Positions 1 through 64,000 of a stretch of DNA of 64,000 bases are shown piece after piece. The DNA lies in the NCBI GenBank assembly GCA_947449315.1, contig CANFRC010000008.1:1-64000 (forward strand), read 5' to 3'. Position numbers and translations under genes: made by a program. Position 1 is the first letter of the stretch; every line of letters begins with the position of its first letter. Origin of the DNA: Bacteroidota bacterium (GTDB lineage Bacteria; Bacteroidota; Bacteroidia; 2-12-FULL-35-15). The notes beneath the pieces were generated by a model, which did not search any database, was not told the DNA's origin, and saw only the letters and a list, made by a program, of their open reading frames with translations.

Positions 1-814
1 CAGAACCGACTGTTTGAGTAAATCCTGTTCCCGTAAATAAATCGGATGCATCACGGTTGCCGAAACCGCCATAATCTGCTCTCCAGTTTGCACCTGTTGC
101 TGCAAAACCTAAATAACTATTCCATGGGGTTGATTGAGTTGCCTTTACGTGCGCTAAATCACAACCACCGCCTGGCTGACTTACAATTGTATTTGTTGTT
201 GTAAAAGTACCACCACTTAAAACTTGGTTGTTGTCTGGATCCACATTTCTATAATAATACATATCAGGAATGGTAGCGGATGTATTATTGGTAATGGATA
301 CGGTGGTGGTATAGTATAGATCAGTCTGTTGTAAAAAATAGTTGATCTTGAAATGAAGATCGGTTCCTGAAGTAAAATCACCTTCCCAATCTGAATTATA
401 ACAATTAAACGTATGAGACCAAGATGTAATTGCTCCGGGGATCTCATGAAGACCCGTACAGTTGTTACTTTTCTTGATACCACCAGTGGTTCCTATCTCA
501 AAACCCCAACCATTTTCAGGACTTCCTGGTGTAAAAAAATCTCCATCATATGCGGAACCAGCCCAGGAATTCAACTGAGGATTTGCATAAAAACCAAAAA
601 GATTAGACGTTCCACGGTAATGATATCCTGCTGGTGGTGGAGATGTAGTTGTGCTAACACCTTCGAAACCACCTAACCCTTCAACACCAATTTCAACACT
701 CGTTCCTTGAATATAGCCATTCGGACCTACCATCTGTGCTAATGCAAAATTTATTTTAAAGAAGGAAAGAATTAGAATAAGGATAGATGCGAGGAGTAGT
801 TTACTTTTTATCAT
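1..814 (-). CDS. Secreted/surface protein, 3' end cut off by the window edge
   Basis: The reverse strand is open from the ATG at 814 to the window edge, giving about 271 residues with no stop. Residues 1-27 form a signal peptide: a lysine, a long hydrophobic stretch, then ALAQ. The mature part is rich in Gly, Asn, Thr and aromatic residues (for example YIQGTSVEIGVEGLGGFEG and FFTPGSPENGWG). This resembles the N-terminus of large Bacteroidota adhesin-like proteins, which usually carry PKD-type repeats and a T9SS C-terminus, but neither part is visible here. No catalytic motif was recognised. A promoter candidate lies about 110 bases upstream. The extracellular location is supported by the signal peptide; any role in adhesion is inference. 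Confidence 0.75.
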   Translation of the reverse strand, partial: MIKSKLLLASILILILSFFKINFALAQMVGPNGYIQGTSVEIGVEGLGGFEGVSTTTSPPPAGYHYRGTSNLFGFYANPQLNSWAGSAYDGDFFTPGSPENGWGFEIGTTGGIKKSNNCTGLHEIPGAITSWSHTFNCYNSDWEGDFTSGTDLHFKINYFLQQTDLYYTTTVSITNNTSATIPDMYYYRNVDPDNNQVLSGGTFTTTNTIVSQPGGGCDLAHVKATQSTPWNSYLGFAATGANWRADYGGFGNRDASDLFTGTGFTQTVGS

Positions 815-877
815 ATTATTTAACTTAAAAATTTTTATAAAAATAAGGTCGAAAATATAAAATTAATCGCAATATTA

Positions 878-900
878 CTACTAATTTTGCTACTTAGTAG
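878..900 (-). promoter_or_regulatory. Hairpin in the leader of the truncated surface-protein gene
   Basis: The arms CTACTAA (878-884) and TTAGTAG (894-900) are exact inverted repeats around a 9-base loop. The hairpin falls between the proposed promoter and the start codon at 814, so it would be part of the 5' leader. No T-run follows, so it is not a terminator. Its function is unknown. Confidence 0.35.
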
Positions 901-927
901 GACGCTAAAAAACCAAATAAGGTTGCA

Positions 928-958
928 CGAATATAAAATCCCATTTTTTATCGACAAA
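928..958 (-). promoter_or_regulatory. Candidate Bacteroidota sigma-A promoter for the surface-protein gene
   Basis: On the reverse strand TTTG (955-958) is followed by 19 bases and then TATATTCG (928-935). This matches the phylum consensus TTTG-N19-TAnnTTTG with one mismatch. The predicted transcript start is near 921. Confidence 0.5.
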
Positions 959-1178
959 CATGCTATTTGTATCTACAGATTTTAAAAAAAACGATGTGTT
1001 TTTTTTAAACATTTGATAACCAACCACTTAAATAAAAATAGTGGCGCGTAAGCAAAAAATAGCGAAAAAGCACTTCCTTCTTATTTAAAATCATTATAAA
1101 CAAATGGAATTAACCAAACAAATAAACACTTATGGCTTTCGAATTGTTTAAATAAAAAAATGTTATGAAATAATTTAC

Positions 1179-1209
1179 TTGATACAAATCATTTTGAATT
1201 ATACATTTG
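1179..1209 (+). promoter_or_regulatory. Promoter of the sdhCAB operon
   Basis: TTG (1179-1181), a 20-base spacer and TACATTTG (1202-1209) match the Bacteroidota consensus exactly at the -7 box. The sdhC start codon follows 32 bases later. Confidence 0.65.
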
Positions 1210-1241
1210 TCAAGAAAAAAAAACCGAAAAAATAAATTATT

Positions 1242-1925
1242 ATGAGTAGTACATCCGGAAAAATGATGCAATCGTCCATTGGAAAAAAATTGTTAATGGG
1301 TTTAACAGGCTTGTTTTTAGTTTCTTTTTTGATTGTTCATTGCTTGCTTAATTCATTCATTTTCTTCAATGATGGAGGGTTGCTGTTTAACCAAGGTGCA
1401 AAATTTATGGCTACAAATCCAATCATCCGTGCCATGGAATATGTATTGTTTCTTGGTTTAATCATTCATATGTTGCAAGCATTGATTTTAACAATGCAAA
1501 ATAATAAAGCACGACCTGTAAAATATGTGATGCAGGGAAATGAGGCAAACAGCAAATGGTATTCACGTTCAATGGGGCTTTTAGGGACGCTCTTGTTATT
1601 ATTTTTGATTATTCACCTTGCACATTTTTGGGTAAAATCAAGATTTACAGGCCTTCCAGGTGAAGATGCCAATGGCAACGAAAATTTATACGCAGTCATG
1701 CAAGATGTTTTTCATATCTGGTGGGTAGTTGTCATTTATGTTGCGGGTGTAATTTCCCTGGCCTACCATCTATTACATGGCTTTCAATCTGCCTTTCAAA
1801 CACTAGGATGGAATCATCCTAAGTATACGCCGACAATCAAAAAAATCGGAATGTTTTTCTCTATCATTATCTCCTTGATTTTTGCTTTAATGCCGATCTG
1901 CATTTATTTTGGATGCATTAAATAA
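1242..1925 (+). CDS. sdhC: Succinate dehydrogenase/fumarate reductase cytochrome b subunit
   Basis: This is the membrane anchor of complex II, passing electrons between SdhB and the quinone pool in the inner membrane. The 227-residue protein has five hydrophobic segments (about 15-42, 62-85, 110-130, 155-180, 203-224), as in the Wolinella-type di-haem family. Candidate haem-ligand histidines lie within the helices at 33, 76, 125/128 and 176/179. It is first in the operon, 43 bases ahead of the preferred sdhA start. Bacteroidota have this single-anchor form with no separate SdhD, and none is seen here. Direction of reaction (succinate oxidation or fumarate reduction) cannot be told from sequence; the neighbourhood suggests aerobic metabolism. 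Confidence 0.93.
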
Positions 1926-1968
1926 CAGATGTAATAAACATAAATTCGAAAATTACAATTATCAAAAT

Positions 1969-3948
1969 ATGTCAAAATTAGATAGTAAAATACCTGAAGG
2001 AGCACTAGAACAGAAGTGGGAAAAATATAAATCCTCTGTTGCTCTTGTTAATCCGGCTAACAAAAGAAGTTTGGAAGTTCTAGTGGTGGGGTCCGGTCTT
2101 GCAGGAGCATCGGCTGCTGCTACTTTAGCAGAGATGGGTTATAAAGTGAAATGTTTTTGCTTTCAGGATTCTGCAAGAAGAGCACATTCAATTGCTGCTC
2201 AAGGCGGTATCAATGCTGCAAAAAATTATCAGAACGATGGCGACAGTACCTATCGTTTATTTTATGACACTATTAAAGGTGGCGATTACAGAGCGCGTGA
2301 AGCAAATGTATATCGTTTAGCATCTGTGAGCGCAAACATCATCGATCAGTGTGTTGCTAGCGGAGTTCCTTTAGCACGTGAATATGGCGGTATGTTAAGT
2401 AACCGTTCATTTGGTGGAACACAAGTACAACGTACGTTTTATGCAGCAGGACAAACCGGACAACAATTATTATTAGGTGCATACAGTGGATTACAGCGTC
2501 AAGTAGGACTTGGAACAGTTGAAATGATGTCGAGACATGAGATGTTGGACATTGTAAATATTGATGGAAAATGTCGCGGAATCATTGCACGTGATCTTAT
2601 ATCCGGAAAACTAGAACGTCATTTTGGACATGCTGTATTATTGTGTACAGGAGGATATGGGAATGTTTTTTATTTGTCGACAAATGCAATGGGAAGCAAT
2701 GTTACTGCAGCATGGAAAGCACATAAAAAAGGAGCATTCTTCGGAAATCCTTGTTTCACACAAATTCACCCGACATGTATTCCAGTTTCTGGAGATCATC
2801 AATCAAAATTAACCTTGATGAGTGAATCATTAAGAAATGATGGACGCATTTGGGTGCCAAAAAAACAAGGGGATACTCGTAAAGCAAATGAAATTCCGGA
2901 AGAAGAAAGAGATTATTATTTAGAGCGCAGATATCCTGCATTCGGAAACTTAGTTCCCCGAGATGTTGCATCTCGTGCAGCAAAAGAACGTTGTGATGCT
3001 GGCTACGGTGTGGGCACTTCTAAAATGGCTGTATACCTAGATTTCAAATCAGCGATTGCTCGTTATGGTCATACAAAAGCCGTTACACAAGGTATTCACA
3101 ATCCAACAGCAGAACAATTAAAAGATTTCGGTAAACAAGTTGTTGAAGAAAAATATGGAAACTTGTTTGAAATGTATGAACAAATTACGGGAGAAAATCC
3201 ATACCAATTGCCCATGAGAATATATCCTGCTGTGCATTATACAATGGGTGGATTGTGGGTAGATTACAACTTGATGACAACCGTACCAGGATTGTATGCA
3301 TTAGGGGAAGCGAATTTTTCAGACCATGGAGCGAATCGTCTTGGAGCATCTGCATTGATGCAAGGTTTAGCAGATGGTTATTTTGTGATCCCTTACACAA
3401 TAGGCGCCTACTTATCAAAAGAAATTTCTACGAAAGCCATTTCAACCGATCACGAAGCATTTGTAAAGGCTGAGAAAGATGCGCAAGCGATCATTGATCG
3501 ATTATTTGCAATAAAAGGAACGAAATCTGTTGACCACTTCCACAAAAAACTGGGAAAAATAATGTGGGATAAATGTGGAATGGCTCGCAATGAGAAAGGC
3601 TTAAAAGAAGCAATTGCTGAAATTCGTGCTTTACGCGATGAGTTCTGGAAAGATGTTCGTGTATTGGGTTCACCAAATGAATTAAATCCTGAATTAGAAA
3701 AAGCCGGACGCGTTGCCGACTTCCTTGAGCTTGGAGAACTCATGTGTATCGATGCTTTAAACCGATCCGAATCGTGTGGTGGACACTTCCGTGAAGAATC
3801 ACAAACAGAAGAAGGTGAAGCGTTGCGTAAAGATGATGAATTCGCGTATGTTGCGGCTTGGGAAAACAAAGGTGACAACAATTACGAAATCCATAAAGAA
3901 GAATTGAAATTTGAAGTAATCAAAATTTCTCAAAGAAGTTATAAATAG
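1969..3948 (+). CDS. sdhA: Succinate dehydrogenase flavoprotein subunit
   Basis: The catalytic FAD subunit of complex II. It has an N-terminal dinucleotide fold ([13 protein letters not shown]), the flavinylation region with [11 protein letters not shown], whose His would carry covalent FAD, and the substrate-site segment [14 protein letters not shown] followed by [10 protein letters not shown] place the start at the ATG at 1969 ([11 protein letters not shown]), which is how close Bacteroidota homologues begin. The frame is open further upstream to 1909, but that start would overlap the end of sdhC and add 20 residues unlike the family. The resulting 659 residues is normal for this family. 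sdhB follows 16 bases after the stop. Confidence 0.95.
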
Positions 3949-3964
3949 AATAAACTCTAAAATT

Positions 3965-4723
3965 ATGAGTCACGGAAATATGAATTTAACGCTAAAAATT
4001 TGGCGTCAGAAAAGCGATAAAGAAAAAGGAAAATTAGTTACCTATCCGGTACAAGATATTTCTCCCGATATGTCGTTCCTTGAAATGTTTGATGTTTTGA
4101 ACGAACAGCTTATCACAAAAGGTGAAGAGCCGATTGCATTCGATCACGATTGTCGTGAAGGAATTTGCGGAATGTGTAGTATGTTTATCAATGGCCGTCC
4201 GCATGGCCCAAAGAGAGGTGTCACCACTTGTCAATTGCACATGCGTTCTTTTAAAAATGGAGATACTATTGTAGTAGAGCCATGGAGAGCAGCGGCATTT
4301 CCTGTCATCAAAGATCTTACTGTTGACCGTTCTGCATTCGATAGAATTATTTCTAAAGGAGGATTTATTTCCGTTAACACAGGCAATGCACAAGATGCTA
4401 ATAATATTCCTATTCCAAAAACAGATGCAGATGCAGCTTTTAATGCAGCTGCTTGTATTGGGTGCGGTGCTTGCGTTGCTACTTGCAAAAATTCATCTGC
4501 TATGCTATTTGTTTCTGCAAAAATTTCTCAATTGGCATTATTGCCTCAAGGAAAAGTAGAAGCTACTGCACGCGTAAAAAACATGGTAGCACAAATGGAT
4601 GAGGAAGGTTTTGGAAACTGTACGAACACAGGTGCATGCGAAATAGAATGTCCTAAAGGAATTTCTTTGGAAAATATTGCACGTATGAACCGCGAATTTT
4701 ATGTTGCTAATATAAAATCATAA
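3965..4723 (+). CDS. sdhB: Succinate dehydrogenase iron-sulfur subunit
   Basis: This subunit relays electrons from FAD to the SdhC haems through three iron-sulfur centres. The [2Fe-2S] ferredoxin domain has Cys63, 68, 71 and 89. The C-terminal domain carries [11 protein letters not shown] (Cys164, 167, 170, 174) and a second cluster set (Cys219, 225, 229), enough for the usual [4Fe-4S] and [3Fe-4S] centres. The 252-residue length is normal. It is last in the operon, followed directly by a strong bidirectional hairpin, and converges on the rhodanese gene. Confidence 0.95.
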
Positions 4724-4731
4724 TCATTCAA

Positions 4732-4771
4732 CCATCCAAACAAAAAAGCCTAGGCATTTTTGTTTGGATGG
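4732..4771. terminator. Bidirectional terminator between sdhB and the rhodanese gene
   Basis: A perfect 15-base-pair inverted repeat (4732-4746 and 4757-4771) encloses a 10-base loop containing the palindrome GCCTAGGC. A-runs on one arm and T-runs on the other are built into the stem. It sits between two convergent stop codons and probably ends transcription from both sides. Confidence 0.75.
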
Positions 4772-4784
4772 GAAACACTTCCAG

Positions 4785-5189
4785 TTATTTCTTTTCAATC
4801 GGAAAGCCTTTCTGAATCCATTCTGAAAAGCCTTTCTGAAGATTGTACACTCTCTTAAAACCATGGCTTTGCATGTATTCTGCTGCATCTCCACTTCTAC
4901 CGCCTGCTGCACAATAAATGTAATATGTTTTGTTTTTATCTAATTTATCAATTTGCTTCTCGGCATCTTTTGACAAAAAATCCAACTGAACAGCTCCTTT
5001 GATATACCCCTTATTGGTAATCTCCTCAGATGTTCTCAAATCAAGGATAACGCCATTATTATCACTGGAAATGATTGCCTTAAATCTTTCCGAAGATACA
5101 TTTGTAACTACAGTTGAGCTTTTTGGCTGAGCTTTACTAACGTTTGTGATTGCAATAAAAGCAATACATACTAGAAACAATTTTTTCAT
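4785..5189 (-). CDS. Periplasmic single-domain rhodanese
   Basis: A 134-residue rhodanese with a signal peptide at 1-20 (MKKLFLVCIAF...SKA). The active-site loop C-A-A-G-G-R has the persulfide-carrying Cys93, so it should be catalytically competent for sulfur transfer. The gene lies 22 bases downstream of the CstB-like gene on the same strand. This suggests co-transcription and a shared sulfur-detoxification or sulfane-sulfur role, here on the periplasmic side. The physiological sulfur acceptor cannot be read from the sequence. Confidence 0.85.
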   Translation of the reverse strand: MKKLFLVCIAFIAITNVSKAQPKSSTVVTNVSSERFKAIISSDNNGVILDLRTSEEITNKGYIKGAVQLDFLSKDAEKQIDKLDKNKTYYIYCAAGGRSGDAAEYMQSHGFKRVYNLQKGFSEWIQKGFPIEKK

Positions 5190-5211
5190 TTTTTTATTTT
5201 TTTATTTACGT

Positions 5212-6597
5212 TTAAACAACTGCAGGCATTACTAACTTAATACCTGTTTCTTTTATCTTGGTCATACCACCTTTCACATTGGTGATGTTATTATACCCTC
5301 TCTGTTTCATGATGGAAGCTGCCATCATAGAACGATAACCTCCAGCACAATGTATATAATAATGTTTGTTTTTATCGAGTGTGTGAAGTTCATCTTGAAA
5401 ACCTGACAAACAAATATGTTGCGCATTCTCAATCATCCCACCTTCTACTTCACCTTTTTTCCTGACATCAATAATATTATCGTCGTTTTGAAGCCTATTG
5501 TTAAATTCAACAGCCGTGATACTATCAATTACATCCATTGGGTGGCCTGCATTTTTCCAAGTAGTTATTCCACCTTGTAAAAAACCATGAACATTTTCAT
5601 AACCTACACGTGCTAATCGCAAAACCGCTTCCGCTTCTTTTCCTTCATCAGCAATAAACAACAAAGGAGCATGTGCATCTAACAATGCTCCAACCCATGG
5701 AGCATATTGTCCGTTCAAACCAATATTGATTGATCCGGGAATATATCCTTTTTCAAAAGCATCCGGATCACGAGCATCTAAAATAGTTACGCCGGCACCC
5801 ATTTCTTTTTCAAATTCAGCAATGCTCAAAGGCAAGGTGTTTTTCGTCATCACATCTTCAATGTTTGCATATCCTTTTTTATTGAGCATAGCATCCACAA
5901 AGAAATATTTTGGAGGATCGGATAGTCCATCTACAACCGCATCTACAAACTCTTTTTTGGTCATGGGCTGCAAAGCATAATTCATTTTTTTCTGAACACC
6001 GATAGTAGAAAATGTTTCTTTCCCTATATTCTTTCCGCAAGCAGAACCTGCGCCATGAGCAGGATACACGATGACTTCATCTTCTAACACCTTGATTTTT
6101 GAATTTAAAGATTCGTATAAAAGGCCTGCAAGATCTTCACGTGTTAAGTTGCTTTTTATGGCTAGATCGGGACGGCCAACATCGCCAACAAATAAGGTGT
6201 CTCCCGTAAATACTGCGTTATTTTTTCCTGCCTCATCGATCAATAAAAAACAAGAAGACTCCATTGTATGACCAGGAGTGTGTAATACTTTAAGTTTGAT
6301 AGTTCCAATGGTGAATACTTCTTCGTCTTTCGCAATTATGCTATCAAAATCGGTTTCAGCAGTTGGCCCAAATACAATCGCTGCACCTGTTTTACGCGCA
6401 AGATCAATATGTCCAGAAACAAAATCAGCATGAAAATGCGTTTCAAAAACATATTTTATTTTCGCATTACGTTTAAGTGCTAATTCTATATACGGAGTGG
6501 TTTCACGCAAAGGATCAATTATTGCGGCTTCTCCGTTGGATTCGATGTAATAAGCTGCTTCAGCTAAACATCCGGTATAAAGTTGTTCAATGTACAT
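5212..6597 (-). CDS. CstB-like persulfide dioxygenase with pseudo-rhodanese and rhodanese domains
   Basis: A 461-residue three-domain protein. Residues 1-210 are an ETHE1-like metallo-beta-lactamase fold with THFHAD (His54, His56, Asp58), HTPGH (His110), Asp133 and His181. Residues about 258-352 form a rhodanese fold whose catalytic position is degenerate (IADEGKE, no Cys). Residues about 358-455 form a second rhodanese with a proper loop C-A-G-G-Y-R (Cys417). This order, dioxygenase, pseudo-rhodanese, active rhodanese, is that of Staphylococcus aureus CstB, which oxidises persulfides to sulfite and forms thiosulfate. An exporter of the TauE type lies directly upstream and a second rhodanese directly downstream, supporting sulfide/persulfide detoxification. 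No sulfide:quinone reductase or CstR-type regulator is visible nearby. Exact substrate is inference from architecture. Confidence 0.85.
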   Translation of the reverse strand: MYIEQLYTGCLAEAAYYIESNGEAAIIDPLRETTPYIELALKRNAKIKYVFETHFHADFVSGHIDLARKTGAAIVFGPTAETDFDSIIAKDEEVFTIGTIKLKVLHTPGHTMESSCFLLIDEAGKNNAVFTGDTLFVGDVGRPDLAIKSNLTREDLAGLLYESLNSKIKVLEDEVIVYPAHGAGSACGKNIGKETFSTIGVQKKMNYALQPMTKKEFVDAVVDGLSDPPKYFFVDAMLNKKGYANIEDVMTKNTLPLSIAEFEKEMGAGVTILDARDPDAFEKGYIPGSINIGLNGQYAPWVGALLDAHAPLLFIADEGKEAEAVLRLARVGYENVHGFLQGGITTWKNAGHPMDVIDSITAVEFNNRLQNDDNIIDVRKKGEVEGGMIENAQHICLSGFQDELHTLDKNKHYYIHCAGGYRSMMAASIMKQRGYNNITNVKGGMTKIKETGIKLVMPAVV

Positions 6598-6611
6598 GCT
6601 AACTATTTTTG

Positions 6612-6619
6612 CAAAGATA
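6612..6619 (-). promoter_or_regulatory. Candidate -7 box for the CstB-like gene
   Basis: TATCTTTG on the reverse strand matches TAnnTTTG and lies 14 bases upstream of the start codon. The upstream TTG is only about 16 bases away, shorter than the preferred spacing, so this is a weak call. If real, the dioxygenase-rhodanese pair can be transcribed apart from the exporter. Confidence 0.35.
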
Positions 6620-6643
6620 AATTAATCTGTTTTATCAAAATTT

Positions 6644-7444
6644 TTATTTTAAAAAAAGCTCTTTACTGATGATGTAAATTCCCATCAACAAAATAAACCA
6701 ACCGAAAGCAGGCTTTAGCTTTGCTCCGCTCACATATTTGGATAAATAACTTCCAATTAAAATTCCACTAACGGCAAATGCAGAAAAAACAAACAAAAAA
6801 TTCCAATCAAATTGATGCACTCCGAAATCGCTTAAAAAACCAATGGATGAATTTAAGGCGATAATGGCCAGAGAGGTTCCTACTGCTTTTTTCATAGGTA
6901 ATTTTGCAAACATCACTAAAGCAGGTATAATAATAAATCCACCGCCTGCACCAACCAGACCGACAAGAATACCAACGATAATGCCCTGTTGAAAAATTAA
7001 AAAATATCGGTACTGCTGATTCTGTTCATTTGAATCTATTGGGACGGAAGAAGGTTTCTTAATCATCGAATAAGAAGCAACCACCATTAAAATTGAAAGC
7101 AGTATCATTAAGGCAGCATCTTTCGTTATTTCTATTTGCCCAATCTTAATAAGGTGCATAGGGATGGCATGGAGCAAATATTTTCTTGTAATAAAAATGC
7201 TGATTACTGAGGGGAAACCAAAAACAAGTGTTGTACGGAGACAGATAAGATTGTTTTTCAGATACCTCAACCCACCTATAAAAGCGGAAATTCCAACAAT
7301 GAATAATGAGTAGGATGTTGCATTAACTGGTGAGATACCAATTAAATAAACCAATACAGGAATAGTAAGTATGGATCCACCGGCTCCGACTAATCCTAGC
7401 ATAATACCTATTAAAACTGCTGCTATGTAACCGAAATACATCAT
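6644..7444 (-). CDS. TauE/SafE (TSUP) family sulfite/organosulfur exporter
   Basis: A 266-residue membrane protein with about eight hydrophobic segments arranged as two homologous halves. Each half has a Gly-rich helix (GLVGAGGSILTIPVLVYL near 18 and GLVGAGGGFIIIPALVMFA near 161), the signature of the TSUP family. Family members export sulfite, sulfoacetate or related anions across the inner membrane. The position 46 bases upstream of a persulfide dioxygenase suggests it exports the sulfite product. TauE-type genes accompany cstB in S. aureus, as known from the literature. Substrate is inferred from context. Confidence 0.85.
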   Translation of the reverse strand: MMYFGYIAAVLIGIMLGLVGAGGSILTIPVLVYLIGISPVNATSYSLFIVGISAFIGGLRYLKNNLICLRTTLVFGFPSVISIFITRKYLLHAIPMHLIKIGQIEITKDAALMILLSILMVVASYSMIKKPSSVPIDSNEQNQQYRYFLIFQQGIIVGILVGLVGAGGGFIIIPALVMFAKLPMKKAVGTSLAIIALNSSIGFLSDFGVHQFDWNFLFVFSAFAVSGILIGSYLSKYVSGAKLKPAFGWFILLMGIYIISKELFLK

Positions 7445-7645
7445 TCAACTAAAGTGATATTTTTTTATAAAGATACAACGAATAAACATTATGAGTTATA
7501 AAGTGTTTTTCACTATGCGCAAATCAAACAAGCATTTGCATAGATTTTATTCTTACACGCCTAATTTTATTGGATTTAGTCCAACGATTCGCACGGCCTT
7601 TTTTTGTTGCCTATAGAGCTGTTTTAGATGGTTTGGCTAGAAATA

Positions 7646-7679
7646 AAAAAGGCATTTACCCAAGGGTAAATGCCTTTTT
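7646..7679 (-). terminator. Terminator of glutaryl-CoA dehydrogenase gene
   Basis: A perfect 15-base-pair stem (7646-7660 with 7665-7679) closed by a CAAG tetraloop. Read on the reverse strand it ends in a T-run. It starts 16 bases after the gcdH stop codon. Confidence 0.85.
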
Positions 7680-7695
7680 ATAAAGAAGCTCTACG

Positions 7696-8874
7696 CTATC
7701 CAAATGCATTGAATCCGGTAACATCCATACCTGTTATTAACAAGTGAATATCGTGTGTGCCTTCATAGGTTATAACTGATTCAAGGTTCATCATGTGGCG
7801 CATAATCGGATATTCACCGGTGATACCCATTCCTCCGTGAATTTGACGTGCTTCACGTGCAATTTGTATGGCCATATTCACATTGTTACGTTTACTCATT
7901 GAAATTTGGGCAGGAGTTGCACGGTTTTCATTTTTCAAAACACCTAATCTCCAAGTTAACAATTGCGCTTTGGTAATCTCTGTGATCATTTCTGCCAATT
8001 TCTTTTGTGTCAACTGAAAAGCGCCGATTGGCTTTCCAAATTGAATACGCTCTTTTGAATACCGTAAAGCTGAATCATAACAATCCATAGCAGCGCCAAT
8101 AGCTCCCCATGCAATACCATAACGGGCTGAATTCAAACATCCTAATGGGCCTTTCAATCCTTTGATGGTAGGAAATATATTTTCTTTCGGAACCTTCACA
8201 TTAGCAAAAACTAATTCACCTGTAGCACTCGCACGCAAACTCCACTTCCCATGTGTTTCAGGCGTTGTAAAGCCTTCCCAACCTCTTTCTACTATCATTC
8301 CTCGGATATCACCTGCTTCATCTTTTGCCCAAACAACTGCAATGTCGGCAAAAGGGGAGTTTGAAATCCACATTTTTGCTCCATTTAACAGATAATGGTC
8401 GCCTTTGTCTTTAATATTTGTTATCATTCCACTTGGGTTTGATCCATGATCGGGCTCCGTTAATCCAAAGCAGCCCATCATATCACCAGATGCTAATTTT
8501 GGAAGATACTTCATGCGTTGTTCTTCTGTTCCATAGGTATAAATTGGATACATGACCAAAGAGCTTTGAACAGAAGCTGTGGAACGTAAACCGCTATCAC
8601 CACGCTCAAGTTCCTGCATAATAATTCCGTAAGATATTTGATCTAATCCGGCACCACCATATTTTGTTGGGATATAAGGACCAAATGCACCTACTTCAGC
8701 TAACCCTTTTATCCATTGTTTTGGAAATTTAGCATTTTGACACGCCTCTTCAACTATCGGAGAAACCTCCTTCTTAACCCATGCACGGGCTGTTTCGCGA
8801 ATTAATTTATGTTCGTCGGTCAATAACTCATCCATTAAATAATAATCGTGAGCTTCGAATCTATCTGTAGCCAT
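7696..8874 (-). CDS. gcdH: Glutaryl-CoA dehydrogenase
   Basis: An FAD-dependent acyl-CoA dehydrogenase that oxidises and decarboxylates glutaryl-CoA to crotonyl-CoA, the end of lysine and tryptophan breakdown. Assignment to the glutaryl branch rests on close agreement with the human enzyme's motifs: DSGLRSTASVQSSLVM (with the substrate-binding Arg), CFGLTEPDHGS, SLRASATGE and NLESVITYEGTHD, whose Glu371 is the catalytic base. I choose the ATG at 8874 (MATDRF). The frame is open to 8904, but a -7 box at 8902-8909 would put the transcript start after that codon. The length of 392 residues is normal. Confidence 0.92.
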   Translation of the reverse strand: MATDRFEAHDYYLMDELLTDEHKLIRETARAWVKKEVSPIVEEACQNAKFPKQWIKGLAEVGAFGPYIPTKYGGAGLDQISYGIIMQELERGDSGLRSTASVQSSLVMYPIYTYGTEEQRMKYLPKLASGDMMGCFGLTEPDHGSNPSGMITNIKDKGDHYLLNGAKMWISNSPFADIAVVWAKDEAGDIRGMIVERGWEGFTTPETHGKWSLRASATGELVFANVKVPKENIFPTIKGLKGPLGCLNSARYGIAWGAIGAAMDCYDSALRYSKERIQFGKPIGAFQLTQKKLAEMITEITKAQLLTWRLGVLKNENRATPAQISMSKRNNVNMAIQIAREARQIHGGMGITGEYPIMRHMMNLESVITYEGTHDIHLLITGMDVTGFNAFG

Positions 8875-8901
8875 AATAAATAGTGTTAAATTTTTGCGAA
8901 A

Positions 8902-8909
8902 CAAAAGTA
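8902..8909 (-). promoter_or_regulatory. Candidate -7 box of gcdH
   Basis: TACTTTTG on the reverse strand is a full match to TAnnTTTG. No clear TTG lies at the proper distance upstream. It supports the shorter gcdH start, because the transcript would begin near 8895. Confidence 0.4.
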
Positions 8910-9043
8910 AGTAAATAAATAATATAAAAATCTCCCATTTAATACCCCTTTTTATAGGAATTGAATACCCTCTAATCAGAAATACAACATCCTCAAATAA
9001 TAACCGTTAGAAGAGGTAATTGTTGAAAACGTTTGTTCAAAAG

Positions 9044-9075
9044 TTTGCAAACCTCACGATCAAAGGCTAACTTTA
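9044..9075 (+). promoter_or_regulatory. Candidate promoter of the lytic transglycosylase gene
   Basis: TTTG (9044-9047), a 20-base spacer and TAACTTTA (9068-9075) match the consensus with one mismatch in the last base. The ATG is 37 bases downstream. Confidence 0.5.
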
Positions 9076-9112
9076 GAAAAGTATTTTTATAAAAAAATAG
9101 ACGCAACTCATA

Positions 9113-10540
9113 ATGACTGTCAAAAACACATACACCTCTACTAACCTTAAAACAGTTTTTTTGTTTGCGCTATTGGCATTTACCCTTGTATCACCTGCTC
9201 AAATAAATGTAGGCAGCATTCCTGTTGTTGAAAAATACGTTGTTGGATACAATGATGTTACAAAGATGAAATTCATTAATGATGCTATGCTGTATAAGGA
9301 GGGCTGGCAAAAATTGGCGCAGCCAAAATTCTGGCAACAGATCATGAATCTCTCCCCCGATTCTGCCATTGTAAGCATTGGCAGTAATCGAAAAATGTTG
9401 GACAGAATTAATATAAAAGAATGGAATAAATTAAGTGATGTTCAACATACTCTTTATAGGGACAGTGTCCGAAAAGCGAATAACATCCCAGATAGCCTGA
9501 ATGTGCTTATTACTATAGGTAAAAAAGATTTTTACGAATTTAAAAAGGTAATGCCTACTATCAATCGTTCCATTGATGTTTTTAAACAAAATGGGGTGGA
9601 TCCTTGGTATGCGCAAGCAATCTTATTAATTGAAAGTCCGGGTAAAACAACTACCAAATCAGGCGTGGGCGCCAATGGGCCATTTCAATTAATGAAGGCT
9701 GTAGCCCGCAAAGAAGGTTTGATTGTAAATGGAACAATTGATGAACGAACAAATGTTGAAAGAGCTGCTTATGGTGCTTCGCGGCTATTAAGTACCATTT
9801 GTATCCCCTATACAAAAGCAATGCTTGACAGCGCTCATGTTACTTACAATGAAACAGATCTTTGGTTTCGCCTACTTGTTTTACATTCTTATCACGCAGG
9901 GGCAGGGAATGTTGCCGGAGTAATCAAAAAAATTAACCCTTGCGAAGGCGGAATGCAACTCATACAAACCGTTTGGCAAACTACGTATGGCGGATTTAAA
10001 AATGCATCACAAAATTATTCTCAACTAGCATTAGCAGCATTTTGCAATTTTGATGAAATGATCTCCCAACAAAAAGATTCCGTTTACCTTATCGATGGCG
10101 ACAGAATGTACAATTCTTATGTAAGTTGCAAATGTGCACCATACGATCATTCTAGCTACCTAAGCAACTGTATCTCTAAATATGAATCGGACTTTATCGA
10201 TGGAGTTATTCCCTTTGATTATTTTATTTCAAAGGTAAAAACTGTTGAAACAGAACTAAGCGGATTAACGCCTTCGTTTATAAATGCAAATAATAATGAG
10301 CATTACAACAATATCGGATTTCAATTATTGAAAGCACGAAAAACGGAAGATGCCTATAAACTTTTTAAACACAATGAATTGAAGTACCCGAATTCATGGG
10401 AAGTATATCATGGGTTGGGTGAAACCTACCGGCTAATGGGGCAAAAAGAACAGGCACTTACCAATTATAAAAAGTCGCTAAAACTCAACCCCAACAACGA
10501 AGAAAGTCTTCGAGCAATCGCCAAATTATCGGGAAAATAA
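9113..10540 (+). CDS. Periplasmic lytic transglycosylase (SLT domain) with C-terminal TPR
   Basis: The protein likely cleaves peptidoglycan glycan strands in the periplasm. It has 475 residues with a signal peptide (about 1-29, ending SPAQ). A transglycosylase SLT-like domain follows at about 150-310: LLIESPG carries the catalytic Glu174, then GANGPFQLM and YHAGAGNV, the usual three motifs in order. The last 70 or so residues form TPR-like helices (WEVYHGLGETYRLMGQKEQA). The TPR tail is unusual for a simple MltD-type enzyme and suggests a partner protein. It precedes dnaG by about 118 bases and may share transcription with it. Exact bond specificity is unknown. Confidence 0.82.
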   Translation: MTVKNTYTSTNLKTVFLFALLAFTLVSPAQINVGSIPVVEKYVVGYNDVTKMKFINDAMLYKEGWQKLAQPKFWQQIMNLSPDSAIVSIGSNRKMLDRINIKEWNKLSDVQHTLYRDSVRKANNIPDSLNVLITIGKKDFYEFKKVMPTINRSIDVFKQNGVDPWYAQAILLIESPGKTTTKSGVGANGPFQLMKAVARKEGLIVNGTIDERTNVERAAYGASRLLSTICIPYTKAMLDSAHVTYNETDLWFRLLVLHSYHAGAGNVAGVIKKINPCEGGMQLIQTVWQTTYGGFKNASQNYSQLALAAFCNFDEMISQQKDSVYLIDGDRMYNSYVSCKCAPYDHSSYLSNCISKYESDFIDGVIPFDYFISKVKTVETELSGLTPSFINANNNEHYNNIGFQLLKARKTEDAYKLFKHNELKYPNSWEVYHGLGETYRLMGQKEQALTNYKKSLKLNPNNEESLRAIAKLSGK

Positions 10541-10657
10541 ATTCCGTTTTCAAACGCATTTTTTTCGTAAATTAGCATTCCGTTTTTCTGAGGGATGTTG
10601 GATGACATTTTTTTCCAATTCTGCCCACATGAGATTCTGGCAATAATACCATTTGCA

Positions 10658-12658
10658 TTGATACACAAAGAAGACATAGATAAAATATTTGAAGCGGCCC
10701 GTGTGGAGGAAGTAGTTGCTGATTATGTTACACTGAAAAAACGTGGAGCAAATTTAATCGGCTGTTGCCCATTTCATAATGAAAAGACCCCTTCATTCTA
10801 TGTTTCTCCCGCCAAAGGAATCTATAAATGTTTCGGATGTGGAAAAGGCGGACACGCCATTAACTTTATCATGGAGCATGATAAATTAACCTATCCAGAC
10901 GCGCTTAGATACCTTGCAAAAAAATACAATATTGAAATAACAGAAGAAGAACAAACTCCCGAACAAGTTCAACATCAGAATGACAGAGAGAGTTTATTAG
11001 TCGTTTCTTCCTTTGCACAAAAACACTTTTCAGAAAATCTTTACAATACCGATGAAGGAAAATCTATCGGATTAGGTTATTTTAAGGAACGAGGATTAAG
11101 AGAAGATATTATTCAAAAATTTCAATTAGGATATAGTATTAATCAGCGAACAGCATTTACTGATATCGCAATTGCTACCGGTTACAAAACCGAATATTTA
11201 GTAAAATCTGGTTTAACGATTGAATATAAAAATGAGCCTGAAACAATTTCGGAAGAATCAGATACAGAAGTTAAACCAATAGAATCAAAATACGTTGACC
11301 GTTTCTGGGGCCGTGTAATGTTTCCTATCCACAACCAAAGTGGACGGGTTATTGCCTTTGGAGGAAGAACTTTACGTACCGATAAAAAAACTTCTAAATA
11401 CGTTAACTCCCCCGAAACAGATATCTATCATAAGAGTGATGTTTTATATGGATTATACCATTCCAAGAACGCAATTCAAAAAGAGAAATTTTGTTTTCTC
11501 GTTGAAGGTTATATGGATGTGATTGCCATGCATCAGGCAGGTGTTGAAAACGTAGTTGCCAGTAGCGGAACAGCATTAACTGCAGGACAGATCAAACTAG
11601 TTCAGCGTTTTACGAATGACATCATCATTTCATATGATGGCGATCAAGCAGGTATCAATGCGGCATTAAAAGGGATCGATCTTCTTTTAGAAGAGGGAAT
11701 GAACGTGAAAGTACTTCTATTTCCTGATGGCGATGACCCTGATTCTTATTCTAAGAAAGTAGGAACTCAGGAGTTAAAAGATTTCATTGTCAACAATGCC
11801 CAAAATTTCATTTCATACAAAGCAAATATTCTAACAAAAGGAACAAACAACGATCCTTTAAAGAAAGCAGAGGCCATTAAAAAAATTGTTGAAAGCATTG
11901 CGCTTATCCCTGATGCAATTTATCGCTCAGTGTACGTAAAAGAATGCGCTCGCATCATGGATGTGGATGAACAAATCTTATTAAGTGAATTGAATAAGAT
12001 TCGAAATAAGAATTTCAATGAAAAAAGAAATCAACCTTTTCAACAAAATGAAACGACAAGTATTGAAGAACTTGTTATTGAAGAGAAGAAGGAAAATGCA
12101 ACTGCAGATGCTGAGCATCAGGAACGAGATATCATTCGACTGCTAATCAATTATGGCGACAAGCTCTTGAGCATTGATAGTGAAAACGAAGCAGGCGAAT
12201 CGATGAACATAGATGTGACTCTTGCTTATTTATTGACCCATGAGTTGAAACAGGATAATATTGTCATTGAAAACTTATTATACAATCGTATTTACAATGA
12301 ATTTGTAGAGCATTTAGAAAAAGATAGCGTTCCTGATACAAACTATTTCATTAGTCATGAAAACGCCGCTATCTGTTCATTGACCATTGATCTGATAAGC
12401 AGTCCGTATACACTTTCTAACTGGGAACAACACGGAATCTATATTAACAGAGAAGAGGATATGTTGAAAAAATCCTTGTACAACGCCATTTATGCATTAA
12501 AGAGCCGAAAACTGGAAATGATGATTCACGATATTCAAAAGCGCTTAAAAGAAAATCCTGATGAAGAAGAACTGATGACTTTGATGCAAACACAGAATCA
12601 ATTGAATATGGCAAAAATTGAATTCAACGCTTTGTTGGGAAGGATTGTAGTGAAATAA
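10658..12658 (+). CDS. dnaG: DNA primase
   Basis: Makes RNA primers for DNA replication. The order is zinc-binding domain (Cys-x2-His ... CFGC, around residues 35-60), RNA-polymerase-like catalytic core with the TOPRIM segment FLVEGYMDVIAMHQAG and SYDGDQAG, then a C-terminal helicase-binding region. I start it at the TTG at 10658, giving MIHKEDIDKIFEAAR, which lines up with how Bacteroidota primases begin (MI-x3-ID-x-IF). The frame is also open from an ATG at 10595, which would add 21 hydrophobic residues unlike the family. Length from TTG is 666 residues. It converges on recJ with a 25-base gap. Confidence 0.93.
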   Translation: MIHKEDIDKIFEAARVEEVVADYVTLKKRGANLIGCCPFHNEKTPSFYVSPAKGIYKCFGCGKGGHAINFIMEHDKLTYPDALRYLAKKYNIEITEEEQTPEQVQHQNDRESLLVVSSFAQKHFSENLYNTDEGKSIGLGYFKERGLREDIIQKFQLGYSINQRTAFTDIAIATGYKTEYLVKSGLTIEYKNEPETISEESDTEVKPIESKYVDRFWGRVMFPIHNQSGRVIAFGGRTLRTDKKTSKYVNSPETDIYHKSDVLYGLYHSKNAIQKEKFCFLVEGYMDVIAMHQAGVENVVASSGTALTAGQIKLVQRFTNDIIISYDGDQAGINAALKGIDLLLEEGMNVKVLLFPDGDDPDSYSKKVGTQELKDFIVNNAQNFISYKANILTKGTNNDPLKKAEAIKKIVESIALIPDAIYRSVYVKECARIMDVDEQILLSELNKIRNKNFNEKRNQPFQQNETTSIEELVIEEKKENATADAEHQERDIIRLLINYGDKLLSIDSENEAGESMNIDVTLAYLLTHELKQDNIVIENLLYNRIYNEFVEHLEKDSVPDTNYFISHENAAICSLTIDLISSPYTLSNWEQHGIYINREEDMLKKSLYNAIYALKSRKLEMMIHDIQKRLKENPDEEELMTLMQTQNQLNMAKIEFNALLGRIVVK

Positions 12659-12683
12659 GTGTTAAATTGAAATACAATCTATT

Positions 12684-14399
12684 TTACTCCATCTTCATAT
12701 CTTTCACATTCAGCTGAAGAGATACTTTTCCATTAAATTCATTTTCTTCTATTGCATAACATGCGCTGAAAGTTTTTTTGCGAAGTACCTCATCAAAATG
12801 GCTTGCTTGAGAAAACGCAATAGCTGGAAAGGTTTCTTTTAATGCTTGCGCAGATTGCAGATCCATTTTCAGATGGTTATTCCCTACTATACGAACATAC
12901 CCTTTATCTACCAACCCTTTCGACATAAATACAGGTGACATATTTTCTGGGCCAAATGGTTCGAACTGTTTTAAGATGCGGAAAAATTTAGGCGTGATAT
13001 CGCTGAGCTTCAATTCCGCATCAATAGCAATTTCAGGGATCAACATGTGGTCTTCAATCGTTGCTGTTACTACCTCTTCAAAACGTTGTTGAAACGCAGC
13101 AACATTCTCTAATTTCAATGTTAATCCTGCAGCATATTTATGTCCACCAAACTGCTCCAGAAGATCCGCGCACGCTTCAATTGCATCGTACACATCGAAA
13201 TCTTTTACAGAACGTGCCGAACCGGTTGCTTTGCCATTTGATTCCGTCAAAATAATTGTAGGTCGATAGTATTTTTCGGTTAACCGCGAGGCAACAATTC
13301 CGATCACACCTTTGTGCCAATCTGAATGAAATAAAACAGTTGATTTACGATTTATCAATTCCATATTTTCATCGATCATACGCAAGGCATGTTGCGTAAT
13401 GGTTACATCCAAAGCTCTTCTTTCTGTATTCGTGGTGTTGATATTGATACCTGACACTTTCGCATCCGCATGGTTATCGGAAACCAAGAGCGCTACTGCA
13501 TTGCGTCCGGTCTCAATTCTGCCTGCTGCATTGATTCGCGGTCCAACAGTAAATACCAATTCATTAATTGTAATTTCCTTTTTTATGTTGGCAAGATCCA
13601 AAATTGCTTTGATACCTTTCCTCGGACTTTTGTTAATTTGCTGTAATCCAAAATAACACAATGCACGGTTTTCACCAACAATAGGAACAAGATCGGAAGC
13701 AATAGAAATGGCTGTAAGATCTAAATATTCAAAAAGTTTTTCAAATGGTATATTATTTTTTTGTGCATACGCCTGAACTAATTTAAAGCCTACTCCGCAT
13801 CCGCATAATTCATCGAATGGATACGTACAATCATTTCTTTTAGGATCAAGTACGGCAATTGCATTTGGCAATTTTTCACCCGGACGATGGTGATCGCATA
13901 TTATAAAATCTATGTTCCGCTCATTGGCATAGTCTACTTTGTCGTTGGCTTTGATACCACAATCAAGAGCAATAATTAAACTGAAGTTATTTTGTTTCGC
14001 GAAATCAATTCCCTGAAAAGAAATACCATAACCTTCCAGATAACGATCTGGAATATAATAGTCAATAAGACCTTCCGCAATTGGAAGTGTCTTCAGAAAA
14101 GAATAAACCAATGATACTGCTGTCGTTCCATCCACATCATAATCTCCAAAAACAAGGATCTTTTCTCCATTATTAATCGCTTTTTCTAAACGATCAATTG
14201 CCTTGTCCATATCCTTCATTAAAAAAGGATCATGAAGATCATTTAAAGAAGGACGAAAAAATTTCTTCGCTTCTTCAAAATTTACAATTCCTCGCTGAAC
14301 CAATAAATTTGCCAACACCTTATCAATTCCCAAATCTGAAGCTAATTGAACAACCACAGCTTCATCAACACCCGATTTTAGACTCCAACGTTTTTCCAT
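12684..14399 (-). CDS. recJ: Single-stranded-DNA-specific exonuclease RecJ
   Basis: A 5'-3' ssDNA exonuclease for recombination and mismatch repair. DHH-family motifs are intact: FGDYDVDG (Asp86, Asp88, Asp90), LDCG (Asp146) and CDHHRPG (Asp169-His170-His171), followed by the DHHA1 domain with GGHKYAAGLTL, and an OB-fold C-terminus. I choose the ATG at 14399 (MEKRWSLKSG), matching family starts such as MEKRW. The frame is open to 14429 with a 10-residue extension not seen in the family. The length of 571 residues is normal. Confidence 0.94.
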   Translation of the reverse strand: MEKRWSLKSGVDEAVVVQLASDLGIDKVLANLLVQRGIVNFEEAKKFFRPSLNDLHDPFLMKDMDKAIDRLEKAINNGEKILVFGDYDVDGTTAVSLVYSFLKTLPIAEGLIDYYIPDRYLEGYGISFQGIDFAKQNNFSLIIALDCGIKANDKVDYANERNIDFIICDHHRPGEKLPNAIAVLDPKRNDCTYPFDELCGCGVGFKLVQAYAQKNNIPFEKLFEYLDLTAISIASDLVPIVGENRALCYFGLQQINKSPRKGIKAILDLANIKKEITINELVFTVGPRINAAGRIETGRNAVALLVSDNHADAKVSGININTTNTERRALDVTITQHALRMIDENMELINRKSTVLFHSDWHKGVIGIVASRLTEKYYRPTIILTESNGKATGSARSVKDFDVYDAIEACADLLEQFGGHKYAAGLTLKLENVAAFQQRFEEVVTATIEDHMLIPEIAIDAELKLSDITPKFFRILKQFEPFGPENMSPVFMSKGLVDKGYVRIVGNNHLKMDLQSAQALKETFPAIAFSQASHFDEVLRKKTFSACYAIEENEFNGKVSLQLNVKDMKME

Positions 14400-14451
14400 A
14401 ATTTTTTTCTGAATTGTAAAATTAGTCAATTTGAGCTTGCTTAAACTTGTG

Positions 14452-14482
14452 TTGACAGTTTCTAAAATAAAAGCTATTTTTA
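14452..14482 (+). promoter_or_regulatory. Candidate promoter of the CotH-protein gene
   Basis: TTG (14452-14454), a 20-base spacer and TATTTTTA (14475-14482) match the Bacteroidota consensus apart from the last base. The start codon is only 15 bases beyond, so the leader would be very short. Confidence 0.4.
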
Positions 14483-14497
14483 TGTAAATTTAGGGAA

Positions 14498-16573
14498 ATG
14501 AAAAAAATTACTCTGCTAACAATTTTAGTATTTACATTTTTAATTGCAAGGGCTCAAACATACACAAGTACTTCAGGAGGATCCATTCCAGATGCAGGCC
14601 CGCAACTCTCTTTCCCTATTACTGTTTCAGGCCTTACTCCTTCAACAATCGATACAGTTTTTGGATTAGAAACTGTTTGTTTTACAATTACACACACTTG
14701 GGATGCGGATCTTAGTATCAAGCTGCAGGCACCTGATGGAACGATTGTAGATCTTTCTATCGCTAATGGTGGAGATGGAGACAATTACACTTCAACATGC
14801 CTAAATGCATATGCAAGCACATCCATAGTCACGGGGACAGCTCCATTTACAGGTGTTTTCAAACCGCAAGGCTTTATTGGTGCAATAAATAATGGTCAAA
14901 ATGGAAATGGCGAATGGAACTTATTAGTACAAGATTCTTATGGTTTGGATACAGGCAGTGTGATGGACTGGAACCTTACTTTTGGGAATTCTCCTGCAAA
15001 ACCTTTTAGTTTTAAATCTTCGAACTTGCCGATTGTGGTTGTAAATACAGCAGGAATGAGCATTCCGAATGAGCCCAAGCTGCAAGTTCAAATGGGAATC
15101 ATTTATAATGGCGTAGGGATGAGAAATTATTTGACGGATCCATTTAATAATTATAATAATAACATTGGTATTGAGACACGTGGTTCCAGTTCTTCGGGTT
15201 TTCCGCAGCAGAGCTATGGGTTCGAAACAAGAGATATTAATGGGACACAGCACGACACAATACTGCTTGGTATGCCGAGCGAACACGACTGGATTTTGTA
15301 TGCGCCATACGATGACAAAACATGTATGCGGAATGTTTTGAGTTATGATATTGCAAATAAAACTGGCCGCTATGCTTCCCGAACAAAATTCTGCGAATTG
15401 GTGATTAATGGTCAATATCAGGGAATATATGTACTAGAAGAAAAAGTAAAACGGGATGCAAACAGAATAAATATTTCTAAATTATTGCCGACTGATATCA
15501 CTGGAGATCAATTGACAGGCGGATATATCATAAAAGTAGATAGAGATGATGGCCCTGGAAGCTTTTGGACATCACCATATCCGGCAGATGATGGAACACT
15601 AATTAACTTTGTGTTTGATTATCCTCAAAACGGAACAATTGTTCCACAACAAAGAGCCTATATTCAATCCTATGTTGATACCGTTGAAAATGTTTTAGCA
15701 AGCTCAACTTTTGCCGACCCAACAAACGGTTACAGAAAGTATATTGGTGTCAATACATTTATTGATTATTTTATTTTAAACGAAGTAAGTAAAAATGTGG
15801 ATGGCTATCGATTAAGCACCTATTTTTATAAAGATAAACAAAGCAGTGGCGGAAAATTGAAAGCAGGTCCAGCCTGGGATTACAATTTAGCTTGGTGGAA
15901 TGCAAATTATTGTGAAGGAGATCTCTCTTCCGGTTGGGCTTGGAATCAAGGGACGATATGCACCGGAGGTTGGCAAGGAAATTTTTGGTGGAGAAGATTA
16001 TTAGAAGACCCAGCCTATACAGCTGATCTTAAATGCAGATGGAATGAGCTCCGATTAACCACGCTCAGTATTCCCGTATTAAATAATTTTGTTGACTCAA
16101 TTGCGTCCTACTTGAATGAAGCACAAGCAAGACACTTTTCTGCATGGCCTATTTTGGGCGTATATACTTGGCCAAACCCTAGCCCTATTCCGGCAGATTA
16201 TCCAGGAGAAATTACTGCCCTAAAAACATGGATCCATGACCGTATCACATGGCTAGATGCGAATATGCCTGGAACATGTAACGTAGGGATAAATGAAAAT
16301 GCGATGTTAGAAAATAATGTCACCGTTTTTCCAAATCCATTCAATGCTTCACTAAAAATAAATTTTTATTTATTGCATAAAGAAAAATTAAAAATCGATC
16401 TCACCGACCTTTTAGGGAAAGTGGTAAAAGTTGTAGCTGAAAAAGAATTCACAGAAGGCGATAATACAGTTGAAATAAGCATTAATAATGAAGAAATTGT
16501 TAGTGGAATGTATCTCTTACATATTTCCTCAAACAACGGAACAATTGTAAAAAAGATTACTAAAGCAGAATAA
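14498..16573 (+). CDS. T9SS-secreted CotH-kinase-family protein with P domain
   Basis: A 691-residue protein with four parts: a signal peptide (1-19), a proprotein-convertase P domain (about 20-168; WDADLSIKLQAPDGT and DTGSVMDWNLTF), a CotH-like kinase domain (about 175-590), and a type A T9SS sorting domain (about 612-691; VFPNPFNASLKI ... GMYLLHIS). CotH in Bacillus spores is an atypical protein kinase. Here KAGPAWDYNLAWWN matches the conserved Asp-containing catalytic segment and YVLEEKVKRD lies near the expected ATP-binding Lys/Glu region. Export by T9SS to the cell surface or medium is well supported. Whether it phosphorylates anything outside the cell, where ATP is scarce, is open. It converges on corA. 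Confidence 0.85.
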   Translation: MKKITLLTILVFTFLIARAQTYTSTSGGSIPDAGPQLSFPITVSGLTPSTIDTVFGLETVCFTITHTWDADLSIKLQAPDGTIVDLSIANGGDGDNYTSTCLNAYASTSIVTGTAPFTGVFKPQGFIGAINNGQNGNGEWNLLVQDSYGLDTGSVMDWNLTFGNSPAKPFSFKSSNLPIVVVNTAGMSIPNEPKLQVQMGIIYNGVGMRNYLTDPFNNYNNNIGIETRGSSSSGFPQQSYGFETRDINGTQHDTILLGMPSEHDWILYAPYDDKTCMRNVLSYDIANKTGRYASRTKFCELVINGQYQGIYVLEEKVKRDANRINISKLLPTDITGDQLTGGYIIKVDRDDGPGSFWTSPYPADDGTLINFVFDYPQNGTIVPQQRAYIQSYVDTVENVLASSTFADPTNGYRKYIGVNTFIDYFILNEVSKNVDGYRLSTYFYKDKQSSGGKLKAGPAWDYNLAWWNANYCEGDLSSGWAWNQGTICTGGWQGNFWWRRLLEDPAYTADLKCRWNELRLTTLSIPVLNNFVDSIASYLNEAQARHFSAWPILGVYTWPNPSPIPADYPGEITALKTWIHDRITWLDANMPGTCNVGINENAMLENNVTVFPNPFNASLKINFYLLHKEKLKIDLTDLLGKVVKVVAEKEFTEGDNTVEISINNEEIVSGMYLLHISSNNGTIVKKITKAE

Positions 16574-16605
16574 AAAATATCAATCCTATTTATTTTTTTT
16601 ACAAC

Positions 16606-17652
16606 CTATAACCATTTCTTTTTTCTAAAATAAATTAACAGCGATATTATTATTCCAATCATTACTACCCAGACAATTCCATATGCCCAGTGGGAATGCA
16701 GCTCTGGCATATATTCAAAGTTCATACCATACACTCCTGCAATAAATGTTACTGGAACAAAAATCGTAGTAATGATTGTAAGCACTTTCATAACTTCATT
16801 CATTCTGTTACTCACACTCGACAAATAAATATCCATCATTCCAGAAAGCAGATCTCGATATGTTTCAACAGTATCAATCACCCTTACGGTATGATCATGC
16901 ACATCCCTTAAATAAATATCTGTGCTCGGTTTTATCAATTCTGTTTCGCTTCGCTCCAGATTATTAATTAATTCTCGCATGGGCCAAACTGCCTTTCTTA
17001 CAAAGATCATTTCCCGTTTCATGTAATGCAACTGCTGCATTGTTTCTTTAGTAGGATCAGAAATCAATTCTTCTTCCAACAACTCAATTCGGTCTCCGAT
17101 TTTTTCTAGGATTGTAAAATAACAGTCTACAACAGCATCGAGTAAAGCATACGCCAAGTAATCGGCCGCCATTTTCCTGATACGCCCCTTTCCTAAACGA
17201 ATTCTGTTGCGAATTAAATCAAACGCATCACCACCATGTACTTCCTGAAAAGAGATCACCATTCCTTCCAAAAGAATAACACTCAATTGTTCCGAATGCA
17301 ATTCTGTATCATAATAAATCATCTTCATGATCGATACCACATAATTGTCGTAATCTTCAAATTTAGGTCGCTGATTCGTATTCACAACATCTTCCAGCGT
17401 AAGCGGATGGATATTAAAATACTTTCCAATTTTCTCTACCAATGAAACATCATGGATGCCATCAATATTTATCCATTTCACCATTGAAGGGTTAACCAGA
17501 TCCAAACATTCTGTCAAATCATAGAACTCCTTTTCGATATATTCCGTTTCGTTGTATTCGATCAGGGTGATCTTTACCTTTTCAGTTTTGTCTTCACCGT
17601 AATAAACAATTGTTCCTGGAGGTGCGCCTGTTTTGTTTTTTAATTCAGCCAT
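16606..17652 (-). CDS. corA: CorA-type magnesium/cobalt transporter
   Basis: A pentameric inner-membrane channel for Mg2+ (and Co2+/Ni2+). The 348-residue protein has the large cytoplasmic domain followed by two C-terminal membrane helices. The selectivity motif Y-G-M-N is at the end of the first (GVYGMNFEYMPE), and the basic tail YFRKKKWL follows the second. The start at 17652 is an ATG preceded by AT-rich sequence. It is probably at the end of a short same-strand run with rsmI and the M28 peptidase upstream (36-base gap). Confidence 0.94.
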   Translation of the reverse strand: MAELKNKTGAPPGTIVYYGEDKTEKVKITLIEYNETEYIEKEFYDLTECLDLVNPSMVKWINIDGIHDVSLVEKIGKYFNIHPLTLEDVVNTNQRPKFEDYDNYVVSIMKMIYYDTELHSEQLSVILLEGMVISFQEVHGGDAFDLIRNRIRLGKGRIRKMAADYLAYALLDAVVDCYFTILEKIGDRIELLEEELISDPTKETMQQLHYMKREMIFVRKAVWPMRELINNLERSETELIKPSTDIYLRDVHDHTVRVIDTVETYRDLLSGMMDIYLSSVSNRMNEVMKVLTIITTIFVPVTFIAGVYGMNFEYMPELHSHWAYGIVWVVMIGIIISLLIYFRKKKWL

Positions 17653-17687
17653 AATTTAAATGGTATAAATAGAATATGAAAAAAAGA

Positions 17688-18383
17688 TCATTCGTCTTCT
17701 TCTGAAATATGCTTGTTTTTATTTCCTTCTATGACAATCACAATCTCACCTTTCACCGTTTTCGATTTAAAATAATCCGCCAACTCTTGCAAGGTTCCTC
17801 TTTTATTCTCTTCGAACATTTTAGTTAATTCGCGGGATACGCATGCTTTACGATCTGTTCCAAAAAATTCTATGAACTGCTCCAGTGCTTTTACCAACCG
17901 GTGAGGTGACTCATAAAAAATCATTGTTCTTGGTTCATAGATCAATGATTTTATTTTTGTCTGACGGCCTTTTTTTTGAGGAAGAAAGCCTTCAAAACAA
18001 AATGTATCACTAGGCAATCCGGAGTTAACCAAGGCTGGAACAAAAGCCGTTGCACCTGGTAAACATTCTACCTCAATCCCTTTTGCGATACATTCTCTTA
18101 TCAATAAAAAACCCGGATCTGAAATTCCTGGTGTGCCAGCATCCGTTATCAAGGCGATTTTTTCCCCATTCGCAATTCGTTCTGAAATCAGCTCAACTGT
18201 TTTGTGTTCGTTGTGCATGTGATGGGCAAACATTTTTTTATTGATGTCGAGGTGCTTCAATAAGATTCCTGATTTACGGGTATCCTCTGCTAAAATTATA
18301 TCCACTTCTTTTAGGATACGTATCGCTCGAAGAGTAATGTCTTCAAGGTTTCCAATTGGTGTAGGGACAATGTAAAGTTTCAT
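17688..18383 (-). CDS. rsmI: 16S rRNA (cytidine1402-2'-O)-methyltransferase
   Basis: A tetrapyrrole-methylase-fold enzyme using S-adenosylmethionine to methylate C1402 of 16S rRNA at the decoding site. The motifs PTPIGNLEDITLRA at the N-terminus, AEDTRKSG, ITDAGTPGISDPG and EGFLPQKKGR are all typical of RsmI. Its 231 residues are near the usual length for the family. The gene starts 9 bases after the M28 peptidase stop on the same strand, so the two are likely co-transcribed. Confidence 0.95.
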   Translation of the reverse strand: MKLYIVPTPIGNLEDITLRAIRILKEVDIILAEDTRKSGILLKHLDINKKMFAHHMHNEHKTVELISERIANGEKIALITDAGTPGISDPGFLLIRECIAKGIEVECLPGATAFVPALVNSGLPSDTFCFEGFLPQKKGRQTKIKSLIYEPRTMIFYESPHRLVKALEQFIEFFGTDRKACVSRELTKMFEENKRGTLQELADYFKSKTVKGEIVIVIEGNKNKHISEEDE

Positions 18384-18392
18384 GATACTTTT

Positions 18393-19673
18393 TTAATGCT
18401 GTAGATAATCGCCGAAATCAGTGATTAATTTAAACAAATTTTCAAATTCGTTCAAAGGTAATGTTTCTGCTCGATCATAAATATCATGGTAGGCTTTTAT
18501 TCCACCCATCGTATACATGAAACAAGCCCTCACCCCTTTTTCCGAAAAAAAGTAGTGGTCACTATTGGCCGCTTTTCCCCGAATTTTTACATCTTTGATA
18601 TAATTATTTTGGGTATTTATCTCTTTTAATTTATCAAATTCTTTTTTAAATAATGTTCCATTCACAACTGTAATACCCTCTTCACCGGTTCCCATAATAT
18701 CCATATTCAATAAAAAACGAATATTTTTCATTGGGAAAAAAGGGTGTTCACAATAATAGTTAGAACCAAGTAATCCAACTTCTTCTCCGCAAAAAGCAAT
18801 AAAAACAATAGAATAGTTCGGGTGATGTTCGGGTGATGAATAGTATTTTGCAAGATTCAGAAGCATAGCACATCCACTTGCATTATCATTTGCGCCAGGG
18901 AAATAGGTTTTATCGCCCATTTGGCCAAGATGATCGTAATGAGCAGTGTAAACTATAAATGAATCGGGATATTCGGAACCTTGAACATAACCTATTACAT
19001 TTTGAGTTTTATGAGCTGGGAGAATTTCAGCCTCTACGTCAAAACTAATTTCTTTTGGATCATGAATCGATGTTCTTACTACCTCAAAAAGTGAGCGATC
19101 GTTTTGTTTTTGAGCAACACTCCATGTTAATTTATTCTGTAATGAAATTATTGCTTTTGCATTCAGGCTATTTCCGAGTAGATCATACAATTCCGTAGTT
19201 TGTTTACCCGTATCATTTACAATAATAATTTTATTGCTAAAGTTCTGCCTACGAAATTTTTTAAACTTCCTTTTATTTTGAACTAATTTATCATCTGCCA
19301 AAACTGTTGCATATTTTCCCGATGCAGTGGGATTCCAATGAAACGCAATATAATCCTTGCCCGGAGCCAATTCCTTCCCATCAACATTTAAACTCATTCT
19401 ACCCGGAAACGTATTAACAGGAAAACTGAACCGCTGATAATAATCGCCCGTAAAAGATTTTAATCCGAATTTATTAAATTCAGATCTGAGATAATTTGCA
19501 GCAATACTATCGCCGCCATTTACATAGCCTCTTCCATGCATACTTTCAGAAGCCAAGGTGTCAACAATTTGCCTGGCATAATTATACACCGGCCCCTTTT
19601 TTATTTCTTGAGAAATAAGTGATGAAGTGAAAAACAAAAAAAGTAAAAAGTGGGAAACTTTTTTGATACACAT
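18393..19673 (-). CDS. Secreted M28-family zinc aminopeptidase
   Basis: A 426-residue exported metallopeptidase. It has a signal peptide (about 1-21 from MCIKKVSHF), a PA-like insert region in the first half, and an M28 catalytic domain. The M28 motifs are YTAHYDHLG (first Zn His and Asp), PGANDNASG (bridging Asp), AFCGEEVGLLGS (catalytic Glu pair), MDIMG and a late His in YHDIYD. I start at the ATG at 19673. The frame is open to 19745, but that would overlap the previous gene's stop and bury the signal peptide. An 11-base tandem duplication lies at 18816-18837 inside the gene. Confidence 0.88.
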   Translation of the reverse strand: MCIKKVSHFLLFLFFTSSLISQEIKKGPVYNYARQIVDTLASESMHGRGYVNGGDSIAANYLRSEFNKFGLKSFTGDYYQRFSFPVNTFPGRMSLNVDGKELAPGKDYIAFHWNPTASGKYATVLADDKLVQNKRKFKKFRRQNFSNKIIIVNDTGKQTTELYDLLGNSLNAKAIISLQNKLTWSVAQKQNDRSLFEVVRTSIHDPKEISFDVEAEILPAHKTQNVIGYVQGSEYPDSFIVYTAHYDHLGQMGDKTYFPGANDNASGCAMLLNLAKYYSSPEHHPNYSIVFIAFCGEEVGLLGSNYYCEHPFFPMKNIRFLLNMDIMGTGEEGITVVNGTLFKKEFDKLKEINTQNNYIKDVKIRGKAANSDHYFFSEKGVRACFMYTMGGIKAYHDIYDRAETLPLNEFENLFKLITDFGDYLQH

Positions 19674-19725
19674 AATTTTTTCGTAATCGAATAAACTCCT
19701 ATAAGCAATAAAGAAGAACAAACAG

Positions 19726-20379
19726 CTAGGAATGCCTTCTTTCAACCAATTCCAACAAGCGCTTTACCGTTTCATTCTCCAAATCCCACTTATATAACAT
19801 TTGCAGATTGCTAAAATAATCCATAGCCGCTTCTAATGATTCAACACTGTTCAATTGCTGAACAGCGATACTATACTCCTGCATATTTCCGCCAAATAAT
19901 TCGTTAGCAAATTGAAACTTATCGTTTATTCCAATCACTTTGCTCATATCTGCTATTGCTGGTTTTTGAGTTTTATTGATGGAAGGTTTCACAGTTTTTT
20001 CTACCAATAATTCTTCTTTTTTATCCAGTATAGTTTCTTGTTTAGGATTTTCTGGCACCGAATTAACTATTGGGACAAAAAGATCAGCAGGCGCTCCTTC
20101 TTCCATTGCTATCTTTAAAGGCTCTGATTTTGCGGAAGACAAACTTAGGGGAGTGGACAAACCTTCTTTCTTTTCAACAGGACTTTCATTTGCGATGGGT
20201 TCCGGAAAGGAGCTCAAATGCTGATAGACAATTGCTTTTTGATACAATTTTTCAATATTATGAAGCATCAATTCCAATTCCAAGTGAGGAATATGCTCTT
20301 TATCGCTAATGTTATCGGAATGCTCCTTAAGAGTGTTGATCAAAGAACCTATTTCCTTTCTGATACTCGACTTGTCCAT
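19726..20379 (-). CDS. Hypothetical protein, Bacteroidota-type
   Basis: A 217-residue cytoplasmic protein with no signal peptide or membrane segment. The N-terminal 55 residues are helical, followed by a low-complexity linker rich in Ser, Pro, Glu and Lys (about 58-145). The C-terminal domain (about 148-217) starts VIGINDKFQFANELFGGNMQEYS and ends in Leu/Arg-rich helices. I recall similar C-terminal domains in unnamed Bacteroidota proteins but no assigned function. It is divergent from tdk and upstream of the M28 peptidase and rsmI. Shape suggests two folded ends joined by a flexible linker; the role is unknown. Confidence 0.7.
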   Translation of the reverse strand: MDKSSIRKEIGSLINTLKEHSDNISDKEHIPHLELELMLHNIEKLYQKAIVYQHLSSFPEPIANESPVEKKEGLSTPLSLSSAKSEPLKIAMEEGAPADLFVPIVNSVPENPKQETILDKKEELLVEKTVKPSINKTQKPAIADMSKVIGINDKFQFANELFGGNMQEYSIAVQQLNSVESLEAAMDYFSNLQMLYKWDLENETVKRLLELVERRHS

Positions 20380-20516
20380 TTTTTATTTTAATAAGTTAAA
20401 AAAACACAACGCTTTTTTGATTAGTTTTGTTGTGCATTTATAATGACTAAATATACATTAAAAATGTGAATTGAAAAACAAGCGTTTTTCAATAAATTCA
20501 ACACCAGCTTTAAACT

Positions 20517-21092
20517 ATGTTTCTCGAAAACACGATCCATTTACATAAACGCAAAGGCTCTATTGAGGTCATTTGTGGTTCTATGTTTTCAGGGAAAACC
20601 GAGGAGCTTATCCGCAGAATGAAGCGAGCGCAGTTTGCCAAACAAAAAGTGGAGATTTTTAAACCGGCCATCGATATACGATACGATGAAGTTAAAGTGG
20701 TTTCGCACGATAGCAACTCCATTCATTCAACTCCTGTGCCAGCATCTTCCAACATTTTGCTATTAGCAAGCGATGTAGACGTTGTAGGAATTGATGAAGC
20801 ACAGTTTTTTGATGAAGGCCTGTTAGATGTTTGCAATCAACTCGCCAATAGCGGAATTCGTGTAATTGTTGCCGGGCTTGATATGGATTATCTTGGAAAA
20901 CCTTTCGGTCCAATACCTGCGCTGTTAGCTATTGCAGAATATGTTACAAAAGTACACGCAATATGTATGCGCTGTGGGAATCTTGCAAATCATTCCCACA
21001 GGATCACAGACGAAGCGGGATTAGTTTTATTAGGCGAAACGAATACTTATGAACCGCTTTGCAGAGATTGTTTTACTGAAGCAAAAAAATAA
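20517..21092 (+). CDS. tdk: Thymidine kinase
   Basis: Phosphorylates thymidine for nucleotide salvage in the cytoplasm. This is the type II (TK1-like) enzyme of 191 residues. The P-loop GSMFSGKT lies at 21-28, Walker [14 protein letters not shown] follows, and zinc-binding cysteines come in pairs (CMRCGN and CRDC). Only three bases separate its stop from the murF-alr start, so the two are almost certainly co-transcribed. Confidence 0.95.
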
Positions 21093-21095
21093 CCC

Positions 21096-23579
21096 ATGAA
21101 CTATTCTGTTGCAACAATTTCATCTATTATCAGCGGGAGTATCCATGGAAACGGTGATCAAAATACCATTACCAAAACATTATTAATCGACAGCCGTAAG
21201 CTCAGCAATGCTGAAACATCCATGTTTTTTGCCATCAAAGGCGAACGTCATGATGGTCATACTTACCTAAATGAACTTTACGAAAAAGGAGTACGCAATT
21301 TTGTTGTTTCTACTTTGCCACAAAACAATTTCGTTTTCTCTGATGCAAATTTAATTTTAGTAGCCGACACGCTGCTTGCAATGCAGCAATTATGTGCTTA
21401 CCACCGACAACAATTCAACATACCGATCATTGGTATTACCGGTAGTAATGGGAAAACTATTGTAAAAGAATGGCTTTTTCAATTGATGCGGGAAGACAAA
21501 AATATTGTACGAAGTCCGAAAAGTTTCAACTCGCAAGTTGGTGTACCACTTTCTGTTTGGCAACTGAATCAAGAACATAATCTTGGAATTTTTGAAGCAG
21601 GAATCTCCAAAGCGCAGGAAATGAAATTTCTTGAAACAATCATCCGACCGACCATTGGACTTATCACAAACATTGGTCAAGCTCACGATGAAAATTTTGA
21701 AAATCAAAAGCATAAAGTGGATGAAAAATTAAAACTTTTCATTCATTCAGAAGTACTCATCTATTGCAAAGATTATTTATTGGTTCACGATGAGATCACA
21801 AATGAAAAAGCGTTCCGTGAAACAAAAATTTTTACATGGTCGAAAAAATTAAGAGCAGACCTTTTAGTTGGAAGGATCACAAAAAGTGAAGCAGATACTG
21901 AGATACAAGGAGTGTATAAAAATGATTTTATCCGTATAACAATTCCGTTTACCGATGAAGCAAGTATTGAAAACTCCATTCATTGTTGGGCGACGCTTCT
22001 ATACCTCGGTTATGAAAACAAAGTGATAGCTGAACGTATGCGTTTCTTAAGTCCTGTTGCAATGCGACTGGAACTGAAGGAAGGAATCAACAATTGTTCG
22101 ATCATCAACGACAGCTATAATTCTGATTTAGGATCCTTGGCAATTGCACTTGATTTCTTAAACCAACAAAAACAGCATCCTAAAAAAACATTGATCCTCT
22201 CAGATATTTTACAAAGCGGACAGAATGATGCTACGCTCTATAAAGAAGTTGCAGAGTTGATTCACAAAAAAGGAATTTCCCGTTTTATAGGGATTGGAGA
22301 AGGGATTTCCAGCCAGGCAGATCAATTCAATGTAGAGAAAAGTTTTTACAGATCAACGAACGACTTTTTGCAACAGTTCAACAATTCATTTTTTCGCGAC
22401 GAAACTATCCTTCTAAAAGGTGCTAGAGCCTTTAGTTTTGAGACTATCAGTAAAGTCATTCAGCAAAAAGCCCATGAAACTGTATTAGAAATAAACTTGA
22501 ATGCGATTGTACACAATTTAAATTATTACCGCTCTAAATTAAAAGCGGAAACCAAAGTGATGGCAATGGTAAAAGCATTTTCTTACGGAAGTGGAAGCTT
22601 TGAAATAGCCAATGTACTTCAGTTTCATCGTGTTGATTATTTGGCTGTTGCTTATGCGGATGAAGGTATTGAGTTGCGAAAAGCCGGAATTACCATGCCA
22701 ATCATGGTGATGAACCCGGAAGAACAAAGCTATGATTCCATGATTCAATACAATCTTGAACCGGAAATATACAGTTTCAGAGTACTCAGCTTATTTGAGG
22801 AAACGTTGAAGCGAAGCGATCGCACAAACACACAACCGATAGCTATTCATTTAAAACTTGATACGGGAATGCATCGCTTAGGTTTTGATGAGCAGGATGT
22901 AAATGAATTGATTGTTCGCATTAAGAATAATAAAAATCTTATAATAAAATCAATATTCTCTCACCTGGCAGCAAGTGACGAATCAGAACATGATGATTTT
23001 ACCTGGCAACAGATAAAAAAACTAAATGTGATGAGTGAAAAAATAAAATCACATTTCAATTATCCGATCTTAAAACATATTCTCAACTCATCTGGAATTT
23101 CACGATTCCCGGATGCTCAATTTGAAATGGTTCGCTTAGGGATAGGTTTGTATGGCATAGGCGCAAATGCTTCAGAACAATCACAATTACTAAATGTGAG
23201 CACTTTAAAAACAAGCATTTCGCAAATAAAAAACATTCCCGCGCAAGAAACGATTGGTTACAGCAGAAAGGGTGTTGCTACACGCGACATGCAAATTGCA
23301 ACTGTTCCAATTGGTTATGCCGATGGATTAAGTAGAAAGCTAAGCAACGGGAAAGGAAAAATGATGGTGAAAGGAAAGCCGGCACCCATTATTGGCAATG
23401 TTTGTATGGATATGTGCATGATTGACATTACCGATATAAAAGCAAATGAGAATGATGAAGTAATTGTATTTGGTGATGCAAACCCAATCACTAATATTGC
23501 GACTGACATCGGAACCATTCCATATGAAGTATTAACGAATGTTTCGAGAAGAGTGAAAAGAGTGTATTATCAGGAATAA
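21096..23579 (+). CDS. murF-alr: Bifunctional MurF / alanine racemase fusion
   Basis: An 827-residue fusion covering two steps of peptidoglycan precursor synthesis: alanine racemisation to D-Ala, and ligation of D-Ala-D-Ala to UDP-MurNAc-tripeptide. Residues 1-455 are MurF-like, with the ATP-binding loop GITGSNGKT (113-121), NIGQAHDENF, and NDSYNSD. Residues about 460-827 are the alanine racemase: VMAMVKAFSYGSG holds the PLP lysine (Lys493), then HLKLDTGMHRLGF, and the C-terminal GYADGLSRKL with GNVCMDMCMID. This fusion is common in Bacteroidota. No break is seen at the junction. It is co-transcribed with tdk. Confidence 0.95.
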   Translation: MNYSVATISSIISGSIHGNGDQNTITKTLLIDSRKLSNAETSMFFAIKGERHDGHTYLNELYEKGVRNFVVSTLPQNNFVFSDANLILVADTLLAMQQLCAYHRQQFNIPIIGITGSNGKTIVKEWLFQLMREDKNIVRSPKSFNSQVGVPLSVWQLNQEHNLGIFEAGISKAQEMKFLETIIRPTIGLITNIGQAHDENFENQKHKVDEKLKLFIHSEVLIYCKDYLLVHDEITNEKAFRETKIFTWSKKLRADLLVGRITKSEADTEIQGVYKNDFIRITIPFTDEASIENSIHCWATLLYLGYENKVIAERMRFLSPVAMRLELKEGINNCSIINDSYNSDLGSLAIALDFLNQQKQHPKKTLILSDILQSGQNDATLYKEVAELIHKKGISRFIGIGEGISSQADQFNVEKSFYRSTNDFLQQFNNSFFRDETILLKGARAFSFETISKVIQQKAHETVLEINLNAIVHNLNYYRSKLKAETKVMAMVKAFSYGSGSFEIANVLQFHRVDYLAVAYADEGIELRKAGITMPIMVMNPEEQSYDSMIQYNLEPEIYSFRVLSLFEETLKRSDRTNTQPIAIHLKLDTGMHRLGFDEQDVNELIVRIKNNKNLIIKSIFSHLAASDESEHDDFTWQQIKKLNVMSEKIKSHFNYPILKHILNSSGISRFPDAQFEMVRLGIGLYGIGANASEQSQLLNVSTLKTSISQIKNIPAQETIGYSRKGVATRDMQIATVPIGYADGLSRKLSNGKGKMMVKGKPAPIIGNVCMDMCMIDITDIKANENDEVIVFGDANPITNIATDIGTIPYEVLTNVSRRVKRVYYQE

Positions 23580-23617
23580 AATCGAAAATTAAAAAGTACA
23601 TTTCACTTATAAAAAAT

Positions 23618-23643
23618 AGAAGAGAATCAGATTCTTCTTTTTT
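23618..23643. terminator. Terminator between murF-alr and meaB
   Basis: AGAAG (23618-23622) pairs with CTTCT (23634-23638) and AAT with ATT, around a 2-base bulge and a 3-base loop. A T-run follows on the + strand and an A-run precedes it, so it can serve both convergent genes. Confidence 0.55.
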
Positions 23644-24550
23644 ATCCGCGTTCTATTCCCCTCACAAACTTATACAAATTAAAATCTTTCTTCTTCATCT
23701 CCACATCAATTTGCTTTTGTAAGTCTTTTTTGGAAACCCCTTTCATTTTGGTATTCTGAATTAATCGATAGGCTTTCTCTGCTAATAAATAAGGACGTTT
23801 TAAATTCACTCCTATTGTATGATGTTTAATAATAGCAGCTATTAATTCGTCAACGCCTTCATTTTTTGTAGCAACCGATTTAATCACGGGAATACTCCAA
23901 TCACTTAATGCTTTTGAATGAACCAATTGCATTATGTTTTTTATAAACGTGTTGGCTCCGTCTCTATCCGATTTGTTAACGACAAATATATCTGCAATTT
24001 CCATTATCCCAGATTTGATGGCTTGTACTTCATCCCCAGATTCGGGAACTAAAACCAAAACCGTTGTATCGGCCAAACCAACAACTTCCACTTCACTTTG
24101 ACCCACACCAACCGTTTCCACAATAATATAATCAAATGCAAATGCACGCATCACATCAACTATCTCGATGGTTTTTGAGGACAATCCACCCAAAGAACCT
24201 CGTGTTGCGAGCGAACGGATAAATACATTCTCATTCGTAAAATGCTCCGCCATCCTTAATCTATCTCCTAACAACGAACCATAATTAAAAGGTGATGTAG
24301 GATCGATTGCAATCACTCCAACCGCTTTCCCTTCATCGGTAAGCTTTTTAATCACTGCATTTATCAATGTGCTTTTACCGGCACCCGGAGGGCCCGTCAC
24401 ACCAACAACAGGAATATTTTGATTAAAAGTAAGAGACGTTAAAATTTCTTCGAAACCAGCCAGTTCATTTTCAACAATCGTAATACAACGTGCAAGCGCT
24501 TTTTTGTCGCCAAGTTGTAATTGTTCAATGAGTGTTTGAGTCGTTGACAT
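23642..24550 (-). CDS. meaB: MeaB/ArgK-family GTPase, methylmalonyl-CoA mutase chaperone
   Basis: A G3E-type GTPase that protects and loads B12-dependent methylmalonyl-CoA mutase. The 303 residues from the ATG at 24550 (MSTTQTL) include the P-loop GVTGPPGAGKST (50-61), the IDPTSPFN switch, ETVGVGQSE and the specificity motif NKSD. The frame is open to 24667, but that extension would run through the promoter region and into the GT2 gene on the other strand. The mutase itself is not in the window. Confidence 0.92.
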   Translation of the reverse strand: MSTTQTLIEQLQLGDKKALARCITIVENELAGFEEILTSLTFNQNIPVVGVTGPPGAGKSTLINAVIKKLTDEGKAVGVIAIDPTSPFNYGSLLGDRLRMAEHFTNENVFIRSLATRGSLGGLSSKTIEIVDVMRAFAFDYIIVETVGVGQSEVEVVGLADTTVLVLVPESGDEVQAIKSGIMEIADIFVVNKSDRDGANTFIKNIMQLVHSKALSDWSIPVIKSVATKNEGVDELIAAIIKHHTIGVNLKRPYLLAEKAYRLIQNTKMKGVSKKDLQKQIDVEMKKKDFNLYKFVRGIERG

Positions 24551-24557
24551 CGTTAGA

Positions 24558-24587
24558 CAAATATAGTAGATAATTTTAGTACTTTTG
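24558..24587. promoter_or_regulatory. Divergent -7 boxes for meaB and the GT2 gene
   Basis: The reverse strand has TATATTTG (24558-24565) 7 bases before the meaB start. The + strand has TACTTTTG (24580-24587) 30 bases before the GT2 start. Both match TAnnTTTG exactly but neither has a TTG at the usual distance. Confidence 0.4.
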
Positions 24588-24617
24588 TGAATAAGAACAC
24601 TAATTTCATTCAATACA

Positions 24618-25367
24618 ATGCCACAACTATCGGTTGTCATTATCACATTTAACGAAGAAAAAAACATCGCACGTTGCCTTGAATCTATTAAAGGTCTTGC
24701 CGATGATATTGTTGTGATTGACTCCTTTTCTACCGATAATACTCAAAACATCTGCAAACAATTTCAGGTAAATTTTATTCAGCATGCTTGGGAAGGTTAT
24801 TCCAATACAAAGAACTACGCCAACAGCCAAGCAAAATTTAATTGGATTTTATCATTGGATGCGGATGAAGCGCTATCAGAAGAATTGAAATTATCCATTG
24901 AAGAATTGAAAAAATCGGACAAACTAAATACAGCCAAATTCAACAGAATCACAAACTATTGCGGCAACTGGATAAAACATGGAGGCTGGTATCCCGATAC
25001 GAAGATCAGATTGTTTGACAAAACAATTGCAAAATGGACAGGCATTATTCATGAAGAATTAAGTTTTTCAAAACAAATTGATACCCTCCATTTGAAAGGC
25101 GATTGTTTGCATTATAGCTATTACAGCATTGAACAACATTACAAACAGGCAGACACATTTACTACCATTGCAGCAAAAGACTTATACGAACAAGGCAAAA
25201 GAAGTTCTTATCTGAAAATGATCATTGGCCCTGTCCTAAAATTTATTCGCGATTATTTTATAAAATTCGGTTTTATGGACGGTAAAGCAGGATTGACAGT
25301 TGCAAGAATTTCTGCCTATGCCACTTATTTAAAATATAAAAAATTAAACGACCTACATCAGTCATAA
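24618..25367 (+). CDS. Family 2 glycosyltransferase (WaaE/KdtX-like)
   Basis: A 249-residue GT-A-fold transferase. It starts QLSVVIITFNEEKNIARCLESI, has VVIDSFSTDNT and the metal-binding LSLDADEAL, and later WTGIIHEELSF. This pattern is that of LPS-core beta-glucosyltransferases of the WaaE type. The gene is 3 bases ahead of a heptosyltransferase-like GT9 gene, which supports a role in lipopolysaccharide core assembly at the inner face of the cytoplasmic membrane. Sugar and acceptor are not predictable. Confidence 0.87.
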   Translation: MPQLSVVIITFNEEKNIARCLESIKGLADDIVVIDSFSTDNTQNICKQFQVNFIQHAWEGYSNTKNYANSQAKFNWILSLDADEALSEELKLSIEELKKSDKLNTAKFNRITNYCGNWIKHGGWYPDTKIRLFDKTIAKWTGIIHEELSFSKQIDTLHLKGDCLHYSYYSIEQHYKQADTFTTIAAKDLYEQGKRSSYLKMIIGPVLKFIRDYFIKFGFMDGKAGLTVARISAYATYLKYKKLNDLHQS

Positions 25368-25370
25368 TCA

Positions 25371-26387
25371 TTGACAACGAAGCATAACATAAAAAAAATT
25401 ATTATCAGCCGCACGGATGCGATTGGGGATGTTATATTAACATTGCCTATTTGTGGTATTATCAAACAATTTTATCCAAACATAAAAATTTTATTTCTTG
25501 GACGTTCTTACACAAAAGATGTAATAAATTGCTGTGAGCATGTTGATGAATTTATAAATGCCGATGAGGTTCTAAAACTTGCTGACAAAGATGCTGTATT
25601 GTATTTAAAATCATTGAATGCAGATGGAATCATTCATGTATTTCCCAATAAGCGAATTTCTAAAATTTCTAAAAAGGCAAAAATAAAATTGCGAGTAGGA
25701 ACAACCAACAGAATATTCCATTGGGGAACAGCAAATAAATTGGTTCGATTAAGCCGTAAAAATTCAACATTACACGAATCGCAATTGAACTGTAAGTTAT
25801 TAGAACCTTTAGAGATATTTATTTTACCCGACTTAAAAGAAATGGCCTCCTATACGGGATTTACAAGAATACCGGAGCTAACCAATAGCGGTGCATCGGT
25901 CTTGGATAAAAATAAAACAAAGATCATTCTTCATCCCAAATCAAATGCGAGTGCACGTGAATGGAGTTTAGACCATTACGCTTCACTCATAAAACAATTA
26001 CCGAAAGATCATTTTCAATTTTTCATCAGCGGAACGGCAAAAGAAAAAGAATTATTAGCTGGCTGGATTAAAACGCTGCCACCAGAAGTAGTGGATCTTA
26101 CCGGAAAATTTACATTGAACGAGTTCATTGCATTCATAAACCAAGCCGATTATTTAGTTGCAGCGAGTACCGGCCCTTTGCACATTGCTGCAGCATGTGG
26201 AATTGGAGCAATCGGAATATATCCACCAATTCAACCAATGCATCCTGGCCGCTGGCAACCAATTGGTAAAAAAGCGCAAGCGCTGGTAGTAAACAAGGCT
26301 TGCTCCGATTGCAGAAAAAATCCCCAAAGTTGCAATTGTATCAATGAAATTGAAGCAAAAAAAATAGCTGATATTATTCGGAAGTAA
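25371..26387 (+). CDS. Family 9 glycosyltransferase (heptosyltransferase-like)
   Basis: A 338-residue GT-B enzyme resembling ADP-heptose:LPS heptosyltransferases. ISRTDAIGDVILTLP at the N-terminus, ILHPKSNASAREWSLDHY in the middle and ASTGPLHIAAACG are the classic motifs. The C-terminal tail has four clustered cysteines (CSDCRKNPQSCNC), often seen in this family. The start is a TTG at 25371, 3 bases after the GT2 stop. No in-frame ATG lies near the conserved N-terminal motif. The 3' end overlaps the convergent membrane-protein gene by 14 bases. Confidence 0.87.
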   Translation: MTTKHNIKKIIISRTDAIGDVILTLPICGIIKQFYPNIKILFLGRSYTKDVINCCEHVDEFINADEVLKLADKDAVLYLKSLNADGIIHVFPNKRISKISKKAKIKLRVGTTNRIFHWGTANKLVRLSRKNSTLHESQLNCKLLEPLEIFILPDLKEMASYTGFTRIPELTNSGASVLDKNKTKIILHPKSNASAREWSLDHYASLIKQLPKDHFQFFISGTAKEKELLAGWIKTLPPEVVDLTGKFTLNEFIAFINQADYLVAASTGPLHIAAACGIGAIGIYPPIQPMHPGRWQPIGKKAQALVVNKACSDCRKNPQSCNCINEIEAKKIADIIRK

Positions 26388-27960
26388 TTTGCTCCTTCTT
26401 GTTCCTTTTTATGAAAAGAAAGAAGGAGTTAAAGAAAGCAAAGAATGTTACTCCTGCCTGAGTTTCTAAAGTATCTTCCGTAAAGAATGAAACAATAGCA
26501 ATCAAGAAAAAGGTGATGTATAAATAGTCAAAAGTTTTATTGAAAAGAATCATTGGGTAAATAAGGGTGATTAAAAACCAAATCAATCCTATGATACCAA
26601 AAGCAACCGTTATAGATAAATATTGATTGTGAGACCTCAATCTCCACTCTTTAATCAAAGGTGATTTCATTTTATCGTATTCCAATTCAAAAGCATTTTT
26701 AATATCTCCGGTTCCAACACCGAAAAGCACATTCTCTTTTATTATCCCTAATGCTGCTTTCCAAAATTCAAATCGTTGCGTAATCGAATGCCCGTTGGGG
26801 TCTCCAGAGGTTTTATACAGATCCAACTCCCAAAATATTTCATGAATACGCCCTTCTATACTGGAAATATTCTGATAGTTCACATTGACAACTCCCCTTT
26901 CTATTGCAGCAACTTCCTGACTTGATAAAGCGTTTACTGCATCCTCATCTTTCCTTAAACCTTTAGAAGTTAAAAATCTAATCAGTGTAAAATCGATCTC
27001 ATTCCCCTTCAGATCTTTGTCTGTATATTTTATTTTACTTCTTTTATTCCATGACGCTTCCAATTCATTCGGGCAAACATACAGCCATATTAAATGTCCG
27101 TTCTCTGTCAGCTGACCACTAGGATCATATAAATATTTGTTTCCATGAGCGGTGAATGTATCCAACTTTGCAAAATCAACAATCTCTTTTCCAAGATTTT
27201 TCTTTTTTATTTCTTTGATAAAAGAAAAAATTCCTAGTGTCAAAAGAATAAGGGAAACAAAACCTCCATATTTTATGGCGCGGTTAGCAGACTTCGCTAA
27301 ATAATAGATCAGCAATATAAAAGATGTAAAAATTAATGCAAAAAGCCCTGTCATGGATTGCATGATGATTAGAAAAACAATCAACCAAATGATTACAAAA
27401 ACATTGATCAGCTTAATAATCATACGATCGTACAATTGAAAAAAGTAACCTGAAATAAAAATTGCAACACAAATCAACAAGGCGAACCGGATATGGGAAA
27501 TAAAAATAGAAGCCGCTCTGATATCAACCACCTGACGATGAACGATTCCTGTCAAGATACAAATGCTTATCAATGTGCCTGCTATGATGGAGCCTATAAA
27601 TAATTGTAAAATAGTATTTATTACTTTTTCTGTCAGCGGTTTTGAAGTAGAGAGGATTAAGGGCAGAATCAAAAGCGGCCCTTTTATTCTGATGTCATGA
27701 AATGCATATTCAAAATCAGAAGTGTAGATCAAACCAATAAAATGCAATAACACGAATGAACTCATAATAAGTGCTGCCCTATTTTTTAAAAAAGAGCTGA
27801 ACTTAGCAATCAAGCCACCTTCTAAAACCCAATTGCAAACTAAAATAATCTGGGAAAGACTCATTAAAAATTTAGAAACTGGCATCCCGATTACCAAAAG
27901 GGTGAGAGCAAAAACATAAATAAAATAATGGAACTTCTCGGGGAATAATGATTTTCTCAT
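26374..27960 (-). CDS. O-antigen ligase/polymerase-type (Wzy_C) membrane protein
   Basis: A polytopic inner-membrane protein of 528 residues with about ten hydrophobic segments and one large hydrophilic, presumably periplasmic, loop (about 250-380). After the loop comes RFEFWKAALGIIKENVLFGVGTG and SHNQYLSITVAFG, the Wzy_C/O-antigen ligase signature. It may ligate O-antigen to lipid A-core or polymerise O-units; the sequence alone does not decide which. The start is the ATG at 27960; an upstream TTG at 27972 would add four residues. It converges on the GT9 gene, so a surface-polysaccharide function fits. Confidence 0.82.
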   Translation of the reverse strand: MRKSLFPEKFHYFIYVFALTLLVIGMPVSKFLMSLSQIILVCNWVLEGGLIAKFSSFLKNRAALIMSSFVLLHFIGLIYTSDFEYAFHDIRIKGPLLILPLILSTSKPLTEKVINTILQLFIGSIIAGTLISICILTGIVHRQVVDIRAASIFISHIRFALLICVAIFISGYFFQLYDRMIIKLINVFVIIWLIVFLIIMQSMTGLFALIFTSFILLIYYLAKSANRAIKYGGFVSLILLTLGIFSFIKEIKKKNLGKEIVDFAKLDTFTAHGNKYLYDPSGQLTENGHLIWLYVCPNELEASWNKRSKIKYTDKDLKGNEIDFTLIRFLTSKGLRKDEDAVNALSSQEVAAIERGVVNVNYQNISSIEGRIHEIFWELDLYKTSGDPNGHSITQRFEFWKAALGIIKENVLFGVGTGDIKNAFELEYDKMKSPLIKEWRLRSHNQYLSITVAFGIIGLIWFLITLIYPMILFNKTFDYLYITFFLIAIVSFFTEDTLETQAGVTFFAFFNSFFLFIKRNKKEQITSE

Positions 27961-28012
27961 ATTGGATTGCAACGCTAATGTTGCAAATAAATTGCATGTT
28001 TGAACAAATTTT

Positions 28013-28047
28013 AAAAAAAAGAGGCAGTTGTGTTCAACAAATGCCTC
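28013..28047 (-). terminator. Terminator of the ctpA operon
   Basis: GAGGCA (28021-28026) pairs with TGCCTC (28042-28047), with an inner TTGT/ACAA helix. On the reverse strand the hairpin is followed by eight Ts. It lies 16 bases past the ctpA stop codon. Confidence 0.85.
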
Positions 28048-28062
28048 GGGATTGAATGTTTT

Positions 28063-29802
28063 TTAATTCACTTTCCCGTCTCCCTTTTTAAGATCCTTAA
28101 GTTTTGTTTTATCGGAATTGTAAAAGGGTTTTTCAGATTTTACAATCGTGGTTAAGATCTTATTATATCTGTCGGAATCATTCAATACTGCAAATGCTTC
28201 TGTTAATTCTTTGTCTTCTTTGAAAGAAGCTTCGAGCCTACCATTTTGGAAATAGTATCGAGACGAGATCTCTTCCTCTAAATATTGTTTTATCTCTGGC
28301 TTATATTTCACTAGATCATCTTTCTTATTATGGGTGATCTTATTCTTCAAAGCTTCAATATCGGTTCCGATCAGATCAATTGATTTGTCAGCTTTTGCAT
28401 CGTTTTTAAAATCTTCCAGCGCCTTTTCTGTCTTTGACGTATAATCATATTCTTTATCACTCAAAAATGCTACAAACGAATCGTATTCTTCATCTGATAA
28501 ATTAAAATCTCTTGCTGGAGCAATCTTTTCATGCGCAACGCGATATTTAGTGGCAAAATCAAAAAGCAAATTTTTTGTAATCAAACTGCCCAAAATACTA
28601 CTGTACTTTTGTGGTTCTATCGCAACATCAGGAGCAATTCCACCGCCATCATAAACGATACGTCCGTTTTTAGTTTTAAAAGCAGAGATCAGTGAATCGG
28701 CTACCTTGTCAACACTTCCATCTTCATTACGATGTGAATAATCTAATGCCTGAATGCATCTTCCGCTTGGCGTATAATATTTTGCAACTGTTACTTTTAA
28801 TTTCGCATTGTAGCTAAGATCACGTGTCTGCTGCACCAATCCCTTTCCATAGGAACGTTGACCAATTACTACACCTCTGTCAAGATCCTGCAAAGAACCC
28901 GAAACAATTTCGGAGGCAGAAGCAGAACCTCGATCAACCAAAACAACCATGGGTACAGAAAGGTCTACAGGATTGTTTACTGCCTTGTATATTTTATCCC
29001 AATCTTTTACTTTACCTCTAGTGCTTACTATCTCTGTTCCTTTATCTTCAAATAAATTAACGATATCAATTGCTTCCTTTAGCAATCCTCCCGGATTTCC
29101 TCGCAAATCAAAAACGATCGATTTAAGCGCTGGGTTCTTTTTTAGATCAAGTAATGCATCCTTAACTTCCCCTGAAGCATTTTCAGTAAATCCGGTAAGT
29201 TTAATATAACCAACACTTTTAGAGATCATCCCTGAATAAGAAACACTTTTTATTTTTATCTCTTCGCGGTTGATAATTTTTTCAATCGGCTTTTTTTCTC
29301 CCTCGCGTTCAATCAATAATTTGATGGATGTACTTGCCTGTCCTTTTAAATATTTACTGATGTCATCCGTCTTTTTTCCCTTTACATCAATGTCATTCAC
29401 TTTTAATATTTTGTCGCCAGCTCTCAGATCAGCTTTTTGGGCTGGAAATCCTTCATATGGTTCAGAAATAACAACATAATCGCCCATCTGGCGAACAAGC
29501 GCACCGATACCACCATAAGAGCCTGTTGTCATGTAACGGTAATCTTCAATCTCTGATTCAGGAATAAAATTGGTGTAGGGATCCAATGATTCAAGCATAT
29601 TATCAATACCTTTTTTCATCAGATCTCCCGGATTTGTTTCATCTACATAATAGATATTCAACTCCCGAAATAATGTTGCGAAAATGTCCAGATTTTTTGA
29701 CACCTCAAAATAGCTATCAACAAAGCTATAGGAAATAATTGCATAGCTCCCGATAAGGATTGCAATGAATAACAATTTAAATTTTCTTAGAAACGACTTC
29801 AT
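28063..29802 (-). CDS. ctpA: C-terminal processing protease, S41 family
   Basis: A periplasmic serine protease with a Ser-Lys dyad. The 579 residues from the ATG at 29802 comprise an N-terminal signal/anchor (about 8-28), a PDZ domain (about 95-170), the S41 core (about 195-370) with FDLRGNPGGL, RGSASASEI (Ser295) and RSYGKGLVQ (Lys320), and a long charged C-terminal helical region. A TTG three codons earlier (29811) is less likely. It is last in a same-strand series hemD-rnpA-yidD-ctpA and is closed by a strong terminator. Substrates are unknown. Confidence 0.93.
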   Translation of the reverse strand: MKSFLRKFKLLFIAILIGSYAIISYSFVDSYFEVSKNLDIFATLFRELNIYYVDETNPGDLMKKGIDNMLESLDPYTNFIPESEIEDYRYMTTGSYGGIGALVRQMGDYVVISEPYEGFPAQKADLRAGDKILKVNDIDVKGKKTDDISKYLKGQASTSIKLLIEREGEKKPIEKIINREEIKIKSVSYSGMISKSVGYIKLTGFTENASGEVKDALLDLKKNPALKSIVFDLRGNPGGLLKEAIDIVNLFEDKGTEIVSTRGKVKDWDKIYKAVNNPVDLSVPMVVLVDRGSASASEIVSGSLQDLDRGVVIGQRSYGKGLVQQTRDLSYNAKLKVTVAKYYTPSGRCIQALDYSHRNEDGSVDKVADSLISAFKTKNGRIVYDGGGIAPDVAIEPQKYSSILGSLITKNLLFDFATKYRVAHEKIAPARDFNLSDEEYDSFVAFLSDKEYDYTSKTEKALEDFKNDAKADKSIDLIGTDIEALKNKITHNKKDDLVKYKPEIKQYLEEEISSRYYFQNGRLEASFKEDKELTEAFAVLNDSDRYNKILTTIVKSEKPFYNSDKTKLKDLKKGDGKVN

Positions 29803-29841
29803 ATTATACAAATTTAAAACTTTAATTGCACGTAGTGGATT

Positions 29842-30078
29842 TTAAGGAACTGGATCATGGCCATGGCCTCCCCAGGGATGACATTTAGCTATCCTTTTTA
29901 GCGTTAATGTAAACCCTTTCATTATTCCATGTTTTGTAAACGCTTCTATTCCGTATTGAGAGCAGGAAGGCTCAAACCGACACGAAGGTCCCAATAGTGG
30001 TGAAATGGTATATTGGTAAATTTTTATAATACCGATAAACAAATAACGAATAGGAACACTTATTACTTTCAAGATCAA
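29842..30078 (-). CDS. yidD: Membrane protein insertion efficiency factor YidD
   Basis: A small (78-residue) membrane-associated protein that aids YidC-dependent insertion. It has the family core [23 protein letters not shown] with all three cysteines, and the C-terminal [13 protein letters not shown]. The start is a TTG that abuts the rnpA stop codon with no gap, which suggests translational coupling. The rnpA-yidD pairing is widespread in bacteria. Confidence 0.93.
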
Positions 30079-30450
30079 TTAACGATTAACTGTTTTGTTT
30101 AAACGTTGCAATGCTTCAATTATTTTTTCTTCCAGCACCTTAAATTCCATTTTTGTTTTCGAGGTATAAACGAGCATCAGTAAAATTTTTTTGTCTCCTA
30201 AAAGATCATAGCATTTCTGTTTTTCTTTACGATAAACTTCTCTGATCTGACGTTTTATCTTATTCCTTTCAACCGCTTTTTTTACAATTCGTTTAGGGAC
30301 ACTAATAACAATTTTGATGGGTGAAGAACTTTCAGCAATCTCCATCCAAGTGATTCTAAAAGGAAAACTGTTAAACGATTTTCCTTTTTCAACTAATCTT
30401 TCGATTAATACCTGACTGCATAAACGTTCGGTTTTGGAAAAGGTTTGCAT
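30079..30450 (-). CDS. rnpA: Ribonuclease P protein component
   Basis: The protein subunit of RNase P, which trims the 5' ends of tRNA precursors. The 123-residue protein has the RNA-binding signature RNKIKRQIREVYR and is highly basic. It is upstream of and coupled to yidD. rpmH, its usual neighbour in many bacteria, is absent here; in Bacteroidota it is commonly elsewhere. Confidence 0.93.
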   Translation of the reverse strand: MQTFSKTERLCSQVLIERLVEKGKSFNSFPFRITWMEIAESSSPIKIVISVPKRIVKKAVERNKIKRQIREVYRKEKQKCYDLLGDKKILLMLVYTSKTKMEFKVLEEKIIEALQRLNKTVNR

Positions 30451-30538
30451 TTCAAGTATAAAAGTAAAATTTTAAAATCAGTTATTCTAAAAATTGTGAT
30501 GGGAGAATGAAGAATTGACAAGTGATAAAAACATGTGC

Positions 30539-31291
30539 TTATTTTGCTGCCTTATTAGCTGCTAAAATATACTGCTCCAAAGCCATTGTCATTGAAGGTG
30601 CTTTTGGATTTGGAGAATGGATATCCAGTCTCAAGCCTGCTTCCTTTACAGCTAAAGCTGTAGTAGGACCAAAACATGCTATCCGCGTTTTATTTTGCTT
30701 AAATTTTGGAAAATTCTTGAATAAAGATTTTATCCCGGAAGGACTGAAAAAAACTAACACGTCATAATTCACATTTGCAAGATCGCTAAGATCACTGGCT
30801 ACCGTACGAAACATCACTGCTTTCGTGAATTTTATTTTTTGTGCTTCTAACTTATCCGCTATTTCTTCTTTCGCGATATCTGAACAAGGCAATAAAAAAT
30901 TCTCGGTTTTATGCTTCTTTATCACTTCCATAAGGTCAACAACTGTTTGCTTCCCGTGGAAAATTTTCCTTTTGCGGTATAACACATATTTTTGAAGATA
31001 GAAAGCTGTTGATTCAGAAACGCAAAAATATTTCATCGTTTCAGGAACGGTAACACGCATCTCCTGACACATCCTGAAATAATGATCGACTGCATTCCTG
31101 CTCGTCATAATAACAGCTGTATGCTCGGCTATATTGATCTTTTTTTTACGAAAATCCTGGCCGGAAACACCTTCCACATGTATAAATGGACGAAAATCTA
31201 TTTTAACATTGCATTTTTTTGCAAGATCAAAATAAGGCGACTTATCCCCTTCTGGCTTTGGTTGCGATACAAGTAATGTTTTAACTTTCAA
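30539..31291 (-). CDS. hemD: Uroporphyrinogen-III synthase
   Basis: Cyclises hydroxymethylbilane with ring D inversion in haem synthesis. The family is weakly conserved, and this 250-residue protein fits by fold pattern: VKTLLVSQPKPEG at the start, VIMTSRNAVDHYF, FLLPCSDIAKEE and the late VVFFSPSGIKSLF followed by IACFGPTTALAVKEAGL. The start is a TTG at 31291; no in-frame ATG occurs before residue 61. It follows the DUF4271 gene, an arrangement I recall from other Bacteroidota. Confidence 0.88.
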   Translation of the reverse strand: MKVKTLLVSQPKPEGDKSPYFDLAKKCNVKIDFRPFIHVEGVSGQDFRKKKINIAEHTAVIMTSRNAVDHYFRMCQEMRVTVPETMKYFCVSESTAFYLQKYVLYRKRKIFHGKQTVVDLMEVIKKHKTENFLLPCSDIAKEEIADKLEAQKIKFTKAVMFRTVASDLSDLANVNYDVLVFFSPSGIKSLFKNFPKFKQNKTRIACFGPTTALAVKEAGLRLDIHSPNPKAPSMTMALEQYILAANKAAK

Positions 31292-31344
31292 TTTTGTTGA
31301 GCTTTAATGAAAAACAAAACTTAAATACACTCTTTCTATGGAAA

Positions 31345-32142
31345 CTATCTAGTCTTTAAAAGAAATAATTTAACCATAATCACAAAAGGGAGTATTTCAA
31401 GGGTGCAAAGATATAAAAATAAATAGAATTTCGAAATTCTTATGCTGTTTAAACCAATAATAAGCCCTCGTAACAATCTGATACAAAGGAAAGAACCGAA
31501 AATAATATAGCCACAATAGATGAACAATTCCGAGGGCGCTTGCTTTACAAACGCCAAGCACACAACAACTGGTAACATAAACAAACCCAGTGTATTACAA
31601 AACAAAAATACGGTCATTGCATAATCGTTAGCCTCCTTTTGGGTTTGAAAAATAAATCCGAATATCCGAACGCTTAGCATTTTTAGACCATATGCAGCAA
31701 TGATGATGAGCGCTACTTTTATAAATAATATGAATTGGTTGTCCCCGATAAAAAAACCGTAATAATTTGCCACCTGTGAAACAAACAAAGCAAATGTCAA
31801 TACAAATAAGGTAGAAAGAAATATGGTAACCCTGTTGCCAATAGAGACTTCTTCTCTTGCTAATTGATTTGCGTATCTGTTAACATAAAAAGCTTTTATA
31901 ACCTGGTTCAAACGCTTTCTGTTTATTGCATATAACCATACAAATAACAAGTAAGCAAAAAAGAGAATGCTGGCTACTCCATAATCATATTTTGTAATAT
32001 GGAGTTGGGGGGTTTCTTTCCTCACCTGTAATAAATTATGATGGAATAAAGACTCGGTTTTGGAAGTGTCGATAGATGACATAGTGCTTTTAACTGCTAT
32101 AACAGTATCTTTTGAAATAATATGACTATGTTTTGTAGGCAA
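31345..32142 (-). CDS. DUF4271 integral membrane protein
   Basis: A 265-residue protein with a polar N-terminus (1-52) and about six to seven membrane segments from residue 53 on (YGVASILFFAYLLFVWLYAI first). It matches the Bacteroidota-only family DUF4271, typically encoded next to hemD as here. The function is unknown. The start is uncertain: the frame opens at a TTG at 32142, and an ATG at 32082 (MSSIDTSK) would give a protein 20 residues shorter with no loss of a membrane segment. Confidence 0.78.
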   Translation of the reverse strand: MPTKHSHIISKDTVIAVKSTMSSIDTSKTESLFHHNLLQVRKETPQLHITKYDYGVASILFFAYLLFVWLYAINRKRLNQVIKAFYVNRYANQLAREEVSIGNRVTIFLSTLFVLTFALFVSQVANYYGFFIGDNQFILFIKVALIIIAAYGLKMLSVRIFGFIFQTQKEANDYAMTVFLFCNTLGLFMLPVVVCLAFVKQAPSELFIYCGYIIFGSFLCIRLLRGLIIGLNSIRISKFYLFLYLCTLEILPFVIMVKLFLLKTR

Positions 32143-32171
32143 AGCGACACAAAGTTAATCCATTTCCATTA

Positions 32172-32207
32172 AATAAAAAGAGGTTGACCAAAAACGGATC
32201 AACCTCT
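32172..32207 (-). terminator. Terminator of the cytochrome/YceI/DUF5777 gene set
   Basis: AGAGGTTGA (32179-32187) pairs exactly with TCAACCTCT (32199-32207) and an inner CC/GG may extend the stem. The reverse strand continues into a T-rich run. It lies 18 bases past the DUF5777 gene's stop. Confidence 0.8.
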
Positions 32208-32225
32208 CTATAAGAATAATAATAG

Positions 32226-33197
32226 CTATTTACGTTTTTTTCCTCCGACGTTAAAAACTCTGGAAACATTAAACCCTAATTTAAAGCCTCCTTTCGCCCA
32301 GCTATCTGTAGTGTTGGGAATGAAATTATTTTCTACAATTCCAGATGCATTTGTGAAATTAATATGAAATACGTGGCCGCCTGTTTCAATTTCAACTCCA
32401 AGTGCTAAGGGATTGTAAAATGGATTTGCAGTGTTCTTTGTGCGATAAGGCGAAATTGTGTAAAAATAATCGGCAATGATCGCGAAACGTTTTGTTAATT
32501 TAAAACGCATCCCGGCACCTAAAGACATCAGATCATTTGTTTCTACAGCATTATTATCCGCATTTATGTTTCCTATCACAAAATTTCTATGTTGATAGGT
32601 TGGAAGAAGCTCCATTGAAAATCTCCAACCAAATTTACGGGCAATAATCAATTGACTTACATAAGAGAAACGGTGAACATCATTTTGTTTAAAATCGCTG
32701 CTCATGACCATTCCACTATAAAATTGACTGGCTTTCTGAGGGTTGTAGCCCATATCACCATAAAATGCTAATGAGATAGGAATATGATTATCTAGTGTTT
32801 GAGTAAGAATACGGTATTTTACTAGTGCGTCAATTAGCTCGCCTTGTTTGCTTCTTCCAAAACCTAGGGTAAGGTCATTCGTAATTCCGAAATCAAAACC
32901 TAATCTAACATCCGTTACATTATCTAATCCATAAAGTGTATGACCTCCTCCATTACTTTGCGTTCCCATATTTCCGAAACGATGCGTAATGCTGAAGTCG
33001 CAGGTTTTTGCTTTAATAGTTTCGGTAGACTGTGCATTGACAATTTTTGAACCTTTGAAAGTTGCCAATACTTTTTCGTGCGTCTTTTGCCCTCCAGCAG
33101 AGTCAAGCATACTTAACATATCATCCTGGGCACAAACTAATAGCGCTGAAGTTGAAAATAAAATTGTGACTGATAAATTTTTTAACGTTCGTTTCAT
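32226..33197 (-). CDS. DUF5777-family outer-membrane beta-barrel protein
   Basis: A 323-residue protein with a signal peptide (1-23, ending CAQ). It then has alternating hydrophobic/polar strands with many aromatics and Gly, typical of outer-membrane barrels. Signature-like pieces are ATFKGSKIVNAQSTET, DFSITHRFGNMG and LGFDFGITNDLTLGFGRS. The family is recognised as DUF5777 and has no known function. It starts 3 bases after the YceI stop (33201) and shares a terminator and orientation with the haem lipoprotein gene upstream, so these three are probably one unit. Confidence 0.82.
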   Translation of the reverse strand: MKRTLKNLSVTILFSTSALLVCAQDDMLSMLDSAGGQKTHEKVLATFKGSKIVNAQSTETIKAKTCDFSITHRFGNMGTQSNGGGHTLYGLDNVTDVRLGFDFGITNDLTLGFGRSKQGELIDALVKYRILTQTLDNHIPISLAFYGDMGYNPQKASQFYSGMVMSSDFKQNDVHRFSYVSQLIIARKFGWRFSMELLPTYQHRNFVIGNINADNNAVETNDLMSLGAGMRFKLTKRFAIIADYFYTISPYRTKNTANPFYNPLALGVEIETGGHVFHINFTNASGIVENNFIPNTTDSWAKGGFKLGFNVSRVFNVGGKKRK

Positions 33198-33200
33198 AAA

Positions 33201-33752
33201 TTATTGATTCTTTTTAAATGGTTCTAAAGTTGCATCCAATTTCACATCGGTATCCTCAGGAATAATTCCAGAATATAATCTAGGGATTACAACATTATGA
33301 TCTGCAAATTTTATTTTAAAACTGGAAGATATTGAGATGACAGCACCTTTAACAGATACAAGCCCATCTATGGTTCTGTCTTTTTCTACACCATGCAGAT
33401 TCAGTTTTCCTGTAACAGTCACCTTATAATCACCGTCTTTGGTATAGTCTACTTTCTCATTTATTTTACCTTTAAAGGTAGCAACAGGAAATTTTTCGCT
33501 TTCCACATAATTTTCATTAAAATGTTCCTGCATCAATGGTTTTTCAAAAACAAAACCTGTCATAGCAATCTTCATTTGAATATCACCTGTAGCTGTATTA
33601 AGCATAGGCTTGGTTGATTTATTAACGGCCGCAATATCTTCAACAGCAGTCTTTGAAAAGAAACTGATTTCAGACGTTTTTGCAATATAAATCTGTGCAA
33701 ATACATTCGCACAAAAAATGATGGCTGATAATGATGATACTATTTTTTTCAT
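33201..33752 (-). CDS. YceI-family periplasmic lipid-binding protein
   Basis: A 183-residue exported protein with a signal peptide (1-19, ANVFA then QIY). The YceI fold, a lipocalin-like barrel, is marked by TSEISFFSKTAVEDI, the FATFKGKI-like VATFKGKINEKVDY, and VTGKLNLHGVEKD. Known relatives bind polyprenyl chains or quinone-like lipids in the periplasm. Here it sits between a haem lipoprotein and an outer-membrane barrel, which would fit carrying an isoprenoid redox lipid. That link is inference. Confidence 0.87.
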   Translation of the reverse strand: MKKIVSSLSAIIFCANVFAQIYIAKTSEISFFSKTAVEDIAAVNKSTKPMLNTATGDIQMKIAMTGFVFEKPLMQEHFNENYVESEKFPVATFKGKINEKVDYTKDGDYKVTVTGKLNLHGVEKDRTIDGLVSVKGAVISISSSFKIKFADHNVVIPRLYSGIIPEDTDVKLDATLEPFKKNQ

Positions 33753-33811
33753 TTTTTTATGTTTTAATAAATGATAAAAATCATTTAGTCAATAACTGTG
33801 CCCTTATATTA

Positions 33812-34159
33812 CTAATTATTAGGAGCGCCTTGTCCGATCCAACAATTTAACTTTGATAATTGATCACTAGTTAGGGGTGTTGAACCCGCTGGAGGCATCG
33901 GACTATTTTTATCAAATATCCTATTTTTAATTTTCATATCAGCAGCTTTAATATCGGAGTACAGAGTATAATCCCCGGGACCAGAACCCGTTCCACCTGC
34001 GCTATGACAGCTAACGCAATTTGCATTCATGATAGGCAAAATGTCTGTTCCGTAATAAATAGTTGCATTACAACCTACTGGCAATGGTGTTGCATTTTCA
34101 AAAGTACAAGATGTAACAAAAATGGATAGTGCAAGAAAGTAAAGTATATTTTTTTTCAT
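33812..34159 (-). CDS. Mono-haem c-type cytochrome-domain lipoprotein
   Basis: A 115-residue protein. A type II signal peptide ends in the lipobox VTSC (Cys18), so it is probably lipid-anchored. One haem-binding motif, N-C-V-S-C-H, lies at about residues 50-55, and the likely distal Met is in SPMPPAG. The remaining residues match the small planctomycete/Bacteroidota 'cytochrome c-like' domain with the ending QLSKLNCWIGQGAPNN. Electron partners are unknown. It heads the set with YceI and DUF5777; the 59-base gap to yceI holds no clear terminator. Confidence 0.85.
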   Translation of the reverse strand: MKKNILYFLALSIFVTSCTFENATPLPVGCNATIYYGTDILPIMNANCVSCHSAGGTGSGPGDYTLYSDIKAADMKIKNRIFDKNSPMPPAGSTPLTSDQLSKLNCWIGQGAPNN

Positions 34160-34367
34160 TTGATAATTAATTATTTTGTTAAAATTATTTGTCGAATTTG
34201 ATGACTCAAAGACATGCTATCTCCTCTTTAACAACTTCGACAACTAATTTTAATAGGATTGAATTGTAATCAAAAATAAGAATCTTTATTTGCAAGTGCA
34301 AGACTCACATCAAAAGTCGAGTGCAATTTTAACAAGCAATTTTGTAGATTTTATGAATTTGACAAAT

Positions 34368-34820
34368 TTATTTTGTTCCAAAATCTTTCACCAATTGCTC
34401 CTTACCATTTTCATCCCAATATTTCCAGTTACCACTTTCAATATCATTTAAAAAGAAACCTTCATATCTTTTTTTTCCATTGGGAAACCATGTAGTGGTA
34501 GCACCATTCTTAATACCAGCAGAAAAAGTCGTTTGGCTCCAAGGTGTACCGTCTTCATACCAGCTTTTCCAAAGGCCTTCTCTTTTTCCATCCTTCATGA
34601 GCCCTTTCATTTTTATTACACCATTTTTATATCGTTGAATGCTTTCCCCATCGGAAACAATTGCTGTATCTTGTTTATTTGTAATAGTAAAATTTGAAGA
34701 GGAAGAATCAGGAGGTGTAGGAATAGTTGTTTCCAGTTTAACAGCCGTTTTTTCAGTTTGATTTGAACAAGAGATCAACCCGACTGAAAAAAATAAGGAT
34801 ACGATAAAATAGGATTTCAT
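34368..34820 (-). CDS. MORN-variant repeat lipoprotein (YwqK family)
   Basis: A 150-residue protein with a lipobox-type signal (GLISC, Cys18). After a Ser/Thr-rich linker, three or four MORN-like repeats follow: GVIKMKGLMKDGKREGLWKSWYEDG, then QTTFSAGIKNGATTTWFPNG, then YEGFFLNDIESGNWKYWDENG (segments quoted with gaps are repeats). Databases often label such proteins 'YwqK antitoxin', but no toxin partner is present and the lipoprotein signal argues against that role. It lies 12 bases after the prenyl synthase gene. Confidence 0.75.
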   Translation of the reverse strand: MKSYFIVSLFFSVGLISCSNQTEKTAVKLETTIPTPPDSSSSNFTITNKQDTAIVSDGESIQRYKNGVIKMKGLMKDGKREGLWKSWYEDGTPWSQTTFSAGIKNGATTTWFPNGKKRYEGFFLNDIESGNWKYWDENGKEQLVKDFGTK

Positions 34821-34832
34821 GATTACAGGATT

Positions 34833-35804
34833 TTAATTTTTTCTGTCTGTTGTATATTTTACCAATTCCAACAATGACGTTTTTGATGGGCTATCAGAAA
34901 ATAAAGACAATCTTAAAAGCGCCTCATTTTTATATTCATTCATTTTTTGTTCCGCATATTGAATTCCTCCGCTTTTAATAACGAAATCAATAACTTCAGC
35001 TACTTTCTTGGGATCGTTATTATTGTTTTTTACGATATTAATTATTTTTCTTTTTTCAAAAAAAGAGGCATTATTCAATGCATATATCAGAGGCAAGGTC
35101 ATCTTTTTTTCTTTGATATCAATTCCCGTTGGTTTGCCAATATTGGTTCCATCACCATAATCAAAGAGATCATCTTTTATCTGAAAAGCAATGCCAACAG
35201 ATTCTCCAAAGGCTCTCATTTGTTCGATCACCTGTTCGTCGGAACTTACAGAGGCGGCACCACAAGCACAGCAGGATGCAATCAGAGAGGCTGTCTTTTT
35301 CCGAATAATATCAAAATAAACCGCTTCATCAATATCTAGTTTTCGCGCCTTTTCGATCTGCAATAATTCACCTTCACTCATTTCGCGAACGGCATTTGAC
35401 ACCAAACCCAACAGGTGAAAATCTTTATTATCAACCGAAAGCAATAGCCCGCGTGATAACAAAAAGTCACCCACCAAAACGGCTATCTTATTTTTCCAAA
35501 GCGCATTGACCGAAAAGAAACCTCTGCGTTCATTAGAATCATCCACCACATCATCGTGCACCAAAGTAGCTGTATGCAACAGTTCAATTAAAGATGCAGC
35601 GCGATAGGTGGATTCATTCATTTCTCCGCAAACCTTAGCAGCTAAAAACACGAACATCGGGCGCAGCTGCTTTCCTTTTCGTTTGACAATATAGCGCGTG
35701 ATTTTATCTAACAATGGGACAGAACTTTTCATTGAAGCTTTGAACTTCAATTCAAACTCTTGCATTTCATTTTCAATCGGGGCCTTTATTTCGCTAACTG
35801 TCAT
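34833..35804 (-). CDS. Trans-polyprenyl diphosphate synthase (quinone side chain)
   Basis: A cytoplasmic isoprenyl synthase of 323 residues. The first aspartate-rich motif is VHDDVVDDS (Asp84, 85, 88) with a following RRG, and the second is IKDDLFDYG. Two residues upstream of the first motif are small (TATL), usual for long-chain enzymes such as octaprenyl synthases that build the menaquinone tail. The chain length cannot be set from sequence. It shares orientation and short gaps with rlmN upstream and the lipoprotein gene downstream. Confidence 0.9.
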   Translation of the reverse strand: MTVSEIKAPIENEMQEFELKFKASMKSSVPLLDKITRYIVKRKGKQLRPMFVFLAAKVCGEMNESTYRAASLIELLHTATLVHDDVVDDSNERRGFFSVNALWKNKIAVLVGDFLLSRGLLLSVDNKDFHLLGLVSNAVREMSEGELLQIEKARKLDIDEAVYFDIIRKKTASLIASCCACGAASVSSDEQVIEQMRAFGESVGIAFQIKDDLFDYGDGTNIGKPTGIDIKEKKMTLPLIYALNNASFFEKRKIINIVKNNNNDPKKVAEVIDFVIKSGGIQYAEQKMNEYKNEALLRLSLFSDSPSKTSLLELVKYTTDRKN

Positions 35805-35829
35805 TTCTTAATTTTAATAGTTTTGAAAT

Positions 35830-36903
35830 CTATTTGACCTTCATTTTTCGCTTCTCAAAACCTTCTTTATTTTTATTTGCCAATTGCCCGCAAGCTGCAT
35901 CAATATCTTTCCCTCTGCTTCTTCGAACATTCACAATTATATTTTTACTTTCCAGATATTTTGCAAAGGCATCCAAGCGTTCAGTAGTAGTCTGTTGAAA
36001 TTCGCCATCATCTATCGGATTATACTCAATAATATTCACTTTACAAGGAATGTGTTTGCAGAATTTTGCAAGATCTTGTGCATCTTCCAAAGTATCATTA
36101 AAATCTTTAAACGCTATATACTCATAGGTTACGCGGGTTTCTGTCTTTTCGTAAAAATATTTTAGAGCCTCTGCCAACGCTTCCAGTGTATTGCTTTCAT
36201 TGATCGGCATAATGTGATTTCTTTTCTCATCATTTGCTGCATGCAATGATAACGCTAAATTAAATTTCACTCCGTCATCCCCTAGTTTCTTGATCATTTT
36301 GGAAACTCCGGCTGTACTTACAGTGATTCGTTGTGGCGACATATTTAATCCTTCCGGAGAAGTGATCTTTTGAATAGAGTCCATTACGTTTTTGTAATTG
36401 AGCAAAGGTTCCCCCATTCCCATATACACAATATTGGTAAGTGGCGACTGGTATTTCGTTTCCGCCTGATTTTTTATTAGTACAACTTGATCGTAGATCT
36501 CATCCGCATTCAGGTTGCGAAGTCGTTCCAATTTTCCTGTTGCACAAAACTTACATGTTAAACTACATCCAACTTGCGATGATATGCAAGCAGTCATGCG
36601 CGTTGTACTTGGGATCAACACCCCTTCAACAATATTGCTATCATACAATTTAAAGGCATTTTTAATGGTGCGATCCTTGCTAATCTGCATGTCATCAATC
36701 GCTACTGCATTGATTACAAAATGAGTGTTTAGTAATTCTCGGGTGGGTTTTGACAGATTTGTCATTTCATCAAACGTACGCGCCGACTTTTTCCAAAGCC
36801 ATTCATATACTTGTTTCGCACGAAATGACTGATCACCATTTTCAGTAAAAACAGTTTTTAATTCGTCCAGCGAAAGCGCCCGTATGTCCTTTTTAGTATC
36901 CAT
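35830..36903 (-). CDS. rlmN: Dual-specificity rRNA/tRNA methyltransferase RlmN
   Basis: A radical-SAM enzyme methylating C2 of A2503 in 23S rRNA and A37 in some tRNAs. The [4Fe-4S] motif is C-x3-C-x2-C (Cys113, 117, 120 in VGCSLTCKFCATG). The second catalytic Cys is near the C-terminus (DAACGQLA). MGMGEPLLNYKNV and SLHAANDEKR are also family motifs. The 357-residue length is normal. Confidence 0.95.
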   Translation of the reverse strand: MDTKKDIRALSLDELKTVFTENGDQSFRAKQVYEWLWKKSARTFDEMTNLSKPTRELLNTHFVINAVAIDDMQISKDRTIKNAFKLYDSNIVEGVLIPSTTRMTACISSQVGCSLTCKFCATGKLERLRNLNADEIYDQVVLIKNQAETKYQSPLTNIVYMGMGEPLLNYKNVMDSIQKITSPEGLNMSPQRITVSTAGVSKMIKKLGDDGVKFNLALSLHAANDEKRNHIMPINESNTLEALAEALKYFYEKTETRVTYEYIAFKDFNDTLEDAQDLAKFCKHIPCKVNIIEYNPIDDGEFQQTTTERLDAFAKYLESKNIIVNVRRSRGKDIDAACGQLANKNKEGFEKRKMKVK

Positions 36904-36987
36904 TTTAAAGCACTACAAATTTACGAATAGATATTGATATATTGAACAGTTTATAATTTCGTAAATTCGCAGCTCTGAGGACAAATT

Positions 36988-38175
36988 ATGCGTAAAATCT
37001 CTGCTGATTATATTTTCACAATTTCTACCGACCCTATTAAAAATGGCGTAATTACCATTGATAAAGTGGGGACCATTCTAAATGTTGAACATCCTGATAT
37101 AAATAATTCGGAGATGGTTGAACATTTCGAAGGCGTGATCTGCCCTGGATTCATAAATTCACATTGTCATTTGGAATTGTCTCACCTTCAAAATGAAGTT
37201 TCTGAAAACACAGGAATGACTGGGTTTATAACAGAATTGATCGGCAAACGATTTAATTATCCAGAAGAAAAAATAGAGCAAGCAATTATCGCTGCTGAAA
37301 CTAAAATGATAAAAAATGGAATTGTTGCTGTGGGCGATATTTCCAATAACAACAGTACATTCAAACAAAAGTCGAAAGGTGAATTGTTGTATCACACTTT
37401 TATAGAGATCTTCAGTTTAGATCCTAATAAAGCTGAAGAGGTTTTTAACACAGGTAGAAAATTAAGCAATGAACTTTCAGATTTGAACCTTTCCAACTCC
37501 ATTGTCCCTCATGCTCCTTATACAATGTCAGAGAAATTACTGACTTTGATCAATGAATATGCTTCAATAAATAATAGCCTTCTTTCCATACACAACCAGG
37601 AAAGCGCAGGTGAAAGTGAATTATTTATCTCCCAATCTGGGAGTATGTTTGACACATTTAAATCAATGGGAATAAACACGGATCTGATGAGAAAAACCGG
37701 GCTTAATTCTTTGAAATCTACTTTGCCATTTTTAAAAGATGCAGAGAAACTTCAATTGGTCCATAACACCTACTCATCACTAGAAGATATTCGTTGGGCA
37801 ATCTCTAAAGACTCCGGACGAAAGACTTCAGATGTATACTGGTGTACTTGTCCCAATGCAAACATGTATATCGAAAATAAACTTCCCGATTATAATTTAT
37901 TTATACAAGAAAATGCCAAATTAACAATAGGAACCGATAGCCTAGCATCCAATTGGTCCTTATCGATTCTGGATGAGATCAAAACAATTACAAAACATTT
38001 TCCTGAGATCCCTTTGCAGACATTACTTACCTGGGCTACAAAAAACGGTGCAAATTTTTTGAAATTTGATCATTTAGGTGTCATTGAAAAAGGGAAAAAG
38101 CCAGGATTGAATCTCTTGACGAATTTAGAAAACTTAAAGATTTCTGATAAAACAGAAGTAATCAAAATAATTTAA
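36988..38175 (+). CDS. Amidohydrolase-superfamily metal-dependent deaminase-like enzyme
   Basis: A 395-residue TIM-barrel hydrolase of the TrzN/Mta-SAH deaminase/aminofutalosine-deaminase group. Metal ligands appear in PGFINSHCHLELSH (His59, His61), LVHNTY and IGTDSLASN; HNQESAGESE and VPHAPYTMS are substrate-side motifs. Candidate roles are deamination of aminofutalosine or of a thioadenosine, but the specificity is not readable here. It faces rlmN head-to-head across 84 bases and overlaps the convergent ispD by 4 bases. TAAATTCG near 36960 might be its -7 box. Confidence 0.8.
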   Translation: MRKISADYIFTISTDPIKNGVITIDKVGTILNVEHPDINNSEMVEHFEGVICPGFINSHCHLELSHLQNEVSENTGMTGFITELIGKRFNYPEEKIEQAIIAAETKMIKNGIVAVGDISNNNSTFKQKSKGELLYHTFIEIFSLDPNKAEEVFNTGRKLSNELSDLNLSNSIVPHAPYTMSEKLLTLINEYASINNSLLSIHNQESAGESELFISQSGSMFDTFKSMGINTDLMRKTGLNSLKSTLPFLKDAEKLQLVHNTYSSLEDIRWAISKDSGRKTSDVYWCTCPNANMYIENKLPDYNLFIQENAKLTIGTDSLASNWSLSILDEIKTITKHFPEIPLQTLLTWATKNGANFLKFDHLGVIEKGKKPGLNLLTNLENLKISDKTEVIKII

Positions 38176-38846
38176 ATAGAATTACTTTTCATAAGTGCCT
38201 CAGCAATGATAAGGTCTTGAGGAGTTGTGAGCTTAATGTTTTCGCGATTGCCTTCTATCAAATTTATTTTCTCTCCAAATGATTCCAACACACTTGCATC
38301 ATCCGTAAATTCAGGTTTGTAGGCCTTTAAGAATGCTTTTCTAATCAGATCAGAATGAAAACATTGGGGAGTTTGGATAATGGAATAATGTGTTCTGTCA
38401 ACAGCACAATTATCCACCCCCTTTAAAAAACGAATTGATTCATTTAATGGAATTGAAGGACAAGCGTTCCCTAATTTTTCAGCAGTGGTGTATGCATTTA
38501 GAATTGTTTCTCTGCTTACGAGTGGTCTTGCCGCATCGTGGATCCCAACAACACATGCATCCGGAACAAGCTCTAACCCTCTCTTTACAGAATGATAACG
38601 AGTTTCTCCGCCTTCAACAACGTTATGAGATGTAATGAAATTATGTTTTTCACAAATCTTTGACCACTCCTCGTGTAATGCCAAAGGCAATACAATTACA
38701 ATATTTATATCAGGGATCGCGGAAAGAAATTTTTCTGCCGTATGGATCAAAACAGGCTTGCCAAGCAATTCGATAAACTGCTTCGGAACAACATTATTCA
38801 TGCGTGTCCCTGTTCCTCCTGCTACTATGATAACGTATTTTTTCAA
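38172..38846 (-). CDS. ispD: 2-C-methyl-D-erythritol 4-phosphate cytidylyltransferase
   Basis: The third step of the MEP isoprenoid pathway. The CTP-binding start is IIVAGGTGTRMN with PKQF shortly after, and VGIHDAARPLVS and TDDASVLE follow. The 224 residues are normal length. The start is a TTG at 38846; no ATG precedes the conserved N-terminal motif in frame. A terminator lies upstream, between it and queA, so it probably relies on its own promoter or on read-through. Confidence 0.93.
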   Translation of the reverse strand: MKKYVIIVAGGTGTRMNNVVPKQFIELLGKPVLIHTAEKFLSAIPDINIVIVLPLALHEEWSKICEKHNFITSHNVVEGGETRYHSVKRGLELVPDACVVGIHDAARPLVSRETILNAYTTAEKLGNACPSIPLNESIRFLKGVDNCAVDRTHYSIIQTPQCFHSDLIRKAFLKAYKPEFTDDASVLESFGEKINLIEGNRENIKLTTPQDLIIAEALMKSNSI

Positions 38847-38864
38847 ATTGATTTTTAGAAGAAA

Positions 38865-38891
38865 AACCCCTCTCGAAATTGGAGAGGGGTT
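38865..38891 (-). terminator. Terminator between queA and ispD
   Basis: AACCCCTCTC (38865-38874) and GAGAGGGGTT (38882-38891) pair perfectly around a 7-base loop. A T-run follows on the reverse strand. It is 15 bases past the queA stop. Confidence 0.85.
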
Positions 38892-38906
38892 AAGTTATTT
38901 TTTTGA

Positions 38907-39956
38907 TTACAAGATTAACATGGCATCTCCATAGGTATAGAAATGATATTTTTCTTTGATCGCTTCTTTGTAAGCTTTCATCATTAGATCATACCCGCCA
39001 AAAGCGCAAACCATCATCAACAATGTCGATTCAGGAGTATGAAAATTTGTAATCATACAATTGGCAACACTAAAATCATAAGGAGGAAAAATAAATTTGT
39101 TTGTCCAGCCATCATAAGGTTTTACATATCCATCAGTGCTTACAGAGGTTTCTATGGCACGCATAGAAGTTGTTCCAACACAACAAACTTTCTTTTTTGC
39201 TTCGCGAGCTTTATTAATGATTTTGCAGTCTTTTTCGGATATAAAAGCCTGTTCCGAATCCATTTTATGTTTTGTTAAGTCTTCTACTTCAACTGTGCGG
39301 AATGTTCCTAAACCAACATGTAAAGTAACATTTGCAAAGTTCACCCCTTTTAATTCAAGTCGTTTTAATAATTCACGGCTAAAATGCAATCCTGCTGTAG
39401 GGGCTGCAACAGCACCTTCATTTTTAGCATAAACGGTTTGGTAACGCTCTTTATCATCTTCTGTTGGTGCGCGTTTTATGTATTTTGGAAGTGGTGTTTC
39501 TCCCATATCATTTAATGTTTTGCGGAATTCTTCATAAGAACCGTCAAACAAGAAACGTAAGGTACGTCCGCGAGACGTAGTATTATCAATTACTTCAGCA
39601 ACCAAAGTATCGTCGTCCCCAAAATATAATTTATTACCAATACGGATTTTACGAGCAGGATCCACCAGAACATCCCACAAGCGGCTTTCTGCATTCAGCT
39701 CACGCAGCAAGAACACTTCTATCTTTGCACCTGTCTTTTCTTTGTTCCCGTACATGCGGGCAGGAAATACTTTTGTATCATTCAAGATCATACAATCGCC
39801 ATCACCAAAATAGCTTAATACGTCTTTAAATGATTTATGTTCGATCTTCCCTGTTTTACGGGTAACAACCATTAATCTTGCTTCATCACGCGTTTTTGCA
39901 GGTGTTTCAGCAATCAACTCTTTTGGTAAATTGAATTTGAATTGTGATAATTTCAT
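38907..39956 (-). CDS. queA: S-adenosylmethionine:tRNA ribosyltransferase-isomerase
   Basis: Forms epoxyqueuosine on tRNA wobble guanines. The 349-residue protein has the family segments [21 protein letters not shown] at its start (first 20 or so residues), [22 protein letters not shown] and [20 protein letters not shown], and [13 protein letters not shown] near the end. It has a well-formed promoter 116 bases upstream and a structured leader. A terminator closes the gene, so it is likely monocistronic. Confidence 0.95.
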
Positions 39957-39985
39957 AAAATTGATTTTGGAGTAAGTAGGTCTGA

Positions 39986-40036
39986 AATTGCAAAGCAGAA
40001 CGCTTGAAGCAATTACATAAATCTTACGGGATTTAT
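39986..40036 (-). promoter_or_regulatory. Two-hairpin structured leader of queA
   Basis: The queA transcript leader can form two hairpins. ATAAATC/GATTTAT (40017-40023 with 40030-40036) has a 6-base loop. AATTGC/GCAATT (39986-39991 with 40009-40014) encloses an inner AAGC/GCTT helix (39993-39996 with 40002-40005). I see no match to known preQ1 riboswitch classes. The function is unknown. Confidence 0.4.
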
Positions 40037-40071
40037 TTAAGTGTTTAAATTAAAATTTAATAACAAGGGCT

Positions 40072-40102
40072 CAAAAGTAAGCTTTCAGGGAGGCGATGTC
40101 AA
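40072..40102 (-). promoter_or_regulatory. Promoter of queA
   Basis: On the reverse strand TTG (40100-40102), a 20-base spacer and TACTTTTG (40072-40079) match the Bacteroidota consensus. The predicted start lies near 40065, giving a leader of about 110 bases. Confidence 0.65.
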
Positions 40103-40223
40103 CTAAAATCGTATTTATTTTTCTTCGCATCAATGTTTTTAGTACTTCTAGAGACTACTATGCAGGTGTAGATGACTTGAAATAATCGGGGCTCCTATTT
40201 CTGAAAACTTATAGAATGTAGGA

Positions 40224-40943
40224 TTAAATGTTGGACGTTATTTCCGCTTTTAATCCTGCTTCAAACTCTTCAATATCCATCGCATCGCTTAATTTATATT
40301 CTCCTATCCTAGTTCTGCAAAGTGCAGTAAGGTGAGCACCACTTAGCAGTGCTTCGCCAAAATCTCTGGCAAGTGATCTAATATAGGTTCCTTTGCTGCA
40401 TATAACTCTAAAATCTACTTCTGGTAGAGCTATACGGGTAATCTCAAAAACAGAAATCGTAATTTCTTTGGATTTTATTTCAGCGGTTTCTCCTGCTCTT
40501 GCAATATCATAGGCACGTTTTCCATTGATCTTGATTGCTGAAAATAAAGGAGGGGTTTGTTGAATGGTGCCGGTGAATTGTTTTGTCGTTTCTTCTATCA
40601 ATTCATCTGTAATGTGTTCAGTAGGATAATGCTTATCAATAGGCTTTTCCATATCATAACAAGGGGTTGTTGCGCCAATATAAAAAGTCCCTGTATATTC
40701 TTTTTCCTGTGCCTGATAGCTCTCAATGTTTTTTGTTTGTTTCCCAGTACACACTATCAACAAGCCAGTTGCCAGGGGATCCAAAGTGCCTGCATGTCCG
40801 ATCTTTGGTTGAATTTTTTTTCCATCCAGTAACAATGAAGGATGATTTTTGATCAGCCATTTCATTTTATTGACTACTTGAAAAGATGTCCAGGTAAGGG
40901 GTTTATTCATGAGAAGGACTTCTCCTGTTCTGAAATCTTTCAT
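40224..40943 (-). CDS. truB: tRNA pseudouridine(55) synthase
   Basis: Makes pseudouridine 55 in the T-loop of tRNAs. The 239-residue protein has the catalytic motif [13 protein letters not shown] (Asp55), [20 protein letters not shown], and [15 protein letters not shown]. The C-terminal PUA domain is short or absent, as in other Bacteroidota TruB. It starts 9 bases after the uppP stop and belongs to the ftsX-DUF3098-uppP-truB series. Confidence 0.94.
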
Positions 40944-40952
40944 TTATAATAG

Positions 40953-41759
40953 TTATTCGGTGATGTGCGTACCGAAGTAAATCGAAAAAATAAGAAAGGA
41001 AGTTCCCAAAATTATCCGGTACCATCCGAACAGACGGAAGCCATGCTTTTGAACATATCCTATGAAAAATTTGACGGCTAATAATGCAACAATAAAAGAT
41101 ATTATAGCGCCAATCGATAATACAGACATATTGTTTACTTCCAACACCTCCGGATGATCTTTGTATACATCCCAAAAGCTTTTCACAGAGGCAGCAAACA
41201 TAGTTGGTACTGCAAGAAAAAATGAAAATTCTGCCGCCAGATTTCGGGTTAACTTCTGACTCATTCCTCCAATGATTGTTGCAGCGCTTCGGCTTAATCC
41301 TGGTAGCAAAATGGATAATGTTTGAAACCCACCAATCATAAAGGCTTTTAGATAGGTTATTTGTTCTTCCTTTTCAATGGTATTGGATGTAAAAAGCTTA
41401 TCCATAAATAATAATAAGATTCCACCACCGATCATCACACAAGAAATAAATGTAAGATTACTTAATGCAACATCTATATGTTTTTTTAGTAATGCACCCA
41501 CTACCAATGCAGGAATCACTGCTACAACAAGTTTTATATATAAACTGATATTCTTAAAATCAATAAATCGTTTCCAATAAATAACTACAATAGATAAGAT
41601 TGCTGCAAGCTGAATCACTACTTCAAAAAGATCAACAAAGGGTGTTTCAGCAACATGAATCAATGGGTTTGCCATCTTCATATGTGCGGTACTGGAAATA
41701 GGCAAAAACTCAGTAATGCCTTCAATAATAGCGATGATGATTGCTTGGATGTAGCTCAT
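40953..41759 (-). CDS. uppP: Undecaprenyl-diphosphatase
   Basis: A BacA-type inner-membrane phosphatase recycling the lipid carrier of cell-wall synthesis. The 268-residue protein has about seven to eight membrane segments. Active-site motifs are GITEFLPISSTAHM near the N-terminus and GLSRSAATIIGG in the middle. UppS at 61 kb makes the substrate of this step, so both ends of the carrier cycle are in the window. Confidence 0.95.
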   Translation of the reverse strand: MSYIQAIIIAIIEGITEFLPISSTAHMKMANPLIHVAETPFVDLFEVVIQLAAILSIVVIYWKRFIDFKNISLYIKLVVAVIPALVVGALLKKHIDVALSNLTFISCVMIGGGILLLFMDKLFTSNTIEKEEQITYLKAFMIGGFQTLSILLPGLSRSAATIIGGMSQKLTRNLAAEFSFFLAVPTMFAASVKSFWDVYKDHPEVLEVNNMSVLSIGAIISFIVALLAVKFFIGYVQKHGFRLFGWYRIILGTSFLIFSIYFGTHITE

Positions 41760-41810
41760 ATAATTGGGGGTTCGAGAAGTAGTATTTCGGAAGCCTTTCG
41801 GATTTGCTAA

Positions 41811-42053
41811 TTACGCTCTCGATTTTTTCATGATGCCATACAACACCACAACAAAGCCTGCTAATATTACAATCGGAGAAAGTGTGATCCTTCTGAAGCT
41901 AAAAAGTTCTTCCGCATGAAACTGATTGGGATCATCTGAACCTCCACCTACCATCAACATATAGCCAATAGCAACAATAACAACTCCGATAATTAATATA
42001 CGGTAGTTTTCTTTTCCAAAAGCAAAACCCGGTTTTTTAGTTTCTTTACTCAT
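41811..42053 (-). CDS. DUF3098 small membrane protein
   Basis: An 80-residue protein with two membrane segments (about 18-36 and 58-75) separated by a loop rich in acidic residues (GGSDDPNQFHAEELFSFRR). It belongs to the Bacteroidota family DUF3098, usually found between ftsX and uppP, as it is here. The function is unknown; the context suggests cell division or envelope synthesis. Confidence 0.85.
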   Translation of the reverse strand: MSKETKKPGFAFGKENYRILIIGVVIVAIGYMLMVGGGSDDPNQFHAEELFSFRRITLSPIVILAGFVVVLYGIMKKSRA

Positions 42054-42192
42054 TACTGAATCAAATTTTAGTGGAACAAATGTAATATAATTTGGATAAA
42101 ATAAGTGTTAAAAAAGGTGAACACTTTTGTTCATTGTCTTTTCGAGCGCAACCGAAGGATGTGTCCTCTGAAGCGGGGTCGAGGGACGAAAA

Positions 42193-43095
42193 CTAATAAT
42201 GCAATTCATCCGATTTTAAACGCAAATACTTACGAACCGCTAAAGATGTACTTATCCAAGAGATGATGATACCTAACAAAATGACCAATCCGAACAAGGA
42301 GGCTAACATATTAAGGTCTTGTAATTCGGCTAATTCAGGTAACTGTTTTTGAATAAAGTATAGGAATCCGATTAATAACATTATGGCAATAATTGCCCCG
42401 TAAATTCCGTGTTTAATACCTTTTAGCACAAATGGGCGCCTGATGAATCCTTGCGAAGCACCAACCAGCTGCATCGTTTTAATAATAAATCTTTTACTGT
42501 AAATCGACAATCGAATCGTATTGTTGATCAATGCTAATGCAATGATCATCAACAAACTGCTAATCATTAAAACACCTATGCTGATGGTCTTTACATTTTC
42601 ATTGATGGTATTTATCAACGATTTTTGATAGATGACTTCTTTCACCAACTTGGTGTCTAGCAATTCTTTTTCGATCCAGGTCAAGCTGTCACTATTTGCA
42701 TATCCAGCCTTTAAACGTACACTGATGGATGCTGACAAAGGATTAAAACCAAGGAAATCAATAAAATCTTCGCCCAAATCCTGCTGCAATTTTTTGGCAG
42801 CCTCTTCTTTTGAAACCAATTGAGTTGATTTCACATAATCGGAAGCATCCAATGTTTTGATCAAATTTTGAACATCTCCCTCTTTGGCATTATCACTCAA
42901 CACCACCTGTATACCAATATTCTCTTTAAAATTGTCGGAAAGTTTACGGGTATTCAAAATAATGATCCCGAGTAAACCTAACATGAACAACACCAGTGAA
43001 AGGCTCACTACAGTTGTGATTGACGACCCTGCTAACTTACGTTTTGAATATTTATCAGACACTTTATATTTTCTTGGTTGGCTAAAATTAATCAT
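42193..43095 (-). CDS. ftsX: Cell division protein FtsX, permease subunit
   Basis: The membrane partner of FtsE, coordinating septal peptidoglycan hydrolysis with division. I use the ATG at 43095, giving 300 residues that start with a basic segment ending KYSKRKLAGSS, then the first membrane helix (VVSLSLVLFMLGLLGIIIL). An extracellular domain follows with IQVVLSDNAKEGDVQNL and FLGFNPLSASISVRL, then three C-terminal helices. Longer reading to 43188 adds an unconserved segment. FtsE is not adjacent. It is divergent from leuS. Confidence 0.92.
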   Translation of the reverse strand: MINFSQPRKYKVSDKYSKRKLAGSSITTVVSLSLVLFMLGLLGIIILNTRKLSDNFKENIGIQVVLSDNAKEGDVQNLIKTLDASDYVKSTQLVSKEEAAKKLQQDLGEDFIDFLGFNPLSASISVRLKAGYANSDSLTWIEKELLDTKLVKEVIYQKSLINTINENVKTISIGVLMISSLLMIIALALINNTIRLSIYSKRFIIKTMQLVGASQGFIRRPFVLKGIKHGIYGAIIAIMLLIGFLYFIQKQLPELAELQDLNMLASLFGLVILLGIIISWISTSLAVRKYLRLKSDELHY

Positions 43096-43364
43096 TAAAC
43101 TAGCATTGCTTTTAATTAATTCGAATTGAAATAAACAATCCATCGTTAATAACATTAAAATTACCCTCAGGGAAAGTTTCCAAATCAAACATAAACAAAT
43201 AGGAACAGCGATTTTTTATGATTAATTAAGATGGGAAATTAGAAGAGGGCTTATTAGGACTATCTATTTTATCTCCGAAATTCATAAAAATCATAAAAGA
43301 TACACGTTTCCATCCAACACAGATTTCGTATATTCGCGATTCGAAAAAAAGAACAAGAATCAAG

Positions 43365-46067
43365 ATGGAATACAATTTCAGAGAAGTAGAAAAATACTGG
43401 CAAGCATACTGGGCGAAAAATAAAACGTTTCGTGCGGAAGATAATTCAACCAAACCAAAGTACTATGTATTGGATATGTTCCCGTATCCTAGTGGAGCTG
43501 GGTTGCATGTTGGGCATCCGTTGGGCTATATCGCCTCTGATATTTTTGCTCGTTACAAACGCCTGAAAGGATTCAATGTATTGCATCCTATGGGGTATGA
43601 TTCATTTGGTTTGCCTGCTGAACAATATGCCATTCAAACAGGACAGCACCCAGAAATTACTACCAAAACAAATATTGCTCGCTACCGCGAACAGCTTGAT
43701 AAAATAGGATTCTCATTTGATTGGGATAGAGAAGTGCGAACTTCGAACCCTGACTATTACAAATGGACACAATGGATCTTTATTCAACTTTTTAATTCTT
43801 GGTACAACCCTGAAACAAATAAAGCAGAAAATATTTCTACCCTCATTCCTAAGCTTAAAGGCTTTGATGCACTTACTGAAAAAGAACAATCAGATCTTTT
43901 GTTAGAACATCGCTTAGCGTATTTAAGTGATACAATGGTAAATTGGTGTCCGCAATTAGGAACTGTGCTTGCCAATGAAGAAGTGAAAGACGGCGTTTCG
44001 GAGCGTGGAGGATATCCCGTAGAACGAAAATTAATGAAACAGTGGAGCTTGCGTATCACAGCTTACGCGGATAGATTATTGACTGATCTCGAAGGTCTCG
44101 ACTGGACAGAATCCATCAAAGAAGCGCAACGCAACTGGATCGGGAAAAGTGAAGGAACAAGTTTATCATTCAGAGTAGAAAATTCTGATGACCATATTGA
44201 GGTGTTTACTACACGTCCAGATACTATCTTCGGAGTTTCTTTTGTAACGCTTGCTCCAGAGCATGAACTCGTATCAAAATTAACTTCACCTCAGCAAAAA
44301 AATGCTGTGGAAGAATACATCACGTTTGCAAAAAACAGAAGTGAACGTGAACGGATGGCCGATGTAAAAAAAATCACAGGCGTTTTTACTGGTGGATACG
44401 TTTTACATCCGTTCACCGGAAAACAAATTCCAATTTGGTTGGGTGATTACGTATTGGCAGGTTATGGAACTGGCGCTGTAATGGCTGTTCCTGGACACGA
44501 TTCACGTGATTATGCTTTCGCAAAACATTTTGATCTGCCAATTATTGAAGTCGTTGCTGGTGGCGATCTTTCAAAAGAATCGTACGATGCCAAAGAAGGA
44601 AAATTAATTAATTCCGATTTCTTAAATGGAATGGAAGTAAAAGCAGCGGTTAAGAAAGCGATTGCTGCGATAGAAGAAAAAGGTTTAGGAAAAGGAAAAA
44701 CAAATTTCCGTCTGCGTGATGCAATTTTCGGTCGTCAACGTTATTGGGGAGAACCAATTCCAGTTTATTATGAAAATGGCATTCCAAAAGTATTGGATGA
44801 AAAAGAATTGCCATTGGTGCTTCCAGAAGTAGATAAATATTTACCGACAGAAACAGGCGAACCGCCATTGGCGCGCGCTTCATCATCATGGAGAAAAGAC
44901 GGCAAATTTGAATATGAATATTCTACCATGCCTGGATGGGCTGGAAGCTCTTGGTATTTCCTGCGTTACATAGATGCGCATAACGAAAAAGAATTCGTTT
45001 CAAAACAAGCTGTCAACTATTGGCAGAATGTGGATCTTTACATTGGTGGCGCTGAACATGCAACCGGACACTTATTGTATATTCGTTTCTGGACAAAATT
45101 CCTGAATGACCTAGGGTTGATTCCTGTTACGGAGCCCGCTAAGAAATTGATCAATCAAGGAATGATACAGGGGGTGAGTAGCTTTGTTTATCGAGTTGGA
45201 ACTTCCAATAAATACGTTTCTTACGGATTAAAAAAAGATTACGAAACAACACCAATTCATGTAGATGTAAATATTGTAAACAATAATGTTTTAGATATTG
45301 AAGCTTTCAAAACATGGAGAGAAGAAAATAAAAATGCAGCGTTTATTTTAGAAGACGGAAAATATATCTGCGGAAGCGAAGTCGAAAAAATGTCCAAATC
45401 AAAATGGAATGTTGTTTCTCCAGACTTAATTGTAGAACAACAAGGAGCCGATTGTCTTCGCCTGTATGAAATGTTTTTGGGTCCCTTGGAACAAAGCAAA
45501 CCATGGAGTACGAGTGGGATTTCTGGTGTAAGTAACTTCATCCGCAAGCTTTGGCGATTGTATCACAATGGCGATGCATTTGCTGTAACAAATGATGCTC
45601 CTACACAAGCTGAACTAAAAGTACTACACAAAACCATCAAAAAGATTGCTTATGATATTGAGAATTTTTCTTTCAATACATCTGTAAGTAATTTTATGAT
45701 TTGTGTAAACGAGCTCACAGATTTAAAATGCAACAAGCGTGAAATTTTGGAACCTCTTGCCATTATTATTGCGCCCTATGCTCCGCACATTGTAGAAGAA
45801 TTGTGGCATAAATTAGGTCATACAGCATCTATCACCTACGCTACTTTCCCTGAATGCAATGAAACGTATCTAGTAGAAACCGCGTTCAGTTATCCTGTTT
45901 CCTTCAATGGAAAAACCCGTTTTTTCCAGGAGTATGATCTTTCGTTATCAAAAGAGGCGATTGAAAAAGAAGTTCTTTCTCTTGAACAAACCCAAAAATA
46001 CTTAGAGGGTAAAACACCAAAGAAGATAATTGTGGTTCACAACAAGATCGTAAATATTGTTGTTTAA
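43365..46067 (+). CDS. leuS: Leucyl-tRNA synthetase
   Basis: Charges tRNA-Leu. The 900-residue class I enzyme has the HIGH-type motif HVGH (48-51) and the KMSKS motif at 675-679. The editing (CP1) domain lies between, with the conserved TTRPDTIFG and [12 protein letters not shown]. An extra stretch just before KMSKS (about 600-670, with [14 protein letters not shown] and [12 protein letters not shown]) lengthens the protein beyond the E. coli enzyme. I recall a similar insert in other Bacteroidota enzymes. TATATTCG at about 43330 may be its -7 box. Confidence 0.96.
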
Positions 46068-46074
46068 CTCGAAA

Positions 46075-46106
46075 TTTGCTCCGTTTTTAATCAAAAACGG
46101 AGCAAA
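46075..46106 (+). repeat. Perfect inverted repeat downstream of leuS
   Basis: The arms 46075-46088 and 46093-46106 are 14-base exact inverted repeats with a 4-base loop (AATC). The leuS stop is 8 bases before. The T-run lies within the left arm rather than after the stem, so it is not a textbook terminator on the + strand; it may stabilise the leuS mRNA 3' end. Confidence 0.6.
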
Positions 46107-46221
46107 AGCTGTCATTTTTCAATCATTTTACTCAAAAGTAGAACTTTAAATGGTGTTCCATTTATTCCATTTCTCACAACATTTTCATAACTATTTTCGT
46201 TACACAATATAAATAACGGTT

Positions 46222-46236
46222 TGGCACAGCGTTTGA
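46222..46236 (+). promoter_or_regulatory. Sigma-54-like promoter element before the DUF3108 gene
   Basis: TTGGCACAGCGTTTGA has the full -24 core TGGCAC and a -12 like TTGA at the right spacing; the usual -12 GC is GA here. It ends 28 bases before the start codon. A weak sigma-A alternative, TATTTTCG, lies about 30 bases upstream. Confidence 0.4.
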
Positions 46237-46264
46237 AATACCCCGAACAACAAACTCTCAAATT

Positions 46265-47092
46265 ATGAAAAAGTTCGTTTTAGTAAGTACAGTCGCTACA
46301 GCAACAGCAATAGCTTGTATGTCGTTCCAAAAAGAAAAAGAATTACCACAAATAACCAATGAAGGTCCTGTAAGAGAACTTCCAATGGTAAGCAATGAAG
46401 CCTTTAAACGCGGAGAAATGTTGACTTTCCGAATGCATTATGGGATCATAGAAGCAGGGGTTGCCACATTAGGAATTACCGATGAGGCAAAAGAAATAGC
46501 AGGGAGAAAAACATTCCATGTTATTGGTTTAGGAGAATCGAAAGGCGCTTTCGATTTTTTCTATAAAGTCCGCGACCGTTATGAAACTTATATTGATGAA
46601 AAATCAATTGTTCCTTGGATCTTTTTAAGACATGTGAACGAAGGAGGTTACAAGATCGAGCAGAGTTATGTGTTCAATCACTTCAATGAAAAAGTAAGTG
46701 TAGGAGACGGTCAGACATATGCTATTGAACCGAATATGCAGGACATGCTTTCCGCATTTTATGCAGCCCGCAACTTAGATCTTTCTGCGGCGAAACCCGG
46801 CGAAACATATGCTATCAAATGTTTTATGGATAAAGAAGTTTGGCCTTTAAAAGTTAAATTCATTGGTCGCGAAACCATTACAACGGATCTTGGAACATTC
46901 AAATGCTTAAAATACCGTCCAGTGATGCAAAAGGGACGCGTCTTCAAACATGAAGAAGACGTAAATATCTGGATCACTGACGACAAAAACCATATACCTA
47001 TATTAGGACAAGCAGATGTCTTGGTTGGTTCTATCAAAGCAGAATTAATGAAGTATTCAGGATTAGCAAATCCAGTTGCTGTAGTAAAATAA
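46265..47092 (+). CDS. DUF3108 exported protein
   Basis: A 275-residue protein with an N-terminal export signal; Ala-Ile-Ala-Cys at 15-18 could be a lipobox. The mature part carries the DUF3108 features: LTFRMHYGIIEAGVATL near residue 55, FYKVRDRYETYID, and the late VNIWITDDKNHIPI. The family has a lipocalin-like beta-barrel architecture and no firm function. It is monocistronic, flanked by a hairpin upstream and a terminator downstream. Confidence 0.85.
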   Translation: MKKFVLVSTVATATAIACMSFQKEKELPQITNEGPVRELPMVSNEAFKRGEMLTFRMHYGIIEAGVATLGITDEAKEIAGRKTFHVIGLGESKGAFDFFYKVRDRYETYIDEKSIVPWIFLRHVNEGGYKIEQSYVFNHFNEKVSVGDGQTYAIEPNMQDMLSAFYAARNLDLSAAKPGETYAIKCFMDKEVWPLKVKFIGRETITTDLGTFKCLKYRPVMQKGRVFKHEEDVNIWITDDKNHIPILGQADVLVGSIKAELMKYSGLANPVAVVK

Positions 47093-47111
47093 ACAACATC
47101 CCCATATGCAT

Positions 47112-47143
47112 AAAAGCGCCATTCCGAAAAGAGTGGCGCTTTT
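47112..47143 (+). terminator. Terminator of the DUF3108 gene
   Basis: AAAAGCGCCA (47112-47121) and TGGCGCTTTT (47134-47143) form a perfect 10-base stem ending in a T-run. It begins 19 bases after the stop. Confidence 0.85.
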
Positions 47144-47223
47144 GTATATCTAATGAGAATCATTTTTTATAATTAGTTGATTTAACTATCTTGCAGCACT
47201 ATTCTTCGAATAAAAAAAATATT

Positions 47224-48192
47224 ATGGAATTAAAACCTGAAATCATAGAACGCATCAAATTATTGGATGCAAAATACCAGGCCATGGGACAAGACCTTTC
47301 ATCTTACCTGGATGGTTTGTTATATGCAGATTATTTAACCTATTGGGATTACATACACCTCGACACATTATTAAGTTTACAAACTCCAAAAACACAAATA
47401 CCCGATGAAGAAATTTTCATCATGTACCATCAGATAACAGAATTGTATTTTAAACTTTGTTTACACGAATACAATCAGCTTGCTGAAAAAGAAGAGCTGG
47501 ATGTAAAATTTTTGACCGACCGCATCACCCGTATCAATAGATACTTTGACGGGTTGATCACTTCTTTTGATATCATGGTGGATGGGATGGATCCAAAGCA
47601 ATTTTTAAAATTCCGAATGAGTTTATTACCTGCAAGTGGTTTTCAATCGGGACAATACCGAATGATAGAAATTTGTTCTACCACTTTTAAAAATCTTGTT
47701 GCAAAAGATATCCGTAACACATTTTCTGATGAGGTGAATGATGCGCAGATAGAAAAAATGTATGAGCATATTTACTGGAAGGCAGGAGCAACAGAGCTTG
47801 CTACAGGTAAAAAAACATTGACACTTATTCAATTCGAAGAAAAATATCAAAAAGCATTTATTGAATTAGCACAAAAATTCAAACATACCAATCTACTTGC
47901 ATTATACAAATCACTTTCGGCAGAAGATCAAAAAAATGAAAAATTGATCCTTGCTTTAAGACAAATGGATGTGAATGTAAATGTGAACTGGCCTTTGTCT
48001 CACTATAAATCTGCGGTCCGTTATTTACAAAAAGACCCAGAAGACATTGCCGCAACAGGTGGTACCAACTGGCAAAAATATTTGCCTCCGCGTTTTCAAA
48101 AACGTATTTTTTATCCTGAATTGTGGAATGATTATGAAATGGATGAGTGGGGAAAAGCTTGGGTGAAAAGTGTCGTTTTTAATCAGAAATAA
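47224..48192 (+). CDS. kynA: Tryptophan 2,3-dioxygenase
   Basis: A haem enzyme that opens the indole ring of tryptophan with O2 to give N-formylkynurenine. The 322 residues include YADYLTYWDYIHLDTLLSLQ, FIMYHQITELYFKLCLHE (with the substrate-side His/Tyr/Phe), FLKFRMSLLPASGFQSGQYR and the C-terminal PLSHYKSAVRYL. I choose the ATG at 47224; the frame is open to a TTG at 47191. Other kynurenine-pathway genes are not in the window. Confidence 0.93.
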   Translation: MELKPEIIERIKLLDAKYQAMGQDLSSYLDGLLYADYLTYWDYIHLDTLLSLQTPKTQIPDEEIFIMYHQITELYFKLCLHEYNQLAEKEELDVKFLTDRITRINRYFDGLITSFDIMVDGMDPKQFLKFRMSLLPASGFQSGQYRMIEICSTTFKNLVAKDIRNTFSDEVNDAQIEKMYEHIYWKAGATELATGKKTLTLIQFEEKYQKAFIELAQKFKHTNLLALYKSLSAEDQKNEKLILALRQMDVNVNVNWPLSHYKSAVRYLQKDPEDIAATGGTNWQKYLPPRFQKRIFYPELWNDYEMDEWGKAWVKSVVFNQK

Positions 48193-48206
48193 TTTTTATC
48201 AACTAC

Positions 48207-48296
48207 TTCTCGATACGCTCCATTTCATTTCGCACTCGAAGTGCCTTTTAGGATGTCAGTTCGAGTGTTTTTCTTTTGAGAAAAATGTATCGAGAA
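48207..48296. repeat. Multi-hairpin inverted-repeat element
   Basis: Nested inverted repeats: outer arms TTCTCGATAC (48207-48216) and GTATCGAGAA (48287-48296), inner arms CACTCGAA (48233-48240) and TTCGAGTG (48260-48267), and a small TTTTTCT/AGAAAAA hairpin between the right arms. It sits between two convergent stop codons. The pattern resembles a dispersed repeat I recall from Flavobacteria-type genomes. Only one copy was found in this window. Confidence 0.7.
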
Positions 48297-48304
48297 TCCT
48301 AATT

Positions 48305-49405
48305 TTATTTCTTCCCTATACTATTCATTACATCGGTTTGTCTGCGGATAGACTCATCGTGTATCAATTGATAGATCGCTTTAATAAAATCTTTAGGCAG
48401 TCCTAATTGATTTCCATTTGCAATACTATTTTCGATCAGATTTTTCCAATGCGTTACTTGAAGGATCGTGATATGATTATCCCGTTTGTGTTCTCCGATC
48501 TGACGGGAAACAGCCATACGTTTCGCCAATACTTCCAACAGATCATTATCTAATTTATGAATGACAGAGCGAAGCTCATCTAATTTTGTTTGTAGTTCGC
48601 TATTTTGAATCGATGCCGATCGGATCTGAAGATTGCCAATGATTTCATTTAACGCGAATGGAGTAATCTGTTGTTTCGCATCACTTAATGCAACAGAAGG
48701 ATTGACATGTGTTTCTATCATCAAGCCATCCATATCCATATCCATAGCTTTCTGAGCGAGGTAAGGAATCAATTCCGGTGTTCCTCCAATATGCGAAGGA
48801 TCGCAAATGATGGGTAATTCAGGACAAGCAGTTTTTAATTCAATTGCTAATTCCCATTTCGGAGAATTACGGAATGGGCCATTATCGTACGAATGAAAAC
48901 CTCGATGAACGGCAGCTATTTTTTTTATTCCTGCATTATTTACCCGCTCCAACGCTCCTGCCCATAATTGAAGATCTGGATAAATGGGATTTTTTACAAA
49001 AACTGGAATATCAACCCCTTTAAGGGCATCCGCAATTTCCTGAACAGAAAATGGGTTGACGGAAGTACGAGCCCCTATCCATAAAATATCAATCCCTGCT
49101 TTCAAACATTTATCCACATGGTCGGCTGTTGCCACTTCAGTAGCCGTTAGCAAACCGGTTTGTTGTTTCACCTTCTGCATCCATTGCAGCCCTATATCCC
49201 CAATGCCTTCAAATGTTCCTGGTCGGGTGCGAGGCTTCCATATGCCTGCACGGAAAATACTCTTTGGGAACAACGATACAATCTGATTGGCGGTAGCAAG
49301 CATTTGCGTTTCACTTTCTGCACTGCAAGGGCCTGCAATAAGCAATGGCTTATCGTAATCGGGAAGCCACTCTTTTAATGGTTTTATGTCGAGTTGTAAT
49401 TTCAA
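48305..49405 (-). CDS. aroG-aroQ: DAHP synthase / chorismate mutase (type II) fusion
   Basis: A 366-residue fusion. Residues 1-255 are a type I-beta DAHP synthase (LLIAGPCSAES, FRAGIWKPRTRPGTFEG, DILWIGARTS, VFVKNPI, AVHRGFHS, DPSHIGG), the first step of aromatic amino-acid synthesis. Residues about 270-366 are an AroQ-type helical chorismate mutase (LDELRSVIHKLDNDLLEVLAKRM). The fusion is typical for Bacteroidota and the mutase may give feedback control. The start is a TTG at 49405, which aligns with family N-termini. Confidence 0.93.
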   Translation of the reverse strand: MKLQLDIKPLKEWLPDYDKPLLIAGPCSAESETQMLATANQIVSLFPKSIFRAGIWKPRTRPGTFEGIGDIGLQWMQKVKQQTGLLTATEVATADHVDKCLKAGIDILWIGARTSVNPFSVQEIADALKGVDIPVFVKNPIYPDLQLWAGALERVNNAGIKKIAAVHRGFHSYDNGPFRNSPKWELAIELKTACPELPIICDPSHIGGTPELIPYLAQKAMDMDMDGLMIETHVNPSVALSDAKQQITPFALNEIIGNLQIRSASIQNSELQTKLDELRSVIHKLDNDLLEVLAKRMAVSRQIGEHKRDNHITILQVTHWKNLIENSIANGNQLGLPKDFIKAIYQLIHDESIRRQTDVMNSIGKK

Positions 49406-49423
49406 TTTTTGATATATAAACTA

Positions 49424-49451
49424 AAAACTCCCGAAAAGGTACGGGAGTTTT
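49424..49451 (-). terminator. Terminator of the deoxyhypusine-synthase-like gene
   Basis: AAAACTCCCG (49424-49433) pairs with CGGGAGTTTT (49442-49451) around an 8-base loop, with a T-run on the reverse strand. It lies 57 bases past the stop and just upstream of aroG. Confidence 0.75.
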
Positions 49452-49507
49452 ATAGAACAAGGAATAACAAACACAGATCTGCTATTCGTTTTATTCGTTA
49501 TTCGAAC

Positions 49508-50482
49508 TTACCATCCTAATATCCAAGCAAACATCAAAGGAGCAACAATTGTTGCATCACTTTCTACAATAAATTTAGGAGTATCTATATCTAATTTTCC
49601 CCAAGTAATCTTTTCATTGGGTACAGCTCCAGAATATGAACCATAACTGGTTGTAGAATCTGAGATTTGACAGAAATAGCTCCAGAAAGGAACATCATGC
49701 ATTTCCATATCCTGATACAACATAGGCACCACACAAATCGGGAAATCGCCGGCAATACCTCCTCCGATTTGGAAGAAGCCTACTCCTTTACCGCCTGAAT
49801 TTTTCGGGTACCAATCGGCCAACCAAGCCATGTATTCTATACCTGATTTCATTGTAGATGCTTTGATTTCATTCTTAATAACATAAGAAGCAAAAATATT
49901 ACCCATGGTTGAATCTTCCCAACCTGGAACCACCATAGGTAAATTACGTTCTGCCGCAGCCAACATCCATGAATCTTTTGGATCTATTTCATAATATTGC
50001 TTTAACTCGCCACTCAATAAAATCTTGTACATGTATTCATGTGGAAAGAAACGTTCTCCTTTATCATCGGCATCTTTCCATATTTTATGAATATGCTTTT
50101 GCAATCTTCTGAATGCCTCTTCTTCTGGGATACACGTATCTGTAACACGGTTAAAGTGATTGTCCAACAGGTCTCTTTCTTCCTGAGGAGTTAAATCACG
50201 GTAATTAGGAACACGTTTGTAATGGGAATGCGCAACCAAATTCATGATATCTTCTTCCAAATTGGCTCCTGTACAAGAAATAATGTCAATTTTCCCTTGA
50301 CGAATCATTTCCGCTAACGACTTACCCAATTCTGCAGTACTCATGGCACCCGCAAGGGTCACCATCATTTTACCGCCTTCTGTTAAATGTGTTTCATACC
50401 CTTTTGCAGCATCTACCAAAGCAGCCGCGTTAAAGTGTTTATAATGTTTTTCAATAAAATTTGAAATAGGTCCTTTGCTCAT
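49508..50482 (-). CDS. Deoxyhypusine-synthase-family protein
   Basis: A 324-residue Rossmann-fold enzyme of the deoxyhypusine synthase family. Bacteria have no eIF5A, so the eukaryotic job is impossible here. MVTLAGAMSTAELG and ISCTGANLEEDI are NAD-side motifs, and GGGIAGDFPICVVPML and SGAVPNEKITWGKLD carry the active-site Lys (Lys296), aligned with the human catalytic Lys in WGK. A cyanobacterial homologue (SpeY) is reported to take part in homospermidine synthesis, and homospermidine is a common polyamine in this phylum. So spermidine- or putrescine-dependent aminobutyl transfer is plausible, but the substrate is not proven. Confidence 0.87.
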   Translation of the reverse strand: MSKGPISNFIEKHYKHFNAAALVDAAKGYETHLTEGGKMMVTLAGAMSTAELGKSLAEMIRQGKIDIISCTGANLEEDIMNLVAHSHYKRVPNYRDLTPQEERDLLDNHFNRVTDTCIPEEEAFRRLQKHIHKIWKDADDKGERFFPHEYMYKILLSGELKQYYEIDPKDSWMLAAAERNLPMVVPGWEDSTMGNIFASYVIKNEIKASTMKSGIEYMAWLADWYPKNSGGKGVGFFQIGGGIAGDFPICVVPMLYQDMEMHDVPFWSYFCQISDSTTSYGSYSGAVPNEKITWGKLDIDTPKFIVESDATIVAPLMFAWILGW

Positions 50483-50613
50483 AGCTTTTTGTTTTTATTA
50501 ATTTTTGTCCCGATTGGGATGCAAAAGTAAGAGATAATTAAAAATACCAAGCTACTAATGTAAAAAATATGTTATCTGTTCATTATCTATTAAATAGAGT
50601 TGGGAATTGGGAA

Positions 50614-50643
50614 TTGTCATCTAAAAAAAAGATAGTACATTTG
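50614..50643 (+). promoter_or_regulatory. Promoter of the lamin-tail/TonB/endonuclease locus
   Basis: TTG (50614-50616), a 19-base spacer and TACATTTG (50636-50643) match the Bacteroidota consensus perfectly. The leader to the ATG at 50751 would be about 100 bases and is structured. Confidence 0.7.
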
Positions 50644-50677
50644 TAATGTAATTAAAAAGGAAGCGAACAACCTACAA

Positions 50678-50720
50678 GAATTCTTCAATCGAAGAGTATT
50701 CCGAAACCGCTCCCGTTCGG
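50678..50720 (+). promoter_or_regulatory. Structured 5' leader, two hairpins
   Basis: The first hairpin (50678-50701) pairs GAAT with ATTC and TTCTTC with GAAGAG around an AATC loop. The second pairs CCGAA (50701-50705) with TTCGG (50716-50720). Both lie between promoter and start codon, and the second is followed by CTTTT, too short for a strong terminator. Confidence 0.4.
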
Positions 50721-50750
50721 CTTTTAACAATTTATTTAAAACAAAACATC

Positions 50751-51665
50751 ATGAAAAAACTTTTACTATCCGTATTTGCTTTTGCGTCAATTATTAATGC
50801 TAGCGCGCAGTGTAATGAATTATTTATTTCCGAGTATGTTGAAGGAACTGGAAACGATAAAGCCCTTGAAATTTACAATCCAACAAATAGCGCTATCAGC
50901 TTAACAGGATATCGTGTTGAGCGTTTTTCAAACGGCGCTTCTACCTCAACGCTAGGTGGTGTTTTAAATCTTACTGGAACCATTGCCGCACATGGTGCTT
51001 TTGTAATTGCAAACGGACAAACAACAACAACAACGGGATCACCAGCTTGTTCTCCTGCATTGCAAGCATTGGCAAATCAGTTAGATGGTGTTTATCCTGC
51101 ACCTACTTATATGAATGGGAATGATGCAATAGTATTGTACAACAACACATCTATTGTTGATATTTTTGGTATGACCGGAGACGCTGCAATGACAACCAGC
51201 CAAGCATGGAGCGATGTGTTTCCCTATGATGGCTCTGTTGGTACTTGGTGGACAAAAGACCATACTTTAAGAAGAAAAGCTAGTGTTCTGCAAGGTGTAA
51301 CTGTTAATCCTTCCCCAGAATTTAATGTAACGTTAGAATGGGATTCTTTATCTGTAAATACTTGGAGTGGATTAGGTACTCATACTTGTAGCTGCCCTAC
51401 AGGAATCAACGAAATTGATAATTCAGTTTCAATAGTTGTGTATCCAAATCCAACAAATGATAATCATTTCAACATTTCATCACCTGAAGCAATTAAGGTT
51501 GTAGAAGTATATACTATTTTAGGAGAACTCGTTATTTCTCAAACAGGGAGCAAAACAGAAAAAGAAATGATGATTGAAACAAGTAAATTTGCAAAAGGAG
51601 TTTATATTGTAAAAGCATTGTTCGAGAATAATAAAACAACCGTAGTAAAACTTTCTGTCCAATAA
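50751..51665 (+). CDS. T9SS-secreted lamin-tail-domain protein
   Basis: A 304-residue exported protein. A signal peptide (1-19, NASA then QC) is followed by a lamin-tail (LTD) domain (about 20-215) with LFISEYVEGTGNDKALEIYNP and TGYRVERFSNGAS. The last 75 residues are a T9SS type A sorting domain (VYPNPTNDNHFNI ... KGVYIVKALF). LTD domains in bacterial secreted proteins often go with extracellular nucleases. It is the first gene of the locus and has its own promoter; a strong terminator separates it from the TonB receptor. Confidence 0.86.
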   Translation: MKKLLLSVFAFASIINASAQCNELFISEYVEGTGNDKALEIYNPTNSAISLTGYRVERFSNGASTSTLGGVLNLTGTIAAHGAFVIANGQTTTTTGSPACSPALQALANQLDGVYPAPTYMNGNDAIVLYNNTSIVDIFGMTGDAAMTTSQAWSDVFPYDGSVGTWWTKDHTLRRKASVLQGVTVNPSPEFNVTLEWDSLSVNTWSGLGTHTCSCPTGINEIDNSVSIVVYPNPTNDNHFNISSPEAIKVVEVYTILGELVISQTGSKTEKEMMIETSKFAKGVYIVKALFENNKTTVVKLSVQ

Positions 51666-51678
51666 ATTAAATTTGAAA

Positions 51679-51716
51679 GCATCCCGTTCTGCAATTGTAG
51701 AACGGGATGCTTTTTT
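51679..51716 (+). terminator. Strong terminator between the lamin-tail and TonB-receptor genes
   Basis: A perfect 12-base stem (51679-51690 with 51699-51710), an 8-base loop, and six Ts. Its T-run ends only 15 bases before the TonB receptor start codon, so receptor expression needs read-through or a promoter overlapping it. TAAATTTG at 51668-51675 is an exact -7 box but has no good upstream TTG. Confidence 0.88.
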
Positions 51717-51731
51717 ATCTGCCTGATTCAA

Positions 51732-54560
51732 ATGAAACGCTCTATATTATTATTAATTTTTATTTCTTTTGCTTCACACCTCTTCTCACAAGGTGGAGAA
51801 ATAAAAGGAACCATCAAAGATGCAACAACAGGTGAAACTGTTGTAGGTGCAAGCGTTACAATAGCTGCGGGAAAAGGTGTAGTAACAGACATTAACGGAA
51901 ATTACGCAATAAAAATTGATTCTACAGGACAGTACACTCTTCTAGTTTCCTATGTTGGATATGCGCCCCAAAAACTAAAAGTAAAGGTTTTAAACAAGCC
52001 CATTGTTGCTAATTTTTCATTAGAAACAACTACTCTAAGTGAAGTGGAAGTGGTAGCAGATGTAGCAAAAATAAGAGAGACCCCTGTTGCCTTTTCAACT
52101 ATTTCAACAAAACAAATAAAAGAAGAATTAGGAACTCGAGATTTACCGATGATTCTTAATTCTACACCCGGTGTTTACGCTACGCAACAGGGAGGAGGAA
52201 GCGGTGATGCTCGAATTAACATTCGAGGTTTCGATCAACGAAATATTGCAGTGATGGTAGATGGGGTTCCCGTGAATGACATGGAGACAGGTGCAGTATA
52301 CTGGAGCAATTGGGATGGGTTAGGAGATATCACACAAACGATGCAAGTTCAAAGAGGATTGGGTGCATCAAAATTGGCAATTCCATCTGTAGGAGGAACT
52401 ATTAATATTATTACAAAAGGTATTGATCAAAAACTAGCATTCAATATCAAACAAGAAGTGAATGATTACGGCTTATATAAAACATCATTCGGATTTAATT
52501 CAGGACAATTAAAAAAAGGATGGGGAATCACTTTAGGAGGTTCCAGAAAATGGGGGAGTGAATGGACGAATGCAACTTATACCGATGCTTGGTCATACTT
52601 CGGAAAAATTCAAAAAAGATTTAAAAAACAATTATTTAGTTTCAGTGCAAGTGGCGCGCCCCAATCACATGGTCAACGAAGCACTCAATTGCCAATTGCT
52701 GTTTATAGCAAAAAAATGGCTGAGGGCCTAGGAATTAATGTAGACTCTTCCTATGAATATATGGGAACTCACCCACCATCTTATTTTACCACTGCAACTC
52801 AAGGCGAAAGAGGGTTGAAATATAATCCCAATTGGGGCTATTTAAATGGAGCTGTTTTTAATGAAAAAATAAATTATTTCCACAAGCCTCAATTTAACTT
52901 AACACACCTGTGGACACCGAATGAAAAACTAAATGTATCAACGGTGATTTATCTTTCTGTTGGTCATGGTGGAGGAACTGGAATGAAGACATCAGCAGGA
53001 AGAGATAGCACAGATGGGCAGTTGGATATTCAGACTATCTACGATCACAATTTAACAACCTATTCTCCCAGCTACAGTGCAACAGAACATGCTTCAAGTA
53101 ATTATTTACGCTCTGCTCATAATGACCATATTTGGTATGGTGTATTATCTTCCTGGAATTACAAAGTAAATAAAAACATTTCTACACTTTTTGGTGTTGA
53201 TGCACGATATTATAAGGGTAGCCATTATCAATCTGTTTACAATTTAATAGGTGGTGATTACGCCATTGACAATTCTAATAAAAATCAACCTGTAGGTTTT
53301 GGAAATACGCAATATAGCATAAAGAGAGTTGGCGATAAAGTAAGCTATTACAACGATTCAAAAGTAATGTGGGGAGGATTGTTCGGGCAAATTGAATACA
53401 AAAAAGATAAATGGAGCACATTTGTAACGGGTTCATTTTCTGAAACAGGTTATCAACGAATTGATTATTTTAAAAAGAAGGATCTAGTAATTGATGGTCA
53501 AACATATGAGCAAGCTGTTGGTTTCGGAGATGTATTTTATACGAATGGATCCCAAAACGTTACTGCGACATCTGGTGCAAACATTACCACTAGCGGTGAC
53601 ACTACATTCATTGCAAATCCTGGCAAACCTGTCGTTTCTATTTTAAATGCAACATCCTACACCAATACTTCTGCTGGATCAAGAGTATCAACTACAAAAC
53701 AAAAATGGTTTTTAGGATACACCGTTAAAGGTGGCGCTAATTATAATATCAATGATTATCACAATGTATTTATTAACTTCGGTTATTTAAATATGGCTCC
53801 GCGAATGAATGCAGTATTTGATAACAATAACAAAACGTTTTTGGCAATTGAAAGTCAAAAAGTATCTGCAATTGAAGCTGGTTATGGGCTTCACAACCGC
53901 CAATTTTCTGTAAATGTAAATTTATATTACACATTATGGAAAAACAAACCACCACTTACCACACCAAGTGTAGTCACTCCTGATGGAACTTTTTCTTATA
54001 ACATAAATGGCCTAGATGCTTTGCATAAAGGAATTGAAATTGATTTATTTTATAAGATTCTTAAAAATTTAGATTTTGATGGATTGGTTTCTATCGGTGA
54101 TTGGAAAACGATTTCGGGGTCTACTGTTTATGTTACTGATAATAACAATGTAACTGTTGCAACTGTAGATTTTAGCGCAAAAAATGTGCATGTTGGCGAT
54201 GCTGCTCAGGAACAATTTGTTGGAAGTCTTCGATACGAAATAATTAAAAAATTATACATCAAACCCCGCTATACATATTTTGCTAAAAATTATGCTAACT
54301 TTGATCCTATAGCATTAGTTGGCACTAACAAAGATCGCGAGTCCTGGAAAATGCCAAATTATGGTCTGCTAGATATTTATGTAGGCTATGATTTTAATTA
54401 CTGGAAATTAAAATTTGGAGTGACTGCTGGAATCTTAAATGTAATAAATACAACATACATTACGGATGGATTTAATGGAGTAAATTTTGATGCAACTACT
54501 ACCAACGTATATATGGGTATGGGCAGAAGATTCAACATTGCTTTACGAATAGGATTTTAA
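51732..54560 (+). CDS. TonB-dependent outer-membrane receptor
   Basis: A 942-residue outer-membrane transporter. It has a signal peptide (1-19), a carboxypeptidase-regulatory-like domain (about 22-105, GEIKGTIKDATTGETVVGASV), a plug (about 115-230; RDLPMILNSTPGVYATQQGGG and RGFDQRNIAVMVDGVPVND) and a beta barrel ending in Phe (LRIGF). It imports a substrate using TonB energy. The neighbours on both sides are secreted, and the next gene is an endonuclease, so the substrate may be a nucleotide or DNA fragment; that is inference. No SusD partner is present. Confidence 0.9.
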   Translation: MKRSILLLIFISFASHLFSQGGEIKGTIKDATTGETVVGASVTIAAGKGVVTDINGNYAIKIDSTGQYTLLVSYVGYAPQKLKVKVLNKPIVANFSLETTTLSEVEVVADVAKIRETPVAFSTISTKQIKEELGTRDLPMILNSTPGVYATQQGGGSGDARINIRGFDQRNIAVMVDGVPVNDMETGAVYWSNWDGLGDITQTMQVQRGLGASKLAIPSVGGTINIITKGIDQKLAFNIKQEVNDYGLYKTSFGFNSGQLKKGWGITLGGSRKWGSEWTNATYTDAWSYFGKIQKRFKKQLFSFSASGAPQSHGQRSTQLPIAVYSKKMAEGLGINVDSSYEYMGTHPPSYFTTATQGERGLKYNPNWGYLNGAVFNEKINYFHKPQFNLTHLWTPNEKLNVSTVIYLSVGHGGGTGMKTSAGRDSTDGQLDIQTIYDHNLTTYSPSYSATEHASSNYLRSAHNDHIWYGVLSSWNYKVNKNISTLFGVDARYYKGSHYQSVYNLIGGDYAIDNSNKNQPVGFGNTQYSIKRVGDKVSYYNDSKVMWGGLFGQIEYKKDKWSTFVTGSFSETGYQRIDYFKKKDLVIDGQTYEQAVGFGDVFYTNGSQNVTATSGANITTSGDTTFIANPGKPVVSILNATSYTNTSAGSRVSTTKQKWFLGYTVKGGANYNINDYHNVFINFGYLNMAPRMNAVFDNNNKTFLAIESQKVSAIEAGYGLHNRQFSVNVNLYYTLWKNKPPLTTPSVVTPDGTFSYNINGLDALHKGIEIDLFYKILKNLDFDGLVSIGDWKTISGSTVYVTDNNNVTVATVDFSAKNVHVGDAAQEQFVGSLRYEIIKKLYIKPRYTYFAKNYANFDPIALVGTNKDRESWKMPNYGLLDIYVGYDFNYWKLKFGVTAGILNVINTTYITDGFNGVNFDATTTNVYMGMGRRFNIALRIGF

Positions 54561-54587
54561 AAACAATTATTTTATACCAAATCAAAC

Positions 54588-56861
54588 ATGAAAAAACTAC
54601 TACTTACATCCATTGCAACAATTTGCATTACAATACTGAGTTTCGCTCAGGCTACCTTGCCTATTTCTTGGGGCTTTCCCACAACAATACTTCCAACAGG
54701 ATGGACATCCGCAGGAACAGGGTTTGCCTATTATTCCGGTTCGGGTGCCCCTGCTCCCGCAGCCAAATTCTCTACTACTGGAACTACATTAACAGTGGCT
54801 TTTGCTGGTACGCCTGGAACTTTATCCTACGACTTAGTTGGAAATCCTCCTACAGGATTAACCTGGGCAGGAAATTTTAAAGTAGAGGAATCTGTGAATG
54901 GAACCACTTGGACAACTGTTGCAACATACACGACACTGCCCACTGCTTATACTACATACTCTTCTGCACTATTAAGTACTAGCCGTTATGTACGTTTTAA
55001 TTTTGTTACCAAAACTACTGGAAATGTTGGATTAGACAATGTGACTATTGGAGTTGGTGTTTCTACTACACAACAAATAAATGTGCAACAAAGCGCCACA
55101 ACAATTGTGAATGGGGGAACGTATACTTTGAGTTCTCCGGTAAGTACAATGCTCCCTACAACATTTGCTGTGCAAAACACAGGAACTGTTGGAACATTGA
55201 ATGTGTCTGGGGTTACCATTACAGGACCTGCTGCTGCCGATTATTCAGTAGCATCTTTCCCTTCCACTGTTGCGCCATCAGGAAGTGGAAATATGGTTAT
55301 TAACTTTACGCCTTCCGTTGCAGGTTCACGAATTGCTGCAATAAATATTGCAAATAACGATCCTACCGCTCCTACTTATGTTATTAATATGTATGGTATT
55401 GGTGGAACGCTTGCTTCTGATCCAACAGCTCAGCCTAGCAGCTTTGTGTTTTCTACTATTAAATCATATCAATTCACTGCTAACTTTACAGCGGCATCAC
55501 CAGCTCCAGATGGAGGATATTTAGTTTTAAGAAGAACTGGGTCACCTGTTACTGATGTTCCTGTTGATGGAGTTGATTATATGAGAGGTGATGTTATTGG
55601 AAATTCTAAAGTTGTTTACAGCTCTACAGCGACTGGTTTTTATCCAAATGAACTAGTTGCCAACACAACGTATTATTTTGCTGTTTTCTCCTACAATGGC
55701 CCGGGTGTTTATCGTAATTATTTAACAACGTCACCTTTAACAGGAAGTGCAACAACTTTGGGTTCGATGCAACCCGCTTCCTATTATAGCACAGTTTCAA
55801 CTGCAAGTCCAACATTTGTTACCGACTTACATAATAAAATTAATCCTCACACAATACAATTTTATAGTAGTTATGGACCATTAATGGTAGAACGAATTTA
55901 TAATCGTGATACAACAGCTGGTCAACGAGTAGTAACGTGTGTTTACAGTGGGTTGAATAAAGTTTACAATGACCCTTTTGATTGGACAACAGATGACTTT
56001 AGCCGTGAACACACCTATTGTCAAAGTTGGCAGGTAACGGTTAACTCGCCTACTTTCCAAAGCTTACCTGAGTACAACGATTACCATATGATTACACCAA
56101 CAAATCAAACATTGGTAAATGCTGTAAGAAGCAATTATCCTTTAGGAGAAGTTGTAGGAACACCATTAGCGTCCTCTTATTTAGGAGATAAAATAGGTAA
56201 TGACATTAATGGGCACAAAGTATTTGAACCACGTGATTCTGATAAAGGAGATGCCGCACGTTGTATGTTATATCAATGTATTTGCTACACAGGTGTTGCT
56301 TATTCAGGTCCTGCTAACACAAATGTTGTATACGCTGCGGGTGCTGCTTCATGGTCTTTACCGAAAATTATAAGCAGTGCTATTCCTTATGGACAAGATC
56401 AGGATGTTTTGAAAAGATGGAACTACCAAGATCCTCCTTCTAATTTTGAAATTGCACGCAACGATTATGTTGACTCATTGCAAGGAAACCGTAATCCATT
56501 TATTGATAGTATGCAATATGTTTGCTACATCGATTTTACAACTATGACAAAAATAGCTGGTGTTGCTGCACCATGCAATACTTCTGGTATCAGCGACTAT
56601 CAAACCAACAATGATGTTGTTGTACTTGCACCAAATCCAAACAACGGGAACTTTGTTTTGAATTATACTGCATCAAAAAATCAAAATGTAGCTGTTAAAT
56701 TATATGATATGGTTGGACGAATAGTTTACAACAGTGAGTTAACTGTAAACAGCGGCAACAATACCATTAACATGAACATAGATGGTTTGACGAAAGGGAT
56801 ATATATTTTCGAATTTGTTACATCAACTGGAAAACAAACACAAAAATTAGTGATTGATTAA
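54588..56861 (+). CDS. T9SS-secreted endonuclease I-family nuclease
   Basis: A 757-residue multidomain protein starting 27 bases after the receptor gene. After a signal peptide (1-21) come a carbohydrate-binding-like/choice-of-anchor region (about 22-160), a choice-of-anchor D-type domain (about 165-275), an Fn3-like domain (about 285-385), an endonuclease I domain (about 400-665) and a T9SS sorting domain (about 680-757). The nuclease motif FSREHTYCQSW and DYHMITPTNQTLVNAVRSNYP match EndA/NucM-type ββα-Me nucleases with the catalytic His. It probably cuts extracellular DNA (and RNA). Confidence 0.88.
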   Translation: MKKLLLTSIATICITILSFAQATLPISWGFPTTILPTGWTSAGTGFAYYSGSGAPAPAAKFSTTGTTLTVAFAGTPGTLSYDLVGNPPTGLTWAGNFKVEESVNGTTWTTVATYTTLPTAYTTYSSALLSTSRYVRFNFVTKTTGNVGLDNVTIGVGVSTTQQINVQQSATTIVNGGTYTLSSPVSTMLPTTFAVQNTGTVGTLNVSGVTITGPAAADYSVASFPSTVAPSGSGNMVINFTPSVAGSRIAAINIANNDPTAPTYVINMYGIGGTLASDPTAQPSSFVFSTIKSYQFTANFTAASPAPDGGYLVLRRTGSPVTDVPVDGVDYMRGDVIGNSKVVYSSTATGFYPNELVANTTYYFAVFSYNGPGVYRNYLTTSPLTGSATTLGSMQPASYYSTVSTASPTFVTDLHNKINPHTIQFYSSYGPLMVERIYNRDTTAGQRVVTCVYSGLNKVYNDPFDWTTDDFSREHTYCQSWQVTVNSPTFQSLPEYNDYHMITPTNQTLVNAVRSNYPLGEVVGTPLASSYLGDKIGNDINGHKVFEPRDSDKGDAARCMLYQCICYTGVAYSGPANTNVVYAAGAASWSLPKIISSAIPYGQDQDVLKRWNYQDPPSNFEIARNDYVDSLQGNRNPFIDSMQYVCYIDFTTMTKIAGVAAPCNTSGISDYQTNNDVVVLAPNPNNGNFVLNYTASKNQNVAVKLYDMVGRIVYNSELTVNSGNNTINMNIDGLTKGIYIFEFVTSTGKQTQKLVID

Positions 56862-56888
56862 TTGAGAAAAATTTGATTGAGAAAAAAG

Positions 56889-56917
56889 CGCCATACAGCA
56901 ATGTGTGGCGTTTTTTT
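56889..56917 (+). terminator. Terminator of the nuclease locus
   Basis: CGCCATACA (56889-56897) pairs with TGTGTGGCG (56902-56910) around a GCAA tetraloop, with one wobble pair, followed by seven Ts. Confidence 0.85.
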
Positions 56918-56954
56918 ATTTGCGTAGGCAAAAATTTAACCAGCTTAAACTATT

Positions 56955-57719
56955 TTATTTTATGAATTTCATCACACATTCAAAAAATGCTTTTGGTTGT
57001 TCTGCATGCACCCAATGACCCGCATCGGTAATTGTTTCAAGAATACTACGAGGGAAAATTTCCTGTATCAGATCAATGTCTTCCTCTAAAATATAATTTG
57101 ATTTTTCACCTCGAATAAACAAAGTTGTCACATCGCATATTTTATCTGAAACAGTTGCTTCGCCAATATTCTCGATTTTTTGCACCATCACATTTAAATT
57201 AAAACGCCATGCTAATTCACCATCTTCTTTCCAATAAATATTCTTTAAAAGAAACTGTTTTGTACCAAGATCTGAAATGTATTGTGACAATACATCCTCC
57301 ACTTCCCTCCTAGCTTTGACAACACTAAAATCAACTGCCTGAAGAGCGGCTAGAACGGACTGATGATGCAAGGGATAATATTTAGGTGCGATATCAACAA
57401 CAATTAATTTATCAAGATGTTGTGGATGATCGATCGCGAATTGCATCGCCACCTTTCCTCCCATTGAATGCCCCATAAAAATGACATCCTCCAAATTATT
57501 GTCCTTGATCAATTCTAAAATATCGTCACTCATCACTTTGTAATTCCACTCATCACTGTGCGGTGAAAGCCCATGATTACGGGCATCTACTGCATATACT
57601 TCAAAACCGTTTTCTGAAAATTGTTTGACAAGCGTATTCCAATTATCACTCTGACCAAATAATCCATGAAGAATAATTAGTGGTTGCCCCTGCCCTGATT
57701 TTCTATAAAATAATTTCAT
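56955..57719 (-). CDS. Alpha/beta hydrolase (YbfF-type esterase)
   Basis: A 254-residue cytoplasmic hydrolase with the oxyanion-hole segment [10 protein letters not shown], the nucleophile elbow GHSMGG (Ser near 101), and a late His in [11 protein letters not shown]. This resembles YbfF-type acyl esterases; the substrate is unknown. The start codon overlaps the pdxJ stop (ATGA), so the two are translationally coupled. Confidence 0.88.
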
Positions 57720-58435
57720 TTCAATTCCCTTAAATAGAGCTGTATTGTATTTTCCAAACCATAATATAAAGCATCTGAGATCAAAGCATGGCCAATAGAA
57801 ACTTCTAACAAACCCGCTACATGTGTGGCGAAATATTTTAAATTTTCCAAACTAAGGTCGTGTCCTGCGTTAACCCCCAAACCCAAGTCCATAGCACATT
57901 TTGATGCAATAACATACGGCTCAACTGCTGCGTCCCGATCAACAGAAAAATGTTTTGCGTATGCTTCTGTATACAATTCAATTCTGTCGGTCCCTGTTGA
58001 TAAAGCACCTTCAATCATTTTAACATCTGGATTCACAAAAACGGAAGTGCGTATGCCTGCATTTTTGAATCGAGAGATTATCTCTGATAAATAATCTTTA
58101 TTGGCGAGGGTATCCCAGCCATGGTCAGAAGTGATCTGCCCCAAACTATCAGGAACCAAAGTAACTTGAGCCGGTTTGTTCGCTAATACTAACGCTACAA
58201 ATTTATCCTCTTTCGGATTGCCTTCAATATTAAATTCAGTTTTAAGCAGTGGCTTCAGATCATACACATCTTTATAACGAATATGTCTTTCATCAGGGCG
58301 TGGATGAACAGTAATGCCTTGCGCACCAAAGCGCTCACAATCCAAAGCAACTTTGATCAGATCGGGTGTCGTTCCTCCACGTGAATTTCGAATTGTCGCA
58401 ATTTTATTGATATTTACACTTAACTTTGTATCCAT
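57716..58435 (-). CDS. pdxJ: Pyridoxine 5'-phosphate synthase
   Basis: Last step of the DXP-dependent vitamin B6 pathway. The 239-residue TIM barrel has [35 protein letters not shown]-like [18 protein letters not shown] and [11 protein letters not shown]. It is first of a two-gene unit with the hydrolase and is divergent from the CBS-nadK-porG cluster. Confidence 0.95.
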
Positions 58436-58470
58436 ATTTTAAAAATGAAAATGTAAAGCTAAAAAATTAC

Positions 58471-58478
58471 TAAGTTTG
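58471..58478 (+). promoter_or_regulatory. Candidate -7 box of the CBS-nadK cluster
   Basis: TAAGTTTG is an exact TAnnTTTG match, 84 bases before the CBS gene start. No clear TTG is present at the expected distance. Confidence 0.35.
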
Positions 58479-58562
58479 TGTAATAAGATGAATGATTAAT
58501 TGTTTTAAACATAAGAAATAAAAACGGGACTGAGAACAATTAATTAAATTTGAAACCATAGA

Positions 58563-59225
58563 ATGCTCGCAAAAGACCTCATAACGGACGAAATACCTCC
58601 ACTAAAGACTTCAGACACCGGATTAATGGCAATTAACTGGATGGACGAATTTAAGGTGTCGCAACTACCTATAGTTGACAACTATGAGTATTTGGGATTA
58701 ATTTCAGATACCGATATTCTAGATCTGAATATAACAGAAGAAGAATTAGGTAAAAATAAACTTTCCCTTTTACGGCCTTTCGTTTTTGAAAGTCAACATA
58801 TTTATGAAGTGATAAAATTAGTTTCAAGTATGAAACTTTCTGTATTGCCTGTATTAAATGAAAATCAAAAATATGTTGGTCTGATCCCTGTATCATCATT
58901 AATACACCAATTTGCAACACTTGCTGCAACTCGTGAACCGGGAGGCATCATTGTTTTAGAGATGAATGTCCATGATTATTCTTTGACTCAGATTGCTCAA
59001 ATTGTGGAAGGGAATGATGGTAAAATTTTAAGTTGTTATGTTAATTCGATGCAAGATTCTACTAAAATTGAAGTCACTTTAAAACTTAACAAAGAAGATC
59101 TTACATCTACTTTACAAACTTTTTACCGATACAATTACAATGTAAAAGCATCTTTTCATCAAAGTGAATTTTCTGATGATATGAAAAATCGTTTTGATTC
59201 TTTTATGAATTATATCAATATATAA
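58563..59225 (+). CDS. CBS-domain protein
   Basis: A 220-residue soluble protein. Two CBS motifs span about 1-125 (MLAKDLITDEIPPLKTSDTG and VSQLPIVDNYEYLGLISDTD first; LSVLPVLNENQKYVGLIPVSS second). An ACT-like C-terminal portion at about 135-200 suggests ligand binding (IIVLEMNVHDYSLTQIAQIVEGNDG). Such proteins sense adenine nucleotides or amino acids. It lies 14 bases before nadK in an order shared by many Bacteroidota; the function is unknown. Confidence 0.85.
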   Translation: MLAKDLITDEIPPLKTSDTGLMAINWMDEFKVSQLPIVDNYEYLGLISDTDILDLNITEEELGKNKLSLLRPFVFESQHIYEVIKLVSSMKLSVLPVLNENQKYVGLIPVSSLIHQFATLAATREPGGIIVLEMNVHDYSLTQIAQIVEGNDGKILSCYVNSMQDSTKIEVTLKLNKEDLTSTLQTFYRYNYNVKASFHQSEFSDDMKNRFDSFMNYINI

Positions 59226-59239
59226 TTGCTTTTTACAAA

Positions 59240-60118
59240 ATGAAAGTAGCAATATACGGTCGTTCAACAATAGACAATACTTCTGAGTATAGTCAATTAC
59301 TGTTTCATAAACTCAACGAATACAAAACAGAAATTCTTATTTATGAACCCTTCTATAAATTCCTCAAACAAAAGATTCAACTAACCGGAAACATCAGTAC
59401 ATTTAATTCACATGCTGATTTGATTGGGAAAGTAGACACCGTTTTAAGTTTAGGAGGTGATGGTACATTTTTAGAGACCTTATCTTTTGTCAGAAATTCT
59501 GGAATCCCTGTGTTAGGTATCAATACTGGTCGTCTTGGATTTTTAGCCAATGTGGCCAAATCCGAAATAAATGTTGCCATCGAAGCACTGGCGAATAAAA
59601 AATTTACCATTGAAAAACGATCCATGCTAAGCATTTCAGCTCCTTCCGGCATTTTTGGAGAAGTGAACTATGGCTTAAATGAAATAACCGTATTAAAAAA
59701 AGATACTTCTGCGATGATCACCATACATGCGTATATCAATGGTGAATATTTAAATTCTTATTTTGCAGATGGACTAATTATCGCTACTCCAACAGGATCA
59801 ACAGCCTATTCATTAAGCTGTGGCGGCCCTTTGGTAATGCCCGGCTCAGAAAACTTTGTCATTACTCCGATCGCTCCTCACAACCTGAATGTAAGGCCCT
59901 TGGTTATTTCAGACAATAATATCATAACCCTAAAGGTGGATGCAAGAAGCCCCAACTACCTTGTAACACTTGATTCTAGAAGTGAAATATTAGAAAGCTC
60001 TGCGGAATTAACGATCCAAAAAACCGACTTCAGTGCCAACCTCATAAAACTGGAAAATCAGAACTTTTTTACTACCATCAGAAACAAGCTCCTTTGGGGA
60101 CTAGACAAGCGTAATTAA
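59240..60118 (+). CDS. nadK: NAD kinase
   Basis: Phosphorylates NAD to NADP in the cytoplasm. The 292-residue protein has the catalytic SLGGDGTFLET (GGDG at 72-75), GINTGRLGFLAN, the NE/D-type site YGLNEITVLKKD, and the ADGLIIATPTGSTAYSLSCGGP loop, shortened here. The length is normal. It is the second gene of the CBS-nadK-porG-uppS-bamA order. Confidence 0.95.
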   Translation: MKVAIYGRSTIDNTSEYSQLLFHKLNEYKTEILIYEPFYKFLKQKIQLTGNISTFNSHADLIGKVDTVLSLGGDGTFLETLSFVRNSGIPVLGINTGRLGFLANVAKSEINVAIEALANKKFTIEKRSMLSISAPSGIFGEVNYGLNEITVLKKDTSAMITIHAYINGEYLNSYFADGLIIATPTGSTAYSLSCGGPLVMPGSENFVITPIAPHNLNVRPLVISDNNIITLKVDARSPNYLVTLDSRSEILESSAELTIQKTDFSANLIKLENQNFFTTIRNKLLWGLDKRN

Positions 60119-60153
60119 CTAATTTTAACACCTCCAAGTAAGCAAAAATCCAT

Positions 60154-60161
60154 TATATTTG
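60154..60161 (+). promoter_or_regulatory. Candidate -7 box before porG
   Basis: TATATTTG is an exact TAnnTTTG match 66 bases before the GTG start. There is no convincing TTG upstream, so porG may instead be read from the nadK transcript. Confidence 0.35.
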
Positions 60162-60226
60162 TTTTCCGTTGCCTAAAATGCAATAAAACTCGATTTTTTG
60201 AGTTAATAAACGGGACATAAAAAAAC

Positions 60227-61075
60227 GTGAAAAAATATTTTTTTATACTTTCTATTCTTTTGTTATCAGCACTTTCTGGCCTGGCACAACGCCAGAAAAA
60301 AAGTGTTGAAATTGGATTGTTTTTAGGGGGTTGCTATTACATTGGCGACTTGAATCCAATGGGTCATTTTAATCAGTTCACAAAACCAGGCAGCGGAATC
60401 GTTGTCCGTTACAATATCAATTCACGCCTTGCAGCCAGAGCAAACCTATTATTCGGAAATGTGGAAGCACATGATTCCTATTCAAATTCATTAGCCGCTC
60501 AACAACGTAATCTTAGTTTTAGGTCACCAATTAACGAGCTTTCTGCTCAATTGGAATTTAACTTTTTGAACTACTCGATCGGAGATGAAAAAAAGAAATT
60601 TTCCCCGTATATCTTTTTAGGTATTGCTGGTTTTAATTTCAATCCGCAAGGAGAGTTGTATAATGGCGACTGGGTTAGACTGCAACCCTTGGGAACTGAA
60701 GGGCAAGGGTTGGATGAAGGTGCTACAAAAAAGAAATATAAATTAACTCAATTTTCAATTCCATTTGGGGTCGGTGCAAAAGTAAACCTTTCTAAAAGCA
60801 TTGGCGTTTCCTTCGAATGGGGGATGAGAAAAACATTTACCGATTATCTGGATGATGTAAGTAAAAAATATTACGATCCAGCAAAACTGGCGGCCGCCCA
60901 CAATGGAAATGCTGCTGTATTATCTGATACAAGCATTGGAACAGATGCACGCTATAGCAATGTTGGAAGACAAAGAGGAGATTCAACTACCAAAGACTGG
61001 TATTCATTTGCCGGAATTGCCTTGACAGTAAAATTAAAAGGGAAACCGGAAACTTGCCCTAATTTTACATATTAA
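60227..61075 (+). CDS. porG: PorG-like T9SS outer-membrane protein (DUF6089)
   Basis: A 282-residue exported beta-barrel protein with a signal peptide (1-20, LSGLA then QRQ). The pattern VEIGLFLGGCYYIGDLNP near the start, YNINSRLAARANLLFGNV, and FSPYIFLGIAGFNFNPQ fit DUF6089, to which Porphyromonas gingivalis PorG, a type IX secretion component, belongs. In that species too the gene sits directly before uppS and bamA. The start codon is GTG. A hairpin with a T-run separates it from uppS. Presence of T9SS cargo elsewhere in the window supports the assignment. Confidence 0.78.
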   Translation: MKKYFFILSILLLSALSGLAQRQKKSVEIGLFLGGCYYIGDLNPMGHFNQFTKPGSGIVVRYNINSRLAARANLLFGNVEAHDSYSNSLAAQQRNLSFRSPINELSAQLEFNFLNYSIGDEKKKFSPYIFLGIAGFNFNPQGELYNGDWVRLQPLGTEGQGLDEGATKKKYKLTQFSIPFGVGAKVNLSKSIGVSFEWGMRKTFTDYLDDVSKKYYDPAKLAAAHNGNAAVLSDTSIGTDARYSNVGRQRGDSTTKDWYSFAGIALTVKLKGKPETCPNFTY

Positions 61076-61092
61076 AGAATTAGATTAATTTA

Positions 61093-61124
61093 CGTTCTTC
61101 AGCAAGAACGATTTTTTGTTTTTT
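61093..61124 (+). terminator. Terminator-like hairpin between porG and uppS
   Basis: CGTTCTT (61093-61099) pairs with AAGAACG (61104-61110) around CAGC, followed by T6-G-T6. The T-run ends 7 bases before the uppS start, so essential uppS and bamA must be reached by read-through or by a promoter in porG. Confidence 0.72.
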
Positions 61125-61131
61125 AGAACCT

Positions 61132-61875
61132 ATGGACTTTAAAGATAAAATCAACCTGAATAAATTACCTCAACACATTGCTATTATAATGGATGGCAAT
61201 GGCAGATGGGCAAAACAACAAGGGGAAGAAAGAATCTTTGGTCATGAGAATGGCGTGAAGTCGGTTAGGGAAACTGTTGAAGCTGCTGCTGAATTAGGCA
61301 TACAATATCTTACTCTTTATGCCTTTTCAACTGAAAACTGGAACCGTCCGAAGGAAGAAGTAATGGCACTAATGCAGCTGCTGGTTCATACCATTAGCGC
61401 AGAAACAAAAACCCTGAATGAGAATAAGATTAGACTTCAAGCAATTGGTGACTTGAAAAGTTTACCTCAAGATTGTTTGCATGAATTAAATGAAGCCATT
61501 GAAAATACAAAAAATAACTCCCGAACAACGCTTGTACTTGCCTTAAGTTATAGCTCACGCTGGGAAATTGTGAATGCTGTAAAACAAATTGCACAGCAAA
61601 TAGAAAACAAAACCCTTTCCGCTTCCCAGATTTCTGAAGAAACAATTAATTCCTTCTTATGCACAGCTTCTATGCCCGAGCCGGAATTAATGATCAGAAC
61701 GAGTGGAGAACACCGTATCAGTAATTTTCTTTTATGGCAATTAGCATACTCCGAGTTTTACTTTACTGAAAAACTATGGCCGGATTTTAGAAAAAATGAT
61801 TTTTACGAAGCAATATTAGAATACCAAAACCGTGAACGCAGATTTGGCAAAACGAGCGAGCAATTAATTTCATAA
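61132..61875 (+). CDS. uppS: Undecaprenyl diphosphate synthase
   Basis: A cis-prenyltransferase making the C55 lipid carrier for wall and O-antigen assembly. The 247-residue protein has IAIIMDGNGRWAKQQG with the catalytic Asp21, LTLYAFSTENWNRP, and the C-terminal RTSGEHRISNFLLWQLAYSE. bamA begins 5 bases after the stop. Confidence 0.95.
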   Translation: MDFKDKINLNKLPQHIAIIMDGNGRWAKQQGEERIFGHENGVKSVRETVEAAAELGIQYLTLYAFSTENWNRPKEEVMALMQLLVHTISAETKTLNENKIRLQAIGDLKSLPQDCLHELNEAIENTKNNSRTTLVLALSYSSRWEIVNAVKQIAQQIENKTLSASQISEETINSFLCTASMPEPELMIRTSGEHRISNFLLWQLAYSEFYFTEKLWPDFRKNDFYEAILEYQNRERRFGKTSEQLIS

Positions 61876-61880
61876 TATCG

Positions 61881-64000
61881 ATGTACAAAAAAATAGCAAT
61901 TTTATTTTATTTTTCACTTTTTACCCTTGCAGTTAAATCACAAGAAGTCATCATGCTTGGAGGTGATACAACAGACATCGATTTTGCAGTTCCTAAAGAA
62001 TATAAAATTGGAGGTGTTACTTTTTCTGGTGCAGAACATTTAGATCAGGGAGTGCTTACGCTTCTTACTGGTCTTGCACAAGGGGATGTCGTTCAGGTTC
62101 CGGGAGAAAAATTTTCAACAGCTATCAGTAACCTTTGGAAACAAGGATTATTTGAGGATATTAAAGTAACAGGAAAAGTGGTTGCTGACAATGTTTTTGT
62201 AACATTTACTGTTGTTGAAAGACCTCGCTTATCTAAATTTTCTTTAAAAGGAATTACAAAAAGTGAAGCAGATGATTTGCGCGAAAAAATAAAATTATAC
62301 AGAGGAACAGTAATTACGGATCGTCTTATCTCATCAACAACTTCTAAGATCAAAGACTTTTTCATCAACAAGGGTTACATGAATGTGAAGGTTGATATCA
62401 AAGAGGAGAGCGTAGAAAAGGTGGATAATGTTGTCATCCTTGCTATTAACGTCTATAAAGGAAACTTAATTCGGATCGAGAATATTAATCTGTATGGTGC
62501 AACTGCAATTTCTAAAGGTAAATTACGTAGAACCTTTAAAGAAACAAAAGCTAGAAAATGGTGGAACCCTTTCAACTCCGGAAAATTTGATGAAGACAAT
62601 TACGAGAAAGATAAAAAAGCTTTACTCGCAAAATACAATGAACGCGGATTCAGAGATGCTAAAATTAGTAAAGATTCTGTTTATAAAATTGAAAAGACAA
62701 AGGTTGTTAAAAGACAGACTAAAACAGGTGTTGTAAAAGAAACTGTCACTGTCACAAAACGGATAGGAATTGATATTACTATTGCTGAAGGAAACAAATA
62801 CTATTTCAGAAATGTAAACTGGGTTGGCAATAGCAAATATACCACAAAAGTATTGAGTGAAGTCTTTGGCATCAAAAAAGGAGACATCTATGATCAATCT
62901 CAATTAGATCAAAAATTATTCAGTAATCCAAATGGAAATGATATCAGTTCATTGTATATGGATGAAGGATATTTATTTTTTAATGTTTCCCCGATTGAAA
63001 CAATGGTGAACGGAGATTCGATTGACCTAGAAATGAGAATTTACGAAGGGAAGCAAGCTATAATAAACAAGGTTACAATCGTAGGAAATACAAAAACAAA
63101 CGACAGAGTAATTCTAAGAGAGATTCGAACTAAACCAGGACAACTATTTCGCAGATCCGATGTCATACGTTCTCAACGTGAACTTTCTCAATTAGGATAT
63201 TTCGATCCTGAAAAAATGAATGTTGTTCCTACACCCAATCAAGCTACAGGAACTGTTGATATCGAATATACCGTGGAAGAAAAACCTTCCGACCAAATTG
63301 AATTATCCGGAGGTTATGGTGGTGGCCGGGTCGTTGGGACCTTAGGGATATCTTTTAATAATTTTTCAGGCAGAAATTTTTTTAAGAAAAATGCTTGGAG
63401 ACCTTTGCCTTCTGGAGACGGGCAACGTCTGAGCGTTCGTGCACAATCTAATGGCTTGTATTTCCAATCCTATAATATGTCGTTTACAGAACCATGGTTA
63501 GGAGGTAAAAAACCGAATTCACTTAGTGTAACAGGCTATTATTCTGTGCAATCAAATGGTCAAAAAAGAAATATAACTAAAGAAGGTGCTACTATTCCGA
63601 ACCCTTTAAGACAATCCTTGGATATTTTTGGAGTATCTGTAGGATTAGGGAAACGATTAAAACGCCCGGATGATTATTTTACGTTATACCAAGAATTGAA
63701 TTATCAATATTATACGCTGAACAATTTTAATTCCATCTTTTCTTTCAGCAAAGGATATTCAAATAATATTTATTACAAGTTAACACTTCAGCGAAACAAT
63801 ATTGACAAGCCAATTTTTGAAACGCGCGGATCTCAAATAGCTTGGACAGGACAGTGGACCCCGCCCTATTCTTTGTTTAATAACAAGGATTATTCTAGCT
63901 CTTCAATGACTGATCAGGAGCGCTATAAATTTGTAGAATACCAAAAATATAAATTCACGACTACTTTTTATACGCCAATCACCAACAAACGTGGAGTGGA
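61881..64000 (+). CDS. bamA: Outer-membrane assembly factor BamA, 3' end cut off by the window
   Basis: The central Omp85 protein that inserts beta-barrel proteins into the outer membrane. About 706 residues are present with no stop. The first about 20 form a signal peptide (ending VKSQE). Several POTRA domains follow (about 38-470; VTFSGAEHLDQGVLTLLTGL first, and VTIVGNTKTNDRVILREIRT late). The barrel begins near 475 with EKPSDQIELSGGYGGG. The C-terminal part with the VRGF loop is beyond the window. It follows uppS directly, as in P. gingivalis. Confidence 0.92.
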   Translation, partial: MYKKIAILFYFSLFTLAVKSQEVIMLGGDTTDIDFAVPKEYKIGGVTFSGAEHLDQGVLTLLTGLAQGDVVQVPGEKFSTAISNLWKQGLFEDIKVTGKVVADNVFVTFTVVERPRLSKFSLKGITKSEADDLREKIKLYRGTVITDRLISSTTSKIKDFFINKGYMNVKVDIKEESVEKVDNVVILAINVYKGNLIRIENINLYGATAISKGKLRRTFKETKARKWWNPFNSGKFDEDNYEKDKKALLAKYNERGFRDAKISKDSVYKIEKTKVVKRQTKTGVVKETVTVTKRIGIDITIAEGNKYYFRNVNWVGNSKYTTKVLSEVFGIKKGDIYDQSQLDQKLFSNPNGNDISSLYMDEGYLFFNVSPIETMVNGDSIDLEMRIYEGKQAIINKVTIVGNTKTNDRVILREIRTKPGQLFRRSDVIRSQRELSQLGYFDPEKMNVVPTPNQATGTVDIEYTVEEKPSDQIELSGGYGGGRVVGTLGISFNNFSGRNFFKKNAWRPLPSGDGQRLSVRAQSNGLYFQSYNMSFTEPWLGGKKPNSLSVTGYYSVQSNGQKRNITKEGATIPNPLRQSLDIFGVSVGLGKRLKRPDDYFTLYQELNYQYYTLNNFNSIFSFSKGYSNNIYYKLTLQRNNIDKPIFETRGSQIAWTGQWTPPYSLFNNKDYSSSSMTDQERYKFVEYQKYKFTTTFYTPITNKRGV

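Follow-up and report, generated by a model that had tools for sequence, protein, structure and literature searches.

An LTD protein, a TonB-dependent receptor and a secreted endonuclease I encoded side by side in a Bacteroidota bacterium: a candidate locus for scavenging of extracellular nucleic acid

The route by which DNA passes the outer membrane in Bacteroidota is an open question, and extracellular DNA is reported to be a major source of phosphorus in sediments (PMC8289736). A locus in which a receptor gene lies between the genes of two putatively secreted proteins, one of them a predicted nuclease, raises the question of whether cleavage and import of nucleic acid are coupled in these bacteria. 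Such a locus is found on the forward strand of the window, that is, the whole stretch of 64,000 nucleotides that was analysed.

The locus comprises three co-directional open reading frames. The first (50751–51665) encodes a protein of 304 aa with an LTD domain at residues 18-141 and a T9SS type A tail, both by Pfam; the second (51732–54560) a TonB-dependent receptor of 942 aa with CarbopepD_reg_2 (carboxypeptidase-regulatory-like) and Plug domains and a predicted beta-barrel; the third (54588–56861) a putatively secreted endonuclease I (EndoI) of 757 aa with Endonuclease_1 (PF04231), choice-of-anchor D and Por_Secre_tail domains. The reading frames and their Pfam matches bear out the three gene identities given in a preliminary description, as well as its remark that the receptor has no SusD partner, the genes adjoining it being those of LTD and EndoI. 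The broader statement of a genome without any SusD was dropped: PF14322 (SusD family) gave no match in the genome, but a SusC/SusD-like_2 pair is present elsewhere in it.

The same description placed all three genes between a single promoter and a single terminator at the end, a layout that was not confirmed. A promoter-like site, TTG-N19-TACATTTG, precedes the LTD gene at 50614–50643 and is one of nine such forward-strand matches in the window; TTG-N19-TAnnTTTG is what we take to be the Bacteroidota-type promoter consensus, and the site is a match to the pattern alone, with no function implied. Behind the nuclease gene, a terminator-like hairpin was found by folding at 56882–56917 (−21.7 kcal/mol, z −5.4). 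However, a strong hairpin at 51675–51714, in the 66-base gap between the LTD and receptor genes and 17 bases before the receptor ATG, splits the LTD gene from the receptor-nuclease pair. Specifically, it has an uninterrupted stem of 18 pairs, two of them G-U, and a 4-base loop, runs into a T tract and reaches −30.2 kcal/mol (z −8.9; none of 200 shuffles as good). Neither hairpin was listed by a promoter and terminator consensus scan of the window, probably because A-T pairs prolong the stem into the T run, and folding was used instead. In relatives, judged against dinucleotide shuffles, a terminator-like hairpin occupies 35 of 50 LTD-receptor gaps versus 0 of 31 receptor-nuclease gaps (an earlier comparison with mononucleotide shuffles gave 34/49 LTD-receptor gaps), and the stems at this place differ in sequence. 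This recurrence behind the LTD gene suggests that more LTD protein is probably produced than receptor and nuclease, which would be expressed by read-through past the hairpin.

The LTD protein passes the PF00932 profile with 64.5 bits (cut-off 34.3), and its residues 3-215 align with positions 6-178, the LTD region, of the ExeM model (E 2.6e-23, 82 bits). Its C-terminus matches Por_Secre_tail over the cut-off, and the mature protein is acidic (pI 4.4). Both this protein and the endonuclease thus carry the C-terminal tail of type A T9SS substrates, in a genome with T9SS parts (GldM and 90 tails over the cut-off), and the N-termini of both are signal-peptide-like by eye; with so many tails in the genome, two of them close together are weak evidence. 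Moreover, a CotH protein and an Ig-like protein of this genome contain LTD domains as well, so an LTD domain alone is no pointer to nucleic acid. Fusions of LTD with EndoI exist in two relatives, with LTD scores of 51.8 bits in one (L237) and 33.0 bits, just below the cut-off of 34.3, in the other (L231). EndA1 and EndA2 of Flavobacterium johnsoniae are likewise LTD-EndoI fusions (pf00041, pf00932, pf04231), listed with values of 4.66 and 4.13, which we take as log2 transcript change under phosphate depletion (PMC8115612). ExeM of Shewanella oneidensis provides another extracellular DNA-degrading system with an LTD domain, but there it belongs to a single polypeptide with OB-type and EEP domains, whereas the LTD protein of the window stands alone with a T9SS tail; the LTD domain of ExeM is reported to be dispensable for DNA clearing in vivo, while activity in vitro fell (PMC6085458).

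The third gene passes the Endonuclease_1 profile with 92.2 bits against a cut-off of 25. Its product is composed of a jelly-roll (residues 22-157), the choice-of-anchor D domain (162-260), a further beta region, the EndoI domain (about 421-643) and the T9SS tail. The fold of the EndoI domain resembles that of Vvn (1ouo/1oup; Z 16.8, 3.1 Å over 181 residues), although the window protein differs from Vvn in being multidomain and T9SS-tailed. In an alignment of 35 EndoI rows, R473, H475, N511 and R514 are kept throughout, E474 is kept in 33 and replaced by Asp in 2, and N511 aligns with the Asn of the Vvn stretch EVNGDRSN. The Glu-His pair and the Asn ligand are presumably active-site-type residues with the roles that they have in Vvn, and the gene 3 product is a predicted nuclease in which residues of this type are kept. 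Other EndoI genes in the genomes of relatives match the Pfam profile with much higher scores. In seven loci retrieved from related genomes (L238-L243, L248) there is a long-type EndoI gene but no receptor in the stretch retrieved, and in two of these genomes (G008, G030) no receptor match reached E 1e-60.

As for the receptor, the plug is recognised by profile (PF07715, 58.1 bits, cut-off 23.9) and the beta-barrel by a structure model of mean pLDDT 87.0; PF00593 gave no match in it. The model resembles PqqU (TMt 0.79, TMq 0.56, rmsd 6.9), the fold search of the PDB returning generic receptor folds such as PqqU/YncD. The matches listed in the PDB sequence and fold searches were confined to CarboxypepD domains and to generic receptors of the siderophore, copper or PqqU type, with no clue to the substrate. 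The basic charge of the barrel was considered as a hint of a polyanionic substrate and rejected, as all six other TonB-dependent receptors of the genome are also basic and clades differ. None of these six has LTD or nuclease neighbours of this sort, and it is from the neighbours that nucleic-acid products are proposed as the likely substrate.

The linkage with these neighbours can be followed in relatives. In the clade of the window receptor, an LTD gene lies at position -1 in 51 of 52 receptors, EndoI within +1 to +3 in 39 of 53, and an enzyme of the PLD type in 4 more, for a total of 43/53, although many loci are close kin and the counts overstate independence. The LTD-receptor pair persists amid differing flanking genes across nine family codes, and the nuclease linkage spans eight; one code, f27, is of the Flavobacteriaceae type by inference. 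An absence of receptor-nuclease linkage in relatives, named beforehand as an observation that would count against the proposal, was therefore not what we found. At positions -6 to -2 and +4 to +6 of the clade loci, no LTD, EndoI or PLD match was found. The PLD superfamily includes nucleases, and in four loci (L032, L107, L118, L164) a PLDc_2 protein takes the place of EndoI, and three of these proteins end in a T9SS tail; PLD counts include only matches of at least 700 bits that are not EndoI matches, as the profile (56 hits) also picked up EndoI proteins through N-terminal regions common to both. In addition, a split 5'-nucleotidase (5_nucleotid_C and Metallophos genes) follows the nuclease in six loci; the search profiles started from L018, where both genes had been identified with Pfam. 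Ten of the 53 members have neither EndoI nor PLD. In seven (L011, L013, L014, L024, L056, L113, L115) the contig ends inside the receptor or at most about 1.4 kb behind it, the next reading frame of L011 being cut and showing no catalytic domain; the other three (L119, L120, L121) have room downstream and keep LTD and receptor with no nuclease at +1 to +3. Before neighbours were counted, receptors below 780 aa were discarded and copies that resemble each other over residues 150-350 were treated as one, leaving 152 of 163 loci.

In a tree of 56 rows, hand-picked from 167, with SH-aLRT as the only support and with long outgroup branches, the 12 rows with LTD and nuclease form one group (SH-aLRT 100). 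In a FastTree of all 167 rows the same label requires 10 changes, some of them due to members that show LTD only because their contig stops short. The gene set is conserved beyond chance, and its conservation is a trait of this clade and not of the phylum: co-occurrence across Bacteroidota had been suggested as a check, and it holds within the receptor clade but not across the phylum. Of 296 evenly sampled genomes, 77 have a relative of the receptor, and members of the clade come from three of these only (G000, G054, G101). The clade is limited to the genus of the window and some families.

We consider scavenging of nucleic acid at the cell surface, as a nuclease version of the published phosphate utilisation systems, to be the best account of the locus, with a probability of roughly 0.58. 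The T9SS-exported endonuclease would cut extracellular DNA and/or RNA at the surface, where the LTD protein, exported by the same route, may hold the substrate or the nuclease; the receptor would import the freed oligonucleotides or nucleotides into the periplasm, and periplasmic nucleotidases would release phosphate and nucleosides. This proposal draws on the conserved gene order, the exchange of EndoI for a PLD-type enzyme, the added 5'-nucleotidase genes, the recurrent hairpin and the active-site-type residues, as well as on the LTD-EndoI fusions, the alignment with ExeM and the phosphodiesterase genes beside other receptors of the family. Against it weigh the three nuclease-free loci, the long-type EndoI genes apart from receptors, the other contexts of LTD domains, the acidity of the mature LTD protein, the dispensable LTD domain of ExeM, and the wider receptor family, where 66 of 152 loci show none of the sought neighbours at the places scored. 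The logic resembles that of a SusC/SusD polysaccharide utilisation locus, in which a receptor with an N-terminal CarboxypepD domain stands beside a secreted degradative enzyme, but here SusD is lacking, the partner is T9SS-tailed and a nuclease replaces the glycoside hydrolase. The phosphate utilisation systems of F. johnsoniae apply the same logic to organic phosphorus: besides a TonB-dependent transporter in the outer membrane they comprise surface proteins and enzymes that cleave phosphoesters, and the table that describes them also lists EndA1 and EndA2 (PMC8115612). The window likewise has a transporter and an enzyme of this predicted activity in one locus. However, EndA1 and EndA2 are orphan genes with no transporter, whereas the window nuclease is linked to a receptor; moreover, the proposed window system has a separate LTD protein and no PusD/SusD.

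A different role is suggested by Riemerella anatipestifer, a duck pathogen, in which four proteins are essential for natural transformation, none of them recognised by the authors as a homologue of known uptake machinery; markerless deletions indicate that RA0C_RS04915, a CarboxypepD outer-membrane protein whose deletion abolishes transformation, and RA0C_RS04920 (DUF5689/DUF5017) are each needed (PMC8459023). We located the locus in G656/G654 by the printed comEC primer and gene order, which reads recA-...-comEC-...-EEP gene-receptor-DUF5689 gene. With a profile of the barrel alone, built from the window clade, RS04915 and four relatives score 95-139 bits, as opposed to 36 and 43 bits for two and at most 7.7 for 12 further TonB-dependent receptors, these 14 controls being those from the loci at hand, one a fragment. 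Barrel homology thus exceeds the generic level, and the window barrel is a distant but specific relative of RA0C_RS04915. Both loci combine a CarboxypepD barrel with a surface-type partner and an adjoining nuclease-family gene, but in Riemerella the DUF5689 partner lies behind the receptor and the EEP gene is divergent. Identity is low: among its best 30 BLASTP rows, a Chryseobacterium RS04915-like protein shows 21-26% with window-family receptors, and the window receptor itself is absent from these rows. In three loci (L166, L204, L208) a window-family receptor and an RS04915-like one are neighbours, separated by 5.4, 3.8 and 2.0 kb that include an EEP-type gene, and the RS04920-like partner in L204 contains an LTD domain (54.8 bits). 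Accordingly, the window receptor might pass DNA strands through the outer membrane, for transformation or nutrition, with the nuclease nicking or shortening them at its mouth and ComEC taking the strand inward. This alternative, which the preliminary description did not raise, is a live one, though we regard it as unlikely. In the tree the RS04915 group branches apart from all other members of the window superfamily, and a broad surface EndoI would be expected to destroy transforming DNA. A ComEC-type Competence domain is present in the window genome, but PF03772 matches 10 of 14 control genomes as well and says little; no DUF5689 match was found in the genome, the receptor being partnered with LTD instead. 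As to a channel, the Riemerella authors only speculate that the CarboxypepD barrel is one, and the sections considered describe no channel activity of RS04915 (PMC8459023).

The receptor could instead serve another organophosphate or phosphate itself, the nuclease being just one among a number of enzymes that release phosphorus. In the remaining family, 16 of 97 receptors have a type I phosphodiesterase/nucleotide pyrophosphatase at +1, and phosphate-induced transporters of F. johnsoniae occur with lipoproteins and phosphodiesterases (PMC8115612). In the window clade, however, the adjoining enzyme is EndoI or of the PLD type wherever one was found, which makes this alternative quite improbable. 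We give still less credence to a role of LTD and nuclease in biofilm remodelling or defence against DNA traps, with an unrelated receptor cargo and an operon shared by history. ExeM is reported to act in biofilm formation (PMC6085458), many wider-family loci lack such neighbours, and DUF3108 and TDO genes are found with receptors whether or not these belong to the LTD clade, an example of long-term synteny that needs no shared function; but the replacement of EndoI by an unrelated PLD-type enzyme at the same place and the persistence of the LTD-receptor pair between different flanks speak against this reading.

Scavenging therefore stays the preferred reading, and the trio would then offer a marker for organisms that feed on extracellular DNA, covering the importer as well as the nuclease. 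What is new is the distant barrel kinship with RS04915; a literature search, mostly of titles and with thin coverage of subscription papers, found no recognisable description of the trio or of this kinship. The conserved trio ties a specific relative of the Riemerella barrel to nucleases, giving a wider, testable set of candidates. More speculatively, and with considerable doubt, both receptors might belong to one unrecognised superfamily of TonB-powered nucleic-acid ports of Bacteroidota that employ neither pilus nor secretin, with LTD, DUF5017-like or DUF5689 partners, with EndoI, PLD-type, EEP or nucleotide pyrophosphatase enzymes, and with roles from scavenging to natural transformation; the trio would then be the branch with a dedicated nuclease. 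The DUF5017-like partners were typed with a home-made profile ('D5017'), several members of which match no Pfam family, and its kinship with RS04920 is weak (no hmmsearch hit; hhalign probability 88, E 3e-6, 106 columns). Among the 66 neighbour-free loci of the wider family, four have a phosphodiesterase gene upstream instead, and in others the receptor gene stands, with names given by eye, beside a 547-aa glucose-6-phosphate isomerase-like gene (L140) or a nadC-like gene (L149).

The preliminary description regarded three forward-strand genes of the window as encoding an LTD protein, a TonB-dependent receptor and a T9SS-tailed nuclease, and the domain matches agree (Pfam, NCBIfam). Specifically, a 304-aa protein with an LTD domain and a T9SS tail (50751-51665) is followed, in the same direction, by a 942-aa receptor with CarbopepD_reg_2 and Plug domains (51732-54560) and by a 757-aa endonuclease I (EndoI) with choice-of-anchor D, Endonuclease_1 and a T9SS tail (54588-56861). 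The 2.6 Mb genome encodes GldM and 90 T9SS tails above the cut-off, so that two tailed genes side by side are unremarkable per se. The EndoI catalytic domain resembles Vvn in fold (Z 16.8, 181 residues); in an alignment of 35 EndoI proteins R473, H475, N511 and R514 are invariant, E474 is present in 33 and is Asp in the other two, and N511 aligns with Asn in the Vvn stretch EVNGDRSN. The first 215 residues of the LTD protein align with the LTD end of the model for the nuclease ExeM (E 2.6e-23) at 82 bits, far under that model's own cut-off of 1300 bits. The LTD domain is not specific to nucleases, since LTD also occurs in a CotH protein and an Ig-like protein of the genome, and ExeM without its LTD is reported to retain DNA clearing in vivo (PMC6085458). 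A CotH kinase-like protein with a P-proprotein domain and a T9SS tail is encoded at 14498-16573.

Receptor relatives were gathered from genome contigs (50 loci), from 59 related genomes, of which 41 match at E 1e-60, and from an even sample of 296 genomes across the phylum, in 77 of which the receptor profile has a match. Neighbourhoods were called mechanically and, for receptors of at least 780 aa, 152 distinct loci were retained out of 163; the window clade comprises 53 receptors on a FastTree tree. Here, an LTD gene directly precedes the receptor, each time on the same strand, in 51 of the 52 cases with a gene in that place, and 43 of the 53 receptors have an enzyme gene one to three places downstream (EndoI in 39, PLD-type in four), with no LTD, EndoI or PLD match at -6 to -2 or +4 to +6. 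Of the ten receptors without EndoI or PLD, seven lie at the end of a contig; the other three (L119, L120, L121) have space for further genes downstream. The trio is kept together while flanking genes vary between groups, the LTD-receptor pair being found in nine family codes (f1, f4, f8, f10, f14, f16, f20, f23, f29) and, with the adjoining enzyme, in eight, all but f14. The receptor-nuclease linkage on which the proposal depended is thus present in relatives, and the co-occurrence of the three families holds within the clade but not phylum-wide: the even sample contributes clade members from G000 (the window genome), G054 and G101 only. The linkage characterizes only a restricted section of Bacteroidota.

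At seven loci (L238-L243, L248) the stretch fetched around a long-type EndoI gene contains no receptor; two of these loci are in genomes with no receptor match (G008, G030). At 66 of the 152 receptor loci none of the sought genes occupies the scored places, four of these having a phosphodiesterase upstream, and no neighbour-profile match was found in the stretches fetched beside the window genome's six other full receptors. Upstream of the trio lie a DUF3108 gene and a tryptophan 2,3-dioxygenase (TDO)-like gene (46265-48192), each present at 32 loci, 30 of them shared (some the same contig twice) and including loci beyond the LTD clade; the two genes represent an ancient genomic context of the receptor. 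A deoxyhypusine synthase family protein (PF01916, 141 bits), here in a bacterium, is encoded on the minus strand at 49508-50482.

The single transcription unit initially proposed, with one promoter and one final terminator, is wrong as stated. The 66 bases between the LTD and receptor genes contain a strong hairpin of 18 pairs leading into a T tract (51675-51714; -30.2 kcal/mol, z -8.9), and the final hairpin after the trio is weaker (-21.7 kcal/mol, z -5.4). When a hairpin is defined by < -12 kcal/mol and z < -2.5, it is found in 35/50 LTD-receptor gaps of the clade, window included, in 0/31 receptor-nuclease gaps and in 31/137 other co-directional gaps of clade loci, used as control. For gaps of 40-110 bases the figures are 34/37 versus 20/75 (Fisher p 1.8e-11, a value overstating independence, as the loci are related). 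Folds weaker than -5 kcal/mol characterize 14 of 49 listed LTD-receptor gaps, including several aquatic Flavobacteriales loci (L013, L015-L020). The stem sequence varies among loci, and a few stems are palindromes without a T run. We infer that the hairpin is a partial terminator, by which the LTD protein would be made in excess of receptor and nuclease, the latter two being supplied by read-through. Such a hairpin, fixed in place and changing in sequence, could be a general means of making more of a surface protein than of its transporter. The gaps of L094, L099 and L115 carry alike palindromes, of CTCCGAAGGGG or CTCCAAAGGGG type and devoid of a T run, which may be a dispersed repeat.

The enzyme itself is exchangeable. 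A PLDc_2 protein holds the EndoI place in L032, L107, L118 and L164, in three cases with a T9SS tail, and, because a DUF5689 domain fronts both EndoI (L116, L123) and PLD (L164), catalytic parts are swapped on a common frame. In six clade loci (6/41 at +3) the nuclease is followed by a 5_nucleotid_C gene and a metallophosphatase gene, typed by Pfam on L018 and by profile on the others. EndoI is fused to LTD in L237, which belongs to the same genus as the window genome, and in L231, with LTD just below the cut-off. EndA1 and EndA2 of F. johnsoniae (pf00041, pf00932, pf04231) are reported to be up under phosphate depletion, yet are listed as orphan genes (PMC8115612). Outside the clade, +1 is occupied by a type I phosphodiesterase in 16/97 and by a DUF5017-like lipoprotein in 14/97. 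Receptor relatives adjoin a type I phosphodiesterase/nucleotide pyrophosphatase at 22 loci (including L145, L154, L156, L159, L172, L188-L190), and two further genes of L156 resemble, by eye, M16 peptidases. Bacteroidales loci L039, L041, L042, L045 and L047 combine the receptor family and a DUF5017-like lipoprotein without a recognised nuclease.

The most economical account of the trio is nucleic-acid nutrient scavenging, in which the receptor's cargo, the part played by LTD and transcription beyond the hairpin are putative. That is, the nuclease would cut nucleic acid outside the cell, the fragments would be imported through the receptor and dephosphorylation would occur inside. In its working the trio would resemble a phosphate utilisation system whose enzyme is a nuclease and which has no SusD; as it has no adjacent SusD, it is not classed as a PUL.

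A further comparison is offered by Riemerella anatipestifer, in which markerless deletion of RA0C_RS04915 or RA0C_RS04920 is reported to abolish natural transformation, the authors speculating that RS04915 is an outer-membrane channel (PMC8459023). The comEC primer of that paper, used to locate the locus, marked two genomes among 320 of one family code. In them recA is followed further on by a comEC-type gene and, after two more genes, by genes for an Exo_endo_phos_3 protein, a CarboxypepD receptor (935 aa in L228) and a DUF5689 protein (469 aa). This order fits the published locus numbers and suggests that the genomes are Riemerella. A barrel-only profile built from the window clade gives 95 bits to the RS04915-type receptor of a marked genome, 122-139 to four RS04915-like relatives and 385-534 to window-superfamily members; among 14 other receptors at hand outside the superfamily, two reach 36 and 43 bits, and the remaining twelve do not exceed 7.7. 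A 56-row tree, with long branches and few outgroups, places the RS04915 group together with the superfamily (SH-aLRT 95) and separately from the other receptors of the window genome. In its best 30 BLASTP rows, a Chryseobacterium RS04915-like protein shares only 21-26% identity with window-family receptors. The two receptor types lie 5.4 kb (L166), 3.8 kb (L204) and 2.0 kb (L208) apart, with an Exo_endo_phos-type gene between them (identified by Pfam in L166 and by eye in the other two); these loci also contain DUF3108 and TDO genes like those upstream of the trio. Beside the RS04915-like receptor of L204, an RS04920-like partner carries both DUF5689 and LTD (L204:17271-18650), and LTD may be an alternative domain at the C terminus of the transformation partner.

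The trio differs from the Riemerella pair in lacking a DUF5689 partner and is not classed with it, although it may act similarly. Phosphate-type loci are already known, as are extracellular nucleases, reported in DNA-degrading Bacteroidota (PMC8289736); the trio and the receptor-RS04915 kinship may be new, no recognisable description of either having been found among the papers listed by full-text literature searches. An Exo_endo_phos_3 gene is divergent beside RS04915-like receptors at L228:11107-12300, L214:6606-7859 and L166:2878-3960, and in the Riemerella-type genome it directly precedes a gene essential for transformation.
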